Part shown: positions 1 through 64,000 of the stretch, piece by piece
How positions within the stretch are numbered: the first letter of the stretch is position 1
Layout: each line of letters begins with the position of its first letter
NCBI RefSeq assembly: GCF_003063475.1
Contig: NZ_NESP01000001.1
Span: 2,790,001-2,854,000, forward strand
Length of the DNA stretch: 64,000 nt
Source: Limnohabitans curvus
GTDB lineage: Bacteria > Pseudomonadota > Gammaproteobacteria > Burkholderiales > Burkholderiaceae_C
Reading direction: 5' to 3'
The notes under the pieces: generated by a model
What the model was told of the DNA's origin: nothing
Databases searched by the model: none
The model's input: the letters and a program-made list of their open reading frames with translations, nothing else
Made by a program: the position numbers and the translations under genes

Positions 1-378
1 GTAGAAGTCGGTGTAGTCACCCACATCACAAGGCATGCCCATTTCGATGGACGATTGTGCAACCAAGGCTTGTTCAAACGCATGACGATGGACAGGCGTG
101 TCTTCTTTGAGGCCGTTGGAAATAGCAACTCTTAATGCGACGCGGTCTTCCTTTTTCATCGACAGAAGCTGATTCATATCCGCGTGATGGATGAGACCGG
201 CTGCTTTGAGGTCCAACACCATATCGCCGATCGCTACGCCAATACGCCATGGTTCATTTGAATTTGAACGAAACCGTCCAAATGGCAAATTTTGAATTGG
301 AAAATCTGTGTCGCTTAGATTCGCTGTTGTGACCCAACTGCGTCGTGTTGGGTTGAGGGTTTCGTTACATGCTTCCAT
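1..378 (-). CDS. fahA: Fumarylacetoacetase, N-terminal part (runs off the window)
   Basis: The reverse strand is open from an ATG at 378 to the window edge (126 codons). The translation carries the N-terminal SH3-like domain signature of fumarylacetoacetase (DFPIQNLPFGRF at residues 25-36, RIGVAIGD shortly after) and ends in GDYTDFY. The first Asp of that motif is a metal ligand in the known family. The enzyme hydrolyses fumarylacetoacetate-type beta-diketo acids, the last step of homogentisate-like ring degradation. The start overlaps the end of the upstream VOC gene by 14 bases, so the two are probably translationally coupled. It is the last visible gene of the leftward aromatic operon. The catalytic C-terminal domain lies outside the window, so activity cannot be judged. 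Confidence 0.9.
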   Translation of the reverse strand, partial: MEACNETLNPTRRSWVTTANLSDTDFPIQNLPFGRFRSNSNEPWRIGVAIGDMVLDLKAAGLIHHADMNQLLSMKKEDRVALRVAISNGLKEDTPVHRHAFEQALVAQSSIEMGMPCDVGDYTDFY

Positions 379-895
379 CGTGCATCCAAGCTGCGTGTTT
401 AGGGGCGCGTTTGGTTTGTGACCACTCGTTGATCATGTCCCACTTGACTTCATCGAGTTTGCGCATCATGTCGGGGGTGCCTGTGTTGGCCGCAAGCTCC
501 AAGCGGTGACCGTTAGGATCAAAAAAGTAAATGCTCTTGAAGATGGTGTGGTTGGTTGGACCGACCACTTCAATGCCAGCGGCTTCTAGCTTCGCCTTGG
601 TGGCAATCAAGGTGTCCACTGAGTCAACTTCTAACGCCAAGTGTTGTACCCAGACTGGGGTGTTGTGGTCGCGGTCCATTGGCGGTTGGCTCGGCAATTC
701 GAAGAAAGCCAAGATGTTGCCAGCCCCCGCATCCAAAAAGATGTGCATGTAAGGGTCAGCCGCTTTGGTGGACGGCACTTCGTCTTCGGCAATGGCCAAG
801 ACAAATTTCATATCAAGATGTTTTTGGTACCACTCAACGGTTTCTTTGGCGTCGATGCAGCGATACGCCACGTGATGAACTTTTTGAACGAGCAT
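365..895 (-). CDS. VOC-superfamily metalloprotein, probable ring-cleavage or isomerase enzyme
   Basis: The 176-residue protein has the two beta-alpha-beta-beta-beta modules of the vicinal oxygen chelate fold. Candidate metal ligands are His8 in VHHVAY, a His near residue 85 in VQHLALEV and the Glu in HRLELA near residue 134. The family includes extradiol dioxygenases, glyoxalases and 4-hydroxyphenylpyruvate dioxygenase. A clear AGGAAA ribosome-binding site precedes the ATG. The gene lies between a flavin hydroxylase with its DUF2783 partner and fumarylacetoacetase. The context therefore suggests it supplies the ring-opening dioxygenase (or the isomerase) step before fumarylacetoacetase, but this is inference. 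The protein is short for a two-domain extradiol dioxygenase. Confidence 0.75.
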   Translation of the reverse strand: MLVQKVHHVAYRCIDAKETVEWYQKHLDMKFVLAIAEDEVPSTKAADPYMHIFLDAGAGNILAFFELPSQPPMDRDHNTPVWVQHLALEVDSVDTLIATKAKLEAAGIEVVGPTNHTIFKSIYFFDPNGHRLELAANTGTPDMMRKLDEVKWDMINEWSQTKRAPKHAAWMHDGSM

Positions 896-912
896 GGTGT
901 TTCCTGTTTGAA

Positions 913-1107
913 TTAAAGGTCTTGTAAAGCCGCTTGCAGGTGTGCTTGAAAAACATCGGCACTGGCTAGGGCATTGGCGTTGAGCAAGGCGAGCTTGACC
1001 AAAAATAGGGAAGATTTCTCTTCACCTGCTTGATCAATGGCGGTGGCCAAGCTGTCGTACACCGTTTCCAGATCGGGAATGGTCAAAGCGTTAGGGATAG
1101 TCGTCAT
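913..1107 (-). CDS. DUF2783-family small protein
   Basis: This 64-residue acidic, helical protein resembles the DUF2783 family, whose members sit beside aromatic-ring FAD monooxygenases in proteobacteria; I recognise it by overall pattern and context. No catalytic motif, signal peptide or membrane segment is visible. An AAGGAG ribosome-binding site lies just before the ATG. It sits 9 bp downstream of the hydroxylase and 17 bp upstream of the VOC gene, so it is surely co-transcribed. A role as accessory or stabilising subunit of the hydroxylase is only inferred from this fixed neighbourhood. Confidence 0.65.
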   Translation of the reverse strand: MTTIPNALTIPDLETVYDSLATAIDQAGEEKSSLFLVKLALLNANALASADVFQAHLQAALQDL

Positions 1108-1116
1108 GTTGTCTCC

Positions 1117-2820
1117 TTACTGGGGCAGTGCTGTCTTGAGGGCTGCTTGCAAACGAGTGGCATCCAGTGTGAGCCAACGCGCACAAATGTGTTGGTCGGG
1201 GCGCAGCAAATACGCACCGCCGTTGGCAGGCACGCCATAACGTTGACGCAGATGGCCATTGGTATCGGCCAACGTGGTGTCAGCACCGGCAACGGGGTGT
1301 GCACTGCCTACGGCAACCACGTTCACGGGCATGCCTTTGGAACGCGCGGCTTGGAGGGTGTGTTGCAAAGATTCGGGGATGGTCGGGGCATCGGTGAAGT
1401 ACAACAGGTCGAACCCACCACCCAAGTGGTCGAGCAAGAAGTCATTGGCTCCTAGGCGTACGTTTTGGGGCGGTGCGCCATGGGCTGGACCCGCTTTGAA
1501 CAAGTCGTTGTCGTCGCCCATGCTGTTGAGCATGGAATGCGTGTACGCATGTGGGCGCGAGGTTCGCCAGTGGTAGAGCGGGCGTACAAACGCTTGTGTG
1601 AGCGAGAGTGACAACACCGCATCGCGCAGCAGCTGAAACCCCCCTGCAGGTGGCGTCATGAAGCGAGTGCTCTTACCCGCTTCGTCAATGATTTCTCGGG
1701 CCGCACCCACGCGCTCCGCGCTGTGATTGGTCAACAGTTTTTGACTGGCCAAGCCTTTGACCACAAATGCCAAATGCCAACCCAAGGACTGTGCATCTTG
1801 GAAAGCGGTGTTGGCACCGCGCACACCAAAGATGGGCAACAGGTGTGCGGCATCGCCGGTGAAGATCACGCTGCCATGCACAAAGTCTGGCAAGGTCAAG
1901 GTGCGTGCGGAGTAGACCGAAGACCAGTCCATTTCCCACTTGACGCCTGCGTGGCCAATCATGGCCAACTGCGCATCAATGCGGGCCTTCAATGATTCGG
2001 GCTTCAGTGCTTGTTCAGGTGTTTCTCCATCGGGTAACTGGTAGTCAACACGCCAAATGCCATTGGGCTCGCGGTGCATCAAGATGGTGTTACCGGGGTT
2101 CCAGTCGGGGTCAAAATAGGCCAAGCGTTCGGTGGGCAATGGCAAGTCAACCTTGATGTCGGCAATCACGAAGAAGCCCTCGTAGGAGGCGCCTTCCATT
2201 TCCAAATTCATGGCAGTACGAATGGCTGAGCGACCGCCGTCGGCGGCAACCACCCAATTGCTCTCGAGCGTGTAGAGACCTTCGGGTGTGTCGACTTCAA
2301 GCACGGCGTAGCCGTCTTTTTGATCCACCTTACTCACCTTGTTACCCCAACGGAAATCGATCAGTGGGTTGGCTTTGCAGGCGTCGTGCAGGTATTCCTC
2401 CATGAACTGCTGCTGCACATTGATGATGGGGAAAAATCGGTCATCGGTATCGTGCGGTGCTTCCATGCGGAACACGCGTTGACCGCGGTAGTATGAATTG
2501 CCAAATCGCCAAGGCAAGCCGCCTTCGGTCATGCGGTCGGCCACGCCGACTTGTTGCAAGATTTCCATGGAACGGCGTGTGAAGCAAATGGCACGGCTGC
2601 CTTGCGAGAACTGCAACTCTGATGACAGCACCACGCTGGCGACGCCGTGGCGTGCCAGCTCTAGCGCGGTCACCATGCCTGCAGGGCCAGAGCCCACGAT
2701 CACTACTTTTTGGCGTGTGGGTTGGGCATGCTCTGAGAGCAGCCAAGGTTTGAAAACTTCGTAGGTGTAGTAAATCGAAGGACGGGCTTGTGTGGTGGGT
2801 GTGTGCATGTGTAAATTCAA
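1117..2820 (-). CDS. FAD-dependent aromatic hydroxylase (PheA/TfdB/MhpA-like)
   Basis: The 567-residue class A flavoprotein monooxygenase shows, in order, the dinucleotide-binding GSGPAG (about residues 43-48), an AADGGRS segment (the DG motif) and GDAAHLLPIFGVRGAN (the GD motif that closes the FAD site). A thioredoxin-like C-terminal domain follows, as in phenol and 3-hydroxyphenylpropionate hydroxylases. It should hydroxylate an aromatic acid or phenol with NAD(P)H and O2. The longest reading starts with TTG at 2820; an ATG at 2808 is equally possible, and neither has a strong ribosome-binding site. It follows the marR gene by 12 bp and precedes DUF2783. The substrate is unknown; the downstream fumarylacetoacetase suggests a homogentisate- or gentisate-like intermediate. 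Confidence 0.85.
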   Translation of the reverse strand: MNLHMHTPTTQARPSIYYTYEVFKPWLLSEHAQPTRQKVVIVGSGPAGMVTALELARHGVASVVLSSELQFSQGSRAICFTRRSMEILQQVGVADRMTEGGLPWRFGNSYYRGQRVFRMEAPHDTDDRFFPIINVQQQFMEEYLHDACKANPLIDFRWGNKVSKVDQKDGYAVLEVDTPEGLYTLESNWVVAADGGRSAIRTAMNLEMEGASYEGFFVIADIKVDLPLPTERLAYFDPDWNPGNTILMHREPNGIWRVDYQLPDGETPEQALKPESLKARIDAQLAMIGHAGVKWEMDWSSVYSARTLTLPDFVHGSVIFTGDAAHLLPIFGVRGANTAFQDAQSLGWHLAFVVKGLASQKLLTNHSAERVGAAREIIDEAGKSTRFMTPPAGGFQLLRDAVLSLSLTQAFVRPLYHWRTSRPHAYTHSMLNSMGDDNDLFKAGPAHGAPPQNVRLGANDFLLDHLGGGFDLLYFTDAPTIPESLQHTLQAARSKGMPVNVVAVGSAHPVAGADTTLADTNGHLRQRYGVPANGGAYLLRPDQHICARWLTLDATRLQAALKTALPQ

Positions 2821-2832
2821 AATTGCTCTGTA

Positions 2833-3267
2833 TCAGCGAGGGCGTGCGTGGGCGATCAGACGGTCGAGCATGGCACTCAAGGCCGCCTGTTCTTTATCGC
2901 TCAAGCAGCCAAAGATTTGCTCATTGCGTTGGCTCACCATGTCCATGGCGCGTTTGAAAATCTTGCGACCTGCAGCTGTCAACGTCAGTACCACCCCTCG
3001 GCCATCACCGGGGTGGTCGGCTTTGAGTACCAGTCCTTGGTCGACCAAGGCTTGTGCAGCGCGACTGGCTTGGCCTTTGTTCAGGTTGGCTTTTTCAGCC
3101 AACTCTTTGACGGACAAAGGTTCAAACGTGCCGACCGTAGTAAGGCATCGTCCGTCGCTCATCGACAAACCGGTTCGCTCTGGGTAGATGGACTGACTGT
3201 CCGCATCGGTCAACTTGTGCAGTTGATGCAGGCGATAGGTGAGTGTGCGGTCGAGTTGTACGGTCAT
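2833..3267 (-). CDS. MarR-family transcriptional regulator of the aromatic operon
   Basis: The 144-residue protein has the winged-helix core of MarR regulators: LSVKELAEKANLNKGQASR as the helix-turn-helix and DGRGVVLTLTAAGRK as the wing. The chosen start, MTVQLDR at 3267, is 13 bp after the upstream binding-protein stop. A longer reading to 3330 would run into that gene and lacks conserved sequence. It sits second in the operon it probably controls. The two palindromes around 4316-4365 at the operon promoter are the obvious candidate operators, giving autoregulated repression relieved by an aromatic ligand or its CoA ester. The ligand is not deducible from sequence. Confidence 0.85.
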   Translation of the reverse strand: MTVQLDRTLTYRLHQLHKLTDADSQSIYPERTGLSMSDGRCLTTVGTFEPLSVKELAEKANLNKGQASRAAQALVDQGLVLKADHPGDGRGVVLTLTAAGRKIFKRAMDMVSQRNEQIFGCLSDKEQAALSAMLDRLIAHARPR

Positions 3268-3280
3268 GGTTGTCCAATGC

Positions 3281-4258
3281 TCAGTCGGCTTTGATGTTGT
3301 TGGCCTTGATGATGGGGCCCCACTTGGCACGCTCTTTGGCTGCGTAATCGGCCATTTGTTTGGGGGAGCTGGGAATGGCTTCGAGCCCCAGTACTTGCAA
3401 GCGCGCTTTGACTTCTGTGGTGTTGATGGCTGTCAGCAAGGCTTTGTTGAGCGTGTTGATGACATCGGCAGGGGTACCCGCAGGAACGACCAAACCTTGC
3501 CATGCATAAGCTTCGAAGTTTTTCAAACCTTGTTCGTTGAGTGTTGGAATGTTTTCGAAGTTCTTCACACGTTTGGCGCTGGCAACGCCGATGGGGCGCA
3601 ACTTACCCGAGGTGATGAACTGGTAGCCACTGGCGGTGTCCACAAACATCATGGGAACTTGACCGGCGACCACATCTTGCACCGCAGGTGCAGCACCACG
3701 ATAAGGTATGTGCGAGAGGTTCAGGCCTGACATGTCTCGGAACAACTCTGTGGCCAAGTGGTGGGGACTGCCAGCTCCTGGGGTGGCATAGCTCACGCCA
3801 TTGGCTTGAGTTTTCGTCCAATCGATGAGCTCTTTTAAATTGTGCGCAGGGACGTTGGGGTTGACGACCAAGATCATCGGAAACCGCACAGTCAGACCCA
3901 CGGGGGCGAAATCTTTTTCGACGTTGTAGCTGAGCTTGCTGTAGATGAAAGGATTGGCTGCCAATGTGCCTGTGTCTGCAGACATCAGAACATAGCCATC
4001 AGCTTTGGCGCGCGCCACATACTCAGCGCCGATATTGGTTGCAGCACCCGGTTTATTAACGATGACCATGCTTTGGCCTAGGACTGTGCCCATGGCTTGT
4101 CCCAGTGAGCGAGCCACTGTGTCCGTGCCCCCACCTGGGGCATAAGGTACCACCCATTCGATGGGACGGTTGGGATAAGTTTGTGCCACGCTGAGAGTGC
4201 TGGTCGCGGCCAAACAGGCAGTCAATGCAATACGAAGGCAATGTTTCATGGACAACAT
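3281..4258 (-). CDS. Bug/TTT-family periplasmic solute-binding protein
   Basis: The 325-residue protein has an N-terminal signal peptide ending near SVA/QTYPNRPI, then the typical Bug sequence: YPNRPIEWVVPYAPGGGTD, an NKPGAATNIGAEYVA segment and an ALGLEAIPSS-like C-terminus. Bug proteins bind small carboxylates for tripartite tricarboxylate transporters. No membrane components (TctA/TctB) are in the window, as is common for the very numerous Bug paralogs of Burkholderiales. It is the first gene after the operator region at 4316-4365 and is followed by marR and the hydroxylase, so it probably captures the aromatic acid degraded by this operon. A start at the fourth codon (MKHCLR) is also possible. 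Confidence 0.9.
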   Translation of the reverse strand: MLSMKHCLRIALTACLAATSTLSVAQTYPNRPIEWVVPYAPGGGTDTVARSLGQAMGTVLGQSMVIVNKPGAATNIGAEYVARAKADGYVLMSADTGTLAANPFIYSKLSYNVEKDFAPVGLTVRFPMILVVNPNVPAHNLKELIDWTKTQANGVSYATPGAGSPHHLATELFRDMSGLNLSHIPYRGAAPAVQDVVAGQVPMMFVDTASGYQFITSGKLRPIGVASAKRVKNFENIPTLNEQGLKNFEAYAWQGLVVPAGTPADVINTLNKALLTAINTTEVKARLQVLGLEAIPSSPKQMADYAAKERAKWGPIIKANNIKAD

Positions 4259-4311
4259 AAGAAGATCTCGCTGAAGGAATTTGGGTTGAGAACGCAGGGG
4301 ATATTGTGATC

Positions 4312-4365
4312 AATATAGTTGCGTGCGCAACTAGGTGTTTGCACTAATGGTTGCGCGCGCAACTA
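4312..4365 (-). promoter_or_regulatory. Twin MarR-type palindromes at the aromatic operon promoter
   Basis: Two near-identical inverted repeats lie at 4316-4333 (TAGTTGCGTGCGCAACTA) and 4348-4365 (TGGTTGCGCGCGCAACTA). Their centres are 32 bp apart, about three helical turns, so bound dimers would face the same side. On the minus strand a TATATT hexamer (4312-4317) abuts the promoter-proximal palindrome and could be the -10 box; I see no convincing -35. Size and symmetry fit MarR-family operators, and the second operon gene is a MarR regulator. Assignment to that regulator is inference. Confidence 0.7.
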
Positions 4366-4381
4366 TGGGAATTGATTTGAC

Positions 4382-5707
4382 TCAGCGCTGCGGCATGTCT
4401 TTGTATGAGTAGCCTAAGCTGATGGTGGCGTCTTCTGGAATGGCTGGCATGGAAGCGTTCCAATCCTCCCAAGCCTGACGCATCTTGGCCAGGCGCTCGG
4501 GTTCACGTTTGGCAAGATTCGCGCGCTCGCGCGCGTCAAGCTGAATGTTGAACAGAAAATCGTTGCCATCCACGCGCAGGTATTTCCATGGGCCACTTCG
4601 CATGGCGCGCTGTCCCCGATGGTTCATGCGCCAGAACATCGGGCGTTCAAAAAGGGACGAGGGGTCGCGCAAAAATTTGCTGAGTGATACACCATCAAAA
4701 GGATGTGTCGGGGCTGCTTGTGCGCCACCAAGCTCAATCATGGTGGCAGACCAATCCATGGTCAAACAATGTTGCTCACTGACTGAGCCAGCTGGAATGG
4801 CTGCTGGCCAATGTGCAATCCATGGCACACGAATTCCTCCTTCGGTCAGGTCCATCTTGCCGCCAACCAAGGGCCAGTTGTCACTGAAGCGTTCGCCACC
4901 GTTGTCACTGGTAAACACAAGCAAGGTGTTCTCAAGTTGTTGTGTTTCTCGCAAGGCGTCGACGACCCAACCAATGCCTTCATCCATGTGGTGAATCATT
5001 CGACGATAGGTATGAACGTTGCCGCCATCGAGGTGAAACAGGTTGTCTTTAACCTGGTCTGCTAGATCCGCATCGTCGCGTGTTTCCCATGGCCAATGTG
5101 GCGCTGTGTAATGCAGGCTGAGGAAAAATGGCGTCCCTTCTTGGGCAGGTTTTGCCATCCGATGCACATAGTCGACGGCACGCTTGGACAATAAATCGGT
5201 CAGATAGCCTTCTTCGCTGTGTTCAGCTTCCCCAAAGTAAAGATCATGTGTGCCGTTGTTGCTGCAGTGGGTGAAGTAATCAACCCCGCCAGACATGGGG
5301 CCAAAGAATTCATCGTAACCGGATTTGATCGGGCTGAATGCAGGTGGGTAGCCCAGATGCCATTTGCCAATCAGGGCGGTGTGATAACCCGTCTCTTTCA
5401 GTAAAGAAGGAAGGCTGGGATGCTCGGGCGGTAACCCCAGTGTGGTGCTGCCTTTGCTTTTGCTGTTGATGGGCTCATCGGCTCCGCCGCGCAGTCTGTA
5501 CTGGTAGCGCGCAGTCATGAGTGCAAAACGCGTGGGCGAGCATACGGGTGAATTGGCATAGCCCTCGGTCAGGCGCAAGCCGTTGGCTGCGAGTTGGTCG
5601 ATCACAGGAGAGACAGGGCCAAATTCAGCCTCGCGTCCTCCATAACAGCCGAGATCAGCAAATCCGAGATCGTCAGCGACGATGAAAATGATATTGGGGC
5701 GATTCAT
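4382..5707 (-). CDS. Sulfatase (alkaline-phosphatase superfamily), formylglycine type
   Basis: The 441-residue protein begins with the metal-binding sequence NIIFIVADDLG and has the sulfatase signature CSPTR at residues 56-60. Cys56 would be matured to formylglycine. The downstream GKWHLG and SDNGG motifs also fit. It hydrolyses sulfate esters. No signal peptide is visible, so the enzyme is predicted cytoplasmic, unlike many arylsulfatases; the substrate would have to be imported first. No formylglycine-generating enzyme gene is in the window. The start overlaps the stop of the upstream Bug gene by 4 bp (ATGA), so the two are translationally coupled. This suggests the Bug protein binds the sulfated substrate or its carboxylate core. 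Confidence 0.88.
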   Translation of the reverse strand: MNRPNIIFIVADDLGFADLGCYGGREAEFGPVSPVIDQLAANGLRLTEGYANSPVCSPTRFALMTARYQYRLRGGADEPINSKSKGSTTLGLPPEHPSLPSLLKETGYHTALIGKWHLGYPPAFSPIKSGYDEFFGPMSGGVDYFTHCSNNGTHDLYFGEAEHSEEGYLTDLLSKRAVDYVHRMAKPAQEGTPFFLSLHYTAPHWPWETRDDADLADQVKDNLFHLDGGNVHTYRRMIHHMDEGIGWVVDALRETQQLENTLLVFTSDNGGERFSDNWPLVGGKMDLTEGGIRVPWIAHWPAAIPAGSVSEQHCLTMDWSATMIELGGAQAAPTHPFDGVSLSKFLRDPSSLFERPMFWRMNHRGQRAMRSGPWKYLRVDGNDFLFNIQLDARERANLAKREPERLAKMRQAWEDWNASMPAIPEDATISLGYSYKDMPQR

Positions 5708-6684
5708 TCTGATTCCATCCCTGTGGATTGCACGATGCGCGCATAGCGAATAGACAAATCATTCAGGCGCGTTTGAGCTGCTTTGCCTGTGAGGCCTTCA
5801 TAGGCGAGGTCCAGGTTGATCAACCGCGTTTTGATGTCTGGTTGATTCAAGGCACTTCTCATGGCGTTTTGCAAAATTTGCACAACTGCATCTGGCGTTG
5901 CACTCGGCATCATCACCACATAAAGAACTTCTAGCTCTAGGTCTTTCAGGCCCAGCTCAGCGACGGTTGGAACGTCTGGCGCGAGCTTGGAGCGTTTACG
6001 ACTGGTGACTGCCAGTGCGTTGATTCGTCCAGTTTTAACATGCGGCAGCATGCCAGGCGTAGCCAAGGCGCCGGCATCAACTTCGCCGGACATGACGGCA
6101 GTGACTGCGGGCGTATTGCCTTTGTAGGGGACGTGTTGAATCTTGATTTCTGCGGCATCTGTGAAGATTTCTGCGGCTAAATGACCTGGGCTGCCATTGC
6201 CTGCGCTGCTGAAATTTAAGACTTTGGATCTGCCGGCTGCGATTAAGTCCTTCATGGATTTGAACTGTCTACCCGAATAGGACCCAACCATCAAACCGGA
6301 CGATGCCAACACCATGACAGGCTTGAGGTCGGCGGGCTTAAACGGCATGGCTTTGTAAATATATGGATTGACAGTGAAAGTCGTGTCAATACCGAACAAA
6401 ACGGTGTAACCATCAGCTGGGCTTTTTACGACGATGTCCGCCCCCAGATTGCCGCCAGCGCCGGGTTTGTTTTCTACGATAAAGGCTTGTTTGAGGCTCG
6501 ATTGCAGTGCATCAGCCATAGAGCGCGCCAAAATGTCTGCTGGCCCGCCAGGGGGGAAGTTGCTGACAAAGCGAACCGTTTTGTTCGGATATGTCGTCGT
6601 CGGTGAAGCATCCTGAGCCATGGCCGGTGCAGCAATGATGAGTAGGCCACATAGGCTGAGCCAGCATTTAGAAAATATCGTCAT
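5704..6684 (-). CDS. Bug/TTT-family periplasmic solute-binding protein
   Basis: The 326-residue protein has a signal peptide with probable cleavage after APAMA. It then shows the Bug pattern: YPNKTVRFVSNFPPGGPAD, ENKPGAGGNLGADIV and HVPYKGNTPAVTAVMSGEVD. It should deliver an organic anion to a tripartite tricarboxylate transporter whose membrane subunits are encoded elsewhere. It is the first gene of a two-gene unit with the sulfatase (4-bp overlap). A MarR gene is divergently transcribed 86 bp away, which probably controls this unit. It is clearly diverged from the other Bug protein at 3281-4258, so it is not a recent duplicate. Confidence 0.9.
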   Translation of the reverse strand: MTIFSKCWLSLCGLLIIAAPAMAQDASPTTTYPNKTVRFVSNFPPGGPADILARSMADALQSSLKQAFIVENKPGAGGNLGADIVVKSPADGYTVLFGIDTTFTVNPYIYKAMPFKPADLKPVMVLASSGLMVGSYSGRQFKSMKDLIAAGRSKVLNFSSAGNGSPGHLAAEIFTDAAEIKIQHVPYKGNTPAVTAVMSGEVDAGALATPGMLPHVKTGRINALAVTSRKRSKLAPDVPTVAELGLKDLELEVLYVVMMPSATPDAVVQILQNAMRSALNQPDIKTRLINLDLAYEGLTGKAAQTRLNDLSIRYARIVQSTGMESE

Positions 6685-6736
6685 TTGGGGTCGTTCCTGT
6701 TTGTCATTTGTGGCAATGTATATCGCGTGCTATTTA

Positions 6737-6749
6737 TTGATCTAATCAA
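6737..6749. promoter_or_regulatory. Candidate operator between divergent Bug and MarR genes
   Basis: A short inverted repeat, TTGAT-CTA-ATCAA, sits centrally in the 86-bp gap between the divergent genes. MarR dimers often bind such sites in divergent intergenic regions. An AGGAG ribosome-binding site for the rightward marR gene follows at 6758-6762. The repeat is short and AT-rich and could be chance. Confidence 0.4.
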
Positions 6750-6770
6750 CTGTTCCAAGGAGTTACCCGT

Positions 6771-7301
6771 ATGCGTGACATCACCCCCTCGCGACGTTTG
6801 GCAGGCGTTGACGATTTGCTGTTGTATCGATTGAATCGTTTGAGCGCCTCGGCAGGGGCGATGGTGGTGCGTCTATGCGAAGGCGGGCATGGCATTACGC
6901 GCCGTGAATGGCGTGTGATTGGCCTGATGAAGGAAGGGGAGGTCTTGACATCATCTGCGTTGGCAGAGCGAATTCAAATGGACAAGGCTCGAACTTCTCG
7001 ATTGATCTCTGGATTGACACAGAGAGGGTTGCTCAATCGTGAGATTCCGCCGGGTAACCGACGAGAAGTGCATTTGAGTCTGACACCCGCAGGAATCAAA
7101 ATCAGTCAGAATTTGATGCCACAAGTGCGAGAAATCAATCGTTCTATCCTCAGTGTTCTGACGGATGAGGAAATGGCTCAGTTAGATACGCTGATCCTTA
7201 AGCTTCAACATTCGGCAGAAGCGCTTAGCCTGACCCTGCAACCGCAGCTGCCTAAAACCCAAAGACGGCTGGGACGAGGTACCAAAGAGCGGCATTTCTA
7301 G
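6771..7301 (+). CDS. MarR-family transcriptional regulator (sulfatase unit)
   Basis: The 176-residue protein has a MarR winged helix: LTSSALAERIQMDKARTSR as the recognition helix region and PPGNRREVHLSLTPAG as the wing. A basic C-terminal tail (QRRLGRGTKERHF) is unusual for the family. The ATG is preceded by AGGAG at good spacing. It is divergent from the Bug-sulfatase pair and probably regulates it, possibly through the inverted repeat at 6737-6749. It is not a close copy of the MarR at 2833-3267, and the two promoters do not share the same palindrome, so they should recognise different sites. Confidence 0.87.
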   Translation: MRDITPSRRLAGVDDLLLYRLNRLSASAGAMVVRLCEGGHGITRREWRVIGLMKEGEVLTSSALAERIQMDKARTSRLISGLTQRGLLNREIPPGNRREVHLSLTPAGIKISQNLMPQVREINRSILSVLTDEEMAQLDTLILKLQHSAEALSLTLQPQLPKTQRRLGRGTKERHF

Positions 7302-7353
7302 ATAGCCCCTAAAACCCGAAGGGAAGGGGCTAACCCGTACACTTACGCCCTTC

Positions 7354-9669
7354 ATGAATGCCTACGCCGACGTCTCCCTTTTCCCCCGCAACGCCAAGCC
7401 GCTGACCAGTTACCGCAAATACTGGGCGGCCCGTTTTGGCACGGCCCCGTTTTTGCCGATGTCGCGCGAGGAAATGACACAGCTCGGCTGGGACAGCTGC
7501 GACATCATCATCGTCACGGGCGACGCTTATGTAGACCACCCGAGCTTTGGCATGTCAGTCATTGGCCGCATGTTGGAGAACCAAGGTTTTCGCGTGGGCA
7601 TCATCGCCCAGCCCGACTGGCAAAGTGCCGACCCGTTCAAAGCCTTGGGCAAACCGAACCTGTTTTTTGGCGTGACCGCCGGCAACATGGATTCGATGAT
7701 CAACCGCTACACCGCTGACCGCAAAATTCGCACCGACGACGCCTACACCCCAGGCGATGTGGGTGGCAAGCGCCCCGACCGCGCCGCACTGGTGTACAGC
7801 CAACGCTGCAAAGAAGCCTACAACGATGTGCCCATCGTGTTGGGTGGTATTGAAGGCTCGTTGCGCCGCATTGCGCATTACGATTACTGGTCCGACAAAG
7901 TGCGCCGCTCCATCGTGGTGGACAGCAAATGCGATTTGCTGCTGTACGGCAACGCCGAGCGCGCGATTGTGGAAATCGCCCACCGCTTGGCTGCCAAAGA
8001 GCCGGTGCAAGACATCACCGATGTGCGCGGTACCGCCTTTGTGCGTCGCGAAACGCCAGAAGGCTGGTTTGAAATTGACTCGTCCAGCATTGATGTGCCG
8101 GGCAGGGTGGAGGCCCACGTCAATCCGTATTTGATGGTGAGCGAGCAAGCCAAAGCGCAGGGTGAAACCTGTGCGCGTGAAGACGAGGCCAATGCGGTGG
8201 CGGATGCCGCCAATGCGCAGGTCGGTGCAAAAGTCATTAACTTTGTACCGAACCCAGCGTTCCAAGGCAAAGGCAAACTCAAAGTGCCTCCACGCGAGCG
8301 CAGCGTGATCCGCCTGCCCGCGTACGAACAAGTCAAGTCAGACCCCATCCTTTATGCCCACGCCAACCGCGTGCTGCACTTAGAAACCAACCCCGGCAAC
8401 GCCCGTGCTTTGGTGCAAGCCCACGGCGAAGGCCATACCGCGCGTGATGTGTGGGTCAACCCACCGCCCATCCCGCTGACGACAGCAGAGATGGACCACG
8501 TGTTTGACTTGCCGTACGCGCGCAGCCCGCACCCCGCCTATGCCGACGAAAACGGTAGCCATGATGCAACCACCAAAATCCCCGCGTGGGAGATGATTCG
8601 CTTCAGCGTCAACATCATGCGCGGCTGCTTTGGGGGTTGCACGTTTTGCTCGATCACCGAGCACGAAGGCCGCATCATCCAAAGCCGCAGTGAAGAGTCG
8701 GTCATTCGCGAGATTGAAGACATCCGCGACAAAGTGTCTGGCTTCACCGGCGTCATCTCCGACCTCGGTGGCCCCACCGCCAATATGTACCGCTTGGGTT
8801 GCAAAAGCCCAGAGATTGAAGCAGCCTGCCGTAAGCCCAGCTGCGTGTACCCCGGCATTTGCCAAAACTTGGGTACCAACCACACACCGCTCATCAACAT
8901 TTACCGCCGTGGGCGTGCACTCAAGGGCATCAAGAAAATCTTGATTGGCTCAGGCCTGCGTTACGACTTGGCCGTCAAGTCGCCCGAGTATGTGAAAGAG
9001 TTGGTGCAGCACCATGTGGGCGGCTACCTCAAGATTGCGCCTGAGCACACCGAAGGTGGCCCTTTGTCGAAGATGATGAAGCCCGGCATCGGCTCGTACG
9101 ACCGCTTCAAAACCATGTTCGACAAGTTCAGTGAAGAAGTGGGCAAGAAGCAGTTCCTCGTGCCGTACTTCATCGCCGCCCACCCCGGCACCAGTGACGA
9201 AGACATGATGAACTTGGCCCTGTGGCTCAAGCGCAATGGCTTTCGCGCCGACCAAGTGCAAACCTTCTACCCCAGCCCCATGGCCACGGCCACGGCCATG
9301 TACCACTCAGGCCGCAATCCTTTGGGCCGAGTGACCCGTACCAGCGAGAGCGTGGACATCGTGCGCGGCGAACGCCGCCGCCGCTTGCACAAAGCCTTTT
9401 TGCGTTACCACGATGCGAACAACTGGCCTTTGTTGCGTGAAGCCTTGAAAGCCATGGGCCGCGCCGACCTGATTGGCAATGGCAAGCAGCATTTGATTCC
9501 TACGTTTCAGCCCTTGACCGATGGCGGCTACACCAGTGCGCGTCGCAAGAACAGCACGGCGACCCCCACCAAGGGTCGTGTGCTCACACAGCACACAGGT
9601 TTGCCACCACGCGTCAATGGCGCAGGCAAACCCAGCGCCAATGTTGCCAAGCGCAAACCCAACCGTTGA
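7354..9669 (+). CDS. YgiQ-family radical SAM protein
   Basis: The 771-residue protein carries the radical SAM cluster motif CFGGCTFC (Cys425, Cys429, Cys432) in the setting [19 protein letters not shown] long N-terminal domain ([20 protein letters not shown]) is characteristic of YgiQ/UPF0313 proteins, and the C-terminus is basic ([16 protein letters not shown]). The family is widespread, and its reaction has not been established to my knowledge. Length matches family members (about 700-770 residues). It is a single-gene unit: marR ends 52 bp upstream, and a hairpin at 9678-9700 separates it from convergent smpB. Confidence 0.92.
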
Positions 9670-9677
9670 TGAGAGAC

Positions 9678-9700
9678 GTCTGAGCGAGAACCGCTCAGAC
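9678..9700. terminator. Hairpin between convergent YgiQ and smpB genes
   Basis: A perfect 9-bp stem GTCTGAGCG/CGCTCAGAC with the loop AGAAC lies 8 bp after the radical SAM stop codon. It has no long T-run on either side, so it may work with Rho or only protect 3' ends. It could serve both converging transcripts. Confidence 0.6.
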
Positions 9701-9710
9701 ACAGACGTAT

Positions 9711-10187
9711 TTAACGCGTGCGCGACTTCATCGCGCGCTCCACCTCGCGCTTGCCTTCGCGGTCTTTGATGGTGTCGCGCTTGTCGTGCTCGGCTTTGCC
9801 TTTGGCCAGCGCGATTTCACATTTGATCTTGCCGTTCTTCCAGTGCAGGTTGATGGGCACGAGTGTGTGGCCTTTTTGTTCGACCTTGCTAATCAGACGT
9901 TTGATTTCGTCTTTTTTCAGCAGCAGCTTTTTCGTGCGCACATTGTCTGGGTTGACGTGGCTGGACGCTGTGTGCAGCGGGTTGATTTGGCAGCCGATCA
10001 AAAACAGCTCGCCATTGCGCACCACCACATAGCCGTCGGTGAGCTGCACTTTGCCTTCTCGGGCAGATTTGACCTCCCAGCCTTCCAGCACCATGCCTGC
10101 CTCGAACTTTTCTTCGAAGAAGTAGTTGTACGCCGCCTTTTTGTTGTCAGCGATGCGCGATTGAGTTGCAGGTTTTTTGGTAGCCAT
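9711..10187 (-). CDS. smpB: SsrA-binding protein SmpB
   Basis: The 158-residue basic protein matches SmpB throughout: [58 protein letters not shown] and the C-terminal tail [21 protein letters not shown], here [14 protein letters not shown]. SmpB binds tmRNA and brings it to stalled ribosomes; the C-terminal tail reads the empty mRNA channel. The gene is divergent from ratA 35 bp away, the standard proteobacterial arrangement. No tmRNA gene (ssrA) was seen in the window. Confidence 0.97.
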
Positions 10188-10222
10188 TGAGGTAATGTGG
10201 GGACGGTAGAGCTTCTTACAAT

Positions 10223-10687
10223 GTGGACCATTCTATGAAAACCGTACACAAGTCCGTTCTTATCTGGTTCAGCGCTGAAGAAATGTTTGCGCTGGTCACC
10301 GATGTGGCCCGTTATCCCGAGTTTTTGCCTTGGTGCGACCGCGCTGCAGTGCTTGAAAATCACGCCGATGGCGCAACGGCCCAAGTGGGCATGAGCTTTG
10401 GTGGCTTTCACAAAAGCTTCACCACGCGCAACGTGCACATCGAAGGCCGTCAAGTCAAGCTAGAGCTGGTCGATGGCCCGTTCAAGCATTTGGACGGCAC
10501 CTGGGATTTCCACCCGCTGCTCGACCCCAACACGCAAGAGCCGCAACGCGCTTGCCGCATTGAGCTGACCTTGAACTACGCTTTCGAGAGCATGTTTGGC
10601 GCCTTGGTGGGCCCCGTGTTCGACAAAATCGCGGCCACCTTGGTGGATGCCTTTGTGAAACGCGCAGAGCAGGTGTACGTCGCGTGA
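10223..10687 (+). CDS. ratA: RatA/COQ10-type START-domain protein
   Basis: The 154-residue protein is a SRPBCC/COQ10-family member: [30 protein letters not shown] at the start (quoted in parts, residues about 4-33) and [10 protein letters not shown] in the middle. Homologs in Escherichia coli are called RatA, reported to inhibit 70S association. The yeast homolog Coq10 binds ubiquinone, and a lipid- or quinone-related role is also possible here. It is divergent from smpB and overlaps rnfH by 4 bp (GTGA), the conserved smpB-ratA-rnfH neighbourhood. Toxin status in this organism is not shown by sequence. Confidence 0.9.
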
Positions 10688-11043
10688 GTACCCTCAACAC
10701 GCCCATTCACATCACCGTGATGTATTCGCCCGCACCCCGTGTGGTGCATGAGCGTCTGCTGTCACTCAGCGCTGGCGTGACGGTGATGCAAGCCTTGCAA
10801 CAAAGCGGCTTGCTGGCTGAATGCCCAGAGATTGATTTAAGCCAACCCGATGTTTTCACCGTGTGCATTTGGGGCAAGAAGACCACGCCTACCCATGTGC
10901 TGCGCGATTTAGACCGCATAGAAATTTTCCGTCCACTGACCGTTGACCCCAAAGTTGCGAGACGTGAGCGTTTCCAAAAACAAGGCACCAGCCGCGCAGG
11001 CTTGTTCTCTAAGCGCCGCGCGGGCGCAAAGCCCGGCTACTAA
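10684..11043 (+). CDS. rnfH: RnfH-family (RatB) ubiquitin-like protein
   Basis: The 119-residue protein starts with GTG overlapping the ratA stop. It has the beta-grasp RnfH pattern (VMYSPAPRVVHERLLSLSAG, LDRIEIFRPLTVDPKVARR) with the typical DRIEIYRPL-like end of the fold. The function of RnfH is unknown; it is found next to ratA in most proteobacteria. A basic C-terminal tail of about 25 residues extends beyond the usual fold (GLFSKRRAGAKPGY). Translational coupling to ratA indicates a joint role. Confidence 0.9.
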   Translation: MSTLNTPIHITVMYSPAPRVVHERLLSLSAGVTVMQALQQSGLLAECPEIDLSQPDVFTVCIWGKKTTPTHVLRDLDRIEIFRPLTVDPKVARRERFQKQGTSRAGLFSKRRAGAKPGY

Positions 11044-11067
11044 GTAGCCAAACTCAGGCAAACAACC

Positions 11068-12087
11068 ATGACACATTCTCTCTGGCCCACCTGCGGCTAT
11101 TCGCTGCTCACGCCCAATGAGGCCGGCCACTTGGTGGTCACGGACGACTTTTTACGCTTTCTTTTAGAACGCCCTGAACTGACCCCCATTGCCAGCTCAT
11201 GCGCCGCCGAAGTGGCGTTGCACCACAGCTTGGTAGAGCAACCACGCCGAGAAGTCACCGCGCAAGAACTGGCTGAGCTGCAAGACAAAGACGCCGCCGA
11301 CAACTACGCCGTGTGGCTGCGCTTTCGCCAGCGCATCACCACGCTGCCCACCTTAGAAGCCAGCTACATCGCCTTGTTCAAAGGCGAGGGCGTGGACGTA
11401 CCACCGCTGCTGGTGCAACACATCACCCACATCTTGTTGTGCCATGTTTTGGGCGAAGCGCCCACAGCCATGCAAGCACGCGCGGCCGAGATGCTGATGC
11501 ACACCCAAAAAATCACCGTGCTGGAAGACGGTGCAGTGATGGCAGCAGATGATGAAACGGTTGAGCGCCACGCCACACAAAGCGGCTTTGGCTCGATTGG
11601 TGAGCTGCTCAAACAAGGCGGCATCAAACTGCGCAGCGTGGACTTGGATGTGCTCAACGAGGACAACCAAGACGCGTATTGGCCCCGTAGCGAAAGCTTT
11701 GACTGGGTGGTGAGCCTCAACCGTGGTCAGCCCGCTTTGAATGCGCTGTGTGAGGTGATGGCCAACTGGGTGCAACACTTCTTAGGTGTACAAGTGCGCA
11801 TCCAAACCGAGCGCGAAATCAACGACGACCACTGGGTGTGGCATGTGGGCCTAGATGCCCAAGCCAGCGGTGTGTTGAACGACCTCTACCAAGGCAAAGA
11901 GGTGGATGCTGAACGCATGGAGCGTTTGCTGTGTTTGTTCAAGTTGGAGTTTGTTGAGCCCAACGACATGCTGGCTGAGGTGCGTGGCAAGCCAGTCTAT
12001 TTGGCGATGGCGGTAGATGCCAACCAGCAGCTCAAGCTCAAGCCGCAAAATTTACTGCTGAATTTGCCTTTGGCTAAGCGTTCATGA
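11068..12087 (+). CDS. Uncharacterised cytoplasmic protein, probable DUF6352 family
   Basis: The 339-residue acidic protein has no signal peptide, membrane segment or known catalytic motif. The opening (LWPTCGYSLLTPNEAGHLVVTDDFLRFLLERPEL, in parts) and the conserved HVGLDAQASGVLNDLYQG segment near residue 268 match my memory of a Burkholderiales-specific family annotated DUF6352. It follows rnfH by 24 bp and may be co-transcribed with ratA-rnfH. Its stop is 1 bp from the stop of the converging PII-like gene, leaving no room for a separate terminator. I cannot assign a function. Confidence 0.7.
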   Translation: MTHSLWPTCGYSLLTPNEAGHLVVTDDFLRFLLERPELTPIASSCAAEVALHHSLVEQPRREVTAQELAELQDKDAADNYAVWLRFRQRITTLPTLEASYIALFKGEGVDVPPLLVQHITHILLCHVLGEAPTAMQARAAEMLMHTQKITVLEDGAVMAADDETVERHATQSGFGSIGELLKQGGIKLRSVDLDVLNEDNQDAYWPRSESFDWVVSLNRGQPALNALCEVMANWVQHFLGVQVRIQTEREINDDHWVWHVGLDAQASGVLNDLYQGKEVDAERMERLLCLFKLEFVEPNDMLAEVRGKPVYLAMAVDANQQLKLKPQNLLLNLPLAKRS

Positions 12088-12088
12088 A

Positions 12089-12430
12089 TTAAGGCCTCTC
12101 GATAGGCCCAGCTACCGACTTGTACAAAAACACCGCACGCGTGATGTCGGTGACCCACACCAGACCATCGCCAATTTGCCCGATCTGTGCGGTGTGAACA
12201 ATCAAGTCCACGATGCTGTCGCACATCTCGTCGGGCGACACAATTTCAATACGCACCTTCGGCGTGTAGTCGGTCAGCTCTTCTTTCAAGTTGGTTGGCG
12301 TGTGCAAGCTAGGGGCCGAGCAGCCTTCGGCCTTGCTCACCGTCATGCCCGGAAAGCCGGGCAGGCTACGCAACTTTTCACGCAAAGTGGGTAGCTTAGA
12401 GGGGCGAATGATGGCTTTGATTTCTTTCAT
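12089..12430 (-). CDS. PII-like signalling protein of the metal-efflux operon
   Basis: From the ATG at 12430 the protein has 113 residues with a ferredoxin-like PII fold: MKEIKAIIRPSKLPTLREKL at the start and IGDGLVWVTDITRAVF near the end. A GDGxIxVxxV-type sequence of this kind forms the nucleotide-binding loop in PII proteins. The T-loop region differs from GlnB/GlnK and lacks the uridylylated Tyr context. A distinct PII group is known beside heavy-metal RND pumps and appears unrelated to nitrogen control; this gene fits it. AAGGA precedes the ATG. A TTG at 12448 overlapping the czcA stop is the alternative start. It may sense nucleotides or metal and gate the pump; that is inference. Confidence 0.85.
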   Translation of the reverse strand: MKEIKAIIRPSKLPTLREKLRSLPGFPGMTVSKAEGCSAPSLHTPTNLKEELTDYTPKVRIEIVSPDEMCDSIVDLIVHTAQIGQIGDGLVWVTDITRAVFLYKSVAGPIERP

Positions 12431-12444
12431 GTGTTTTCCTTCAC

Positions 12445-15400
12445 TCAAGCTTCGGGTTCTGCTTCATCGAACCAGTGATAAATCGTGGGCACCACCACCA
12501 AGGTCAGCAAGGTACAGGTGATCAGTCCACCAATCACCACAATCGCCAAGGGGCGCTGCACCTCTGAGCCGGGACCATCTGAAATCAAAAATGGAATCAA
12601 GCCCAGCATGGCGACCGTGGCGGTCATCATCACGGGGCGGAAGCGCTGGCGTGCGCCTTCGAGCACCGCGTCCTTGACCGACATGCCGCCTTCACGCAAG
12701 CTGCGGATGTAGGACACCAGCACCACACCGTTGAGCACCGCAATGCCCCACAGCGCAATGAAGCCCACAGAGGCCGGCACTGACAAATATTCGCCGGAGA
12801 TGAACAAACCAATCACCCCACCCACCGACGCAAACGGCAGCACTGTGATGATCAGCGTGGCGAACTTGACCGAATTGAACAGCAAGAACAGCAAAAAGAA
12901 AATGGCCGCCACCGTGATGGGTACGATCACTTTCAAGTGGCCCAGCGCGCGCTCCATGTTTTGGAACTGGCCGCCCCATTCCAAGTAATAGCCTTCCGGC
13001 AATTTGACCTTGTCACCCACCTTGGCTTGCAGCTCTGTCACAAAGCTACCCAAGTCACGGTCTTTCACGTTGATGCCCACCACAATGCGGCGCTTGGCCA
13101 TTTCACGCGAAATTTGGGCTGGACCATCCAGCACCTGAATCTTGGCCATGTCAGCCAAGCGGGCTTGGGCGCCATTCGCCGAGTTGAGGATGATGTTGGA
13201 GATGGCTTCAATGTTGTCGCGAAACCGTTCTGGCAAACGCACCACGGCAGAGAAGCGGCGCTCGCCTTCAAACACCTCTGACGCCACTTTGCCGCCAATC
13301 GCGGTTTCAATCATGTCGTTCACATCAGACACATTCAGGCCCATGCGTGCAATGGCTTGGCGGTCAATGTCAATTTGCAAATACTGCTGACCCGAGATGC
13401 GCTCCACGCGCAAGTCTTGTGCACCTTGAATGGTTTGCGCCACTTTGGCAATTTGGTTGGCTATGCGTTTGAGGTCATCCAAATCGTCGCCAAACACTTT
13501 CACCGCGATGTCTGACCGCACGCCGGTGACCATCTCGTCCACGCGGTCAGAGATAGGCTGCGCCATCACAATTTGTACGCCGGGCAAGACCTTGAGCTTG
13601 TCGTTCATGGCGTTGGTGATGTCGGTTTGGTCCCAGCCTGAAGGCCATTCGCTGCGGGGCTTCAAGCTGACGATGGGCGTGGATTCATTCACGCTTTGTG
13701 GATCCGCAGGCGATTCACCACGGCCCAAACCTGAGATGGCAGATTTGACGCCGGGCACCGTCATGACCAACTTCATGGCCTGCATTTCCATCTTGATGGA
13801 TTCATTCAATGAAATATTGGGCACGCGGTTGATGCCGGGCACCACCGAGCCTTCTTTCATTTCAGGAATGAACGCCGTTCCCAAAAAGGGCAGTATCAAC
13901 ACCGCCAATACAAACGTGGCCAGCGACACCTGCACCGTGCGTTTTTGGTTGGACATGGCCAAGTCCAACAACTTCAAATAGCGTGACTTGAGCGCTTTGA
14001 TGAGCGGTGTGTCGTGGTCGCCATCGCCCACTGGCGGCTTGAGCAAATACGAGGACAGCACAGGCGACAAAGTCATGGACAACACCAGTGACACAGCCAG
14101 CGCAATGGCAATCGTGTAGGCGAGGGGGGCAAACATCTTGCCTTCCATGCCTTGCAAAGTCATCAAGGGTAAGAACACCAAAATGATGATGCCCACGCCA
14201 AAAATAACGGGTGTGGCGACTTCCAACACGGCATTCAAAATACCGCGCACTTTGCTTTCACCCAACTCGGCCGCACGCCCCAAACGGGCGTAGGCGTTCT
14301 CCACCACCACCACCGAACCATCCACCATCAAACCAATCGCAATGGCCAAGCCTCCCAGCGACATGAGGTTGGCTGAGATGCCCAGCTTGTTCATGGCCAT
14401 GAAAGTGAGCAAGGGCGTCAGCACCAAGGTGGCCACGACGATGAGCGAGGAACGCACATCACCCAAAAACAAGAACAACACAATCACCACCAACACCACG
14501 CCTTCAATCAGCACTTTGGTGACGGTCCACAGCGCGGCATCCACCAGCTCTGAGCGGTCGTAGTAGGGCACCACCTTCAAGTCATTGGGCAACATGCCGC
14601 GGTCGTTGATTTCTTTCACACGGGTTTTGATGCGACTCACCACTTCTTTGGCATTGCCACCGGTCATCATCATCACAATGCCGCCCACCGCTTCGGTGGT
14701 GCCGTTTTTGATGAGTGCGCCTTGGCGCACATCGTGACCGAGTTTGATTTCGGCCACATCACGCATGTAAACCGGCGTGCCGTTGATTTCTTTCAACACG
14801 ATTTGGCCGAGGTCGTTCACGCCTTGAATCAAGCCCACGCCACGAATCAAATATTGTTCTGCCGCTTGGGGCAGCACGCCACCACCAGAGTTGGCGTTGT
14901 TGCGCGACACGGCGTCGTACACCTCTGACAAACTGATTTTGTAATGGCGCAAACGCTCGGGGTTCACCAGCACGTGGTACTGCTTGACGTAGCCACCTTG
15001 CGAGTTGATTTCGGCCACGCCAGGAATCGATCGCAGCAAGGGGCGCAGCACCCAGTCTTGCACCACCCGGCGTTGGGTGAGCTCTTCTTCGCTCAGTTCA
15101 CGGTTGCCATCGTTGGTATGTTCTAACGTGTATTGATACACCTCACCCAAGCCAGAAGACACGGGCCCCAACACAGGGGTGATGCCTGCGGGCAAGCGCT
15201 GGCCCACCTCCATCAAACGCTCCATCACCAACTGACGCGCAAAGTAAACGCTGGTGCTGTCGGTGAACACCAAGGTGATGAGCGACAAGCCGGGCTTGTT
15301 GAGCGAGCGCAGCTCGGTCAAACCGGGCAAGCCCGTCATGGCGACTTCGATGGGGACGGTGGCGAACCGCTCAACCTCTTCCGGCGAGCGCCCAGGCGCT

Positions 15401-15555
15401 TCGGTGGCGATCTGCACTTGGACGTTGGTCACGTCAGGAAAAGCGTCGACCGAGAGTTTGGTGGCCGCATGCAAGCCAAAGAACAAAAAGACAACGGCAA
15501 TGACGCAGACCACCAAGCGCTGCTTGAGTGCAGCGCGAACGAGAGATTCCAACAT
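12445..15555 (-). CDS. Heavy-metal efflux RND transporter (CzcA-type)
   Basis: The 1036-residue protein has the length and twelve-helix layout of HME-RND pumps, with two large periplasmic loops after helices 1 and 7. The helix-4 signature reads AIAIGLMVDGSVVVVEN: the DG and EN parts are kept, but the first Asp of the Zn/Co/Cd-type motif (DFG...) is replaced. Metal specificity therefore cannot be assumed to match CzcA. It exports metal cations from periplasm or cytoplasm using proton flow, with the adaptor and outer-membrane factor encoded upstream in the same operon. The start lies 5 bp downstream of the adaptor gene. Confidence 0.93.
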   Translation of the reverse strand: MLESLVRAALKQRLVVCVIAVVFLFFGLHAATKLSVDAFPDVTNVQVQIATEAPGRSPEEVERFATVPIEVAMTGLPGLTELRSLNKPGLSLITLVFTDSTSVYFARQLVMERLMEVGQRLPAGITPVLGPVSSGLGEVYQYTLEHTNDGNRELSEEELTQRRVVQDWVLRPLLRSIPGVAEINSQGGYVKQYHVLVNPERLRHYKISLSEVYDAVSRNNANSGGGVLPQAAEQYLIRGVGLIQGVNDLGQIVLKEINGTPVYMRDVAEIKLGHDVRQGALIKNGTTEAVGGIVMMMTGGNAKEVVSRIKTRVKEINDRGMLPNDLKVVPYYDRSELVDAALWTVTKVLIEGVVLVVIVLFLFLGDVRSSLIVVATLVLTPLLTFMAMNKLGISANLMSLGGLAIAIGLMVDGSVVVVENAYARLGRAAELGESKVRGILNAVLEVATPVIFGVGIIILVFLPLMTLQGMEGKMFAPLAYTIAIALAVSLVLSMTLSPVLSSYLLKPPVGDGDHDTPLIKALKSRYLKLLDLAMSNQKRTVQVSLATFVLAVLILPFLGTAFIPEMKEGSVVPGINRVPNISLNESIKMEMQAMKLVMTVPGVKSAISGLGRGESPADPQSVNESTPIVSLKPRSEWPSGWDQTDITNAMNDKLKVLPGVQIVMAQPISDRVDEMVTGVRSDIAVKVFGDDLDDLKRIANQIAKVAQTIQGAQDLRVERISGQQYLQIDIDRQAIARMGLNVSDVNDMIETAIGGKVASEVFEGERRFSAVVRLPERFRDNIEAISNIILNSANGAQARLADMAKIQVLDGPAQISREMAKRRIVVGINVKDRDLGSFVTELQAKVGDKVKLPEGYYLEWGGQFQNMERALGHLKVIVPITVAAIFFLLFLLFNSVKFATLIITVLPFASVGGVIGLFISGEYLSVPASVGFIALWGIAVLNGVVLVSYIRSLREGGMSVKDAVLEGARQRFRPVMMTATVAMLGLIPFLISDGPGSEVQRPLAIVVIGGLITCTLLTLVVVPTIYHWFDEAEPEA

Positions 15556-15560
15556 GGTGC

Positions 15561-16727
15561 TTAGCCCCCGTTTTCCATCTCAGCGAGATTGCGATGGTTG
15601 TTCAAATGGAACGCACCTTCTGAGACGATGCGCATGCCTGGCTTGAGGCCTTCCAACACCACGCGCTGGCCGTTTTGTTCGGCGGCGAGTTTGACGGGTA
15701 TGAGGCGGAAGTAGTTGTTGGACTCTTCCACAAACACATGGTCCACCTCGTCTTGTCGAACCACCGCTGTGATGGGCACCACCACGCGCGGCACAGGTGC
15801 GGACTCGATCAGCATGGAGGCCAGCATGGATGGCTTGAGGCGACCACTGGTGTTGTCTAACTCGGTGCGAACCAGTACGGTGCGGGTATCCGGATTGACG
15901 GTTTGGCCCACATAAATGAGTTTGCCCACCAGTTTTTCGTTGGCCAATGCGGGCACTTCAATGCTGACCGATTGACCCACTTTGACTTGGCTCACTTGCT
16001 GCTCGGGCACTTGGGCCACGGCCCACACACGGCTCAAGTCGGCAACAGCAAACAACACATCTGACGGCTGCACCACTTGGCCGGCTGCGATTTTTCGCTC
16101 AACCACCACGCCTTTGATGGTGGCCACCACGCTGGCCACAGAGTCGATGGTGCCGGTTGATGCCAGACGCTCGATGGCTTTGGCGCTCACGCCCAGCACG
16201 CGCAATTGATCTTGGGCTGCGCGCGTTTCTGCCGAGGCAATTTCGTATTCGTTTTCACGACGTTGTAGTTCGGCTGCGCTGATGACGTCTGCGTCAAACA
16301 GCGTTTTGGCGCGCTCCACATTGCGGCGATGCAGCTCTTTTTCTGAGCGTGCTTTGAGGTAAGCCAGCTGAGAACCAGAGAGTTCACTGCTGTTGATCAA
16401 GGCCAGTGTGTCGCCCTTGTTCACCACGTGGCCCAGCTGTGCATGAATTTGAGTCACACGGCCTGTGACACTGGCGCCAATGCGGGTGAGGGCTTGTTCA
16501 TCAAAGTCAATTTGGCCCGCCACGCGCAGCGTGTCAGACAACTCGTGGCTGACCACTTCAGCGACTTGAATTTGCGCTTTCAAGCTTTCAGGCGCAAACA
16601 CGCGCATGGCATCGCTCTCGGTACTGGTGGCTTCTTGCACCGTGGCTTTTTTACAAGCCGACAAAGCCAAGACGCTACACAACAGCACGCCTGTCAGCGT
16701 GCGCAATGTGAGATGGTTGAAATGCAT
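15561..16727 (-). CDS. RND efflux periplasmic adaptor (CzcB-type lipoprotein)
   Basis: The 388-residue membrane-fusion protein has a lipobox (LALSAC, Cys25), so it is probably anchored by a lipid to the outer face of the inner membrane. An alpha-helical hairpin (about residues 100-185) is flanked by two lipoyl half-motifs (GRVTQIHAQLGHVVNKGD and KGVVVERKIAAGQVV), followed by beta-barrel and membrane-proximal domains. It links the RND pump to the outer-membrane channel. No His-rich metal-binding N-terminus, as in true CzcB, is present, so the metal is uncertain. It is the middle gene of a czcC-B-A-PII operon read leftward. Confidence 0.92.
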   Translation of the reverse strand: MHFNHLTLRTLTGVLLCSVLALSACKKATVQEATSTESDAMRVFAPESLKAQIQVAEVVSHELSDTLRVAGQIDFDEQALTRIGASVTGRVTQIHAQLGHVVNKGDTLALINSSELSGSQLAYLKARSEKELHRRNVERAKTLFDADVISAAELQRRENEYEIASAETRAAQDQLRVLGVSAKAIERLASTGTIDSVASVVATIKGVVVERKIAAGQVVQPSDVLFAVADLSRVWAVAQVPEQQVSQVKVGQSVSIEVPALANEKLVGKLIYVGQTVNPDTRTVLVRTELDNTSGRLKPSMLASMLIESAPVPRVVVPITAVVRQDEVDHVFVEESNNYFRLIPVKLAAEQNGQRVVLEGLKPGMRIVSEGAFHLNNHRNLAEMENGG

Positions 16728-16741
16728 GAAAACCTTTTTTG

Positions 16742-18010
16742 TTATTGGGCACTTGCGCGCAGGCGTTCAATTTCGGCCCATGCCCCTGCCAGTTCAAACT
16801 GTGCAGTGATGAGTTCGTTACGTGCAGCGCGGTACACGCGCTGTGCATCCATCACGTCAAGAAAGCTCTTCTCTCCCGCTTTGTAGGCCAACTCTGCGAT
16901 GCGCAGTGCGTTGGCTGCATGGCGCACGATGCCGCCTTCCAGTGCCACCACTTGGGCATTGGCAATGTCGTATTGCTGGTAAGCCGCTTCAAGCGATTGC
17001 AGCAGTGAAAATTCTTGATAGGCCAGCTGGTTGTCTGTTTGCGAGAGCTTGGCGGCAGCTTCCCCCACAGGGCCTCCACGCCAGTCCCACAGTGGGAGAT
17101 TCATCGCCACGCCGATGCGTTTGCTGCGCCACTCAGGATCTTGGTCCTGATCTGCACGCAGCGCAAATTTAGGAAAGCGCAAAGCTTTTTCTTCGCTCAG
17201 CTTGCGATCGAGTTGTTGTCGTTCTGCGCGTGTGCGTTGCAGTTCTGGGTTGGTTTTCAGCACTTCGTCACGTACTTCGTTGAGGGGAGAGGGGGGGGCA
17301 AAGGTGTGGGTTTGCTCTTGTACTTCAAAGCTCTCGGGCAATTGCAGGCCCACCAAGGCGCGTAAGGCGCCACGTGCTTGACGCACACGCAAGCCTGCAG
17401 ACTCTTGCATTTTTTGCGCGTTCAGCAATTCGGCGTTGGCTTTGACCAGTTCAAACCGTGCCTTCTCGCCCGTTTCCACTTGCAGGGCTATGCGTTTGTG
17501 GATGCCTTCCATCAACTTCACGTCTTCTGCCGCTACGCGGTTTTCAGCTGTGCGGCGCACCAAATCGTAGTAACGCAAGCGCAACTGGGCACGCATGTCA
17601 GCCCTGAACGATTGTTCGTTGGCTTGTGCCGCGGAGTAGCCAGCTAACGCGCCGTCCACACGTGGAAAACGATGCCAAGGCATGTCCAAGTCTTGGGTGA
17701 TGCTGATGGATTTGACATTGCCATTGACAGCGCCAGTCGTGCTGTCTGGGCGTGGCTTGCGCGTGCCATTCATCACTTCAATTTGTGGGTTCGGTATCGT
17801 GCGTGCTGTGTCCACTGCGGCGCGTGCCGCATCGACCGCATTGCTTGCCCCACGCAAGGCAGGGCTTTGGTTGAACATCATGCTTTCTAAGTCAGGCAAA
17901 CTGAATTTTGCAGATTCAGCGAAAGCCAAATTGCAAAATGTGGCAGTGATGCAAAGCAGCAGGGCAGTTAGTTGTTTTTTAGGATGCGATGTCAAACGAA
18001 TCACCTTCAT
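16742..18010 (-). CDS. Outer-membrane efflux factor (CzcC/TolC family)
   Basis: The 422-residue protein starts with a signal peptide (cleavage near FCNLAFA). It carries two repeated TolC-type helical modules; the second (YKAGEKSFLDVMDAQRVYR) is the classic outer-membrane factor signature. It forms the trimeric exit duct of the metal efflux system. It is the first gene of the operon (czcC-B-A-PII order), with about 150 bp of divergent promoter region shared with guaB. No metal regulator such as a two-component system, MerR or ArsR gene is adjacent, so regulation is not visible here. Confidence 0.92.
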   Translation of the reverse strand: MKVIRLTSHPKKQLTALLLCITATFCNLAFAESAKFSLPDLESMMFNQSPALRGASNAVDAARAAVDTARTIPNPQIEVMNGTRKPRPDSTTGAVNGNVKSISITQDLDMPWHRFPRVDGALAGYSAAQANEQSFRADMRAQLRLRYYDLVRRTAENRVAAEDVKLMEGIHKRIALQVETGEKARFELVKANAELLNAQKMQESAGLRVRQARGALRALVGLQLPESFEVQEQTHTFAPPSPLNEVRDEVLKTNPELQRTRAERQQLDRKLSEEKALRFPKFALRADQDQDPEWRSKRIGVAMNLPLWDWRGGPVGEAAAKLSQTDNQLAYQEFSLLQSLEAAYQQYDIANAQVVALEGGIVRHAANALRIAELAYKAGEKSFLDVMDAQRVYRAARNELITAQFELAGAWAEIERLRASAQ

Positions 18011-18089
18011 ACGAAGTTTGCAAATGTTGAAAGTTATTGTCGTTCAAGGCCAAATGCCATCGGGTCTTTAAGGAATAAAGCGTGTGTAA

Positions 18090-19628
<1,539 letters not shown>

Positions 19629-19680
19629 AGGCTTTGCAAGCGCGGAACACGCGCGATGCATTGTTTTGAGCCCCTACACA

Positions 19681-19709
19681 AGCCACCCTTCGGGGTGGCT
19701 TTGTTTTTT
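19681..19709 (+). terminator. Rho-independent terminator after guaB
   Basis: A perfect 8-bp stem AGCCACCC/GGGTGGCT with a TTCG tetraloop is followed by TTGTTTTTT. It lies about 50 bp after the guaB stop and 44 bp before guaA. Confidence 0.9.
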
Positions 19710-19752
19710 GAGACAATAACGACCTAGGCCACTTGACGGCCCTTTTTTATTT

Positions 19753-21369
19753 ATGTCGCACCAAAAAATCCTCATCCTCGATTTCGGCTCTCAAGTCACC
19801 CAACTCATCGCTCGCCGCGTGCGCGAAGCCCATGTGTTTTGTGAAGTCCATCCTTGCGACGTGACCAGCGACTGGGTGCGCGAGTACGCCAAAGACGGCA
19901 ACCTGAAGGGCATCATCCTGTCGGGCAGCCACGCCAGCGTGTACGAGGTAGACGACCGCGCCCCTGACGCCGTGTTTGAGCTGGGTTTGCCCGTGTTGGG
20001 CATTTGCTACGGCATGCAAACCATGGCCACCCAGCTGGGAGGCAAGGTGGAGGCGGGCACCACACGCGAATTTGGCTACGCCGAAGTGCGCGCCCACGGC
20101 CACACATCGTTGCTGAAAGATATTGAAGACTTCAACACGCCCGAAGGCCACGGCATGCTGAAAGTGTGGATGAGCCACGGCGACAAAGTGACCCAGCTGC
20201 CTGAAGGCTTCAAGGTCATGGCCTCGACACCAGCTTGCCCCATCGCCGGTATGGCCGACGAGGCGCGCAAGTTTTACGCGGTGCAGTTCCACCCCGAAGT
20301 CACGCACACGGTGCAAGGGCAAGCCTTGTTGAACCGATTTGTGCTGGATATTTGCGGCACACGCCCCGACTGGATCATGGGTGACTACATCGAAGAAGCG
20401 GTGGCTGCGATTCGCAAACAAGTGGGTGACGAAGAAGTTATCTTGGGCCTGTCGGGTGGTGTGGATTCGTCCGTGGCCGCAGCCCTGATTCACCGTGCCA
20501 TTGGCGACAAACTCACTTGCGTGTTTGTGGACCACGGCTTGTTGCGCCTGAACGAAGGCGACATGGTGATGGACATGTTTGTGGGCAAGCTGCACGCGCA
20601 CGTCATTCGTGTGGATGCCAGCGACCTGTTCTTGGGCAAATTGGCGGGCGTGAGCGAGCCAGAGGCCAAACGCAAAATCATCGGCGGCTTGTTTGTGGAC
20701 GTGTTCAAAGAACAAGCGGCCAAGCTCAAAGCGGGCGATGGTGGGCATAAAGGCGCTACCTTCTTGGCCCAAGGCACGATTTACCCCGACGTGATTGAAA
20801 GCGGCGGCGCCAAGAGCAAAAAAGCCGTCACCATCAAGAGCCACCACAACGTGGGCGGCTTGCCTGAGCAATTGGGCTTGAAGCTCTTGGAGCCATTGCG
20901 CGAATTGTTCAAAGACGAAGTGCGCGAATTGGGCGTGGCCTTGGGTCTGCCACACGACATGGTGTACCGCCATCCATTCCCAGGTCCAGGCTTGGGCGTG
21001 CGCATTTTGGGTGAAGTGAAAAAGGAATACGCCGACTTGCTGCGCCGTGCCGACGCCATCTTCATTGAAGAACTGCACAACTTCACAGACGAAGCCACAG
21101 GCAAATCTTGGTACGCCTTGACCAGCCAAGCCTTCACCGTGTTCTTGCCCGTCAAGAGCGTGGGCGTGATGGGCGATGGCCGCACGTATGACTACGTGGT
21201 GGCCTTGCGCGCCGTGCAAACCAGCGACTTCATGACCGCAGACTGGGCCGAGTTGCCTTATGCGTTGCTCAAGAAAGTGTCGGGCCGCATCATCAACGAA
21301 GTGCGTGGCATCAACCGAGTGACCTACGACGTGTCCTCAAAACCACCGGCCACAATCGAGTGGGAGTAG
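19753..21369 (+). CDS. guaA: GMP synthase (glutamine-hydrolysing)
   Basis: The 538-residue protein has a class I glutamine amidotransferase domain (GICYGMQT with the catalytic Cys; FHPEVTHT with the His) and an ATP-pyrophosphatase domain with the P-loop [11 protein letters not shown]. The C-terminal dimerisation domain ends in PPATIEWE. It converts XMP to GMP. The last codons (GAGTGGGAGTAG) form the left boundary of the 4.9-kb island. The original ending was probably GAGTGGGAATGA, which survives at 26293-26304. The protein sequence is intact, so insertion replaced only the final bases and the downstream region. Confidence 0.98.
21358..21365 (+). repeat. Left attachment core (attL candidate)
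   Basis: GAGTGGGA forms the last coding bases of guaA. The same octamer recurs at 26293-26300. The position at the 3' end of a target gene next to an integrase is typical of attL. Confidence 0.6.
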
Positions 21370-21378
21370 TAACAAGGC

Positions 21379-21407
21379 TTGAAACCCGCATAAACACTGG
21401 GTTTCAA
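21379..21407. terminator. Hairpin after guaA
   Basis: A perfect 9-bp stem TTGAAACCC/GGGTTTCAA encloses an 11-base loop, 9 bp after the guaA stop. No T-run follows. It is island DNA and may provide a replacement 3' end for the guaA transcript. Confidence 0.45.
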
Positions 21408-21416
21408 TGTTTCACA

Positions 21417-21501
21417 AAAGTTACACGCAGGCTATAAAAGGCTTGCGATTGCTGGGCAGGTGCAGTAAAGTTGCACGAAATGTTGCACACGGGTGTTGCA
21501 A
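21417..21501 (+). repeat. Four AAnGTTRCAC-type direct repeats upstream of the integrase
   Basis: Related decamers occur in direct orientation at 21417-21426 (AAAGTTACAC), 21467-21476 (AAAGTTGCAC), 21479-21488 (AATGTTGCAC) and 21492-21501 (GGTGTTGCAA). The last three are spaced 12-13 bp. Their location between attL and the recombinase gene suggests arm-type integrase sites or operator repeats. A palindrome CGTAAA-C-TTTACG follows at 21510-21522, just before the integrase start. Confidence 0.55.
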
Positions 21502-21532
21502 TTAAAAAACGTAAACTTTACGCACTGCAAGC

Positions 21533-22614
21533 ATGGTTGTAAAAAAGAAAAACTTTAGCGAGAAGTTAGAGGAAGAGCTGATACTGGACGATGCGCTTTT
21601 ATACAAACGCGGCGACTACTATCACGTGCGCTTTTGGCTGGCAAATGATAAAAAATACGCACGATTTAGCTTAAAAACAAAGAATAAAACACTTGCAATA
21701 GACAAAGCACGTAAGCACTATTACGAGATAAAAGTACTGGAAACGCAGGGGAAAAAATACTACAGCATAACTAATGCTGATGGTGTTGATATGTACTTAG
21801 AGAAGCGATGGGAAGATTACAAGCGCGGCGCGATTGTTGAGGGTAGATACAAAACAATTAAGACGCATTTAGCGCACTGGCTTGAGTACATTGGAAAAGA
21901 TGGAAAGCTGAAAGAGCTTGAGCGAACAGACTGCGAAGGCTACTTTTACGCACGTACACAAGGGCATCAGAAAGCATCCCTTAACGCTGCACATACAACA
22001 GCACTAAATGAACAAAGCACAATTAATGCAATGATAAGTTGGCTACACAAACGTAGTGAAACTTATATTGATGGGTTTGATTTTGCTAAAGTTAAAGCAC
22101 AAGATAAAGGCGATTACGCTAACAGACGAGGCATATTTACAGATACAGAAATTGATGCAATTAAAGATTTATTAAAGAATAAGATAAAAAAATTAAAGCA
22201 CGAATTAGATAAAGATAACAATGCAACTACGTACGTTGCATTATGCTTTATTGGGTTGCTACTTATTACTGGAATGCGTAGAGGTGAACTGCTTAAATTA
22301 AAGTGGAGCAGAATACGTTTTGTTAATGAAGTAAGGGAAGTAACAAGTAAGAAAGGTGCAAAGGATGATTTGTTTACTATTACTGTGGATGGTAAGACAA
22401 GTAAGGTAAACAGAACGCGAGCTTTTGTAATTAAGGATGATTGTTTTGTTGATGCATTAGCTTTTTATTGTAAGAAGTTTAGTGCTGATAGATTGGGTTT
22501 TGAAGATAAGTTAAATGAACGATTAGATGGTGATGAGCTATACAAAATGCTTGGAGATAGGCTAGTTGGTAGCTTGAATGGTAAGACTGAATTTAGAGAG
22601 CAAACGTTGCATAC
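21533..22614 (+). pseudogene. Tyrosine recombinase (integrase), truncated by an IS
   Basis: About 361 codons remain. The N-terminal part has an Arm-type/AP2-like region (YYHVRFWLANDKKYARFSLK) and a SAM-like core-binding domain. The catalytic domain begins with GIFTDTEIDAIKDLL and keeps the first active-site Arg in TGMRRGELLKLKW, followed by the beta-hairpin region. The sequence stops at REQTLHT, where the IS begins. The H-x-x-R box, second His/Trp and nucleophilic Tyr are absent, so the protein cannot be an active recombinase. Codon usage is AT-rich, unlike guaA. The gene lies 163 bp after guaA in the same direction, the standard arrangement for an island integrase. The missing C-terminus is not found on the other side of the IS. 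Confidence 0.85.
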
Positions 22615-22673
22615 TGGCATTCCCCCAAATCAGTAGACAAATATGATGTCAAAACTGAAATGGAGAATTGCAA

Positions 22674-22955
22674 ATGCAACGAGCGAAATATGCCCCTGAG
22701 TTCAAAGACGAGGCAGTCAAACAAGTCATCGATAAAGGCCACTCGGTTGTCGATGTAGCCAAGCGACTAGGCATTGCTGAAGGTGTTCTGTACACGTGGG
22801 TCAGTAAGTTCAAAAAGGCTGATGAACCATCTACCAACGATCTAAAGGTGCTGCAAGCCGAGATGGCCAAGCTCAAGGCTGAGCTAAGACGCACTACCGA
22901 GGAGCGCGATATCCTAAAAAAGGCCGCCGCGTACTTTGCAAAGCAGTCCGGGTGA
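22674..22955 (+). CDS. IS3-family transposase OrfA
   Basis: From the ATG at 22674 (GGAG eight bases before) the 93-residue protein has a helix-turn-helix (FKDEAVKQVIDKGHSVVDVA) followed by a leucine-zipper-like coiled coil (LKVLQAEMAKLKAELRR). It binds the IS ends. A canonical slippery sequence A-AAA-AAG lies at 22916-22922 in the correct phase, so a -1 frameshift should fuse OrfA to OrfB and yield the active OrfAB transposase. The stop overlaps the OrfB GTG start by 4 bp. Confidence 0.92.
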   Translation: MQRAKYAPEFKDEAVKQVIDKGHSVVDVAKRLGIAEGVLYTWVSKFKKADEPSTNDLKVLQAEMAKLKAELRRTTEERDILKKAAAYFAKQSG

Positions 22956-23815
22956 AGTACGCATTTATTCAAGCCCACCGATCCGAATTCAAACTCACCA
23001 GCATGTGCCGCGTTCTCAAAGTTCACCGCAGCGGCTACTACGCTTGGCTGCATGAGCCGCTCTCAGCAAGGGCAAGAGCCAATGAGGTGTTGACGGCAAA
23101 GATCAAAGAGTTCTACGACCAGAGCATGGGCATCTACGGCAGTCCGCGCATCTTCTGTGACCTGCGTGAAGCTGGCGTGGCTTGTAGCGAAAACCGTGTG
23201 GCGCGGCTGATGCGTGTGGCTCAAATCAAATCAGTTCGAGGCTACAAACGCCCTAGGTACAAAGTGGGCAAGCCTTCATTGGTTGCGCCCAACCAGTTGC
23301 AGCGCCAGTTCCAACACGACGAACCCGACCAAGCTTGGGTGACGGACATCACGTATATCCGCACACATGAAGGGTGGCTGTATTTGGCGGCTGTACTAGA
23401 TTTGCATTCGCGTGCGGTGGTGGGATGGAGTATGGGCCCACGCATGCAGACGAGCTTGGTGCTGGATGCATTGACGATGGCGGTGTGGCGCAGAAGGCCA
23501 AAGGACTCAGTGATCATCCATTCTGACCAGGGTAGCCAATTTGGCAGCGATGAGTTCAACCGCTGGTGCAAAGACAACCGACTGAGCCCGAGCATGAGCC
23601 GTCGAGGCAACTGCTGGGATAACGCGGTTGCTGAATCGTTCTTCAGTAATTTGAAGAGCGAACAAATCAAGAAGCGGATTTACCAAACTCGGGCTGAAGC
23701 TAAGTCGGACATCTTCGATTACATCGAGGGTTTCTACAATCGAGTTCGACGCCATAAGCACCTCGATCAACTCAGCCCCTATGAGTTCGAGCGGCAGCGT
23801 CAAACTGCGCTATGA
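22952..23815 (+). CDS. IS3-family transposase OrfB (DDE catalytic part)
   Basis: The 287-residue protein has the HTH_21-like N-terminal segment (VHRSGYYAWLHEPLSARARA) and an integrase core with the catalytic triad in WVTDITYI, HSDQGSQFGS and CWDNAVAESFFSNLKSE. It is full length and intact, so the element may still be mobile. It lies in the -1 frame relative to OrfA and is probably made mainly as the OrfAB fusion. The OrfB frame is closed at 23815, 29 bp before the right IS end. Confidence 0.93.
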   Translation: MKYAFIQAHRSEFKLTSMCRVLKVHRSGYYAWLHEPLSARARANEVLTAKIKEFYDQSMGIYGSPRIFCDLREAGVACSENRVARLMRVAQIKSVRGYKRPRYKVGKPSLVAPNQLQRQFQHDEPDQAWVTDITYIRTHEGWLYLAAVLDLHSRAVVGWSMGPRMQTSLVLDALTMAVWRRRPKDSVIIHSDQGSQFGSDEFNRWCKDNRLSPSMSRRGNCWDNAVAESFFSNLKSEQIKKRIYQTRAEAKSDIFDYIEGFYNRVRRHKHLDQLSPYEFERQRQTAL

Positions 23816-23843
23816 AAAGTGTCTAGAGGTTTGGGGGAATGCC

Positions 23844-24245
23844 AAGGACGTTACTTACAGTGCTGAAGATTACATTAATGGCAACTACGGCAAAGCTGTT
23901 GTTGAGTTAATGTCACCGTTGGCTAAGCACTTTTTAGGTTTGACAGGTTGGGAACATGTTGAGCTTGATTTACAAGAGCTTGTTTGGTTAGCAACTGTTG
24001 TTGCACACATTAATTTAACTGATGAACAAGCAAAGAACAAGTTAACAGATACACAAATTAGCGCGATTTGTACTGGTATTGCAATGCGTTACGCACAGAT
24101 TGAGTACGGTAAACAGTTTACTAATGAACTGTTGCAGCTGCTTTTAAGCAGGTACAACGTGCGGTACAAAGAGTACAAAGAGCTTTGGACTAGGGCGCTT
24201 GAGACTAAAGAAATTGGAGCATTTTCTACACATGCATTTGAATAA
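23844..24245 (+). pseudogene. C-terminal fragment of an unrecognised island gene
   Basis: Directly after the IS, an open frame of about 133 codons continues to a TAA at 24243. It opens inside the IS (ATG at 23781), so the present product would be a chimera with some IS-derived residues. Codon usage is AT-rich like the integrase. The sequence (DYINGNYGKAVVELMSPLAKHF in parts, DLQELVWLATVVAHINLTDEQA) is helical and soluble-looking. It has no integrase boxes, so it is not the lost end of the recombinase. I do not recognise the family. It is most likely the C-terminus of a gene whose start was deleted with the IS event. Confidence 0.6.
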
Positions 24246-24356
24246 GTGCAGGATGGCGATGTTACGAGCCTTGGCTACGTTGAGCACTACACAACATTTG
24301 CTGCACTAGTTAACGAGCTTTGTCAGCAGCTTAACAATGTGGATGTATTAAGTTAA
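24246..24356 (+). pseudogene. In-frame continuation after the TAA of the fragment
   Basis: The codon after the TAA at 24243-24245 is GTG, and the same frame stays open for 36 codons (VQDGDVTSLGYVEHYTTFAA... ending LNNVDVLS). The composition looks coding, which suggests that the TAA may be a nonsense mutation inside a formerly longer gene. It could also be a tiny separate ORF with a GTG start; there is no ribosome-binding site evidence either way. Confidence 0.4.
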
Positions 24357-24817
24357 CTTGCAAGAGCTTGAGCAACTGCATTGCCCATTTCGTTAAAGTA
24401 CTTGTTAGCTTTTTCAGTTGCAACTAGGTACTTAGTGCGACGGTCTTTGCCCATGTAAATAAATTTAATAAGCTGCTGGTCGTCTAACGCACGTAGCTTA
24501 CGGTGAATGGTTGCAGGGGATGCAATGGCGCTTAATTGCATTGCTTGCGTTACTGTTAGTGCGTTGCTTTGTGCTGCTGCAACTGCAATAGCTTCCAGTA
24601 ATCTTAAAGCTGTGCTGTCAATAGTTTCCGCATCGAGCTGTGCTGTGACAGCGTGTGCAAGCGCAACGAAGCGCAGGTAAGCAGCGTTGTTACGCATTGC
24701 GCTTGGCTTGGCTTGGCTTGGCTTGGCTTGGCTTGGCTTGGCTTGGCTTGGCTTGGCTTGGCTTGGCTTGGCTTGGCTTGGCTTGGCTTGGCTTGGCTTG
24801 GCTTGGGTGTTTTGCAT
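24353..24817 (-). CDS. Small winged-helix regulator with a phase-variable N-terminal repeat
   Basis: From the ATG at 24817 the product has 154 residues: MQNT, seven QAKPS repeats (residues 5-39) encoded by 21 five-base units, then a winged-helix domain. The domain resembles MarR-like regulators: ALTVTQAMQLSAIASPATIH as the helix-turn-helix and LIKFIYMGKDRRTKYLVAT as the wing. A longer reading to 24967 exists but has no coding character. A TATAAA box (24824-24829) lies so close to the ATG that the mRNA may be nearly leaderless; no Shine-Dalgarno is visible. A change of one repeat unit shifts the frame: one alternative phase stops immediately after the repeat (TAA), the other after about 31 codons. 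It is likely a regulator of the island itself. Confidence 0.75.
   Translation of the reverse strand: MQNTQAKPSQAKPSQAKPSQAKPSQAKPSQAKPSQAKPSAMRNNAAYLRFVALAHAVTAQLDAETIDSTALRLLEAIAVAAAQSNALTVTQAMQLSAIASPATIHRKLRALDDQQLIKFIYMGKDRRTKYLVATEKANKYFNEMGNAVAQALAS
24701..24805 (-). repeat. 21 perfect tandem copies of a 5-bp repeat (CAAGC coding strand)
   Basis: The + strand reads GCTTG twenty-one times without a mismatch (105 bp). All three frames of the repeat are free of stops and read permutations of the same pentapeptide (Q, A, K, P, S), so only the frame downstream of the repeat depends on copy number. Such simple-sequence tracts mutate by slipped-strand mispairing. It lies within the first 40 codons of the winged-helix gene. 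With 21 copies the gene is in the ON frame. Confidence 0.95.
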
Positions 24818-24884
24818 AGTGGGAATTTTATAGTGTTGACTGGGTAACTGGTGCTTAATAATTGTGCAAAGAAAGTAGCACGGC

Positions 24885-24976
24885 GTGTAACTTGGTGCTG
24901 TAAAATACAAGGTTGTTAGTTGTAGGCTTTTTTTTGTTTGGTTGTGGGTGCTGTTTAACTTGCACAAAAGTTACAC
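24885..24976. repeat. AAGTTACAC repeats between the regulator and the right IS
   Basis: An inverted copy, GTGTAACTT, lies at 24885-24893. A direct copy within CACAAAAGTTACAC lies at 24963-24976. The latter 14-mer is identical to 21413-21426 in front of the integrase. The 180 bp between the regulator start and the right IS otherwise hold no gene that I can see. Confidence 0.55.
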
Positions 24977-25069
24977 AGTTTATTTTTACGAACGTAAGTA
25001 CTGACCTGCCCCCTCTGAGCCGTACCAAATCGATGGAACTAAGTTCGCTAATTTTGGAGAATGGCGGAT

Positions 25070-25336
25070 ATGAAGACCACACGATTTACCGACGAGCAGA
25101 TCATCGGATTCCTCAAGCAAGCTGAAGCAGGCATGTCCATCAAGGACATTTGCCGCTCTGGCGGCTTTAGCCAGCCGACCTTTTACAAGTGGCGCTCGCG
25201 CTTTGGCGGCATGGAAGCCTCCGATGCGGCCAAGCTGCGCGACCTGGAAGCTGAGAACAACAAGCTCAAGAAACTGCTGGCCGAAGCGCACCTGGACATC
25301 CATGCGCTCAAAAGCGTCTTCGGCGTAAAGCGCTAG
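25070..25336 (+). CDS. IS407-like transposase OrfA
   Basis: The protein starts MKTTRFTDEQIIGFLKQAEA and has a helix-turn-helix (SIKDICRSGGFSQPTFYKWR) followed by a coiled coil rich in Leu and Lys. The ATG at 25070 gives a better distance to GGAG (25055-25058) than the in-frame ATG at 25061. OrfA binds the IS ends. The stop at 25334 lies inside the region where the -1 frame of OrfB is already open, consistent with programmed frameshifting near the AAAAG run at 25310-25314. Confidence 0.92.
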   Translation: MKTTRFTDEQIIGFLKQAEAGMSIKDICRSGGFSQPTFYKWRSRFGGMEASDAAKLRDLEAENNKLKKLLAEAHLDIHALKSVFGVKR

Positions 25337-25368
25337 CCCCGCAGGTCAAACGCGAGGCCATCACCCAG

Positions 25369-26199
25369 ATGATCCAGACCCATCTTCTGTCTGAGCGCCA
25401 CGCGTGCTGCCTTGTGGGGCTAAGCCGAGACAGTTTTCGCCACCCGCCTAAGCGTGATGCGCTCACGCAGGCGCTGGGCGAACGTATCGTGGACATTGCC
25501 CACGTACGCCGAAGATTTGGCTACCGCCGCATCCACGATCTGCTGCGCCCGGAGTTTCCGGGCGTCAACCACAAGCGGATCTACCGCTTGTACAAAGATG
25601 CCAACTTGGCCGTAAGAAGGCGCAAGAAGGCCAAGCGCCCACCGTGTGAGCGGGTGCCCTTGCAACTGGCGCAAAAGGTCAACGATGTTTGGAGCATGGA
25701 TTTCGTCTCGGACAGCTTGTCCAATGGCAGGCGCATCAAGTGCCTGACTGTGGCCGATGACTTCAGCCACGAGTGCGTGGACATTGCCGTGGACTACGGG
25801 ATCTCGGGGCAATACGTGACACGCTTGCTCGACCAAGCGGCCACCTTCAGAGGCTACCCACTGGCCGTGAGAACGGACAACGGTCCAGAGTTCACAAGCC
25901 GGGCCTTTATGGCTTGGGCCACAGCACATGGCGTGCGGCACATCTTGACCCAGCCGGGCAGGCCGATGCAAAACGGCTACATCGAGAGTTTCAACGGCAA
26001 GTTTCGAGATGAATGCTTGAACGAGCAGTGGTTCTTGAGCTTGCCCCAAGCCAGGCAGTGCATTGCCGATTGGCGCCAGGACTACAACGAAGTCAGGCCC
26101 CACAGCAGCCTGGGCCGGATTCCACCGGCTCAGTTCGCGCAGCAGCAAAGGATTCAAACCAATGCCGCTGCAAATCTCAACCCTCAAGTTTTGGATTAA
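25369..26199 (+). CDS. IS407-like transposase OrfB (DDE catalytic part)
   Basis: The 276 residues from the first ATG contain the HTH-like segment CCLVGLSRDSFRHPPKRD and the DDE core: VWSMDFVSDSL, RTDNGPEFTS and GRPMQNGYIESFNGKFRDE. The -1 frame is open upstream of this ATG across the OrfA stop, so the natural product is probably the OrfAB fusion; the ATG start is only a convention. The frame is intact. No defect is visible, so the element may be active. Confidence 0.93.
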   Translation: MIQTHLLSERHACCLVGLSRDSFRHPPKRDALTQALGERIVDIAHVRRRFGYRRIHDLLRPEFPGVNHKRIYRLYKDANLAVRRRKKAKRPPCERVPLQLAQKVNDVWSMDFVSDSLSNGRRIKCLTVADDFSHECVDIAVDYGISGQYVTRLLDQAATFRGYPLAVRTDNGPEFTSRAFMAWATAHGVRHILTQPGRPMQNGYIESFNGKFRDECLNEQWFLSLPQARQCIADWRQDYNEVRPHSSLGRIPPAQFAQQQRIQTNAAANLNPQVLD

Positions 26200-26292
26200 C
26201 CTTGAACCCTTGGACTACTTCCGATTGATTGGTACGGCCAGAGGGGGCAGGTCAGTACTTGAAAAATATGAAGAATTTTTTAGGTGATTATG

Positions 26293-26300
26293 GAGTGGGA
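26293..26300 (+). repeat. Right attachment core (attR candidate)
   Basis: GAGTGGGA here is followed by ATGA and preceded by AT, giving ATG-GAG-TGG-GAA-TGA. It mirrors the final residues E-W-E-stop of GuaA. It is probably the original guaA 3' end displaced by the island. Confidence 0.6.
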
Positions 26301-26327
26301 ATGACGGGTCAATCAGCCCACAGAGGG

Positions 26328-26372
26328 AACAGCCTACAATCGGAGGCTGTTGGTTAATCGCCCGTTTTGGGC
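26328..26372. promoter_or_regulatory. Two hairpins in the infA leader region
   Basis: AACAGCCT/AGGCTGTT (26328-26351, 8-bp stem, 8-base loop) is followed by GCCC-GTTTT-GGGC and then TTGAATTTTT. The second resembles a weak terminator. It may be the old guaA terminator or a structured leader of infA; the sequence alone does not decide. Confidence 0.4.
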
Positions 26373-26403
26373 TTGAATTTTTAAATTAGAGAACACTGAG
26401 TAC

Positions 26404-26661
26404 ATGGCAAAAGAAGAAATGATCGAAATGAAGGGTGTCGTGACCGAGGTCTTGCCCGACTCTCGCTACCGCGTCACCCTGGAAAACGGTCACTCACTGA
26501 TCGCATACACCGCCGGCAAAATGCGCCTGCACCGCATCCGCATCATCGAAGGCGACAAAGTCACGGTCGAACTGTCTCCCTACGACATGAACAAAGCCCG
26601 TGTGACTTTCCGTCACATCGAAGGCAAGGGCCCAGGCCCAGCGGTCAAACGCCGCTTCTAA
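26404..26661 (+). CDS. infA: Translation initiation factor IF-1
   Basis: The 85-residue OB-fold protein matches IF-1: [40 protein letters not shown] and [14 protein letters not shown]. The C-terminal extension (PAVKRRF) is typical of the second infA copy of Burkholderiales, which is separate from the ribosomal-protein-operon infA. IF-1 binds the ribosomal A-site during initiation. It is the first undisturbed gene to the right of the island and probably followed guaA directly before the insertion. Confidence 0.93.
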
Positions 26662-26715
26662 CTGTGCAACCGCCTTGCGGTGCGTTGCCGTTGGGCAATT
26701 TACCAAGAGGCTCAC

Positions 26716-27087
26716 ATGATCAGTCACACCTGCATCGGTACCAATGATTTGTCCCGCGCAGCTGCGTTTTACGACGCTTTGTTTGCGCTGATCAGCGGCA
26801 AACGTTTCTTTGAAATGGACCGAGGCATCGGTTGGGGCATCCAGCCTGGCCAACCGATGTTCAGCGTCCTTACCCCTTTTGATGGTCAGCCCGCAACCGT
26901 GGGCAATGGCAATATGGTGGCCTTGACGGTCGCAAGCCAAGACCTCGTCCACGCCTTGCACGCCAAAGCCCTAGAACTGGGTGGCACTGACGAAGGTGCA
27001 CCTGGCCTGCGCGGCGGTGGTTATTACGGCTGTTATTTCCGTGATTTAGATGGCAATAAGATTGCCGCATTTTGCGCGCAACACTAA
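26716..27087 (+). CDS. VOC-family (glyoxalase-like) protein
   Basis: The protein from the ATG at 26716 has 123 residues; an upstream in-frame start at 26680 lacks conserved sequence, and AAGAGG precedes the chosen ATG. It begins ISHTCIGTNDLSRAAAFYDA and ends GCYFRDLDGNKIAAFC, the single-domain glyoxalase/bleomycin-resistance pattern seen in many small lactoylglutathione-lyase-like proteins. The substrate is unknown. It lies between infA and a paiB remnant, and co-transcription with tadA is possible. Confidence 0.82.
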   Translation: MISHTCIGTNDLSRAAAFYDALFALISGKRFFEMDRGIGWGIQPGQPMFSVLTPFDGQPATVGNGNMVALTVASQDLVHALHAKALELGGTDEGAPGLRGGGYYGCYFRDLDGNKIAAFCAQH

Positions 27088-27096
27088 AGGCATTGC

Positions 27097-27249
27097 GTGT
27101 ACCTGCCCCAGCAGTTCAATGCCAAAGATGAGGGACATGCGCTCGCTCTTATGCGGGCGCATCCGTTTGCAAGCCTCATCAGTGTGGACGACGCGGGTTT
27201 CCCGTGCGTCACGCACATCCCCCTTCATTTGGGGATGGTGCACCCATGA
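27097..27249 (+). pseudogene. Remnant of a PaiB-type FMN-binding regulator
   Basis: A GTG-started frame of 50 codons reads YLPQQFNAKDEGHALALMRA, HPFASLISVDD and THIPLHL, the N-terminal strand order of PaiB/FMN-binding negative transcriptional regulators (normally about 200 residues). The frame then ends at 27249, overlapping the tadA start by 4 bp (ATGA). Three quarters of the protein is missing, with no trace farther on, so this looks like a deletion remnant abutting tadA. It may now act only as a leader that couples translation into tadA. Confidence 0.7.
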
Positions 27250-28262
27250 CGCATTCGCCCGAAGACATTGGCTTCATGCAGCTCGCCCTGCGCCAAGCGC
27301 AAGCGGCTGCAGACGCGGGTGAAGTGCCCGTCGGCGCCGTGGTGGTGAGGGCAGGGCAGGTGATCGCCTACGGCCACAATGCGCCACTGACCCGCCACGA
27401 CCCAACAGCGCATGCAGAAGTCAATGCCATGCGTGCCGCAGCCCAAGTACTGGGCAACTATCGGCTGGACGACTGCACTTTGTATGTGACGCTAGAGCCT
27501 TGCGCCATGTGCAGCGGAGCGGCGTTGCATGCACGTTTCAAGCGCGTGGTGTTTGGTGCGACTGAGCCTAAAACGGGCGCAGCGGGTTCAGTGTTGAACT
27601 TGTTTGCGCATGAGCAAATCAACCATCAAACCCAAGTCACGGGTGGCGTGTTGGCCGACGACTGCGCTCAAGTGCTGAAAAGCTTTTTTGAGCAACGCCG
27701 TGCAGATCAGCAACTCAGCAAGGTTCCGTTGCGTGATGACGCTTTGCGCACGCCTGATGGTGCGTTTGCAGGGCTGGATGTGCCCTTGGCGATGTCGCGT
27801 TTCACGGCAGATTTGCCAGCCTTAGAAGGCTTGCGCCTGCATTGGTTTGACAACCGACAAGACGGCCAATCTGCGCCGCACGTTTACCTACACGGGCTCG
27901 ATGGCTGGAGCTTGCAATACGTCGCTCAGTTGCAATCGTCAGCACCTGTGATTGCTTTGGACTTGCCTGGCTTTGGCTTGTCCGACAAGCCCAAAAAAGT
28001 GGCAGCCCATCGCATCGCTTGGCACGCCCAAGTGCTGCAAGAGTTTTTGGCCAGTGTGCAACCCGCACCTGTGGCCTTGCATGTGCCGCGTGTGATGGCA
28101 CCGCTGCTCGCCAAGTTGCCTTTGCCTATTCATTGGATGGAAACGTCTGCACTGCCTGCCGCCCTGCGTGATGCCCCATATCCCGACCATGGCCACATGG
28201 CCGGTCCTCGTGCCTTGAGCACCTTGTTGGCTGCACCGATGCCGCCACCTGAACGAAGTTAA
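27246..28262 (+). CDS. tadA: tRNA adenosine deaminase fused to a hydrolase-like domain
   Basis: The 338-residue protein has a complete TadA domain: zinc/catalytic HAE at residues 56-58 (TAHAEVNAM) and Cys86 and Cys89 in EPCAMC. TadA makes inosine at the wobble position of tRNA-Arg(ACG). After about residue 155 a second domain of some 180 residues resembles an alpha/beta hydrolase (YLHGLDGWSLQYVAQL, ALDLPGFGLSDKPKK), but the nucleophile elbow G-x-S-x-G is absent (VALHVPRVMAPLL stands there). The fusion is therefore probably non-catalytic in its C-terminal half. The start chosen overlaps the paiB remnant; a longer reading from 27204 is out of family. No frameshift is visible at the junction. 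Confidence 0.87.
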   Translation: MTHSPEDIGFMQLALRQAQAAADAGEVPVGAVVVRAGQVIAYGHNAPLTRHDPTAHAEVNAMRAAAQVLGNYRLDDCTLYVTLEPCAMCSGAALHARFKRVVFGATEPKTGAAGSVLNLFAHEQINHQTQVTGGVLADDCAQVLKSFFEQRRADQQLSKVPLRDDALRTPDGAFAGLDVPLAMSRFTADLPALEGLRLHWFDNRQDGQSAPHVYLHGLDGWSLQYVAQLQSSAPVIALDLPGFGLSDKPKKVAAHRIAWHAQVLQEFLASVQPAPVALHVPRVMAPLLAKLPLPIHWMETSALPAALRDAPYPDHGHMAGPRALSTLLAAPMPPPERS

Positions 28263-28264
28263 TC

Positions 28265-28939
28265 ATGCCCAACGCCACACCCCCCATCGGTTACGAAGTG
28301 AAGTTTCAGAGGGTCGGTGTAGGAGGTGGTGCTGATTTGCAAATCCGTTCCTTGCTCGACAAGCAACAGTTTTTTGACCCACTGGGCTTGGCATTTGATG
28401 CCGGTATTTCATCAGCCACTTGGCCCTTGTTTGGTTTGGTCTGGCCCTCGGCGCTAAAGTTGGCAGACCTCATGCAAACCTGGGAACTCAAAGGTAAGCG
28501 CGTGTTGGAAGTAGGGTGCGGTTTAGGCTTGGCCAGCTTGGTGGTGCACCGCCGTGAGGGCAACATCACCGCCAGTGATTGCCACCCATTGACCGAGACT
28601 TTTCTCAATGCCAATGTGTTGCTGAACGAATTGCCGCCTCTGCATTACGAAACGGGCAACTGGGGCAGGGTGAACAAAGGCCTGGGCGCGTTTGACTTAC
28701 TCATTGCCAGCGATGTGCTGTACGAGCGTAGTCACCCTGCACAACTGTCTGGTTTCATTCAAGAGCATGCAGCAGAGGGCGCTGAAGTGCTCATCATTGA
28801 CCCCAACCGCGGCAACCGCAGTGCGTTTCACCGTGACATGGCCCATATGGGATTTTCTGTGACAGAAATCATCATGAACGAACCGCTGCAAGACTTGAGT
28901 ACGTATCGCGGTCGCTTGCTGCATTACACACGCGGATGA
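28265..28939 (+). CDS. Class I SAM-dependent methyltransferase
   Basis: The 224-residue protein has the Rossmann motif I VLEVGCGLGLASLVVHRR near residue 80 and the motif IV-like ASDVLYERSH near residue 156. The arrangement resembles the METTL23/Nnt1 group of protein or small-molecule methyltransferases. The target is unknown. It starts 2 bp after the tadA fusion stop, so it is co-transcribed with tadA. Confidence 0.83.
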   Translation: MPNATPPIGYEVKFQRVGVGGGADLQIRSLLDKQQFFDPLGLAFDAGISSATWPLFGLVWPSALKLADLMQTWELKGKRVLEVGCGLGLASLVVHRREGNITASDCHPLTETFLNANVLLNELPPLHYETGNWGRVNKGLGAFDLLIASDVLYERSHPAQLSGFIQEHAAEGAEVLIIDPNRGNRSAFHRDMAHMGFSVTEIIMNEPLQDLSTYRGRLLHYTRG

Positions 28940-28968
28940 GTCAACACCCGTAAATTTGCCGCGACAAT

Positions 28969-29904
28969 GTGAGGATGGCTCACATTTACATCTATTCCCC
29001 CAGCGGCGCGGTGCGCGACAAAGCAGCTTTCAAACGAGGCGTCGCACGTCTGAAAAAACTCGGTCACGAGGTCGAACTCGATGCAGACGCACTCAGCAGC
29101 CACACCCGTTTTGCCGGTGACGATGCCACCCGTTTGGCTGCCATTCACCGCGCGGCAGACAGCGGCGCCAATGTGGCCTTGATTTCTCGTGGTGGCTACG
29201 GCCTCACACGCATCTTGCCCGGCATCAAATACAAGCAAGTGGCCAAAGCCATTGCCAAAGGCACGCAGTTTGTGGGCTTGAGCGACTTCACGGCTTTCCA
29301 AAACGCGCTATTGGCGAAAACTGGTGCCGTCACTTGGGCTGGCCCTGCATTGGGTGAAGACTTTGGTGCAGAACAACCCGACGACATCATGGAAGCCTGT
29401 TTTGACGACATGGTCAGTGGGCAGGGTGAGGGCGCAGGTTGGCATTTCTCTACCGCGTGCGCCACGGCTAACGCCAAGCGCCGCTCCGGCGTGTGGGCGC
29501 ACGATGCGGTGCTGTGGGGTGGTAACTTGGCTGTGTTGGTTTCATTGCTCGGCACGCCCTATTTCCCGCAGATCAAAAACGGCGTGTTGTTTCTTGAGGA
29601 TGTGGGCGAACACCCGTACCGCATTGAGCGCATGCTCACGCAGTTGTTGCACGCCGGTGTGTTGGCCCATCAAAAAGCAATTGTGTTGGGGCAATTCAAC
29701 AATTACAAACTCACGCCGCACGACAAAGGCTTCAAGCTGCAAAGCGTGATCGATTGGTTGCGCACGCAAATCAAAGCGCCGGTGTTGACCGATTTGCCGT
29801 TCGGGCACGTGCCAACCAAGCTGTGCTTGCCTGTGGGCCAAAAGATTGATCTGGTCGTGGAAGACCGTGATGCGTTGCTGCTTTGGGCGCATACAGACCA
29901 TTAA
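28969..29904 (+). CDS. ldcA: LD-carboxypeptidase (peptidase family S66)
   Basis: The 311-residue protein (309 if the ATG at 28975 is used; GTG at 28969 is the longest start) matches family S66: IYIYSPSGAVRDKAAFKRGV, LISRGGYGLTRILPG, FVGLSDFTAF with the probable nucleophile Ser, and FLEDVGEHPYRIERML with the conserved Glu. The His is in LPFGHVPTKLCLPVG. It removes the terminal D-Ala from murein tetrapeptides during recycling. No signal peptide is seen, which fits the cytoplasmic enzyme. It closes the tadA-methyltransferase-ldcA run. Confidence 0.92.
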   Translation: MRMAHIYIYSPSGAVRDKAAFKRGVARLKKLGHEVELDADALSSHTRFAGDDATRLAAIHRAADSGANVALISRGGYGLTRILPGIKYKQVAKAIAKGTQFVGLSDFTAFQNALLAKTGAVTWAGPALGEDFGAEQPDDIMEACFDDMVSGQGEGAGWHFSTACATANAKRRSGVWAHDAVLWGGNLAVLVSLLGTPYFPQIKNGVLFLEDVGEHPYRIERMLTQLLHAGVLAHQKAIVLGQFNNYKLTPHDKGFKLQSVIDWLRTQIKAPVLTDLPFGHVPTKLCLPVGQKIDLVVEDRDALLLWAHTDH

Positions 29905-29905
29905 C

Positions 29906-29929
29906 TTTTGATACGTATCGTTTGATACG
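29906..29929. repeat. TTTGATACG repeat / CGTATC-GTTT-GATACG palindrome
   Basis: TTTTGATACG at 29906 is repeated as GTTTGATACG at 29920, and 29914-29929 forms a perfect inverted repeat CGTATC/GATACG with a 4-base loop. A TATATT hexamer follows at 29933-29938. This looks like an operator-promoter, yet no intact gene lies downstream in either direction. Confidence 0.45.
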
Positions 29930-29956
29930 ATGTATATTATGTAAAGTTAAAGAATC

Positions 29957-29985
29957 AGAGAAAACCGCATCTGGTGCGGTTCTCT
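29957..29985 (-). terminator. Terminator hairpin at the end of the Bug remnant
   Basis: AGAGAAAACCGCA and TGCGGTTCTCT pair around a 5-base loop. On the minus strand the hairpin directly follows the remnant of the Bug gene, with a short T-rich stretch inside the stem. Confidence 0.5.
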
Positions 29986-30088
29986 CGTCGGCCAACAGCT
30001 TGCGAAAAGCGGCTGTTTCCAAAGGTGTGGATTCGGCGCCAAGGTCTGCGAATCGTTGTTTAAGCGCGGGTGCTGCCAAGGCTTTGCG
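29984..30088 (-). pseudogene. C-terminal remnant of a Bug-type binding protein
   Basis: On the minus strand about 35 codons read RKALAAPALKQRFADLGAES followed by TPLETAAFRKLLADE. This is the conserved C-terminus of Bug/TTT periplasmic binding proteins (…RFADLGAE…F…LLADE). An in-frame TAA lies immediately upstream at 30089-30091, and no earlier part of the gene is recognisable before the ankyrin gene. It is a decayed or deleted copy. The complete Bug proteins at 3281-4258 and 5704-6684 are different in this region. Confidence 0.65.
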
Positions 30089-30128
30089 TTATGCGCCAGT
30101 ATGTAAATAGATTGCCTATTGAGTGAGG

Positions 30129-30794
30129 CTATTCTTTGATTGGATTTTGGATATACCAAGATTCAATGAATGCGCGAATGTAGAACGCGCTTTGTTGGTG
30201 GTCACCCCTCAAAGCCAAGTCCAAGGCTGTGGCATTGCCGTGATTGACCAAAGTTGGGTCGGCCCCCTCTTCCAGCAGCAACTTCACGGCCAACGGTGGT
30301 GCTGAATAAGCCGCCATCATCAACGGTGTGGTGCCGTTGGCGGATTCGCTATCAATGTAGGCATCGTTGTCTAGTAGCAAACGCATCATGTCGCGGTGAC
30401 CACGGGTAGAGGCGTAATGCAGCGGCGTCCAGCCTGCTCGGTTCACATCGGCACCGCGGTCAATCAGCAGCTTGGCCAGCGCCAGTTGGTTATGGATGGC
30501 CGCCAGCATCAAGGGGGTTTCGCCCAGGTGGTTTTGCACATTGACTTGCGTTTGCGGGTGTTTTGCTAAAACCAGCGCAGACTTGGGTGACTCAGATTGA
30601 AGCGCAACCAGCAAGCCAGGAATGCCTTTCTCGTTGGGTGTATTGGGATCAAAACCACGGGCCAGTAGCTTTTCGATGACTTCTGGCTTGTCAAAATGAA
30701 GTGCCGAGATGAAGTCATCATACGAACCTGCATTGGATAAAGAATATCCAATAAAAACATATAGATAAAGAAAATACTTAAAGCAATTTCTCAT
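30129..30794 (-). CDS. Exported ankyrin-repeat protein
   Basis: The 221-residue protein starts with a hydrophobic signal segment (FLYLYVFIGYSLSNAGS) and then has about five ankyrin repeats: GIPGLLVALQSESPKSALVL, GETPLMLAAIHNQLALAKLL, GWTPLHYASTRGHRDMMRLL and GTTPLMMAAYSAPPLAVKLL are the clear ones. It is predicted periplasmic and to bind another protein. It starts 4 bp inside tatD (ATGA overlap) and is the last gene of the mltG-tmk-holB-tatD run. The partner is unknown; similar ankyrin genes occur after tatD in other Burkholderiales, as I recall. Confidence 0.85.
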   Translation of the reverse strand: MRNCFKYFLYLYVFIGYSLSNAGSYDDFISALHFDKPEVIEKLLARGFDPNTPNEKGIPGLLVALQSESPKSALVLAKHPQTQVNVQNHLGETPLMLAAIHNQLALAKLLIDRGADVNRAGWTPLHYASTRGHRDMMRLLLDNDAYIDSESANGTTPLMMAAYSAPPLAVKLLLEEGADPTLVNHGNATALDLALRGDHQQSAFYIRAFIESWYIQNPIKE

Positions 30795-31585
30795 TTTAAA
30801 ACAGCACTGAAAAGTTGGTCAAAATTGCGGCTGGTGGCTTCGGCCACGGCTTCCACGGACATGCCTTTGATCTCGGCAATCTGCTTCGCCACAAACGGCA
30901 CATAAGACGGGTTGTTGGTCTTGCCACGGTGCGGCACAGGCGCCAAATACGGGCTGTCGGTCTCGATCAAGATGCGGTTCATGGGGACAAACTTCGCTAC
31001 ATCGCGCAAGTCTTGGGCATTTTTGAAGGTCAAGATGCCTGAAAACGAGATGTACAGCCCGAGGTCCAAGCCGGCACGGGCCACGTCGGCGGTTTCGGTG
31101 AAGCAGTGAAACACGCCCCCTGCACTGCCTGCGGAGCCGTCTTCGCCCTGCTCTTTCAAAATCGCCACGGTATCTGCCGACGAGCTGCGGGTGTGGATGA
31201 CCAAAGGCAGCTGGGTTTGCTGCGCGGCCTGGATGTGGATGCGAAAGCGGTTGCGTTGCCATTCCATGTCGGCCACGGTGCGCTCGCCCAAGCGGAAATA
31301 GTCGAGGCCGGTTTCACCAATGCCCACCACTTTGGGCAATTTGGCGCGGGTCAGCAGGTCGTCGAGCGTGGGTTCTTGCACGCCTTCGTTGTCGGGGTGC
31401 ACGCCCACGGTAGCCCAGAAGTTGTCGAACTGCGTGGCGAGGCCATGCACTTCAGGAAAGCGCTCGAGTGTGGTGCTGATGACCAAGGCGCGCGTGACTT
31501 GGGCTTTGGCCATGTCGTCGCGGATAGTGTGGATGTTTTCGGCCAGCTCTGGAAAATTCAGGTGGCAATGGGAATCGGTGAACAT
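30791..31585 (-). CDS. tatD: TatD-family metal-dependent hydrolase
   Basis: The 264-residue TIM-barrel protein begins MFTDSHCHLNFPE (the H-x-H metal pair) and has GIGETGLDYF, PLVIHTRSSSADT, GVFHCFTET and ETDSPYLAPVPHRGK, the full set of TatD metal-site motifs. TatD proteins are Mg-dependent 3'-5' exonucleases or D-aminoacyl-tRNA-related hydrolases. The gene follows holB by 9 bp, the standard Burkholderiales order, and is coupled to the ankyrin gene. Confidence 0.94.
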   Translation of the reverse strand: MFTDSHCHLNFPELAENIHTIRDDMAKAQVTRALVISTTLERFPEVHGLATQFDNFWATVGVHPDNEGVQEPTLDDLLTRAKLPKVVGIGETGLDYFRLGERTVADMEWQRNRFRIHIQAAQQTQLPLVIHTRSSSADTVAILKEQGEDGSAGSAGGVFHCFTETADVARAGLDLGLYISFSGILTFKNAQDLRDVAKFVPMNRILIETDSPYLAPVPHRGKTNNPSYVPFVAKQIAEIKGMSVEAVAEATSRNFDQLFSAVLK

Positions 31586-31594
31586 ATTTCTTTT

Positions 31595-32617
31595 TTAGTC
31601 TTTGGCGCGCAGGGCCGTTTGCGCACGCGCCACCAAGGCTTCAAACATCAAGCCTGCGTTGTACGGGTGCTCAGATGTGCGGGCAGCATCCATCAAGTCT
31701 TTGGACCATTGGGTCAGTGAGTTGACCGTGCCAGCAGCCGGTAAATCTGCCGCCATGAAGAACCGTGGCTCGCCGCCGGTGCGCAAAGCCAGTAAGTCGT
31801 GACACAGCTTTTGCAGCATGGCGATGGCCTGCGATGGCGTGGCGTCAGACACCGCGCCCACATCCCCACGCAGCACGGCTTTGGGTAAGCCCGCCCAAAT
31901 GGCCGCTTTGAGGCCTGCATTGGCTAGGTCTAGCGCATCTTCAGGTCGACCGCCCGCAGCACACAGCAACACGGCGGCATCGGCGGCGGGCACGCCTTGG
32001 GTTTGCAGCCAGCTCAATGACTCGGCTTCGGAGGGCCAAATCATGGTGTGGGTTTGGCAACGGCTGCGGATCGTGGGTAACAGCTGATGGGCCGCTTCGC
32101 TGGCCAGCACAAAGCGGCACTCGCCTGGTGGCTCTTCCAGCGTTTTGAGGATGGTGTTGGCCGTCACATGGTTCATGCGCTCGGCGGGGTACACAAACAC
32201 CACTTTGGTCGAGCCGCCCGAGCGGGTTTGCTGGCTGAAAGCCACCATGTCGCGTGCAGCTTCGACGCGAATTTCTTTGCTGGGTTTGCGCTTTTTGTCG
32301 TCGAGGTCTTTTTGGGTTTTCTCGTCAAGAGGCCAGTTCAGCTCTAACGCCAAGGCTTCGGGCATGAGTGTGCGCAGGTCCGCATGGGTGCGCACATCCA
32401 CCGCGTGACAGCTGCGGCACTGGTAGCAAGCGCCCTGCTTGGTTGGGGCTTCGCACAGCCAAGCACGGGCCAGCTCTAGGCCCAGCGTGTATTGGCCCAA
32501 GCCCGATGGGCCTTGCAGCAGCCATGCGTGACCGCGTCGCTCGAGCAAGGTGGTGAGTTGGCCTTGCAGCCAAGGGCTGAGCACAGGCCTCGCTTGTGGT
32601 GTTGTGGTTTCGGTCAT
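31595..32617 (-). CDS. holB: DNA polymerase III subunit delta'
   Basis: The 340-residue AAA+ protein has a degenerate P-loop (GPSGLGQYTL, without the Lys), typical of delta', and a four-Cys zinc site at residues 55, 64, 67 and 70 (CEAPTKQGACYQCRSC). It has KVVFVYPAERMN and ANTILKTLEEPPGECRFVL, the sensor/SRC region of clamp-loader subunits. It is part of the clamp loader that places the beta clamp. It lies 13 bp after tmk. Confidence 0.92.
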   Translation of the reverse strand: MTETTTPQARPVLSPWLQGQLTTLLERRGHAWLLQGPSGLGQYTLGLELARAWLCEAPTKQGACYQCRSCHAVDVRTHADLRTLMPEALALELNWPLDEKTQKDLDDKKRKPSKEIRVEAARDMVAFSQQTRSGGSTKVVFVYPAERMNHVTANTILKTLEEPPGECRFVLASEAAHQLLPTIRSRCQTHTMIWPSEAESLSWLQTQGVPAADAAVLLCAAGGRPEDALDLANAGLKAAIWAGLPKAVLRGDVGAVSDATPSQAIAMLQKLCHDLLALRTGGEPRFFMAADLPAAGTVNSLTQWSKDLMDAARTSEHPYNAGLMFEALVARAQTALRAKD

Positions 32618-32630
32618 GCGACGTTAGAGC

Positions 32631-33296
32631 TCAAGTCTCGCTCAGCCAGCCGCGCTGCACAAAGTTCTGGTGCAGTTGCTGCCACACGGCTTCACGGGTT
32701 TGAGCGGCGTCTAGGCGCACAAAGCGCTGTGCATCGGCTTGGGCGCGGGCGGCATAGCCGTCCGACACTTTTTGGAAGAACTCAACGGGCTGCGCCTCAA
32801 AGCGATCGGGCACGCGGGCACCGGCCAGGCGCACGGCGGCGATGGCTGGGTCAAGCTCAAACCAAACGGTCACATCGGGTTGACGCAAGCCATTGCTTGA
32901 AGGGCTGACTGCGTCAGCGGGAATCGCCTGTACCCATTGCTCAAGCTGTTGCAACACACCTAAATCAAAGCCACGGCCACTGCCTTGATAGGCAAACGTG
33001 GCGTCCGTGAAGCGGTCACACAGCACCACATCGCCACGTGCCAAAGCGGGCTCAATCACGTGGTGTAAATGGTCGCGGCGGGCCGCAAAGATCAGCAAGG
33101 CTTCGGTCAGCGAATCCATCGCGTCGTGCAGCACCATCTCACGCAGCTTTTCGGCCAAAGGCGTGCCACCGGGCTCGCGGGTGAGCGTGACTTGGCGGCC
33201 TTGCGCTTTGAACGCTGCGGCCAAGCCATCGATGTGCGTGGATTTGCCCGCACCATCGATGCCTTCAAAACTGATGAACAGACCTGTTTTTGTCAT
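32631..33296 (-). CDS. tmk: Thymidylate kinase
   Basis: The 221-residue protein has the P-loop [14 protein letters not shown] (residues about 9-22), the DR(Y/F) motif [19 protein letters not shown] and the LID-like region near residue 150. It phosphorylates dTMP to dTDP. It sits between mltG (25 bp) and holB, the conserved arrangement. [17 protein letters not shown] segment confirms the family. Confidence 0.96.
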
Positions 33297-33321
33297 AGCC
33301 CGCTATTTTGCCTGTTCGGCA

Positions 33322-34323
33322 TCACTGTCCAGAGGCTTTGCGTTGGTAGCGATTGACCGCGGCATTGTGCTCATCCAGCGTCGCGCTGAAGTAGCTTGTG
33401 CCATCACCCTTGGCCACAAAGTACAGCGCGTTGCTGGCAGCAGGTTGTACGGCGGCTTTGAGCGCGTTGCGTCCAGGCATGGCAATGGGCGTGGGTGGCA
33501 GGCCTTTGCGGGTGTAGGTGTTCCACGGGTGGTCGGTGCGCAGGTCGGCGCGGCGCAGGTTGCCATCGAAGTTGTCGAACATGCCGTAAATCACGGTGGG
33601 GTCGGTTTGCAGGGGCATGCCCACGGCCAAACGGTTGTGAAATACGCGGCTGATGGTGGTGCGGTCGCTCTCTCGGCCTGTTTCTTTTTCAACGATGCTG
33701 GCCAAAACCAAGGCTTCTTCAGGCGTTTTCAATTGAATGTTGGGGCCACGCAACTTCCACGCAGCGGCGAGTTGCTTGTTCATGGCCTTGGCGGCGCGTT
33801 CCATCACATGCAGCTCGGACGTGCCTTTGCCGTAGGTGTAGGTGTCGGGGAAAAAGCGGCCTTCGGGCGCCACACCTGGCATGCCCAGCTTGGCCATCAA
33901 CGCGTCATCGTTCAGACCTTGGGTGTCGTGTTTGAGGCCTTCGGCTTTGGCCAGCGCCGCGCGGAATTGGCGAAACGTCCAGCCGTCAATCAGGCTGATG
34001 GCTTTGAGGCTTTCTTCGCCACGGCTGAGTTTGCGCAGCAAATCAAGCGGTGTGTTGCCTTGGCTCAGCTCATAGCTGCCCGCGCGCAATTTGCGCGACT
34101 GACCACTGGCACGGAAAAACGCATACAGCACCACGGGCTGCACATCCACCCCCGCATCGGCGACGGCTTGGGCAATGCCACGCACCGGCGTTTGTGGCTC
34201 GATGGACAAGTCCACGGTAGGTGTGGACAGCGACATGGGGGTCAACACCCACCAGCCAGAGACCGCCGACAGCAACAGGGCCAGACTCAACACCGTCCAA
34301 AAGATTCGCTTGATGAGCCGCAT
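33322..34323 (-). CDS. mltG: Endolytic murein transglycosylase MltG
   Basis: The protein from ATG 34323 has 333 residues: a single N-terminal membrane anchor (IFWTVLSLALLLSAVSGWWVL), then the YceG domain with the catalytic Glu in LASIVEKETGRESD and the RVFHNRLAVGMPLQTDPTVIYG signature. It cleaves nascent glycan strands and helps end chain growth. A longer reading to 34422 would overlap the ygfZ start and lacks conservation. It is the first gene of the mltG-tmk-holB-tatD operon; ygfZ is divergent 50 bp away. Confidence 0.94.
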   Translation of the reverse strand: MRLIKRIFWTVLSLALLLSAVSGWWVLTPMSLSTPTVDLSIEPQTPVRGIAQAVADAGVDVQPVVLYAFFRASGQSRKLRAGSYELSQGNTPLDLLRKLSRGEESLKAISLIDGWTFRQFRAALAKAEGLKHDTQGLNDDALMAKLGMPGVAPEGRFFPDTYTYGKGTSELHVMERAAKAMNKQLAAAWKLRGPNIQLKTPEEALVLASIVEKETGRESDRTTISRVFHNRLAVGMPLQTDPTVIYGMFDNFDGNLRRADLRTDHPWNTYTRKGLPPTPIAMPGRNALKAAVQPAASNALYFVAKGDGTSYFSATLDEHNAAVNRYQRKASGQ

Positions 34324-34373
34324 CACAACCCTATGTCCAATCACGTTAATCAAGCGGGCATGATAATTCACGC

Positions 34374-35336
34374 ATGTCTTTGAACGATTTTTCCACCTCC
34401 GCGCCTTTGAACGGCATTGCACCTGTGCCCCACCTTGGCGTCATCCGCGCTGCAGGTGCAGACGCAGCCAGCTTTTTGCACAACCAGCTCACCAACGATG
34501 TGCTGTTGATGAAAGACGGCCAATGCCGCTTGGCCGCCTTTTGCAACGCCAAAGGCCGCATGCAAGCGAGCTTTGTGGTTTACAAACGTTCAGCCGAAGA
34601 AGTGCTGCTGATTTGCCGCAAAGATCTGATGGCCCAAACCGTCAAACGCTTGTCGATGTTTGTGCTGCGTGCCAAAGCCAAGCTGAGCGATGCCAGCGAT
34701 GAGTTTCAGTTGTTGGGTTTGGTTGGGGACACTGTTGCATCGGTCCTTGGCAACGCAGCAGCCACGTCACCGGCCCCATGGCAACGATTTGTCCTCAACG
34801 CAGGTGAATCGCCCAGTGCAGATGTGCTGACCCTCTACCCTGCCCTTGGCCAACCCCGCGCCTTTTGGCTTGCCCCCAAAGACGTGGCAGCGCCAACAGG
34901 CCCAGCCCTCAGCGCAGACCTGTGGCAAGTGGGTGAAGTGATGAGCGGCATTGCATGGGTCGAGCTGGCGACCTTCGAAGCCTTTGTGCCGCAGATGCTC
35001 AACTACGAATCAGTCGATGGCGTGAACTTCAAAAAAGGTTGCTACCCCGGCCAAGAAATCGTGGCGCGCAGCCAATTCCGTGGCACCTTGAAACGCCGTG
35101 CGTTTATTGCGCAAAGTGCCACCCCGTTGGCCGCTGGCCAAGAAGTGTTTTCCAGCTTGGATGCCACGCAGCCTTGTGGTCTGGTGGCGCAAGCGGCCAG
35201 CGATGGTGCGAGCCATGTGGCGGTGCTTGAGCTGCAACTCAGTGCCACTGAAAGCAGCAGCTTGCATTTGGGTGCGGCAGATGGCCCACGGCTGAACCTG
35301 TTGCCATTGCCTTATACGCTGCGCGACGACATTTGA
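34374..35336 (+). CDS. ygfZ: Folate-binding protein YgfZ
   Basis: The 320-residue protein resembles the T-protein fold and has the YgfZ hallmark KGCYPGQEIVARSQFRGT near residue 222, whose Cys is essential in the family. It aids repair or assembly of certain Fe-S enzymes in a folate-dependent way. It is divergent from mltG and convergent with the outer-membrane protein gene. No unusual features. Confidence 0.93.
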   Translation: MSLNDFSTSAPLNGIAPVPHLGVIRAAGADAASFLHNQLTNDVLLMKDGQCRLAAFCNAKGRMQASFVVYKRSAEEVLLICRKDLMAQTVKRLSMFVLRAKAKLSDASDEFQLLGLVGDTVASVLGNAAATSPAPWQRFVLNAGESPSADVLTLYPALGQPRAFWLAPKDVAAPTGPALSADLWQVGEVMSGIAWVELATFEAFVPQMLNYESVDGVNFKKGCYPGQEIVARSQFRGTLKRRAFIAQSATPLAAGQEVFSSLDATQPCGLVAQAASDGASHVAVLELQLSATESSSLHLGAADGPRLNLLPLPYTLRDDI

Positions 35337-35348
35337 CATGTCGCGCGC

Positions 35349-35366
35349 AACGCGCTGCGCGTTTTA
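35349..35366 (+). terminator. Short hairpin after ygfZ
   Basis: AACGCG-CTG-CGCGTT followed by TT lies 13 bp after the ygfZ stop and touches the stop codon of the converging gene. A weak intrinsic terminator is plausible. Confidence 0.45.
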
Positions 35367-36089
35367 GAAACGAAGGCCGGCCTTCAAACCCACAGAAGCG
35401 TTTTTGCCTGTGCGGTCGTACTCCGCAGAGAGATTGACCAACAACACGTTCCAGCTCACGCCAACAAACGACTTGCTTTGCGTGAAGCTTTCATTGCTCT
35501 GGCCTGTGGCTTTGGCGCTTGAGTAAACCGTGCCGACGCCTAAATAAGGCGTGATGCCCACAAAGCCTTTGGAAATCAAGACATCAAAACCGGTGTTGTT
35601 GAGTTCCATGCCCGATACACCGCCCATGCGGCTGTGGCTGCCGCGCAGGGCAATGGCAGGGGTGATGGCATTGCCTTCCAGCAAAGCGTATTTCACCTGA
35701 ACACCCGCAACCGACACATTGGTCGAAGGCACTTTAGACACGAAGCCGCCCACATCCCAGCCGCCAGACAAACCTTTGCTGACTGATAACTTGGTTTGCA
35801 TCAGGTTGCTCGCGTTGTCACCAGACACTTTGGCCCAAGCGGCACCGTCTTGAATTCTTGTCAGGGTGCTGGATGCGCTGACATCAAAGCCGGTCAAGCC
35901 CAAAGGTGCGGCTGGCTCAATGGCCTTGGTGCTGGTCACTGCTGCGAGGTCTTTGCTCACGGCCAAAAACTCGGCTTGACTGAGGGTGTTGAAGTTACTC
36001 AAGTCAGCCGCTGTCGCTTGGGGGCTGATCGCCATAGCGGCGGCGACTGCGACAGTGATGGGAAGAAAGCGCTGAACGATGTTCATCAA
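35364..36089 (-). CDS. Predicted outer-membrane beta-barrel protein
   Basis: The 241-residue protein has a signal peptide ending AISPQATA. After a short linker it alternates polar and hydrophobic residues in strands (KLSVSKGLSGGWDVGGFVSK, VQVKYALLEGNAITPAIALR, ISKGFVGITPYLGVGTVYSS) and ends in a C-terminal Phe (GLKAGLRF), the outer-membrane assembly signal. About eight to ten strands fit the length. I do not recognise a specific family, and function is unknown. It stands alone between ygfZ (convergent) and the GNAT gene. Confidence 0.75.
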   Translation of the reverse strand: MMNIVQRFLPITVAVAAAMAISPQATAADLSNFNTLSQAEFLAVSKDLAAVTSTKAIEPAAPLGLTGFDVSASSTLTRIQDGAAWAKVSGDNASNLMQTKLSVSKGLSGGWDVGGFVSKVPSTNVSVAGVQVKYALLEGNAITPAIALRGSHSRMGGVSGMELNNTGFDVLISKGFVGITPYLGVGTVYSSAKATGQSNESFTQSKSFVGVSWNVLLVNLSAEYDRTGKNASVGLKAGLRF

Positions 36090-36143
36090 GGTATTTTTCT
36101 AAAAGTTTGAATCGCACATATTTTCACACGGTCGCAACGTCAG

Positions 36144-36584
36144 TCACACCAAGCTCAAACGCATTTCCACATGCGGTATCCCCACCTCATCAAACGGCGT
36201 CCCCACCACTGCAAAGCCGTGAGCCGCATAAAACCTTTCCGCCGTTCGCTGTGCATTGAGCCGCACTTCTTGGTTACCGCGTCGGCGCGCCTCTAGCAGT
36301 AGTGCTTGCAGCAATCGCGCGCCGTAGCCTTTGCCGCGCATCTCGCGAAGCACCGCCATGCGCCCTACTTTGGCTGTATTGGCGCAAGGTTGCAACAAAC
36401 GGGCATTGCCTAGCGGCTGACCATTTCCATCCAACAACACGGCGTGCAAAGCTGTGGCGTCATCCGCATCCCATTCGTCTTCGGGGGCGATGCCCTGCTC
36501 TTGCACAAACACGGCGGTGCGTACCGCTTGGGCAGCGGTTTGCATCAAGGGCCATTCGCCAATTTCGATGTAAGTCATCGTCAT
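36144..36584 (-). CDS. GNAT-family N-acetyltransferase
   Basis: From ATG 36584 the protein has 146 residues. It has AVRTAVFVQEQGIAPEDEWD at the start and the acetyl-CoA-binding motif A VLREMRGKGYGARLLQALL (R-x-x-G-x-G/A form), followed by YAAHGFAVVG. It resembles the ElaA/YjcF-like group of acetyltransferases. The substrate is unknown. The ORF could open at 36626, but that part overlaps the upstream esterase gene; the chosen start lies 4 bp after the esterase stop. Confidence 0.85.
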   Translation of the reverse strand: MTMTYIEIGEWPLMQTAAQAVRTAVFVQEQGIAPEDEWDADDATALHAVLLDGNGQPLGNARLLQPCANTAKVGRMAVLREMRGKGYGARLLQALLLEARRRGNQEVRLNAQRTAERFYAAHGFAVVGTPFDEVGIPHVEMRLSLV

Positions 36585-36588
36585 CACG

Positions 36589-37542
36589 TCACACCCCAAA
36601 CGCGTGTCGTAACGCGCGTGCAGCATCCATGTGTGCGGTCAGTGCTTCGGGAATCACGCGTCCCATTTGGATGAAGCTGTGCACCACGCCTTTGTAAATT
36701 TCAAGATCTACGGGCACACCCGCCAAACGCAGATGGTCGGCATAGGCCACGCCCTCGTCCACCAGCGGGTCGCATTCTGCCAAACCCAGCCACGCTGGGG
36801 CCACCCCTGATACCTCGGCCAGCAAGGGCGAAAAGCGCGGGTCTTGGCGGTCTGCGGCATTGGGCATGTAATGGCCGTAGAAGTAGTCGATGCTGGCTTT
36901 TTCCAGCAAAAAGCCTTTGTCAAACGTATGGGCCGACGGCATGTGTTCAGGCGAGCAGCCGGGGTAGAACATGAGCTGCAGTTTCAAATCAATACCCGCA
37001 TCGCGCGCAGCAATGGCGGTGGCCGCTGTGAGCGTGCCGCCCGCACTGTCACCGCCAATGGCGATGCGTGTGGCATCTAGTCCCAGGAGGGGGGCGTTGG
37101 CGCATAGCCACTGCAAGGCATCGAGCGCATCGTTGTGTGCGGCGGGAAATGTGTGTTCGGGCGCAAGGCGATAGTCCAACGACACGACAGCACAGTGCGC
37201 CAAATGGGCCAGGTGCTTGCACAGCGCCTCGTGCGTTTCGGGGCTACCCACGGTGAAGCCCCCGCCATGAAAGTACAGCAGCACCGGTAAATTGGGCTTG
37301 GCGTGTTCAGCCCACAGTTTGGCGCGCAGCGTGGCCCCATCGCGCGTGGGGATGTGCAGCGTGTCGTCACGCGCCATTTTTTGTGCGTTCACTTCCAGCA
37401 CACCGGCACCCAAGGCGTAGGCTTGTTTGGCTTGCTCGGGCGTGAGCAGCGCCATGGGTGGGCGGCCTGCTTTGGCAATGGCGTGCAACACATCACGCAT
37501 GGCGGGGGTCAACAGGCTTTGCGGGTTGCGTGAGTGGCTCAT
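36589..37542 (-). CDS. Alpha/beta hydrolase, hormone-sensitive-lipase-like esterase
   Basis: The 317-residue protein has the oxyanion motif YFHGGGFTVGS, the nucleophile motif GGDSAGG near residue 165 and the Asp/His parts ECDPLVDEG and YKGVVHSFIQMGR. This defines family IV (HSL) esterases acting on short-chain carboxylic esters. No signal peptide is present, so it is cytoplasmic. It is followed by the GNAT gene at 4 bp and preceded by the DUF1330 gene at 54 bp. Confidence 0.92.
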   Translation of the reverse strand: MSHSRNPQSLLTPAMRDVLHAIAKAGRPPMALLTPEQAKQAYALGAGVLEVNAQKMARDDTLHIPTRDGATLRAKLWAEHAKPNLPVLLYFHGGGFTVGSPETHEALCKHLAHLAHCAVVSLDYRLAPEHTFPAAHNDALDALQWLCANAPLLGLDATRIAIGGDSAGGTLTAATAIAARDAGIDLKLQLMFYPGCSPEHMPSAHTFDKGFLLEKASIDYFYGHYMPNAADRQDPRFSPLLAEVSGVAPAWLGLAECDPLVDEGVAYADHLRLAGVPVDLEIYKGVVHSFIQMGRVIPEALTAHMDAARALRHAFGV

Positions 37543-37596
37543 GGAGATTTGCTTTGAAAAGACTGTTTATTGGCTGATGGCCGGCACAGACGTTCG

Positions 37597-37884
37597 TTAC
37601 GCCTCGTAAGTGGTCAGCACCACATGTGCCGCTTCTTGGCGCAGCGGGATCAGCGCCTGATATGCCGCCGAGTGATGCCAGCCATCGGCATCAGAGAGCG
37701 AGGGAAACCGAATGACCACGATATCGGCATGCGGGCACTCGCCAGACAGCGCTCTGGCCTGTTGGCCACGAAACACCAGTTCGCCGCCCCAAGGCGTCAA
37801 GGTAGCCAAGACTTGACCGCGGTATTCGGCCCATTTGGTTTCGTTCTTCACGGTCATTTGACCGACGACGTAAGCGTGACGCAT
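37597..37884 (-). CDS. DUF1330-family protein
   Basis: The 95-residue ferredoxin-like (dimeric alpha/beta barrel) protein has AYVVGQMTVKNETKWAEYRG, ADIVVIRFPSLSDADGWHHS and AYQALIPLRQEAA, the DUF1330 pattern. The function of the family is unknown. It lies 9 bp after the patatin-like gene and is probably co-transcribed with it and tex. Confidence 0.88.
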   Translation of the reverse strand: MRHAYVVGQMTVKNETKWAEYRGQVLATLTPWGGELVFRGQQARALSGECPHADIVVIRFPSLSDADGWHHSAAYQALIPLRQEAAHVVLTTYEA

Positions 37885-37893
37885 CTCAACTCC

Positions 37894-38967
37894 TTAAAGA
37901 GGATGAACAGTAGTCCAGTTTGGATTGACCAACCAGTCTGCAAATTCGTGAGCCATTTGCTCACTCGCGCGCACCGCCGCTTTCCAAACCTTCACCCGAC
38001 CTTCAAAGTCAGAGGCATAAGTCACAAAGTCACTGCGATCTGGCAGCTTGCCGTTGGGCAAGGTTTTGACCCACTCGGGGTTGGGGGCCAACACGATGGT
38101 GTTGTCTAAAAACGGGGTGGCTTTGTGTCGCCACTTGAGGGCTTTGTCCAGCCAACCGGGCACCACAGCTTTTTGAAAATGAGGGTACAGCACCAAAGGG
38201 CTTTTTGCCAAGCCGTTGTAGTTGAGGTGCAAGTGGTAGTCGGTGATGCCGCCGTCCCAATACGCGCCCGTGGGTGCATCAGGAATGTCGTGCACGGCTT
38301 GCAGCACAAACGGGATAGAGCAACTGGCTTGCAGCGCAGCCATGAAGTTGTGTTCGTTCAGCGCCATGTGTTGGGTGGCAAAGTCAGACACATCAAACGG
38401 CAGCTCGCCACGGCTTGAAAACACCACGCGTTCTAACCACGCGCCCATGGCTTTGCGTTGCACGGCATTACACAGATACGCACCGGCGTAGCCCAAAGGC
38501 GTCAGCAGCGGATGCTCCCGGTTCAAGATGTGTTTGCCACGCGAGGTCACCACATGCAGGCGATAGCGCGGGTTGTTGAGCACTTCGCTCACATGGCCGC
38601 CATAAAAAGCTTGCAGGGTTTGGCTGAACTCGTCGCTCACCTGCTTTGCGCTGGGGCGCTTTTGGCCTTCGGGTACTTTGTACTCTTGGTGGATGTAGTC
38701 GTGCGACAGGTGATCAAAGCCTTGCACAGGGTTGTCCAAACACGCCGTGGCCATACGCCATGCGCCAATGGATGCGCCCACCAAGTCGATGGGCTGCGTG
38801 CTTTGCGGCAGCCATTCACCAAACAAAAAGCGGTCGAGCGGTCCGAGTATCAAACCCTTGGGGCCCCCCGCCGCAGCGGGAATCACGCCAACGTGTTCGG
38901 GCATCAAACCGTTGGCTTCGATGTGGGCCAAGGCTTTGGGGCCAGCGTAGATGTGCAGAGCTTTCAA
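37894..38967 (-). CDS. Patatin-like phospholipase
   Basis: The 357-residue protein has a patatin nucleophile motif GASIGAW (G-x-S-x-G) near residue 66 and the catalytic Asp in YWDGGITDYHL, the Ser-Asp dyad of patatins. A glycine-rich stretch AAAGGPKGL before it forms the oxyanion site. No signal peptide is present. It should be a cytoplasmic acyl hydrolase of unknown lipid substrate. It starts 15 bp after the tex stop. Confidence 0.9.
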   Translation of the reverse strand: MKALHIYAGPKALAHIEANGLMPEHVGVIPAAAGGPKGLILGPLDRFLFGEWLPQSTQPIDLVGASIGAWRMATACLDNPVQGFDHLSHDYIHQEYKVPEGQKRPSAKQVSDEFSQTLQAFYGGHVSEVLNNPRYRLHVVTSRGKHILNREHPLLTPLGYAGAYLCNAVQRKAMGAWLERVVFSSRGELPFDVSDFATQHMALNEHNFMAALQASCSIPFVLQAVHDIPDAPTGAYWDGGITDYHLHLNYNGLAKSPLVLYPHFQKAVVPGWLDKALKWRHKATPFLDNTIVLAPNPEWVKTLPNGKLPDRSDFVTYASDFEGRVKVWKAAVRASEQMAHEFADWLVNPNWTTVHPL

Positions 38968-38982
38968 CGCGCGGCTTTGGGC

Positions 38983-41367
38983 TTACTTCTTCAAACCTTG
39001 CAGCTTGGCAAACGCACTCGCCATGGCCGAACCCGCTGCTGCTTGTGGCGGTGCGGTGTAGCCACTGCTGTAGCTGCCGCCACCGCCTGACCCGCTTCTT
39101 TGACGGTTATCGCGGCCCGCGTGTTCAAAGCGGTTGTCGCGAGGGCCGTCTTTGCGCGCAGGCGCAGCGTCCATCTTCATGGTCAGGCTGATGCGTTTGC
39201 GGGCCACGTCCACTTCCAGCACTTTGACCTTGATGATGTCGCCGGTCTTCACCACTTCGCGGGCGTCGGTGATGAACTTGTTGCTGAGTTGGCTGACGTG
39301 AATGAGGCCGTCTTGGTGCACGCCTAAATCGACAAACGCGCCAAAGGCGGCCACGTTGCTGACCGTGCCTTCGAGCACCATGTCGACCTTCAAGTCTTTG
39401 ATGTCCTCCACGCCGTCTTGCAGCTTGGCCACTTTGAAGTCGGGGCGCGGGTCGCGGCCTGGCTTTTCGAGTTCGCTCAAGATGTCTTTGACGGTGATCA
39501 CACCCACGGTGTCGTTGGCAAACAACTCGGGCTTCAAAGTTTTGAGCATGTCGGCGCGGCCCATCAGCTCGGCCACGGGCTTGCCGGTTTGCGCCATGAT
39601 GCGCTCCACCACTGGGTAGGTTTCGGGGTGAACCGCGGTCATGTCCAACGGGTTATCACCATCGCGGATGCGCAAGAAGCCTGCGCTTTGTTCAAACGTT
39701 TTCGCACCCAGGCCCGTGACCTTGAGCAACTGTTGACGGTTGGCAAACGCACCATTGGCTTCGCGCCAACGCACCACGGCTTTGGCGGTGGTGGTCGAGA
39801 GGCCCGACACGCGGGTGAGCAGCGGCACGCTGGCGGTGTTCAGATCCACCCCCACTTTGTTCACGCAGTCTTCCACCACGGCTTCGAGGGTGCGGGCGAG
39901 TTCGCTTTGGTTCACATCGTGTTGGTATTGGCCCACGCCGATGGACTTGGGGTCGATCTTCACCAGCTCGGCCAAGGGGTCTTGCAATCGCCGTGCAATG
40001 CTGGCTGCGCCGCGCAGGCTCACGTCCACATCGGGCATTTCGTTGCTGGCGTACTCACTGGCGCTGTACACCGACGCGCCCGCTTCGCTGACCACCACTT
40101 TGTCGATGACCTTGGTGGCGTCGTGCTTTGACATGAGTTTGATCAACTCACCCGCCAGTTTGTCGGTTTCGCGGCTGGCGGTGCCGTTGCCAATGGCAAT
40201 CAAGTTCACACCGTGTTTTTCGGCCAGTTTGGCCAAGGTGTAGAGCGAGCCGTCCCAATCTTTACGGGGCTCGTGGGGGTAGACGGTGGATGTTTCCACC
40301 AGCTTGCCCGTGGCGTCGACCACGGCCACTTTCACACCAGTTCGGATGCCTGGGTCTAGGCCCATCACCACGCGGGGGCCTGCGGGGGCTGCCAGCAACA
40401 AATCGCGCAGGTTGTCGGCAAACACTTTGATCGCGACCTTCTCGGCTTCTTCACGCAAACGCGTGAACAAGTCGCGCTCGGTGGATAGGCTTAGCTTCAC
40501 GCGCCATGTCCATGCCACGCATTTGCGAATCAGGTCGTCCCCTGCCCTGCTGGCATGGCTCCAACCGAGGTGCAAGGCAATCTTGCCTTCGGCCAAGCTG
40601 GGCTTACCCGGCTCAGGCTCAACAGGAAGAACGAGTTTTGCATCGAGCATTTCCAACGCACGGCCACGGAACACGGCCAAGGCGCGGTGCGAGGGCACGC
40701 GGCCAATGGGTTCGTCGTACTCAAAGTAGTCGCGAAACTTCGCCACATCGGGGTTGTTTTCGTCTTTGCCCGCAGACAACTTGCTGCGGAACAAGCCTTC
40801 CGTCCACAGCCATTCGCGCAAGCCTTGCACCAAAACGGCATCTTCGGCCCAGCGCTCGCTCAACAAGTCGCGCACGCCGTCCAGCACAGCGGCGACGGTG
40901 GTGAAGTCGGCCCCTTCAATCTTGCCTGCAGGCAAGATGAAGGCTTCGGCTTCTACATTGGGGTTGAGCGTGGGGTCGGCAAACAGCTTGTCGGCCAGTG
41001 GCTCCAAGCCCGCTTCTTTGGCAATCATGCCCTTGGTGCGGCGCTTGGGTTTGAAGGGCAAGTAAATGTCTTCCAGCTCTTGCTTGGTGGGCGCGGCTTC
41101 GATGGCGGCCAGCAGCTCTGGCGTGAGCTTGCCTTGTTCTTGGATGCTTTTGATCACCGCAGCGCGGCGGTCGGTCAGCTCGCGCAGGTAGCTCAGGCGG
41201 GCTTCGAGTTCGCGCAATTGAATGTCGTCCAAGCCACCCGTGACTTCTTTGCGGTAACGGGCAATAAAGGGCACGGTGGCGCCACCATCAAGCAGCTCAA
41301 CAGCAGAGCGCACTTGGGCTTCGGAAATTTTGATTTCGTCCGCCAGTTGGCGGGTAATTTTTTGCAT
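38983..41367 (-). CDS. tex: Tex-family RNA-binding protein
   Basis: The 794-residue protein has an N-terminal helical region (ARYRKEVTGGLDDIQLRELE), a YqgF-like RNase H fold (MGLDPGIRTGVKVAVVD), two helix-hairpin-helix motifs (VGVDLNTASVPLLTRVSGLS) and an S1 RNA-binding domain (GTVSNVAAFGAFVDLGVHQD). The C-terminal tail beyond the S1 domain is glycine- and serine-rich (GSGGGGSYSSGY) and probably disordered. Tex binds nucleic acid and affects transcription and toxin expression in Bordetella and others. It is the first gene of tex-patatin-DUF1330. Confidence 0.95.
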   Translation of the reverse strand: MQKITRQLADEIKISEAQVRSAVELLDGGATVPFIARYRKEVTGGLDDIQLRELEARLSYLRELTDRRAAVIKSIQEQGKLTPELLAAIEAAPTKQELEDIYLPFKPKRRTKGMIAKEAGLEPLADKLFADPTLNPNVEAEAFILPAGKIEGADFTTVAAVLDGVRDLLSERWAEDAVLVQGLREWLWTEGLFRSKLSAGKDENNPDVAKFRDYFEYDEPIGRVPSHRALAVFRGRALEMLDAKLVLPVEPEPGKPSLAEGKIALHLGWSHASRAGDDLIRKCVAWTWRVKLSLSTERDLFTRLREEAEKVAIKVFADNLRDLLLAAPAGPRVVMGLDPGIRTGVKVAVVDATGKLVETSTVYPHEPRKDWDGSLYTLAKLAEKHGVNLIAIGNGTASRETDKLAGELIKLMSKHDATKVIDKVVVSEAGASVYSASEYASNEMPDVDVSLRGAASIARRLQDPLAELVKIDPKSIGVGQYQHDVNQSELARTLEAVVEDCVNKVGVDLNTASVPLLTRVSGLSTTTAKAVVRWREANGAFANRQQLLKVTGLGAKTFEQSAGFLRIRDGDNPLDMTAVHPETYPVVERIMAQTGKPVAELMGRADMLKTLKPELFANDTVGVITVKDILSELEKPGRDPRPDFKVAKLQDGVEDIKDLKVDMVLEGTVSNVAAFGAFVDLGVHQDGLIHVSQLSNKFITDAREVVKTGDIIKVKVLEVDVARKRISLTMKMDAAPARKDGPRDNRFEHAGRDNRQRSGSGGGGSYSSGYTAPPQAAAGSAMASAFAKLQGLKK

Positions 41368-41440
41368 GTTTTCAGTCAGTCGAATTCGTCAAAGTTGGCA
41401 ATTTTGCCTGAAGGCATAGGGGGTGAAACCCACAAACAAG

Positions 41441-41454
41441 TTAACACTTGTTAA
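41441..41454. promoter_or_regulatory. Palindrome between divergent tex and aqpZ
   Basis: TTAACA-CT-TGTTAA is a perfect inverted repeat in the 149-bp divergent region. It may be an operator for either gene; AT-rich promoter DNA makes chance possible. Confidence 0.35.
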
Positions 41455-41516
41455 TTAAAAATAGTTACAAACATCTTAAAGTAGCACTCTCATTATTCAT
41501 CATGAAGGGATTCGAA

Positions 41517-42206
41517 ATGAAACGTTACAGCGCAGAGTTTTTGGGCACGTTTTGGTTGGTGTTGGGCGGTTGCGGCAGTGCTGTTTTGGCAGCGGCTTTC
41601 CCAGGCGTCGGCATTGGTTTGCACGGTGTTTCTCTGGCTTTTGGTTTGACAGTTCTGACCATGGCGTTTGCCATTGGCCACATTTCTGGCTGCCATTTGA
41701 ACCCCGCGGTGTCCGTGGGTTTGTGGGCAGCAGGCCGTTTCCCAGCCAATCAATTGTTACCCTACATGGTGTCCCAAGTGTTGGGCGCGATTGCTGGTGC
41801 AGCTGTGTTGTATGTCATTGCATCAGGCAATGCCAGTTTCAATGTGGCGGCAGGTTTTGCATCCAACGGCTACGGCGAACACTCCCCCGGTGGTTACACC
41901 CTGTTGGCAGCCTTGGTCTGTGAAGTGGTGATGACCGCATTTTTCTTGCTGGTGATCTTGGGTTCTACAGACAAAAAAGCACCTGCAGGCTTTGCTCCCA
42001 TCGCCATTGGTTTGGCTTTGACCTTGATTCACTTGATCAGCATTCCCGTCACCAACACCTCGGTGAACCCAGCGCGTAGCACCGGTGTGGCTTTGTTTGT
42101 GGGCGATTGGGCTGTGTCTCAGCTTTGGCTGTTTTGGTTGGCCCCTATCGTGGGTGCGTTGTTAGGCGCACAGGCTTACCGTTTGATTTCAGACGACAAC
42201 CACTAA
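41517..42206 (+). CDS. aqpZ: Aquaporin Z (water channel)
   Basis: The 229-residue protein from ATG 41517 (AAGGGA seven bases before) has six membrane segments and both half-helix motifs: HLNPAVSVG and [10 protein letters not shown]. The selectivity residues near VNPARS (Arg) and an overall length close to E. coli AqpZ (231) support a water channel rather than a glycerol facilitator. In-frame starts upstream (41448, 41502) have weaker support. It is a single gene with a strong terminator after it. Confidence 0.95.
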
Positions 42207-42224
42207 GCCGTTGCGGCTTCCAAC

Positions 42225-42251
42225 AAAAAACGCCCCGAGGGGCGTTTTTTT
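42225..42251. terminator. Bidirectional terminator between aqpZ and the thioesterase
   Basis: AAAAAACGCCCC-GA-GGGGCGTTTTTT forms a 6-bp GC stem extended by A/T pairs, with T-runs on both strands. It ends aqpZ (+) and the beta-oxidation operon (-). Confidence 0.9.
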
Positions 42252-42252
42252 A

Positions 42253-42675
42253 TTAGTCCGTCGAAACCTCATGCAGCTCAGCAGGTGCTGCATCTCGGTC
42301 CACGTATTTGAACGTGCCCGTGGCATGCGCGCAGGCGTTGCCTTCGGCGTCGTACAGCGTGCCTTCGGTAAACGCCATGCCGCGTGTGCGGTGAATCAAA
42401 CGGCCTTTGGCCGTGAGCGTGCCACGCGCCGGTTGCATGAACGAGGTTTTCATCTCAATCGTGACCACACCCATGCCTCTGTCCACGCTGCGCGCGGCGC
42501 TGGCGAGGGTGACGTCCAGCAGTGTCATGACCGCACCGCCGTGGGTCACGTTGAACGAGTTCAAGTGCTCGGGCTCAGGCGTGTAACGCAGCTCGGACAA
42601 GCCGTCGTCAAAGAACACCATCTCGAAACCCAGATGGTCGACAAATGGAATGTAAGCGCCAAAACTCTCTTGCAT
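42253..42675 (-). CDS. PaaI-family hotdog thioesterase
   Basis: The 140-residue protein has the hotdog signature NSFNVTHGGAVMTLLDVTL, in which His-Gly-Gly lies on the central helix, and ends with GTFKYVDRD. It should hydrolyse acyl-CoA thioesters. GAGGAG precedes the ATG. It is the last gene of the operon ligase - FadB-like - thiolase - thioesterase and probably releases CoA from stalled or unusual acyl-CoA intermediates. Confidence 0.9.
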   Translation of the reverse strand: MQESFGAYIPFVDHLGFEMVFFDDGLSELRYTPEPEHLNSFNVTHGGAVMTLLDVTLASAARSVDRGMGVVTIEMKTSFMQPARGTLTAKGRLIHRTRGMAFTEGTLYDAEGNACAHATGTFKYVDRDAAPAELHEVSTD

Positions 42676-42693
42676 GATGTGCTCCTCGTGGGG

Positions 42694-43869
42694 TTACAAG
42701 ACCTCAAAGATACCAGCTGCACCCATGCCACCGCCAATGCACATGGTCACGCACACGCGTTTCGCGCCGCGGCGTTTGCCTTCAATCAAGGCGTGGCCCA
42801 CCAAGCGTTGGCCGCTCACGCCATAGGGGTGGCCCACTGCGATGGCACCGCCATTGACGTTGAGGCGGTCATCGGGGATGCCCAGCTTGTCGCGGCAGTA
42901 CAGCACTTGCACGGCAAATGCTTCGTTGAGTTCCCACAGGTCAATGTCGCCGATGCTCAGGCCTAAGCGGTTGAGCACTTTGGGAATGGCATACACAGGC
43001 CCAATGCCCATTTCGTCAGGCTCGCAGCCGGCGACAGCAAAGCCGAGGAAGCGGCCCAACGGCTTCAGGCCACGCTTGCTGGCCAGTGTTTCGCTCATCA
43101 CCACGCAAGCGCCTGCACCGTCTGAAAACTGGCTGGCGTTGCCAGCTGAAATCAAACCACCGGGCATGGCTGATTTGAGGTTGGCCAAGGCTTCGGCGGT
43201 CGAGCCTTCGCGGATGCCTTCGTCTTTGCTGACCGTGACCTGCTTGGTCATCAAGCCCATCACTTTGTCGGCAATACCGGCTTTGACGGTGATGGCGGCA
43301 ATTTCTGCGTCAAACAAACCCGCCGCTTGCGCGGCAAAGGCGCGTTGTTGGCTGCGTGCGCCATATTCGTCCATGGCTTCGCGGCCAATGTTGTATTTCT
43401 TGGCCACATGTTCAGCGGTTTGCAACATGTTCCAGTAGATCTCGGGCTTCTTTTTATTAAGCGCCAGGTCCATCAACATGTGTTGGTTCATCTCTTGTTG
43501 CACGCAGGAGATGCTTTCCACGCCACCGGCCACGTACACATCGCCCTCGCCCGCAATGATGCGCTGCGCGGCGGTGGCAATGGTTTGCAAGCCTGAAGAG
43601 CAAAAACGGTTGATGGTCATGCCCGATACCGACACAGGGCAATCGGCCATGAGTGCGATTTGGCGGGCAATGTTGGTGCCGGTTGCGCCCTCAGGCAAGG
43701 CGCAACCCATGATGACGTCGTCTACTTCGGCGGCTTCAATGCCGGCGCGCGCAATGGCGTGTTTGACGACGTGACCACCCAAGGTCGCGCCGTGGGTCAT
43801 GTTGAAAGAGCCCTTCCAGCTTTTAGCAAGCGGTGTGCGGGCGGTAGAGACGATGACAGCGTGGGTCAT
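42694..43869 (-). CDS. Acetyl-CoA C-acyltransferase (thiolase)
   Basis: The 391-residue thiolase has the acylated Cys90 in [10 protein letters not shown], the His in [14 protein letters not shown] and the second Cys in [13 protein letters not shown]. It cleaves 3-ketoacyl-CoA, completing each turn of beta-oxidation. The sequence and the linked two-domain dehydrogenase point to the FadA role, though such thiolases vary in chain length preference. It lies 20 bp after the FadB-like gene. Confidence 0.94.
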
Positions 43870-43889
43870 AGGGATTCCTTAATTCTGTT

Positions 43890-45989
43890 TCAGTTGAAGG
43901 TCTTGCCTTCGGCGGCGAGCTTTGCGAGCAAAGGTGCTGGCTTCCAAAACTCGGCGTCATCGTGGGGATTGGTGGCAAAACGCTGCATGGCTTGCACCAC
44001 GTTAAACAGGCCCAACTCGTCGGCGTAGTTCATAGGGCCACCGCGGAAAATTGGGAAGCCATAACCGCTGATATAGACCATGTCGATGTCGCTGGCTTTG
44101 CTGGCAATGCCTTCTTCTAGGATGTGGGCAGCTTCGTTAACTAAAGCAAAGTTCAGGCGTTGCACGATTTCTTCGTCGCTGATCTTGCGCGGCTTGATGC
44201 CGAGCGATTCGCGGTGTTTGGCAATCATGGCTTCTACGTCTTTGTTCGGAATCGCATCACGTTTGCCAGGCTTGTAGTCGTACCAACCTGCGCCAGTTTT
44301 TTGGCCGAAGCGGCCTTGCTCACACAACAGGTCTGCGGTTTTGCTGTAGCGACGCGTGGGGTTCTCTGCGTATTGGCGTTTGCGGATGGACCAGCCAATG
44401 TCGTTGCCAGCCAAGTCGCTCATGCGGAACGGACCCATCGCCCAGCCAAACTTTTCAATGGCGCGGTCCACCTGCGCGGGCGTGCAGCCCTCGTCAAGCA
44501 AGAAGCCCGCTTGGCGGCCATATTGGTCAATCATGCGGTTGCCAATGAAGCCATCGCACACGCCCGAGAGCACGGCAATTTTTTTGATTTTCTTGGCCAC
44601 GTCCATGGCCGTGGCCAGCACGTCTTTGGCGGTGTCTTTGCCACGCACCACTTCGAGCAGCTTCATCACGTTGGCGGGGCTGAAGAAGTGCAAGCCCACC
44701 ACGTCTTGCGGACGCTTGGTGAAGTGGGCAATTTTGTTGAGGTCTAAGGTGGACGTGTTAGACGCCAAAATCGCGCCTGGCTTCATCACCGCGTCGAGTT
44801 GTTTGAACACCGCTTCTTTGACGCCCATGTCTTCAAACACGGCTTCAATGACGAGGTCGGCATCTTTGATGTCGTCGTAGCTCAGCGTGGTGCTGAGCAG
44901 CGCCATGCGCTGGGCAGCTTTCTCTTCTTTGAGCTTGCCTTTTTTGACGCGATCTTCGTAGTTCTTTTGGATGGTGGCCACGCCACGGTCCAAGGCTTCT
45001 TGCTTGGTTTCAAGCATCTTGACTGCAATGCCTGCATTCAAGAAGTTCATCGCAATGCCTCCCCCCATGGTGCCCGCACCAATGACCGCGACGAGTTTGA
45101 TGTCACGCACCGGTGTGTCGCTGGGCACATCGGCTATCTTGCTGGCCGCGCGTTGTGCGCCAAACAAGTGTCGCAACGCACGGCTCTCGGGTGTCCACAT
45201 GAGGTTGATGAACTGCTCACGCTCGTACATCATGCCGTCGTCAAACTTTTTCTTGGTGGCCATTTCTACCGCATCCACCGCTTTGGGTGGCGCTGGGTAG
45301 TTCTTTGCCATGCCTTTGACCATGTTGCGCGAGAACTGGAAATAGGCATCGCCCATGGGGTGTTTACAAGGCAGATCACGCAATTTGGGTAGAGGGCGCA
45401 CATCGGCCACTTCACGGGCGTAGGCAATAGCCTCGTCCATCAGACTTTGTGGAGACATGGCCATTTGGTCAAACAGCTTTTGGCCGGGCAACATGCTGAG
45501 CATGTCGCTCTTGATCGCTTCACCGCTCACGATCATGTTCATTGCGGGTTCTACACCCAAAGCACGTGGCAAGCGTTGAGTGCCCCCTGCGCCAGGGATC
45601 AGGCCCAGCTTCACCTCAGGCATGCTGATGCTGGTTCCAGGTGCGCACACGCGGTAGTGGCAACCCAGTGCCAACTCAAGACCACCGCCCATCACCACAG
45701 TGTGCATGGCAGCCACCACGGGCTTGTTGCAGTTTTCCACGCAAGAAATCACGCTGAGCAAATTGGGCTCTTGGAAGGCTTTGGGTGAGCCAAATTCACG
45801 CACATCTGCACCACCCGAAAAGGCTTTGCCGTGGCCCGTGATGACCACCGCTTTGACGGCTGCATCGGCTTGCGCTTGTGCAATGCCAGCCACCAAGGCG
45901 CGGCGTGTTTCCAAACCCATGCCGTTGACCGGCGGGTTGTTCAAGGTGATCACGGCCACATCGCCGTGTACTTGGTAGTCTGCACTCAT
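43890..45989 (-). CDS. Bifunctional enoyl-CoA hydratase / 3-hydroxyacyl-CoA dehydrogenase
   Basis: The 699-residue protein has an N-terminal crotonase domain (GHGKAFSGGADVREFG for the oxyanion hole; AMHTVVMGGGLELALG), a Rossmann NAD domain (VAVIGAGTMGGGIAMNF from about residue 300; VDIV-type HFFSPANVMKLLEVVRG with the catalytic His) and two C-terminal 3HCDH domains (SGVCDGFIGNRM, SGYGFPIFRGGP). It is FadB/FadJ-like. It performs hydration and oxidation of enoyl-CoA and works with the next-door thiolase. Confidence 0.95.
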   Translation of the reverse strand: MSADYQVHGDVAVITLNNPPVNGMGLETRRALVAGIAQAQADAAVKAVVITGHGKAFSGGADVREFGSPKAFQEPNLLSVISCVENCNKPVVAAMHTVVMGGGLELALGCHYRVCAPGTSISMPEVKLGLIPGAGGTQRLPRALGVEPAMNMIVSGEAIKSDMLSMLPGQKLFDQMAMSPQSLMDEAIAYAREVADVRPLPKLRDLPCKHPMGDAYFQFSRNMVKGMAKNYPAPPKAVDAVEMATKKKFDDGMMYEREQFINLMWTPESRALRHLFGAQRAASKIADVPSDTPVRDIKLVAVIGAGTMGGGIAMNFLNAGIAVKMLETKQEALDRGVATIQKNYEDRVKKGKLKEEKAAQRMALLSTTLSYDDIKDADLVIEAVFEDMGVKEAVFKQLDAVMKPGAILASNTSTLDLNKIAHFTKRPQDVVGLHFFSPANVMKLLEVVRGKDTAKDVLATAMDVAKKIKKIAVLSGVCDGFIGNRMIDQYGRQAGFLLDEGCTPAQVDRAIEKFGWAMGPFRMSDLAGNDIGWSIRKRQYAENPTRRYSKTADLLCEQGRFGQKTGAGWYDYKPGKRDAIPNKDVEAMIAKHRESLGIKPRKISDEEIVQRLNFALVNEAAHILEEGIASKASDIDMVYISGYGFPIFRGGPMNYADELGLFNVVQAMQRFATNPHDDAEFWKPAPLLAKLAAEGKTFN

Positions 45990-46020
45990 TGCATTTCCTT
46001 ATGAAAACTGATGGGGTTAG

Positions 46021-47661
46021 TTAGGCGCTTGGCAGCTTGTAGTCTTTGAGCTGTTCGCGCAATTTGGTTTTGAGCATCTTGCCGGTGGCGCCCAACGGAA
46101 TGGCATCGACAAACACCACGTCGTCTGGGATTTGCCATTTGGCGGTTTTGCCTTCGTAGAAGGCCAAGAGTTCTTCGCGGCTCACCTGTGCGTCGGGCTT
46201 TTTCACCACCGCCACGATGGGGCGCTCGTCCCACTTGGGGTGCGCCACACCAATACACGCGGCCATGGCCACAGCGGGGTGCGCCACGGCGATGTTTTCA
46301 ATGTCAATCGAGCTGATCCACTCGCCGCCCGACTTGATGACGTCTTTGCTGCGGTCGGTGATTTGCATGAAGCCATCGGCGTCGATGGTGGCCACGTCGC
46401 CTGTGGGGAACCAGCGTTGGCCGTCTTTGTCGGTGATCAGCGGATCGCCCTCACCTTTGTAGTAATTGGCTACCACCCAAGGACCTTTGACCAACAAGTC
46501 GCCATAGGCTTTGTCGTCATGCGGCTGCTCATCGCCTGCGTCGTTGACGATCTTCATGTCCACGCCGTAGATAGCGCGGCCTTGCTTGAGCAGCAATTTC
46601 ATTTGTTGCTCTTTGGGCAGCTTGAGGTGTTTGTTTTTCAAAGTACACAAAGTACCCAAAGGGCTGAGCTCGGTCATGCCCCAAGCGTGCAAGACCTCCA
46701 CGCCGTAGTCGTCACGGAAAGCATCAATCATGGCGGGTGGGCAAGCCGAGCCGCCAATGACGGTGCGCTTCAAGGTGGAGAACTTCAAACCATGGGGCTT
46801 CATGTGCCCCAGCAACATTTGCCACACCGTGGGCACGCCAGCGGCGTAGGTGACGCCTTCGTTCTCAATCATCTCGTAGACCGATTTGCCGTCCATGCCG
46901 GGGCCTGGAAACACCAGCTTGGCACCGGTGAGCGCGGCGCTGTACGGAATGCCCCACGCGTTGACGTGGAACATAGGCACGACAGGAAGGATCGCGTCAC
47001 GCGCAGAGATACACATCACATCGGGCAGCGCAGCCGCGTAGGCGTGCAAGGTGGTGGAACGGTGGCTGTACAGCGCGGCTTTGGGATTGCCCGTGGTCCC
47101 GCTGGTGTAGCACATGCTCGACGCGGTGTTTTCGTCAAACACGGGCCATTGGTAGGTGGTGCTTTGGTTGCCCATCCACGCTTCGTAGCTGATGAGGTTG
47201 GGAATGCCGGTGTCTGCTGGCAGTTTGTCTGCATCGCACATGGCCACCCAATGTTTGACCGTCGGGCACTTGCTGTGCACGGCTTGGATGATGGGCAAAA
47301 ACGTCATGTCAAAGCACAGCACTTGGTCTTCGGCATGGTTGGCAATCCACGCAATTTGATCGGGGTGCAAACGTGGGTTGATGGTGTGCAGCACGCGGCC
47401 CGAGCCGCTGACACCAAAGTACAGCTCTAGGTGGCGATAGCCGTTCCAAGCGATGGTGGCCACGCGGTCGCTGAAACCCAGCTTCAGACCATCTAGCGCA
47501 TTGGCCACTTGGCGCGAACGGCGCGCCACATCAGACCAGGTGTAGCGGTGGATGTCACCCTCCACGCGGCGTGACACCACTTCGCCATCACCGTGGTGTT
47601 TGTCTGCAAACTCAATCAGATTTGAAATCAGCAGCGGTTGGTCTTGCATCAGTCCAAGCAT
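46021..47661 (-). CDS. Fatty-acid or 3-methylthiopropionate-type acyl-CoA ligase
   Basis: From ATG 47661, preceded by a GGAG ribosome-binding site, the protein has 546 residues. It starts [19 protein letters not shown], has the ATP motif [18 protein letters not shown], and shows [20 protein letters not shown] and the C-terminal Lys motif [11 protein letters not shown]. This N-terminal pattern is shared by medium-chain fatty-acid ligases and 3-(methylthio)propionyl-CoA ligases (DmdB-type); sequence alone does not separate these. It is the first gene of the beta-oxidation operon. A longer reading to 47751 lacks conservation. Confidence 0.9.
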
Positions 47662-47688
47662 GTTGTCTCCTGGAGATTTTTGATTTTC

Positions 47689-47700
47689 GCACGGTCGTGC
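47689..47700. promoter_or_regulatory. Palindrome upstream of the beta-oxidation operon
   Basis: GCACGGTCGTGC (5-bp arms, 2-base centre) is flanked by T-rich DNA 28 bp before the ligase start and may be a TetR-type operator of fatty-acid genes. No regulator gene is adjacent. Confidence 0.5.
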
Positions 47701-47779
47701 TTTTTTCTGTATTGTGCCAATTCTTTTTGCTTTTTTAGGAAAAGCCCACAAAAAACGAACCTATGGATAACCCGAGACA

Positions 47780-49294
47780 ATGTCTGCCATGTTTAACCGC
47801 CCCATGACTCCGACTGCCAGCTTGCCATGGCTCAATGCGTCTTTTGATACGGGCTTTGCCTCTTTGGGGGTTGAGTTCGCCACACCCACCGAACCCACGC
47901 CTTTGCCAGCCGCGCATTGGGTGGGTTGCAACGAGGCGTTGCGGGCCGAGCTGGGTTTGCCACCAGACGTTTGGCAACAGCAAGAGGCGCTGGATTTGTT
48001 CACAGGTAACGCGCTGCCAGCCGCTCGCACCACCTACGCCAGCGTTTACAGCGGCCACCAGTTTGGCCAATGGGCAGGCCAGCTGGGCGATGGCCGCGCG
48101 TTGAACCTGGGTGCGATTCAAACGCCTGCAGGCTTGCAAGAGCTACAACTCAAAGGCGCAGGTCCCACGCCCTACTCTCGCCGTGGCGATGGCCGCGCCG
48201 TGTTGCGCTCCAGCATTCGCGAGTTTTTGGCCAGCGAGGCCATGCATGGCTTGGGCATTCCCACCACGCGGGCCTTGTGCGTCACGGGCTCGCCCGCCCA
48301 TGTGCGGCGTGAAGAGGTCGAAACCGCCGCCGTGGTCACCCGCGTGGCGCCTAGTTTTGTGCGCTTTGGCCACTTTGAGCATTTCGCGTCCAACGGCCAA
48401 ATCGATGAGCTGCGCGCCTTGGCTGACCATGTCGTCATCGCGCATTTCCCTGCGTTGCAAGACAAGCAAGGGGCCGAGCGCTACACCGCCTTGTTGCACG
48501 AAGTCACTCAACGCACCGCCGCTTTGATGGCGCAATGGCAAGCCGTGGGCTTTTGCCATGGTGTGATGAACACCGACAACATGAGCGTGCTCGGCCTAAC
48601 GCTCGACTACGGCCCGTTCCAGTACTTAGATGGCTTTGACGCCAACCACATTTGCAACCATTCAGACCACCAAGGCCGTTATGCCTATGCACGTCAACCG
48701 CAAATTGCGTACTGGAACTTGTTTTGCCTAGGTCAAGCCTTGATGCCGCTCATCGACGAGCAAGCCCCCGCTTTGGCCGCATTAGAGAGTTACAAGCAAG
48801 CCTTCCCCGAAGCCATGGACCAGCGCATGCGCAGCAAGTTGGGCCTGACCGACACACACGAGGGCGACCGCGCTTTGGTGGAAGACCTGCTGAAAGCCAT
48901 GCAACAAGACCGTGTGGACTACACCGTGTTTTGGCGACGCTTGAGCGTGGCCGTGCGCGAGTCGGCCCACAGTGCGCACGCCTTTGAGCCTGTGCGCGAC
49001 TTGTTCCTGCTCCGCGAGGTGTTTGACGCGTGGTGTACGCGCTACCTAGAGCGCTTAGGCCAAACCCCCCGCCAAGCCGCGGGTGACACCATGCTGCGCA
49101 CCAACCCCAAATACATCTTGCGTAACCACTTGGGCGAGCTGGCCATTCGCCAAGCCAAAGCCGGCAACTTTGCGATGGTGCAAGACTTGTTGCAAGTGCT
49201 GCATGCGCCCTTTGACGAACACCCCACTTACGAAGCTTGGGCTAGCCTTGCGCCAGAATGGGCTTCATCCATTGAAATCAGCTGCTCCTCATGA
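47780..49294 (+). CDS. selO: Protein adenylyltransferase SelO
   Basis: The 504-residue protein matches SelO/Ydi[56 protein letters not shown] and [16 protein letters not shown]. It is a kinase-fold enzyme that transfers AMP to Ser/Thr/Tyr of redox-related proteins. The C-terminus ends SCSS: the conserved Cys stands where eukaryotic SelO has selenocysteine. It overlaps msrB by 4 bp, so the two are made together. A second in-frame ATG lies at 47789. Confidence 0.95.
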
Positions 49295-49698
49295 CGATTC
49301 AAAAAACAGAACAAGAATGGCGCGACCTGCTGGCCGCCAAAAACGCCGAACCTGTGGCCTACGAAGTGACGCGTAAAGCAGCCACCGAGCGCCCGTTCAC
49401 CGGCAAATACGAAGCCCATTGGGCACCAGGCAGCTACCACTGCATGTGTTGCGATGCCAAACTGTTCGATGCGTCCACCAAGTTTGACGCGGGTTGTGGC
49501 TGGCCCAGCTTTCACACCGCGGCCAGCGAAGATGCCATTGCCGAGCACCGCGACATCAGCCACGGCATGGTGCGCGTGGAAACCGTGTGCAGCCAATGTG
49601 GCGCGCACCTCGGGCATGTGTTCAACGACGGCCCTGCCCCCACAGGCCTGCGCTATTGCATGAACTCGGCTTCGTTAGACTTCGTGCCAAACAAATAA
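49291..49698 (+). CDS. msrB: Peptide-methionine (R)-S-oxide reductase
   Basis: The 135-residue protein has the two zinc-binding CxxC pairs (CMCCDAKLF and [10 protein letters not shown]), [10 protein letters not shown] and the catalytic Cys in [11 protein letters not shown]. It reduces methionine-R-sulfoxide in proteins. The start overlaps selO (ATGA). The SelO-MsrB pair suggests a shared oxidative-stress function. Confidence 0.96.
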
Positions 49699-49705
49699 AG
49701 CCTTT

Positions 49706-50251
49706 ATGAAATTACTGCTCGACTTCTTTCCCATCATCTTGTTTTTTGTCACCTTCAAAGCGTGGGGCATCATGGCCGCCACCGCCGTGGCCATCGCTGC
49801 CACCTTGGCTCAAATTGGCTATTTGCGTTACAAAAAAGGCTTTGTTGAGCCCATGCAATGGGTCAGTCTGGGCGTCATCGTGGTGTTTGGTGGTGCCACG
49901 CTGCTCACCCAAGACGAAACCTTCATCAAGTGGAAGCCCACCGTGCTGTACTGGTTGATGGGCAGCGCCTTGTGGGGCGGGTATTACGTGTTCAAACGCA
50001 ATTTCCTGAAGCAACTCATGGGCGCTCAGGTGGAGCTGCCCGAACACGCGTGGGGCGTGTTGCTGCACAGCTGGGCGTGCTTCTTTGCGGTCATGGGTTG
50101 TCTCAACATTTGGGTGGCCAACCACTTTGACACCGACACCTGGGTGAGCTTCAAACTCTTTGGTGGTTTGGGCTTGATGTTGGTGTTTGTGGTGCTGCAA
50201 GGCATCTACATGAGCCGCTTCGTCAAAGAGCAGCCAGAGGACCAAGTGTGA
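49706..50251 (+). CDS. yciB: Inner-membrane septation protein A family (YciB)
   Basis: The 181-residue protein has five hydrophobic membrane segments and the family markers LLLDFFPIILFFVTFK, TLLTQDETFIKWKPTVLYW and EHAWGVLLHSWACFFAVMG. YciB is involved in cell-envelope integrity and septum formation. It starts 7 bp after msrB and overlaps bolA by 4 bp (GTGA). No ribosome-binding site is obvious, so translational coupling to msrB is likely. Confidence 0.94.
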   Translation: MKLLLDFFPIILFFVTFKAWGIMAATAVAIAATLAQIGYLRYKKGFVEPMQWVSLGVIVVFGGATLLTQDETFIKWKPTVLYWLMGSALWGGYYVFKRNFLKQLMGAQVELPEHAWGVLLHSWACFFAVMGCLNIWVANHFDTDTWVSFKLFGGLGLMLVFVVLQGIYMSRFVKEQPEDQV

Positions 50252-50517
50252 ATATCACAGCACAGGCGCTGACACAGCGTTTACAAGAACGCTTAAACCC
50301 CGTTTTTGTCGAAGTTTTAGACGAAAGCGCTGCCCATGCGGGCCATGTAGGCGCCAACGAGACAGGCTTCGGTACCCATTTTCGGGTACGCATCCAGAGC
50401 CCACTTTTTACAGCCAAATCACGCGTGGCAAGGCATCGCCTTGTGTATGATGCGTTGCAAGAATATATAGATCAAGGCTTGCATGCCTTGGCCATTGAAG
50501 TCATAGAAACCCCCTGA
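50248..50517 (+). CDS. bolA: BolA-family protein
   Basis: The 89-residue protein starts with GTG, with AGAGGA before it. It has the BolA fold with the ESAAHAGHVGANETGFGTHF loop containing the conserved His, and HRLVYDALQEYID near the end. BolA proteins partner with monothiol glutaredoxins in Fe-S trafficking and affect cell shape. It sits between yciB and the peptidyl-prolyl isomerase gene, a conserved Burkholderiales arrangement. Confidence 0.92.
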   Translation: MNITAQALTQRLQERLNPVFVEVLDESAAHAGHVGANETGFGTHFRVRIQSPLFTAKSRVARHRLVYDALQEYIDQGLHALAIEVIETP

Positions 50518-50525
50518 GACCTGAC

Positions 50526-51308
50526 ATGAAAAAACAAATGATTTGGACCGCTGTTGCAGCCGCTGCGTTCGCTTGCTTGAGCATGGGCGCTAACGCGCAA
50601 AACATCGCCATCGTCAACGGCAAGGCTGTTCCAACGGCCCGCGCTGAAGCATTGGCACAGCAAGTGGCCCGCTCAGGTCGTCCCATCACGCCAGATGTGG
50701 AAGCCCAAATCAAAGAAGAAGTCATTGCGCGCGAAATCTTCATGCAAGAAGCGCAAAAGCGCGGCTTGGATGCAACGCCTGAGTACAAAGCTCAAATTGA
50801 GCTGGCTCGCCAAACCATTTTGATTCGCGAGTTGTTCGCTGAATTCCAAAAGACGTCGGCTGTGACTGACGCTGATGTGCAAGCCGAATACGACAAATTC
50901 GTGGCTGCCAACGGTGGCAAAGAGTACCGCGCTCGCCACATCTTGGTTGAAACCCCCGCACAAGCCGAAGCTATCCTCGCCAGCCTGAAAAAAGGCGGCA
51001 AGTTTGAAGACATCGCCAAGAAGCAATCCAAAGACCCAGGTTCAGGTGCCAACGGTGGTGACCTTGATTGGGCGGCACCTGGTAACTACGTCAAAGAATT
51101 CTCAGAAGCCATGGTGGCTCTGAAAAAAGGCGAAGTCTCCGCGCCTGTGCAAAGCCAATTTGGTTTCCACATCATCCGTTTGGACGACGTGCGCGAAGCC
51201 CAGTTGCCTAAGCTCGAAGACGTGAAGCCACAAATCGTGCAACAAATGACACAACAACGCATGGCCGCTTTCCAACAAGAACTGCGCGCCAAAGCCAAGG
51301 TCGAGTAA
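50526..51308 (+). CDS. Periplasmic parvulin-type peptidyl-prolyl isomerase
   Basis: The 260-residue protein has a signal peptide (AAAAFACLSMGANA) and a SurA-like N-terminal helical domain. The parvulin domain spans about residues 130-225: EYRARHILVETPAQAEAILA, GSGANGGDLDWAAPGNYVKE and SQFGFHIIRLDDVRE. It catalyses prolyl isomerisation on outer-membrane or exported proteins. It ends the selO-msrB-yciB-bolA run and has a strong terminator. Confidence 0.92.
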   Translation: MKKQMIWTAVAAAAFACLSMGANAQNIAIVNGKAVPTARAEALAQQVARSGRPITPDVEAQIKEEVIAREIFMQEAQKRGLDATPEYKAQIELARQTILIRELFAEFQKTSAVTDADVQAEYDKFVAANGGKEYRARHILVETPAQAEAILASLKKGGKFEDIAKKQSKDPGSGANGGDLDWAAPGNYVKEFSEAMVALKKGEVSAPVQSQFGFHIIRLDDVREAQLPKLEDVKPQIVQQMTQQRMAAFQQELRAKAKVE

Positions 51309-51330
51309 TTCACCTTCGCCCCATGCACAC

Positions 51331-51360
51331 AGCGGCCTTCGGGCCGCTTTTGTTTTTTTT
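51331..51360 (+). terminator. Rho-independent terminator after the isomerase gene
   Basis: A perfect 7-bp stem AGCGGCC/GGCCGCT with a TTCG loop is followed by TTTGTTTTTTTT. Confidence 0.92.
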
Positions 51361-51373
51361 AGATAATCCACGT

Positions 51374-53383
51374 ATGTCCTTGCTCAACCACCAACTCGAA
51401 CTACTTGCCCCCGCGCGTGATGCCGACATTGGCATTGCCGCCATTCACCACGGCGCAGACGCGGTGTACATCGGTGCCCCCGCCTTTGGTGCGCGAGCCA
51501 GTGCCACCAACACGCTGCAAGACATCGAGCGTTTGTGCAAAGAGGCGCACCGCTTCAACAGCAAAATTTTCATCACCCTCAACACCATCTTGCGTGACGA
51601 CGAGCTAGAAGGCGCACGCCAAATGGCTTGGGACGTGTACCGCGCAGGTGCCGACGTGCTCATCGTGCAAGACATGGCGTTGTTGGAAATGGACCTGCCG
51701 CCCATCCAACTGCACGCCAGCACGCAGACCGACATTCGCACACCTGAAAAAGCGCGCTTCATGCAAGACGTGGGCTTCTCGCAAATTGTGTTGGCCCGTG
51801 AGCTGACACTGCCGCAAATCAAAGCTATTTCCGACGTGCTCGACGCCGAGCGCTGCAACCTAGAGTTCTTTGTGCACGGCGCGCTGTGTGTGGCCTACAG
51901 CGGCCAGTGCTTCATCAGCCATGCCCACACAGGCCGCAGCGCCAACCGTGGCGACTGCAGCCAAGCCTGCCGCCTGCCCTATCACGTGACCGATGCCCAA
52001 GGCCGTTTCATCGCGCACGACAAACATGTGCTCTCGATGAAAGACAACAACCAAAGCGAGAACCTCGCTGCCTTGGTCGATGCTGGTGTGCGCAGCTTCA
52101 AAATCGAAGGCCGCTACAAAGACATGGCCTATGTGAAAAACATCACCGGCCACTACCGCGTGTTGATGGACGAGCTGATGGAAGCACGTCAATACTCAAC
52201 CGATCCTGAGCGCCCACCGCTCAGCCGTGCATCGAGTGGCAACACCACGCTGTACTTCACGCCCAACCCCGAACAAAACTTCAACCGTGAATTCACCGAC
52301 TACTTTGTGCAAGGCCGCAAAGAGGACATTGGCGCGTTTGACTCACCCAAGAACCCAGGCATCGTGCTGGGCGAAGTGATGGGCACTGGCCCGAATTGGC
52401 TAGAAGTGCAGCCTTACGACAAGGCCACCGTGCTGCACAACGGCGATGGCCTGTGCTACTACGACCTGCAAAAAGAACTGGTGGGCGTGGCCATCAACCG
52501 CGCAGAGCCCAGCCCAAAAAAAGGCGTGTGGCGTTTGTATCCCAAAGACCCGATGGAGGGCTTTCGCGATTTGCGTGCAGGCATGGTCATCAACCGCAAC
52601 CGCGACATGGATTGGGTGCGCGGCCTAGAGAAAAACTCCAGCGAACGCCGCATCGGCGCATGGGTGGAATTTACTGAAACTCCGCAAGGCTTTGAGCTCA
52701 AGCTCACCGATGAAGATGGCCACACAGGCAGCGCCACCCTCGCCTGCCACAAAGAACTCGCCAAAGATGCGGTGCGCAACGATGCCAGCCTGCGCGAACA
52801 CCTGAGCAAATTCGGCGCAACCGTGTTTGAAGTGCTCAACCTGCAAATCAATATCAGCCAGCCTTGGTTTGTGCCCGCTTCATCGCTCAACGCCTTGCGC
52901 CGCGATGCGGTGGAGCAGTTAGAACTCGCGCGTCTCAAAGCCTACGACCGTCCCCAACGCGCTGCAGCGGTAGTGCCGCCTGTGAGCTACCCCGAAGACT
53001 CGCTCACCTACTTGGCCAACGTGTTCAACCAAAAGGCGCACGACTTTTATGCCAAACACGGCGTGAAGGTGATTGAAGCCGCATATGAAAGCCACGAAGA
53101 GCTAGGCGAAGCCAGCTTGATGATCACCAAACACTGTGTGCGCTTCAGCATGAGCCTGTGTCCTAAGCAGGCTAAGGGCGTCACAGGCGTGCAAGGCACG
53201 GTCAAGGCCGAGCCGCTGATGCTGATCAACGGCAGCGAGAAACTGACGCTGCGCTTTGACTGCAAACCCTGCGAAATGCATGTGGTGGGCAAGATGAAGA
53301 AGTCGGTGCTCAATCAGCGCGTGAAAGAAATGACGGAAACGCCCATGACGTTTTACAAAACAAGACCTGAAAAAACCAAGTGA
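51374..53383 (+). CDS. rlhA: U32-family protein RlhA (23S rRNA C2501 hydroxylation)
   Basis: From ATG 51374 the protein has 669 residues, the length of E. coli RlhA (YdcP) rather than TrhP (about 450). U32 markers are LLAPARDADIGIAAIHHGAD, FVHGALCVAYSGQCFISHA and SANRGDCSQACRLPY, whose Cys residues likely bind an Fe-S cluster. The C-terminal half holds the extra domain of RlhA. The enzyme uses prephenate-derived chemistry to hydroxylate 23S rRNA. It is a single gene between two terminators. Confidence 0.9.
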   Translation: MSLLNHQLELLAPARDADIGIAAIHHGADAVYIGAPAFGARASATNTLQDIERLCKEAHRFNSKIFITLNTILRDDELEGARQMAWDVYRAGADVLIVQDMALLEMDLPPIQLHASTQTDIRTPEKARFMQDVGFSQIVLARELTLPQIKAISDVLDAERCNLEFFVHGALCVAYSGQCFISHAHTGRSANRGDCSQACRLPYHVTDAQGRFIAHDKHVLSMKDNNQSENLAALVDAGVRSFKIEGRYKDMAYVKNITGHYRVLMDELMEARQYSTDPERPPLSRASSGNTTLYFTPNPEQNFNREFTDYFVQGRKEDIGAFDSPKNPGIVLGEVMGTGPNWLEVQPYDKATVLHNGDGLCYYDLQKELVGVAINRAEPSPKKGVWRLYPKDPMEGFRDLRAGMVINRNRDMDWVRGLEKNSSERRIGAWVEFTETPQGFELKLTDEDGHTGSATLACHKELAKDAVRNDASLREHLSKFGATVFEVLNLQINISQPWFVPASSLNALRRDAVEQLELARLKAYDRPQRAAAVVPPVSYPEDSLTYLANVFNQKAHDFYAKHGVKVIEAAYESHEELGEASLMITKHCVRFSMSLCPKQAKGVTGVQGTVKAEPLMLINGSEKLTLRFDCKPCEMHVVGKMKKSVLNQRVKEMTETPMTFYKTRPEKTK

Positions 53384-53394
53384 TGACAACGCCA

Positions 53395-53427
53395 TAAAAA
53401 AACCGCAGTCTAAGCTGCGGTTTTTTT
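53395..53427. terminator. Bidirectional terminator between rlhA and purL
   Basis: AACCGCAG/CTGCGGTT with the loop TCTAAG is flanked by an A-run on the left and a T-run on the right, and serves both convergent genes. Confidence 0.92.
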
Positions 53428-53445
53428 ATGCGTGAAGCAGATGAA

Positions 53446-56400
53446 TTAACCCACCCACTTGCGCGCATTACGCCACATGCGCATCCAAGGGCTGAACGCA
53501 TCCACACCGCCCGAAGCCGCCAAGTCGGTCCAGCTCATTTGCACGTTGCGGAACACACGCTCGGGGTGCGGCATCATGGCGGTGAAGCGGCCGTCTGCGG
53601 TGGTGACCGACGTCAAGCCACCGGCACTGCCGTTGGGGTTGAGCGGATAGGCTTCAGTCGCTGCACCGTGGTTGTCCACAAAGCGCATGGCTGGCAAGGC
53701 TTTGGCGGCATTGCCGCGTTGGCTGAAGTTGGCAAAGCCTTCGCCGTGCGCCACGGCAATCGGCAAGCGTGCGCCTGCCATGCCTGCGAAGAACAGTGAC
53801 GGTGATTCCAACACTTCCACCATGCTCAAACGCGCTTCAAAGCGCTCGCTTTGGTTGGTGGTGAAGCGCGGCCAGTGTTCAGCGCCAGGGATGATGTCGG
53901 CCAACTCAGCAAACATTTGGCAGCCGTTGCACACGCCCAAACCGAAGGTGTCGGTGCGTGCAAAAAATGCCTGCATTTGCTCCGACAAAACGGGGTTGAA
54001 GGTGATGCTGCGCGCCCAACCAATGCCAGCACCCAAGGTGTCGCCGTAGCTGAAGCCACCGCAAGCCACCAAACCTTTGAAGTCTTGCAACTTAGCGCGA
54101 CCGGTTTGCAGGTCGGTCATGTGCACGTCGTAGGCATCAAAACCTGCTTCTGCAAACGCATAGGCCATCTCGATGTGTGAGTTCACGCCCTGCTCTCGCA
54201 GCACGGCCACTTTGGGTTTGGCGGCCACGTTGATGAAGGGGGCGGCTACGTTGTCGGTGATACCGAAGGGCAAATGCACATGCATGCCGGGGTCGGTGGG
54301 GTTGCCCGCTGCGGCGTGTTCGGCGTCAGCACACGCGGGGTTGTCGCGCTGTTGGCAAATCTTCCAGCTCACGCTGTCCCACACTTGGTGCAGGTCGGCC
54401 AGCTTGGCGGTGAACACTTCTTTGGTGTCACGCCACACGCTGATGGCGCCTTTGCCATGCTCCAACGCAGCCGATGCGGGACGTGTTTTGCCCACAAAGT
54501 GGCTGTGCTTGGACAGGCCATGCTCACGCAAGGTTTGCATCACCTCGTTGCGCTCAGACGTGCGCACTTGCAGCACCACGCCCAACTCTTCGTTGAACAA
54601 GGCTTGCAACGTCAGCTCTTCACGACGTGCGCTCACCTGTGAGGCCCAGTTTTTGGTGTCGCCATACTCAGCGCGGCTGTCGTGGATGCCGTCGCCTTCG
54701 GTGATGAGCATGTCCACATTCAGTGCCACACCCACTTGGCCTGCAAAAGCCATCTCGCACACGGCGGCCATCAGGCCACCGTCGCTGCGGTCGTGGTACG
54801 CCAAGATCTTGCCTTGTGCGCGCAAAGCGTTCACAGCATTGACGAGCTTGACCAAGTCTTGTGCATCGTCGAGGTCGGGCACTTGGTCGCCTGCTTGATT
54901 CAGCACTTGGCCCAAGATGCTGCCCGCCATGCGGCGCTTGCCCTCGCCCAACTGCACCAACACCAAGGTAGTGTCTTCGGTGTTGTTGAGCTGCGGCGTG
55001 AGCGTGCCGCGCACATCGGCGATGGATGCAAACGCGCTGATGATCAAGCTCACTGGCGAGGTGACTTTTTTGGTTTCGCCGTTTTCGCTCCATTGCGTGC
55101 GCATGGACAAACTGTCTTTGCCCACGGGGATGGAAATGCCCAAGGCGGGGCACAGCTCCAAGCCCACAGCTTTGACGGTGTCGTACAAGGCCGCGTCTTC
55201 ACCTGGCTCACCGCAAGCGGCCATCCAGTTGGCGCTGAGTTTGACGCGGGGCAACTCAAACGGTGCCGCCAACAAGTTCGTGATGGCTTCAGCCACAGCC
55301 ATGCGGCCAGAGGCGGGTGCGTCGAGCGACGCGAGCGGTGTGCGCTCGCCCATGCTCATGGCTTCGCCAGCGAAGCTTTGGTAGTCCGCCAAAGTCACGG
55401 CCACGTCAGCCACCGGCACTTGCCATGGACCCACCATTTGGTCGCGGTGCGTCAGGCCACCCACGGCACGGTCGCCAATGGTGATGAGAAAACGTTTACT
55501 GGCCACAGTGGGGTGACTCAGCACGTTGATGACAGCTTCTTGCAAGCTCACACCTGTGAGGTCCATGGGGGTGCTTGTGCGCTCAACGCGTGTGACGTCG
55601 CGGTGCATCTTGGGTGGTTTGCCCAGCAGCACGTTCATGGGCATGTCAACCGCAGCCCCCGCTTCGTGTGGTTCGCTGCCACCCGAAGGGGCGCTTACAT
55701 GGTGTGCCAGCGCCGCATCTTCATTGGCAACGGTCAGGTGACGCTCTTCAGTCGCCACACCCACCACCGCAAACGGGCAACGCTCGCGCTCGCAGAAGGC
55801 TTTGAATTGTTCAAGTGACTCTGGCGCAATCGCCATCACGTAGCGCTCTTGGCTTTCGTTTGACCAAATTTCTTTGGGGGCCAAGCCCGATTCTTCGAGC
55901 GGCACAGCGCGCAAATCAAAGCGTGCGCCACGGCCTGCGTCGTTGGTCAGCTCAGGGAATGCGTTGGACAAACCACCTGCGCCCACGTCGTGAATGGCGA
56001 GGATGGGGTTAGCCGCACCTTGCGCCCAGCAATGGTTGATCACCTCTTGCGCACGGCGCTCAATTTCGGGGTTGCCGCGTTGCACCGAGTCAAAGTCCAG
56101 TTCAGCCGCGTTGGTGCCGCTGGCCATCGAGCTGGCGGCGCTGCCACCCATGCCGATGCGCATGCCGGGGCCGCCGAGTTGAATCAACAAGCTGCCTGCG
56201 GGGAATTCGATCTTCTTGGTTTGTTCGCTGTCAATCACGCCCAAGCCACCCGCAATCATGATGGGCTTGTGGTAGCCGCGTGTCACGCCTGCCACGTCTT
56301 GCTCGTACTCGCGGAAGTAGCCGGTCAGGTTAGGACGGCCAAACTCGTTGTTGAACGCAGCGCCGCCCAAAGGGCCTTCCGTCATGATTTGCAAAGGGCT

Positions 56401-57489
56401 GGCCATGTGTGAGGGGCGGCCCAATTTGCTGTCCCACAGCTTAGACACGGTAAAGCCAGACATACCCGCCTTGGGCTTGGAGCCACGGCCCGTTGCGCCC
56501 TCATCGCGAATCTCGCCGCCATTGCCGGTGGAGGCACCTGGGTAAGGCGAAATGGCGGTGGGGTGGTTGTGGGTTTCGACCTTCATCAACACATGGTTGG
56601 TGGCGGATACTTTTTCGTACTGAGGCAGGTCTTTGCCATTGTTGGTGGCCAAAAAGCGTTCTACGGTGTGGCCTTCCATGATGGAGGCGTTGTCCGAATA
56701 CGCCACCACCGTGTATTGCGGGCTGGTTTTTTCGGTGTGGCGAATCATGCCAAACAGGCTGTGCGATTGCGCTTCGCCGTCAATGGTGAACTCGGCATTG
56801 AAAATCTTGTGGCGGCAGTGTTCGCTGTTGGCTTGCGCGAACATCATCAGCTCCACATCGGTGGGGTTGCGCTTGAGTTGGGTAAACGCGTTCACCAAAT
56901 ACGCAATCTCGTCCTCGGCCAAGGCCAAGCCCCAGCGCTTGTTGGCGTCTTGCAAAGCAGCTTCGCCGCCTTGGAGAACATCCACTTGCTCCATAGGCGC
57001 GGGGTGCAATTCGGTGAACAAACCCAGCGCCTCGTCGCGTGTGCGCATGACAGACTCGGTCATGCGGTCGTGCAACACATCGGCCACGCCCAGCAGTTGT
57101 TCGGGCGTGAGCGTGGCTTTGCTCAGCAAACCGTCTTTGAGCTGGATGTGGAACTCGGTGATGCGCTCTATGCGCTTGAGCTGCAATCCGCAGTTGTGTG
57201 CAATGTCGGTGGCCTTAGACGCCCATGGCGACACCGTGCCAAAACGTGGCGTGACTACCAGCAAGGTGCCTGCAGGCGCGGCGTGTGCGGGCTCGCCGTA
57301 AGTCAGCAAGGCGGCCAATGTTTGCTGCTGCGCGGCATCCAAAGTGGCCTCGGTCGCGGCCAAGTGCACAAAACGAGCACTCAGACCTTGGATTTGCGGG
57401 GAAATTGCCGCCAAACGGGGCAAGAGCTGTTGAACACGGAAATCGCTGAGGGCGTTGCCGCCTTCGAAAATGCTGATGTGCAGGGACAC
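53446..57489 (-). CDS. purL: Phosphoribosylformylglycinamidine synthase (large fused form)
   Basis: From the GTG at 57489 (AAGG upstream) the protein has 1347 residues, the single-chain PurL of beta/gammaproteobacteria. It has the PurS-like N-terminal region, two AIRS-type halves with [20 protein letters not shown] and the C-terminal glutaminase with [12 protein letters not shown] (nucleophilic Cys) and MPHPERV. It makes FGAM in purine synthesis. A reading opening at 57555 is longer but unconserved at its start. The gene is divergent from map and convergent with rlhA. Confidence 0.97.
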
Positions 57490-57602
57490 GAGGGAGCCTT
57501 GAGAAAAAGACGGAAATCGAATCGAGCCGGGCCGCTGACTGGGGCTGGTCGGCAAAGGCTAGATTTTACGTGCCGAACGAGGGTGTTTTGTACACAATAT
57601 CT

Positions 57603-57639
57603 CTGTCAATGACAGGTGTTTTGCGACGGATGGGATAAT
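57603..57639 (+). promoter_or_regulatory. Palindrome and likely promoter of map
   Basis: A perfect palindrome CTGTCA-A-TGACAG (57603-57615) overlaps ATGACA, a possible -35 box. A -10-like GATAAT (57634-57639) follows 19 bp later. The ATG of map is only 8 bases beyond it, so the transcript would be leaderless or nearly so. No Shine-Dalgarno is present. Confidence 0.5.
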
Positions 57640-57646
57640 CTAGCCC

Positions 57647-58459
57647 ATGACCATTTCCATCAAAGACGCCCAAGGCGCACAAGGCATGCGTATCGCGGGC
57701 AAACTGGCCTCCGAAGTTCTCGATTTCATTACCCCGCACGTGGTGCCGGGCGTGACGACCAACCAGCTCGACAAACTGTGCTACGACTACATCACCGAAG
57801 TCCAAAAGGCCATTCCCGCCCCGCTGAACTACAACCCCAGCGGTGACAACCCCTACCCCAAATCCATCTGCACCTCGATCAATCATCAGGTGTGCCATGG
57901 CATTCCCAATGACAAGCCGCTCAAAAAGGGCGACACGGTCAACATCGACATCACCGTCATCAAAGACGGTTGGCATGGCGACACCAGCCGTATGTTCTTG
58001 GTGGGCGAAACGTCTATCGCGGCTAAGCGTTTGTCTAAGTTGACTTACGAAGCCATGTGGCATGGCATCGTCAAGGTCAAGCCTGGCGCACGTTTGGGCG
58101 ACATTGGTTTTGCGATTCAACGCTTTGCCGAGAGCCACGGCTTTTCGGTGGTACGCGAGTTTTGCGGCCACGGCATTGGCCAGGTGTTCCACGAAGAGCC
58201 ACAAGTGCTGCACTACGGCAAAGCGGGCACAGGCGAAACACTACAAGAAGGTATGACCTTCACCATCGAGCCCATGATCAACGCGGGCAAGAAAGACATC
58301 AAAGAGTTGGGCGACGGCTGGACCATCGTCACGCGCGACCACTCGTTGTCGGCCCAGTGGGAGCACACCATCCTCGTCACGCCCACCGGCTACGAGGTGT
58401 TGACCCTCTCTGAAGGCAGCCCTGCCCTGCCCGACTTTGTGACCACCACCTGCTGTTAA
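57647..58459 (+). CDS. map: Methionine aminopeptidase type I
   Basis: The 270-residue pita-bread protein has the expected residues: His84 in HGIPND, Asp101 in DITVIKDG, Asp112 in GDTSRMF, the His in FCGHGIG and Glu in MTFTIEPM. It removes N-terminal Met from new proteins. The gene lies immediately upstream of glnD; in many Burkholderiales the rpsB-tsf cluster is near map, but that is not in this window. Confidence 0.97.
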
Positions 58460-58470
58460 GCACCCCTGCG

Positions 58471-61068
58471 ATGAACGCCTTGGCCAACCTTTACCGAAAG
58501 GACAAGGCGGCATTGCTGCTGGCCGCGTCCAGCTCGACCACCCCACGTAGCGTGAAGACGCTGCTGCACAAGCTGTGCAGCATGACCGACGACACCCTGC
58601 GCACGCTGTGGGACGCTGCTGGTTTTGACAACGGCATGTGCTTGGCCGCAGTGGGCGGCTATGGCCGTGGCGAGTTGTACCCCTACTCAGACGTGGATGT
58701 GCTGCTGCTCATGCCCGATGGCACCTCGCCCGAGAAGGACGACGCCCTCAAGGCACAAATTGAAAAGTTCATCGGCAGCTGCTGGGACACGGGCCTAGAA
58801 ATTGGCTCCAGCGTGCGCACCGTGACCGAGTGCGTGCAAGAAGCTTCGACGGACATCACGGTGCAAACCTCGTTGTTGGAAGCGCGCTTTTTGGTGGGCA
58901 GCGTCAAGCTGTTCAAAACCTTCCAAAAACACTACGCCATTGCACTCGACCCCAAAGCGTTCTTCGTGGCCAAAACCGCCGAGATGCGCCAACGCCATGC
59001 CAAGTTTGAAAACACGCCCTACTCGTTGGAGCCCAACTGCAAAGAGTCGCCCGGCGGTCTGCGCGACTTGCAAGTGGTGCTGTGGGTGGCCAAAGCTGCG
59101 GGCCTAGGCACGAGCTGGGAAAACTTGGGCCGCAAAGGGCTGGCCACCGAGTTTGAAGTCAAGCAGCTCAAGCGCAACGAAGACGCACTGGCGCTCATTC
59201 GCACCCGCTTGCACCTTGCCGCCAAACGCCGTGAAGACCGCTTGGTGTTTGACTTGCAACATGCCGTGGCCCAAAGTTTGGGCCTAGGCGTGGAAGAAGA
59301 CGGCACGCTCAACGCACGCGCGGCCAGCGAAGCGTTGATGAAGCGCTATTACTGGGCGGCCAAAGCGGTCACGCAGCTGAACCAAATTTTGTTGCTAAAC
59401 ATCGAAGAGCGCTTGAACGGCAACACCCAAGTGCTGCACCCCATCAACGAACGCTTCGCCGACAAGGCGGGCATGTTGGAGGTGACCAGCGACGATGTGT
59501 ATGTGAACAACCCCCACGCGATTTTGGAAACCTTCTGGTTGTACGAATCCACCGTGGGCATCAGCGGCCTGTCGGCCCGCACCCTGCGCGCGCTCTACAA
59601 CGCACGCAGCTTGATGGATGGCAAGTTCCGCGCTGACCCAGCCAACCGCGAGATGTTCATGCGCATCTTGCAGGCGCCCAGCGGTATGACGCATGCCGTG
59701 CGTTTGATGAACCAAACCTCGGTGCTAGGCCGTTACCTGTGGCCCTTCCGCCGCATCGTGGGCCAAATGCAGCATGACCTGTTCCACGTCTACACCGTGG
59801 ACCAACACATCTTGATGGTGCTGCGCAATGTGCGACGCTTCTTCATGGCCGAACATGCGCATGAATACCCGTTTTGCTCGCAACTCGCCGCGGGTTGGGA
59901 CAAGCCTTGGATTTTGTACGCCGCTGCGTTGTTCCACGACATCGCCAAAGGCCGTGGCGGCGACCACTCGCAGCTGGGCCGCGGTGAAGTGCGCAAATTT
60001 GCACGCGACCATGCTTTGAGCAAAGACGACGCCAAGCTGATTGAGTTCTTGGTGGGCGAACACTTGACCATGAGCAACGTCGCCCAAAAACAAGACTTGA
60101 GCGACCCCGATGTGATTCAAGCCTTCGCCAAACGCGTGGGCAACGAGCGCAACCTCACCGCCTTGTACCTGCTGACCGTAGCCGACATTCGCGGCACCAG
60201 CCCCAAAGTGTGGAATGCGTGGAAAGGCAAGCTGCTCGAAGACTTGTACCGCTACACCGCCCGCGCTTTGGGTGGTCGTGCGCCTGATGCAGCCGCTGAA
60301 GTTGAGATTCGTAAAACCGAAGCCCTCACCATGCTCGCGCTCTACGCGCTGCCGTTTGAGGCCCACAAAGACTTGTGGGCCACTTTGGACGTGGGCTACT
60401 TCATGCGCCACGACGCCGCAGACATTGCATGGCACACACGCCAGCTTTCGCGCAGCCTGTCGATTGCCAAAGCCCAAAACAAGCCCATGGACGTGACCGT
60501 GCGTGCGCGCTTGTCCCCCGTGGGTGAAGGCTTGCAGGTGATGGTGTATTCGCCTGACCAGCCCGATTTGTTTGCCCGCATCTGCGGCTACTTTGACCAA
60601 GCAGGCTTCAACATTTGGGACGCCAAAGTACACACCGCCACCAACGGCTACGCGCTGGACACCTTCCAAGTGGTGAGCAGCCATTTTGAAGAGCACTACC
60701 GTAACCTCATCAACATGGTGGAAACCGGCTTGACCGACACCATCGTGCAAGCCAAACCACTGCCCACCGTTGGCAAAGGGCGCGTGTCACGGCGCGTCAA
60801 GAGCTTCCCCATCGCACCGCGTGTGACCTTGCAGCCCGACGAGCGCGCTCAGAAGTGGCTGCTGAGCATCTCGGCCAGCGACCGCGTGGGCTTGCTCTAT
60901 AGCGTGGCGCGTGTATTGGCCAACCACAAAGTGAACTTGTTGCTGGCCAAAATCAGCACCTTGGGTGAGCGCGTGGAAGACACCTTCTTGATTGACGGCG
61001 CGGCTTTGCAGCAAAACAGAGCGCAGCTGGAGATTGAGACTGAGTTGCTTGCCGCGTTGCAGGCTTGA
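58471..61068 (+). CDS. glnD: Bifunctional uridylyltransferase/uridylyl-removing enzyme GlnD
   Basis: The 865-residue protein has the nucleotidyltransferase site [17 protein letters not shown] (residues 62-78, Asp75 and Asp77), a GlnD-type helical domain, the HD motif [12 protein letters not shown] near residue 490 and two C-terminal ACT domains ([37 protein letters not shown]). It senses glutamine and modifies PII proteins. It starts 11 bp after map. The TA pair follows 64 bp downstream. Confidence 0.97.
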
Positions 61069-61088
61069 TTTTGAATTGACGAAAAACC

Positions 61089-61110
61089 ATATTCGGTCTA
61101 TATTTGGTCT
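61089..61110 (+). promoter_or_regulatory. Tandem 11-bp operator-like repeat of the TA module
   Basis: ATATTCGGTCT (61089-61099) is directly followed by ATATTTGGTCT (61100-61110), one mismatch apart. They lie 22 bp upstream of the antitoxin start and contain a TATATT-like -10. Tandem sites are typical for the autorepression of antitoxin-toxin complexes. Confidence 0.7.
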
Positions 61111-61132
61111 GAATTAACTTTTTAGGCCTGCT

Positions 61133-61393
61133 ATGTCTCTCGCTCAACAAATCAAGCCCATCTCATATCTCAAGTCACACGCTGCCGAAATCATCAAAGA
61201 TTTCGCAACCAACCCTCAACCGCTCATCATCACGCAAAACGGTGAAGCCAAGATGGTTGTGCTTGATATTCAGGCTTATGAGCAACAACAAGAAACCATG
61301 GCCTTGCTCAAGCTCATTGCGATGGGAAACAAAGAACTCGCCCAAGGTCAGTATCAAGAGGCAGATACATTTTTCAATGCGATGAATGATTGA
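61133..61393 (+). CDS. Type II antitoxin, Phd/YefM family
   Basis: The 86-residue acidic protein starts SLAQQIKPISYLKSHAAEII and contains PLIITQNGEAKMVVLDIQAYE, the dimer and DNA-binding fold of Phd/YefM antitoxins, with a flexible C-terminus that would wrap the toxin. The stop overlaps the TTG alternative start of the toxin. It likely represses its own promoter through the 61089-61110 repeats. Confidence 0.9.
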   Translation: MSLAQQIKPISYLKSHAAEIIKDFATNPQPLIITQNGEAKMVVLDIQAYEQQQETMALLKLIAMGNKELAQGQYQEADTFFNAMND

Positions 61394-61395
61394 AC

Positions 61396-61728
61396 ATGGG
61401 ACAAGCGCGAAAAGCGGTTGTCCTTCAATCCGCACAAATTGACTACCGAAAAATCAAAAATTATGTGGCTCATAAATTTGGGGCTCAAACATGGGCAGCC
61501 ATCAACAGCGAATGGCAAACCAAAATCAATAAGCTCGCAGCAGACCCAAACTTAGGCACCAACATTCCCGAACTTAACGGTACTGGTTTTACAGGATTCA
61601 AGAAATATCAGTACAAAAACGCTTACGTGGTTTATCACCACTCCGCAGAGCTTCTAACCATTTATATGTTTATTCCAAGCATGCGTGATTTCCGCCAGCA
61701 TTTGATGGAACGACTACTAGACGCTTAA
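61396..61728 (+). CDS. Type II toxin, RelE/ParE family
   Basis: From ATG 61396 the basic protein has 110 residues with the ParE/RelE fold: [61 protein letters not shown] and the C-terminal [12 protein letters not shown]. ParE toxins block gyrase; RelE toxins cut mRNA. The C-terminal basic residues would decide, and are compatible with either. A TTG at 61390 is an alternative start. Its stop overlaps the stop of the convergent def. Confidence 0.88.
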
Positions 61729-62261
61729 TCGTCCGCGTCATCCAGCCCTGGAAACAATACATCGGTATAGCCAAAGCGCGAGAAGTCGCGCACACGCATG
61801 GGGTACAGCATGCCAATGAGGTGGTCGCACTCGTGTTGCACCACCCGCGCATGAAACCCGTCCACCGTGCGGTCAATCGGCTGACCTTTTTCATCAAAGC
61901 CTTGGTAGCGCAAACGCTTGAAACGCGGCACCACACCACGCAAGCCTGGCACAGACAAGCAGCCTTCCCAACCCTCTTCTTCCTCATCGCCAATGGGTGT
62001 GAGCACAGGGTTAATCAGCACGGTGTATGGCACCACAGGGGCTTCGGGGTAACGCGGGTTGACCTCGCCCGAGCCAAACACCACCACTTGCAAGTCCACA
62101 CCAATTTGTGGCGCGGCTAGGCCAGCGCCATTGGCGGCCAGCATGGTGTCGTCTAGGTCTTTGAGCAATGCGTGCAGCTCGGGTGTGTTGAAGGCTGTCA
62201 TGGGCTGTGCCACGCGCAGCAGTCGCTCGTCACCCATTTTCAAAATGTCACGGACGGTCAT
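61725..62261 (-). CDS. def: Peptide deformylase
   Basis: The 178-residue metalloprotease has motif 1 [10 protein letters not shown], motif 2 EGCLSVPG with Cys101 and motif 3 HECDH (His143, Glu144, His147). It removes the formyl group from new proteins. An extension [10 protein letters not shown] before motif 2 is acidic but within family range. It follows ligA by 9 bp; the toxin gene converges onto its end. Many genomes have a second def beside fmt. Confidence 0.96.
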
Positions 62262-62270
62262 GTCGTGTCC

Positions 62271-64000
<1,730 letters not shown>

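What the first reader, a model, noticed from the sequence alone, without database searches (positions are those of the whole stretch)
24701..24805. Candidate phase-variable switch: 21 copies of a 5-bp repeat in a regulator gene
A perfect pentanucleotide tract lies at codons 5-39 of a winged-helix regulator. Five is not a multiple of three, and all three repeat frames are open, so unit number alone decides whether the DNA-binding domain is translated. With 21 units it is ON; other phases stop at once or after about 31 codons. Phase variation of a regulator inside a mobile island would give mixed populations for island-linked behaviour. I know of no described example in this family.
Basis: partly seen in the sequence, partly recalled or inferred. 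Interest (0 to 1): 0.75.

Follow-up and report, generated by a model that had tools for sequence, protein, structure and literature searches.

The report
Repeat-tract switch in a regulator gene
A freshwater bacterium carries 21 perfect copies of a five-letter DNA repeat at the start of a small MarR-like regulator gene, and this most likely acts as a slippage-prone genetic switch, although a second start codon just after the repeat may leave the regulator partly on when the switch slips.

Summary
(GCTTG)21 is a perfect tract at 24701-24805, at codons 5-39 of a 154-aa minus-strand gene. n=21 is in frame; n=20 gives 40 aa and n=22 gives 72 aa. No other tract of this unit exists in its 3.03-Mb genome.
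The gene encodes a minimal MarR-fold protein of a family centred on Limnohabitans: 77 of 84 genus genomes, 40 of 40 good ones.
New support: homologue P0001 (95% identical over its domain) has the same leader with, by protein length, 9 units. Two others (P0121, P0024) carry a leader that reads as a heptanucleotide repeat. P0005 and P0024 lack the internal Met, so their leaders are probably translated. These are protein records; their DNA was not seen.
Main correction: unit number alone need not decide expression. Met41 sits where most homologues held start (158 of 209). In the n=20 phase the stop codon begins 5 nt from that ATG, so re-initiation could give a leaderless protein: a possible three-state switch.
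The "mobile island" is a decayed guaA-linked element with an IS-truncated integrase. Switching, an OFF allele and targets were not shown. New member of a known kind.

The parts
24353..24817 (-). MarR-like regulator gene, 154 aa with the repeat-encoded leader
   Evidence: ORF and translation; MarR fold; homologues
24701..24805 (-). (CAAGC)21 on the coding strand (GCTTG on +), codons 5-39, encodes repeated AKPSQ
24815..24817 (-). Met1 start codon; a TATAAAAT stretch ends 7 nt upstream, but the promoter scan found no site; no Shine-Dalgarno
24695..24697 (-). Met41 ATG, alternative start, at the position where most homologues held begin; the n=20-phase stop codon begins 5 nt from its A
24353..24697 (-). 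conserved winged-helix domain (114 aa); has the residue in all 27 columns that are invariant among the 29 other rows of alignment A1
21533..22614 (+). tyrosine integrase next to guaA, truncated by the IS3-type element
22615..23844 (+). IS3-type element (two ORFs, 25-nt terminal inverted repeats, 88% complementary); family name recalled
23845..24245 (+). ORF remnant of unknown function, convergent with the regulator; no relative in the other 83 genus genomes at E<=0.001
24996..26260 (+). second IS element (two ORFs, 22-nt perfect inverted repeats), 179 nt upstream of Met1
21410..21426 (+). att/arm-like repeat, left copy (TTTCACAAAAGTTACAC)
24960..24976 (+). att/arm-like repeat, right copy (16 of 17 identical)

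Best explanation
The tract is a slippage-prone translational switch at the 5' end of a small MarR-like DNA-binding protein. Replication slippage adds or removes 5-bp units. Unit numbers divisible by three (21 here, 9 in P0001) give the full protein with a disordered AKPSQ leader. n=22-type numbers give a useless 72-aa peptide. n=20-type numbers give a 40-aa peptide whose stop lies at Met41, so a leaderless 114-aa regulator may be made by re-initiation. The ON protein then binds DNA, most likely as a repressor as MarR-type proteins usually do; its targets are unknown. Shown: the tract, the frames, the predicted fold, and a leader variant of 9 units at protein level. Inferred: slippage and its rate, use of Met1 in this strain, re-initiation, repression.
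For: Perfect 21-unit tract with all frames open. The domain is intact: it matches all 27 columns invariant among 29 homologues. P0001 has an identical MQNTQ(AKPSQ)n leader, 20 residues shorter, i.e. 12 fewer units. P0005 keeps a short KPSQAK leader without an internal Met, and P0024 and P0121 have CAACCAG-type leaders. On a tree of 75 chosen rows P0121 and P0024 lie in separate supported branches, both apart from the window's clade. P0002, sister to P0001 on that tree, begins at Met41, as an out-of-phase allele would be annotated. Pentanucleotide tracts of 5 or more units are counted as potentially phase-variable in a Neisseria survey (PMC5953494, passage).
Against: No length polymorphism was seen within one population, and 21 and 9 are the same phase. 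DNA of P0001, P0002, P0003, P0005, P0024 and P0121 was not available, so unit counts there are read from protein. P0003, in the same clade, has no leader in its record. No Shine-Dalgarno at Met1 (+0.6 kcal/mol) or Met41 (+0.1), and the promoter scan found no site. Most homologues held need no leader (158 of 209), and of the 45 longer ones 34 also have a Met near the domain start. The tree has few columns for its rows, and the tool's label test does not rule out one origin of the heptamer leader. CAAGC and CAACCAG tracts also occur in unrelated contexts in 14 and 8 viral contigs.
Confidence: 0.55

Rival explanations
1. Met41 is the true start. The tract lies in the untranslated leader or changes only a spacer, and unit number has no or only graded effects.
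For: 158 of 209 homologues held start 4-8 residues before the YLRF-type motif, as Met41 does. In some genomic relatives an in-frame stop sits 1-4 codons upstream of that Met, e.g. L011, L014, L015. P0002 and P0004 begin at Met41.
Against: P0005 and P0024 lack a Met there and, unless a GTG or TTG is used, must start upstream. Met41 has no Shine-Dalgarno, though Met1 has none either. The ORF is open through 21 units in the frame of the domain, which has about a one-in-three chance if the tract is untranslated (inference).
Confidence: 0.22
2. Neutral expansion in a decaying element: the gene has lost its role after the IS insertions, and the microsatellite is free to grow.
For: Integrase truncated, two IS elements close by, unexplained ORF remnant. 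Such repeats turn up in unrelated contexts.
Against: The domain ORF is intact with all 27 invariant residues. The same leader with another unit number is found in another record whose domain differs by 5% (P0001), and a different repeat leader occurs in cousins.
Confidence: 0.15
3. The leader is a tolerated disordered tail that varies in steps of three units; frame-changing variants are purged, so there is no switch.
For: Both alleles with a known or inferred unit number are in phase, 21 and 9. Leader pLDDT is about 50-55.
Against: Gene callers favour in-phase alleles, so the sample is biased. The tract is perfect at 21 units with no interruption, which favours slippage in single units (inference).
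Confidence: 0.08

Closest known systems
mga of group A Streptococcus (polycytidine tract c.1571C[8]; PMC10330708, abstract read)
   Same: Slippage in a repeat inside the coding region of a transcription regulator switches it on and off reversibly and changes protein length.
   Different: Mononucleotide tract far into the gene (base 1571) of an unrelated regulator; shown by experiment. Here a pentamer at the N-terminus of a small MarR-like protein, sequence only.
Haemophilus influenzae hsdM (GACGA)n and tetranucleotide contingency genes (PMC2651432, passages read)
   Same: Repeat units not divisible by three inside an ORF, varying between strains and implicated in phase variation.
   Different: Modification enzymes and surface-structure genes in a pathogen, with short pentamer tracts (1, 2 or 4 units at hsdM, 3-12 in the survey). 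Here 21 units in a regulator of a freshwater bacterium.
NadR/nadA of Neisseria meningitidis (PMC2791445, start of abstract in the listing only)
   Same: A repressor and simple sequence repeats together make expression phase-variable; NadR is among the fold matches to the model (PDB 5aip, rank 31).
   Different: There the repeats lie at the target promoter and the repressor binds around them; here the repeats are in the MarR-like gene itself.

Membership tests
Translational phase variation by simple sequence repeats | Repeat of unit length not divisible by 3 within the 5' part of an ORF | tested here: met
Translational phase variation by simple sequence repeats | Unit number shifts the downstream frame, with the tract open in all frames | tested here: met
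   n = 15-27
Translational phase variation by simple sequence repeats | Unit number varies between related strains | tested here: inconclusive
   21 units here, 9 in P0001 (protein level); no second genome of the same species was found
Translational phase variation by simple sequence repeats | Out-of-frame (OFF) alleles exist | tested here: inconclusive
   P0002, sister to P0001 on the tree, begins at Met41, but its DNA was not seen; a cut contig or the caller's choice would look the same
Translational phase variation by simple sequence repeats | Frequent reversible switching with a phenotype | not testable with these tools
   needs reads or cultures
MarR-type winged-helix regulators | MarR fold: terminal helices around a wHTH with a beta wing | tested here: met
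   helix and strand order and Foldseek matches to MarR-type proteins, best E 1.7e-4, probability 1.00, TM-scores 0.40-0.65 in the 50 rows shown; SlyA by profile, E 0.0038
MarR-type winged-helix regulators | Curated Pfam MarR cut-off (PF12802, PF01047) | tested here: not met
   no MarR match for the window protein; relatives only below cut-off, e.g. 20.5 of 27 bits. It is therefore called MarR-like, not filed as a Pfam MarR member
guaA-targeted integrative element | Tyrosine integrase directly after guaA | tested here: met
   window and four other genus genomes (5 of 84 at E<=1e-30)
guaA-targeted integrative element | Intact integrase | tested here: not met
   open frame of 373 aa, about 360 of them integrase, against 432-454 aa in the four relatives; cut at the IS3-type element
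guaA-targeted integrative element | Flanking attachment repeats | tested here: inconclusive
   17-nt motif at 21410 and 24960, 16 of 17 identical; a similar motif was found only once in each of the four fetched stretches of relatives, which may not span the whole elements

The most novel reading that the evidence does not exclude
In this Limnohabitans-centred MarR-like family, simple sequence repeats of different unit size (CAAGC, CAACCAG) have arisen more than once in a leader added in front of the ancestral start. The window gene is a three-state switch: n divisible by 3 gives a long isoform, n = 3k+2 gives the short ancestral isoform by termination and re-initiation at the overlapping Met41, and n = 3k+1 gives none.
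Probability: 0.2. Interest if true: 0.65.

Novelty: new member of a known kind. Interest (0 to 1): 0.47.

Why it matters
Repeat-driven phase variation is known mostly from host-associated bacteria and from surface or methyltransferase genes. A long, perfect tract in a transcription regulator of a free-living lake bacterium, with a natural relative of other unit number and different repeat leaders in cousins, would extend the phenomenon to freshwater plankton and to a small regulator family. It makes a clear prediction that ordinary sequencing of a culture can test.

Tried and rejected
Sequencing or assembly artefact: rejected as the main reading, because another record (P0001, ENA), whose domain differs by 5%, has the same leader with another unit number.

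Same tract elsewhere in the genus: (CAAGC)4 in 2 of 84 genomes; the two places in G018 hold 4 units and the fetched 3-kb stretches hold no family member. DNA of the gene itself: matches in 14 of 84 genomes including its own, short pieces (30-108 bases) in the others. A single-sequence scan of genome contigs found no relative; with the alignment 80 loci were kept of 100. No match in plasmids by blastn. tblastn gave 3 plasmid records, all below 60% identity, and no phage record.

Viral contigs: 21 distant relatives (best 52% identity), no repeat leader seen. (CAAGC)5 in 14 contigs and (CAACCAG)4 in 8, none with a member of this family on the fetched stretch.

Heptamer in held genomes: (CAACCAG)3 in 1 of 399 family genomes, (CAACCAG)2 in 5 of 84 genus genomes; no family member on any of the fetched stretches. 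The genome behind P0121 was not found.

Regulator in the other guaA elements: none in 4 fetched stretches, one of them only 3.1 kb. Function of the remnant ORF: two Pfam matches below cut-off, no PHROG, no relative in the other 83 genus genomes. Neighbour clustering of 105 loci was dominated by spurious ORFs and gave no clear target; the paralogue at L060 lies beside an aldehyde dehydrogenase gene (name recalled).

Literature: 8 full-text searches. No listed title or abstract start described a repeat-switched MarR-type regulator, and no held paper has both 'Limnohabitans' and 'phase variation'. Lists were capped (e.g. 10 of 24) and only open-licence papers are held. Five papers were opened: four by passages, one by abstract.

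Full report
OBSERVATION. The tract is real and perfect: 21 units of GCTTG at 24701-24805. On the minus strand it is (CAAGC)21 at codons 5-39 of a gene that starts at 24817 and ends at 24353. Every frame of the unit reads as AKPSQ in rotation. Unit numbers of 15, 18, 21, 24 and 27 keep the domain in frame; n=20 gives 40 aa and n=22 gives 72 aa. It is the only tract of this unit in the 3,029,942-base genome.

ORGANISM. The window lies at C1:2790001-2854000 of a two-contig genome rated 100% complete.

THE PROTEIN. The 114-aa domain has no Pfam match above cut-off. The predicted structure (mean pLDDT 75.6; blocks of the domain 68-93, leader 50-55) has the helix and strand order of MarR proteins, and the 50 Foldseek rows shown are led by MarR-type regulators (best E 1.7e-4, probability 1.00, modest TM-scores). 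Relatives at E<=1e-6 occur in 77 of 84 genus genomes, 40 of 40 of the good ones, with up to 7 matches in one genome. Of 399 family genomes (141 genera) only the 6 Limnohabitans genomes match at E<=1e-20. Weaker relatives exist outside: 2 of 24 other-family genomes at E about 1e-11 to 1e-12, 3 plasmid records and 21 viral contigs. The own genome has 6 members; only this one carries a tract.

THE LEADER. Of 209 homologous proteins held here (the listed top rows of three searches), 158 start 4-8 residues before the YLRF-type motif, i.e. at the Met41 position; 45 start earlier, 3 later and 3 lack the motif. Of the 45, 34 also have a Met close to the domain start. Four of the 209 have repeat-like leaders: P0001 and P0121 by a repeat scan, P0005 and P0024 by eye. 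P0001 has MQNTQ(AKPSQ)n, 20 residues shorter than the window's leader, i.e. 9 units if the unit is the same; its domain is 95% identical. P0005 has a short KPSQAK leader. P0121 has ATSNQQP four times, which is exactly what (CAACCAG)n gives read through three frames. P0024 has about one such period after a similar KYYA start. P0005 and P0024 have no Met near the domain start, so unless a GTG or TTG is used their domain is reached only through the leader. On a tree of 75 chosen rows of 210 (few columns for so many rows) the window, P0001, P0002, P0003 and P0005 form one supported clade (100/99). P0121 and P0024 sit in two other supported branches, although their shared KYYA start and the tool's label test leave a single leader origin open. 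P0002, sister to P0001, begins at Met41; this may mean an out-of-phase tract, a cut contig or the caller's choice. P0003 in the same clade has no leader. All this rests on protein records, and gene callers favour in-phase alleles.

HOW IT MOST LIKELY WORKS. Slippage changes the unit number, and the phase decides what ribosomes starting at Met1 make. In the n=20 phase the TAA stop begins 5 nt from the A of Met41, a layout in which termination and re-initiation is plausible (established principle, not tested). In the n=22 phase the stop lies 91 nt beyond it. So the switch may have three states and not two. Neither start has a Shine-Dalgarno (+0.6 and +0.1 kcal/mol, against -5.6 for guaB and -1.8 for guaA), and the promoter scan found no site; a TATAAAAT stretch ending 7 nt upstream of Met1 hints at a nearly leaderless mRNA (sequence reading only).

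SURROUNDINGS. guaA ends at 21369 and a tyrosine integrase follows. The same place holds a 43-47% identical integrase in four other genomes (5 of 84 in all). In the window it is cut at about residue 360 by an IS3-type element (22615-23844); a second IS lies at 24996-26260. G+C is 0.37-0.46 in the integrase, remnant ORF and regulator domain, against 0.56 for the window. A 17-nt motif at 21410 recurs at 24960 with 16 of 17 matches. This is a decayed integrative element, not a demonstrably mobile island. guaA as an integration site is known for GIsul2 (recalled; PMC9376610 seen in a listing only).

COMPARISON. Repeat-driven switching of a regulator gene is known for mga (PMC10330708, abstract), and pentamers are implicated in hsdM switching in Haemophilus (PMC2651432, passages). 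The window therefore works like a known kind. What is unusual is the length and perfection of the tract, the small MarR-like regulator, the free-living freshwater host, the nearby second start and the recurrence of repeat leaders in the family.

AGAINST. No population data, no OFF allele at DNA level, no targets. 21 and 9 are the same phase. Similar tracts occur in viral contigs without any link to this family, so recurrence could partly reflect how easily such repeats arise.

VERDICT. Observation confirmed; interpretation partly supported; a good, cheaply testable candidate, of a known kind.

Noticed in passing
L246:3487-4356: In a viral contig a D12-class adenine DNA methyltransferase (PF02086, E 1.4e-27) has 10 CAAGC units at its N-terminus, so a phage methyltransferase may be phase-variable through the same repeat unit.
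   Followed up: partly
L247:1-1212 and the start of L248: Two contigs of one IMG/VR source (2820123897) both hold CAAGC tracts at their ends as fetched; the L247 frame continues into a 404-aa open frame with a methyltransferase-like DLACGTGTLLMAS stretch (motif recalled), no Pfam match at E<=0.001.
   Followed up: partly
P0004: This close homologue has a stretch LTCASLRLH that is another frame of the same DNA as in the window, which implies two compensating indels or sequence errors (frame by eye).
   Followed up: no
L060:10185-10532; L108, L112, L133, L263-L266: A paralogue in the same genome lies beside an aldehyde dehydrogenase gene (name recalled); in 7 of 15 loci scanned a tRNA-Gly(CCC) lies within about 0.45 kb of the regulator (positions).
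   Followed up: partly
window 23845-24245: Remnant ORF without any relative in the other 83 genus genomes and no family match above cut-off.
   Followed up: partly
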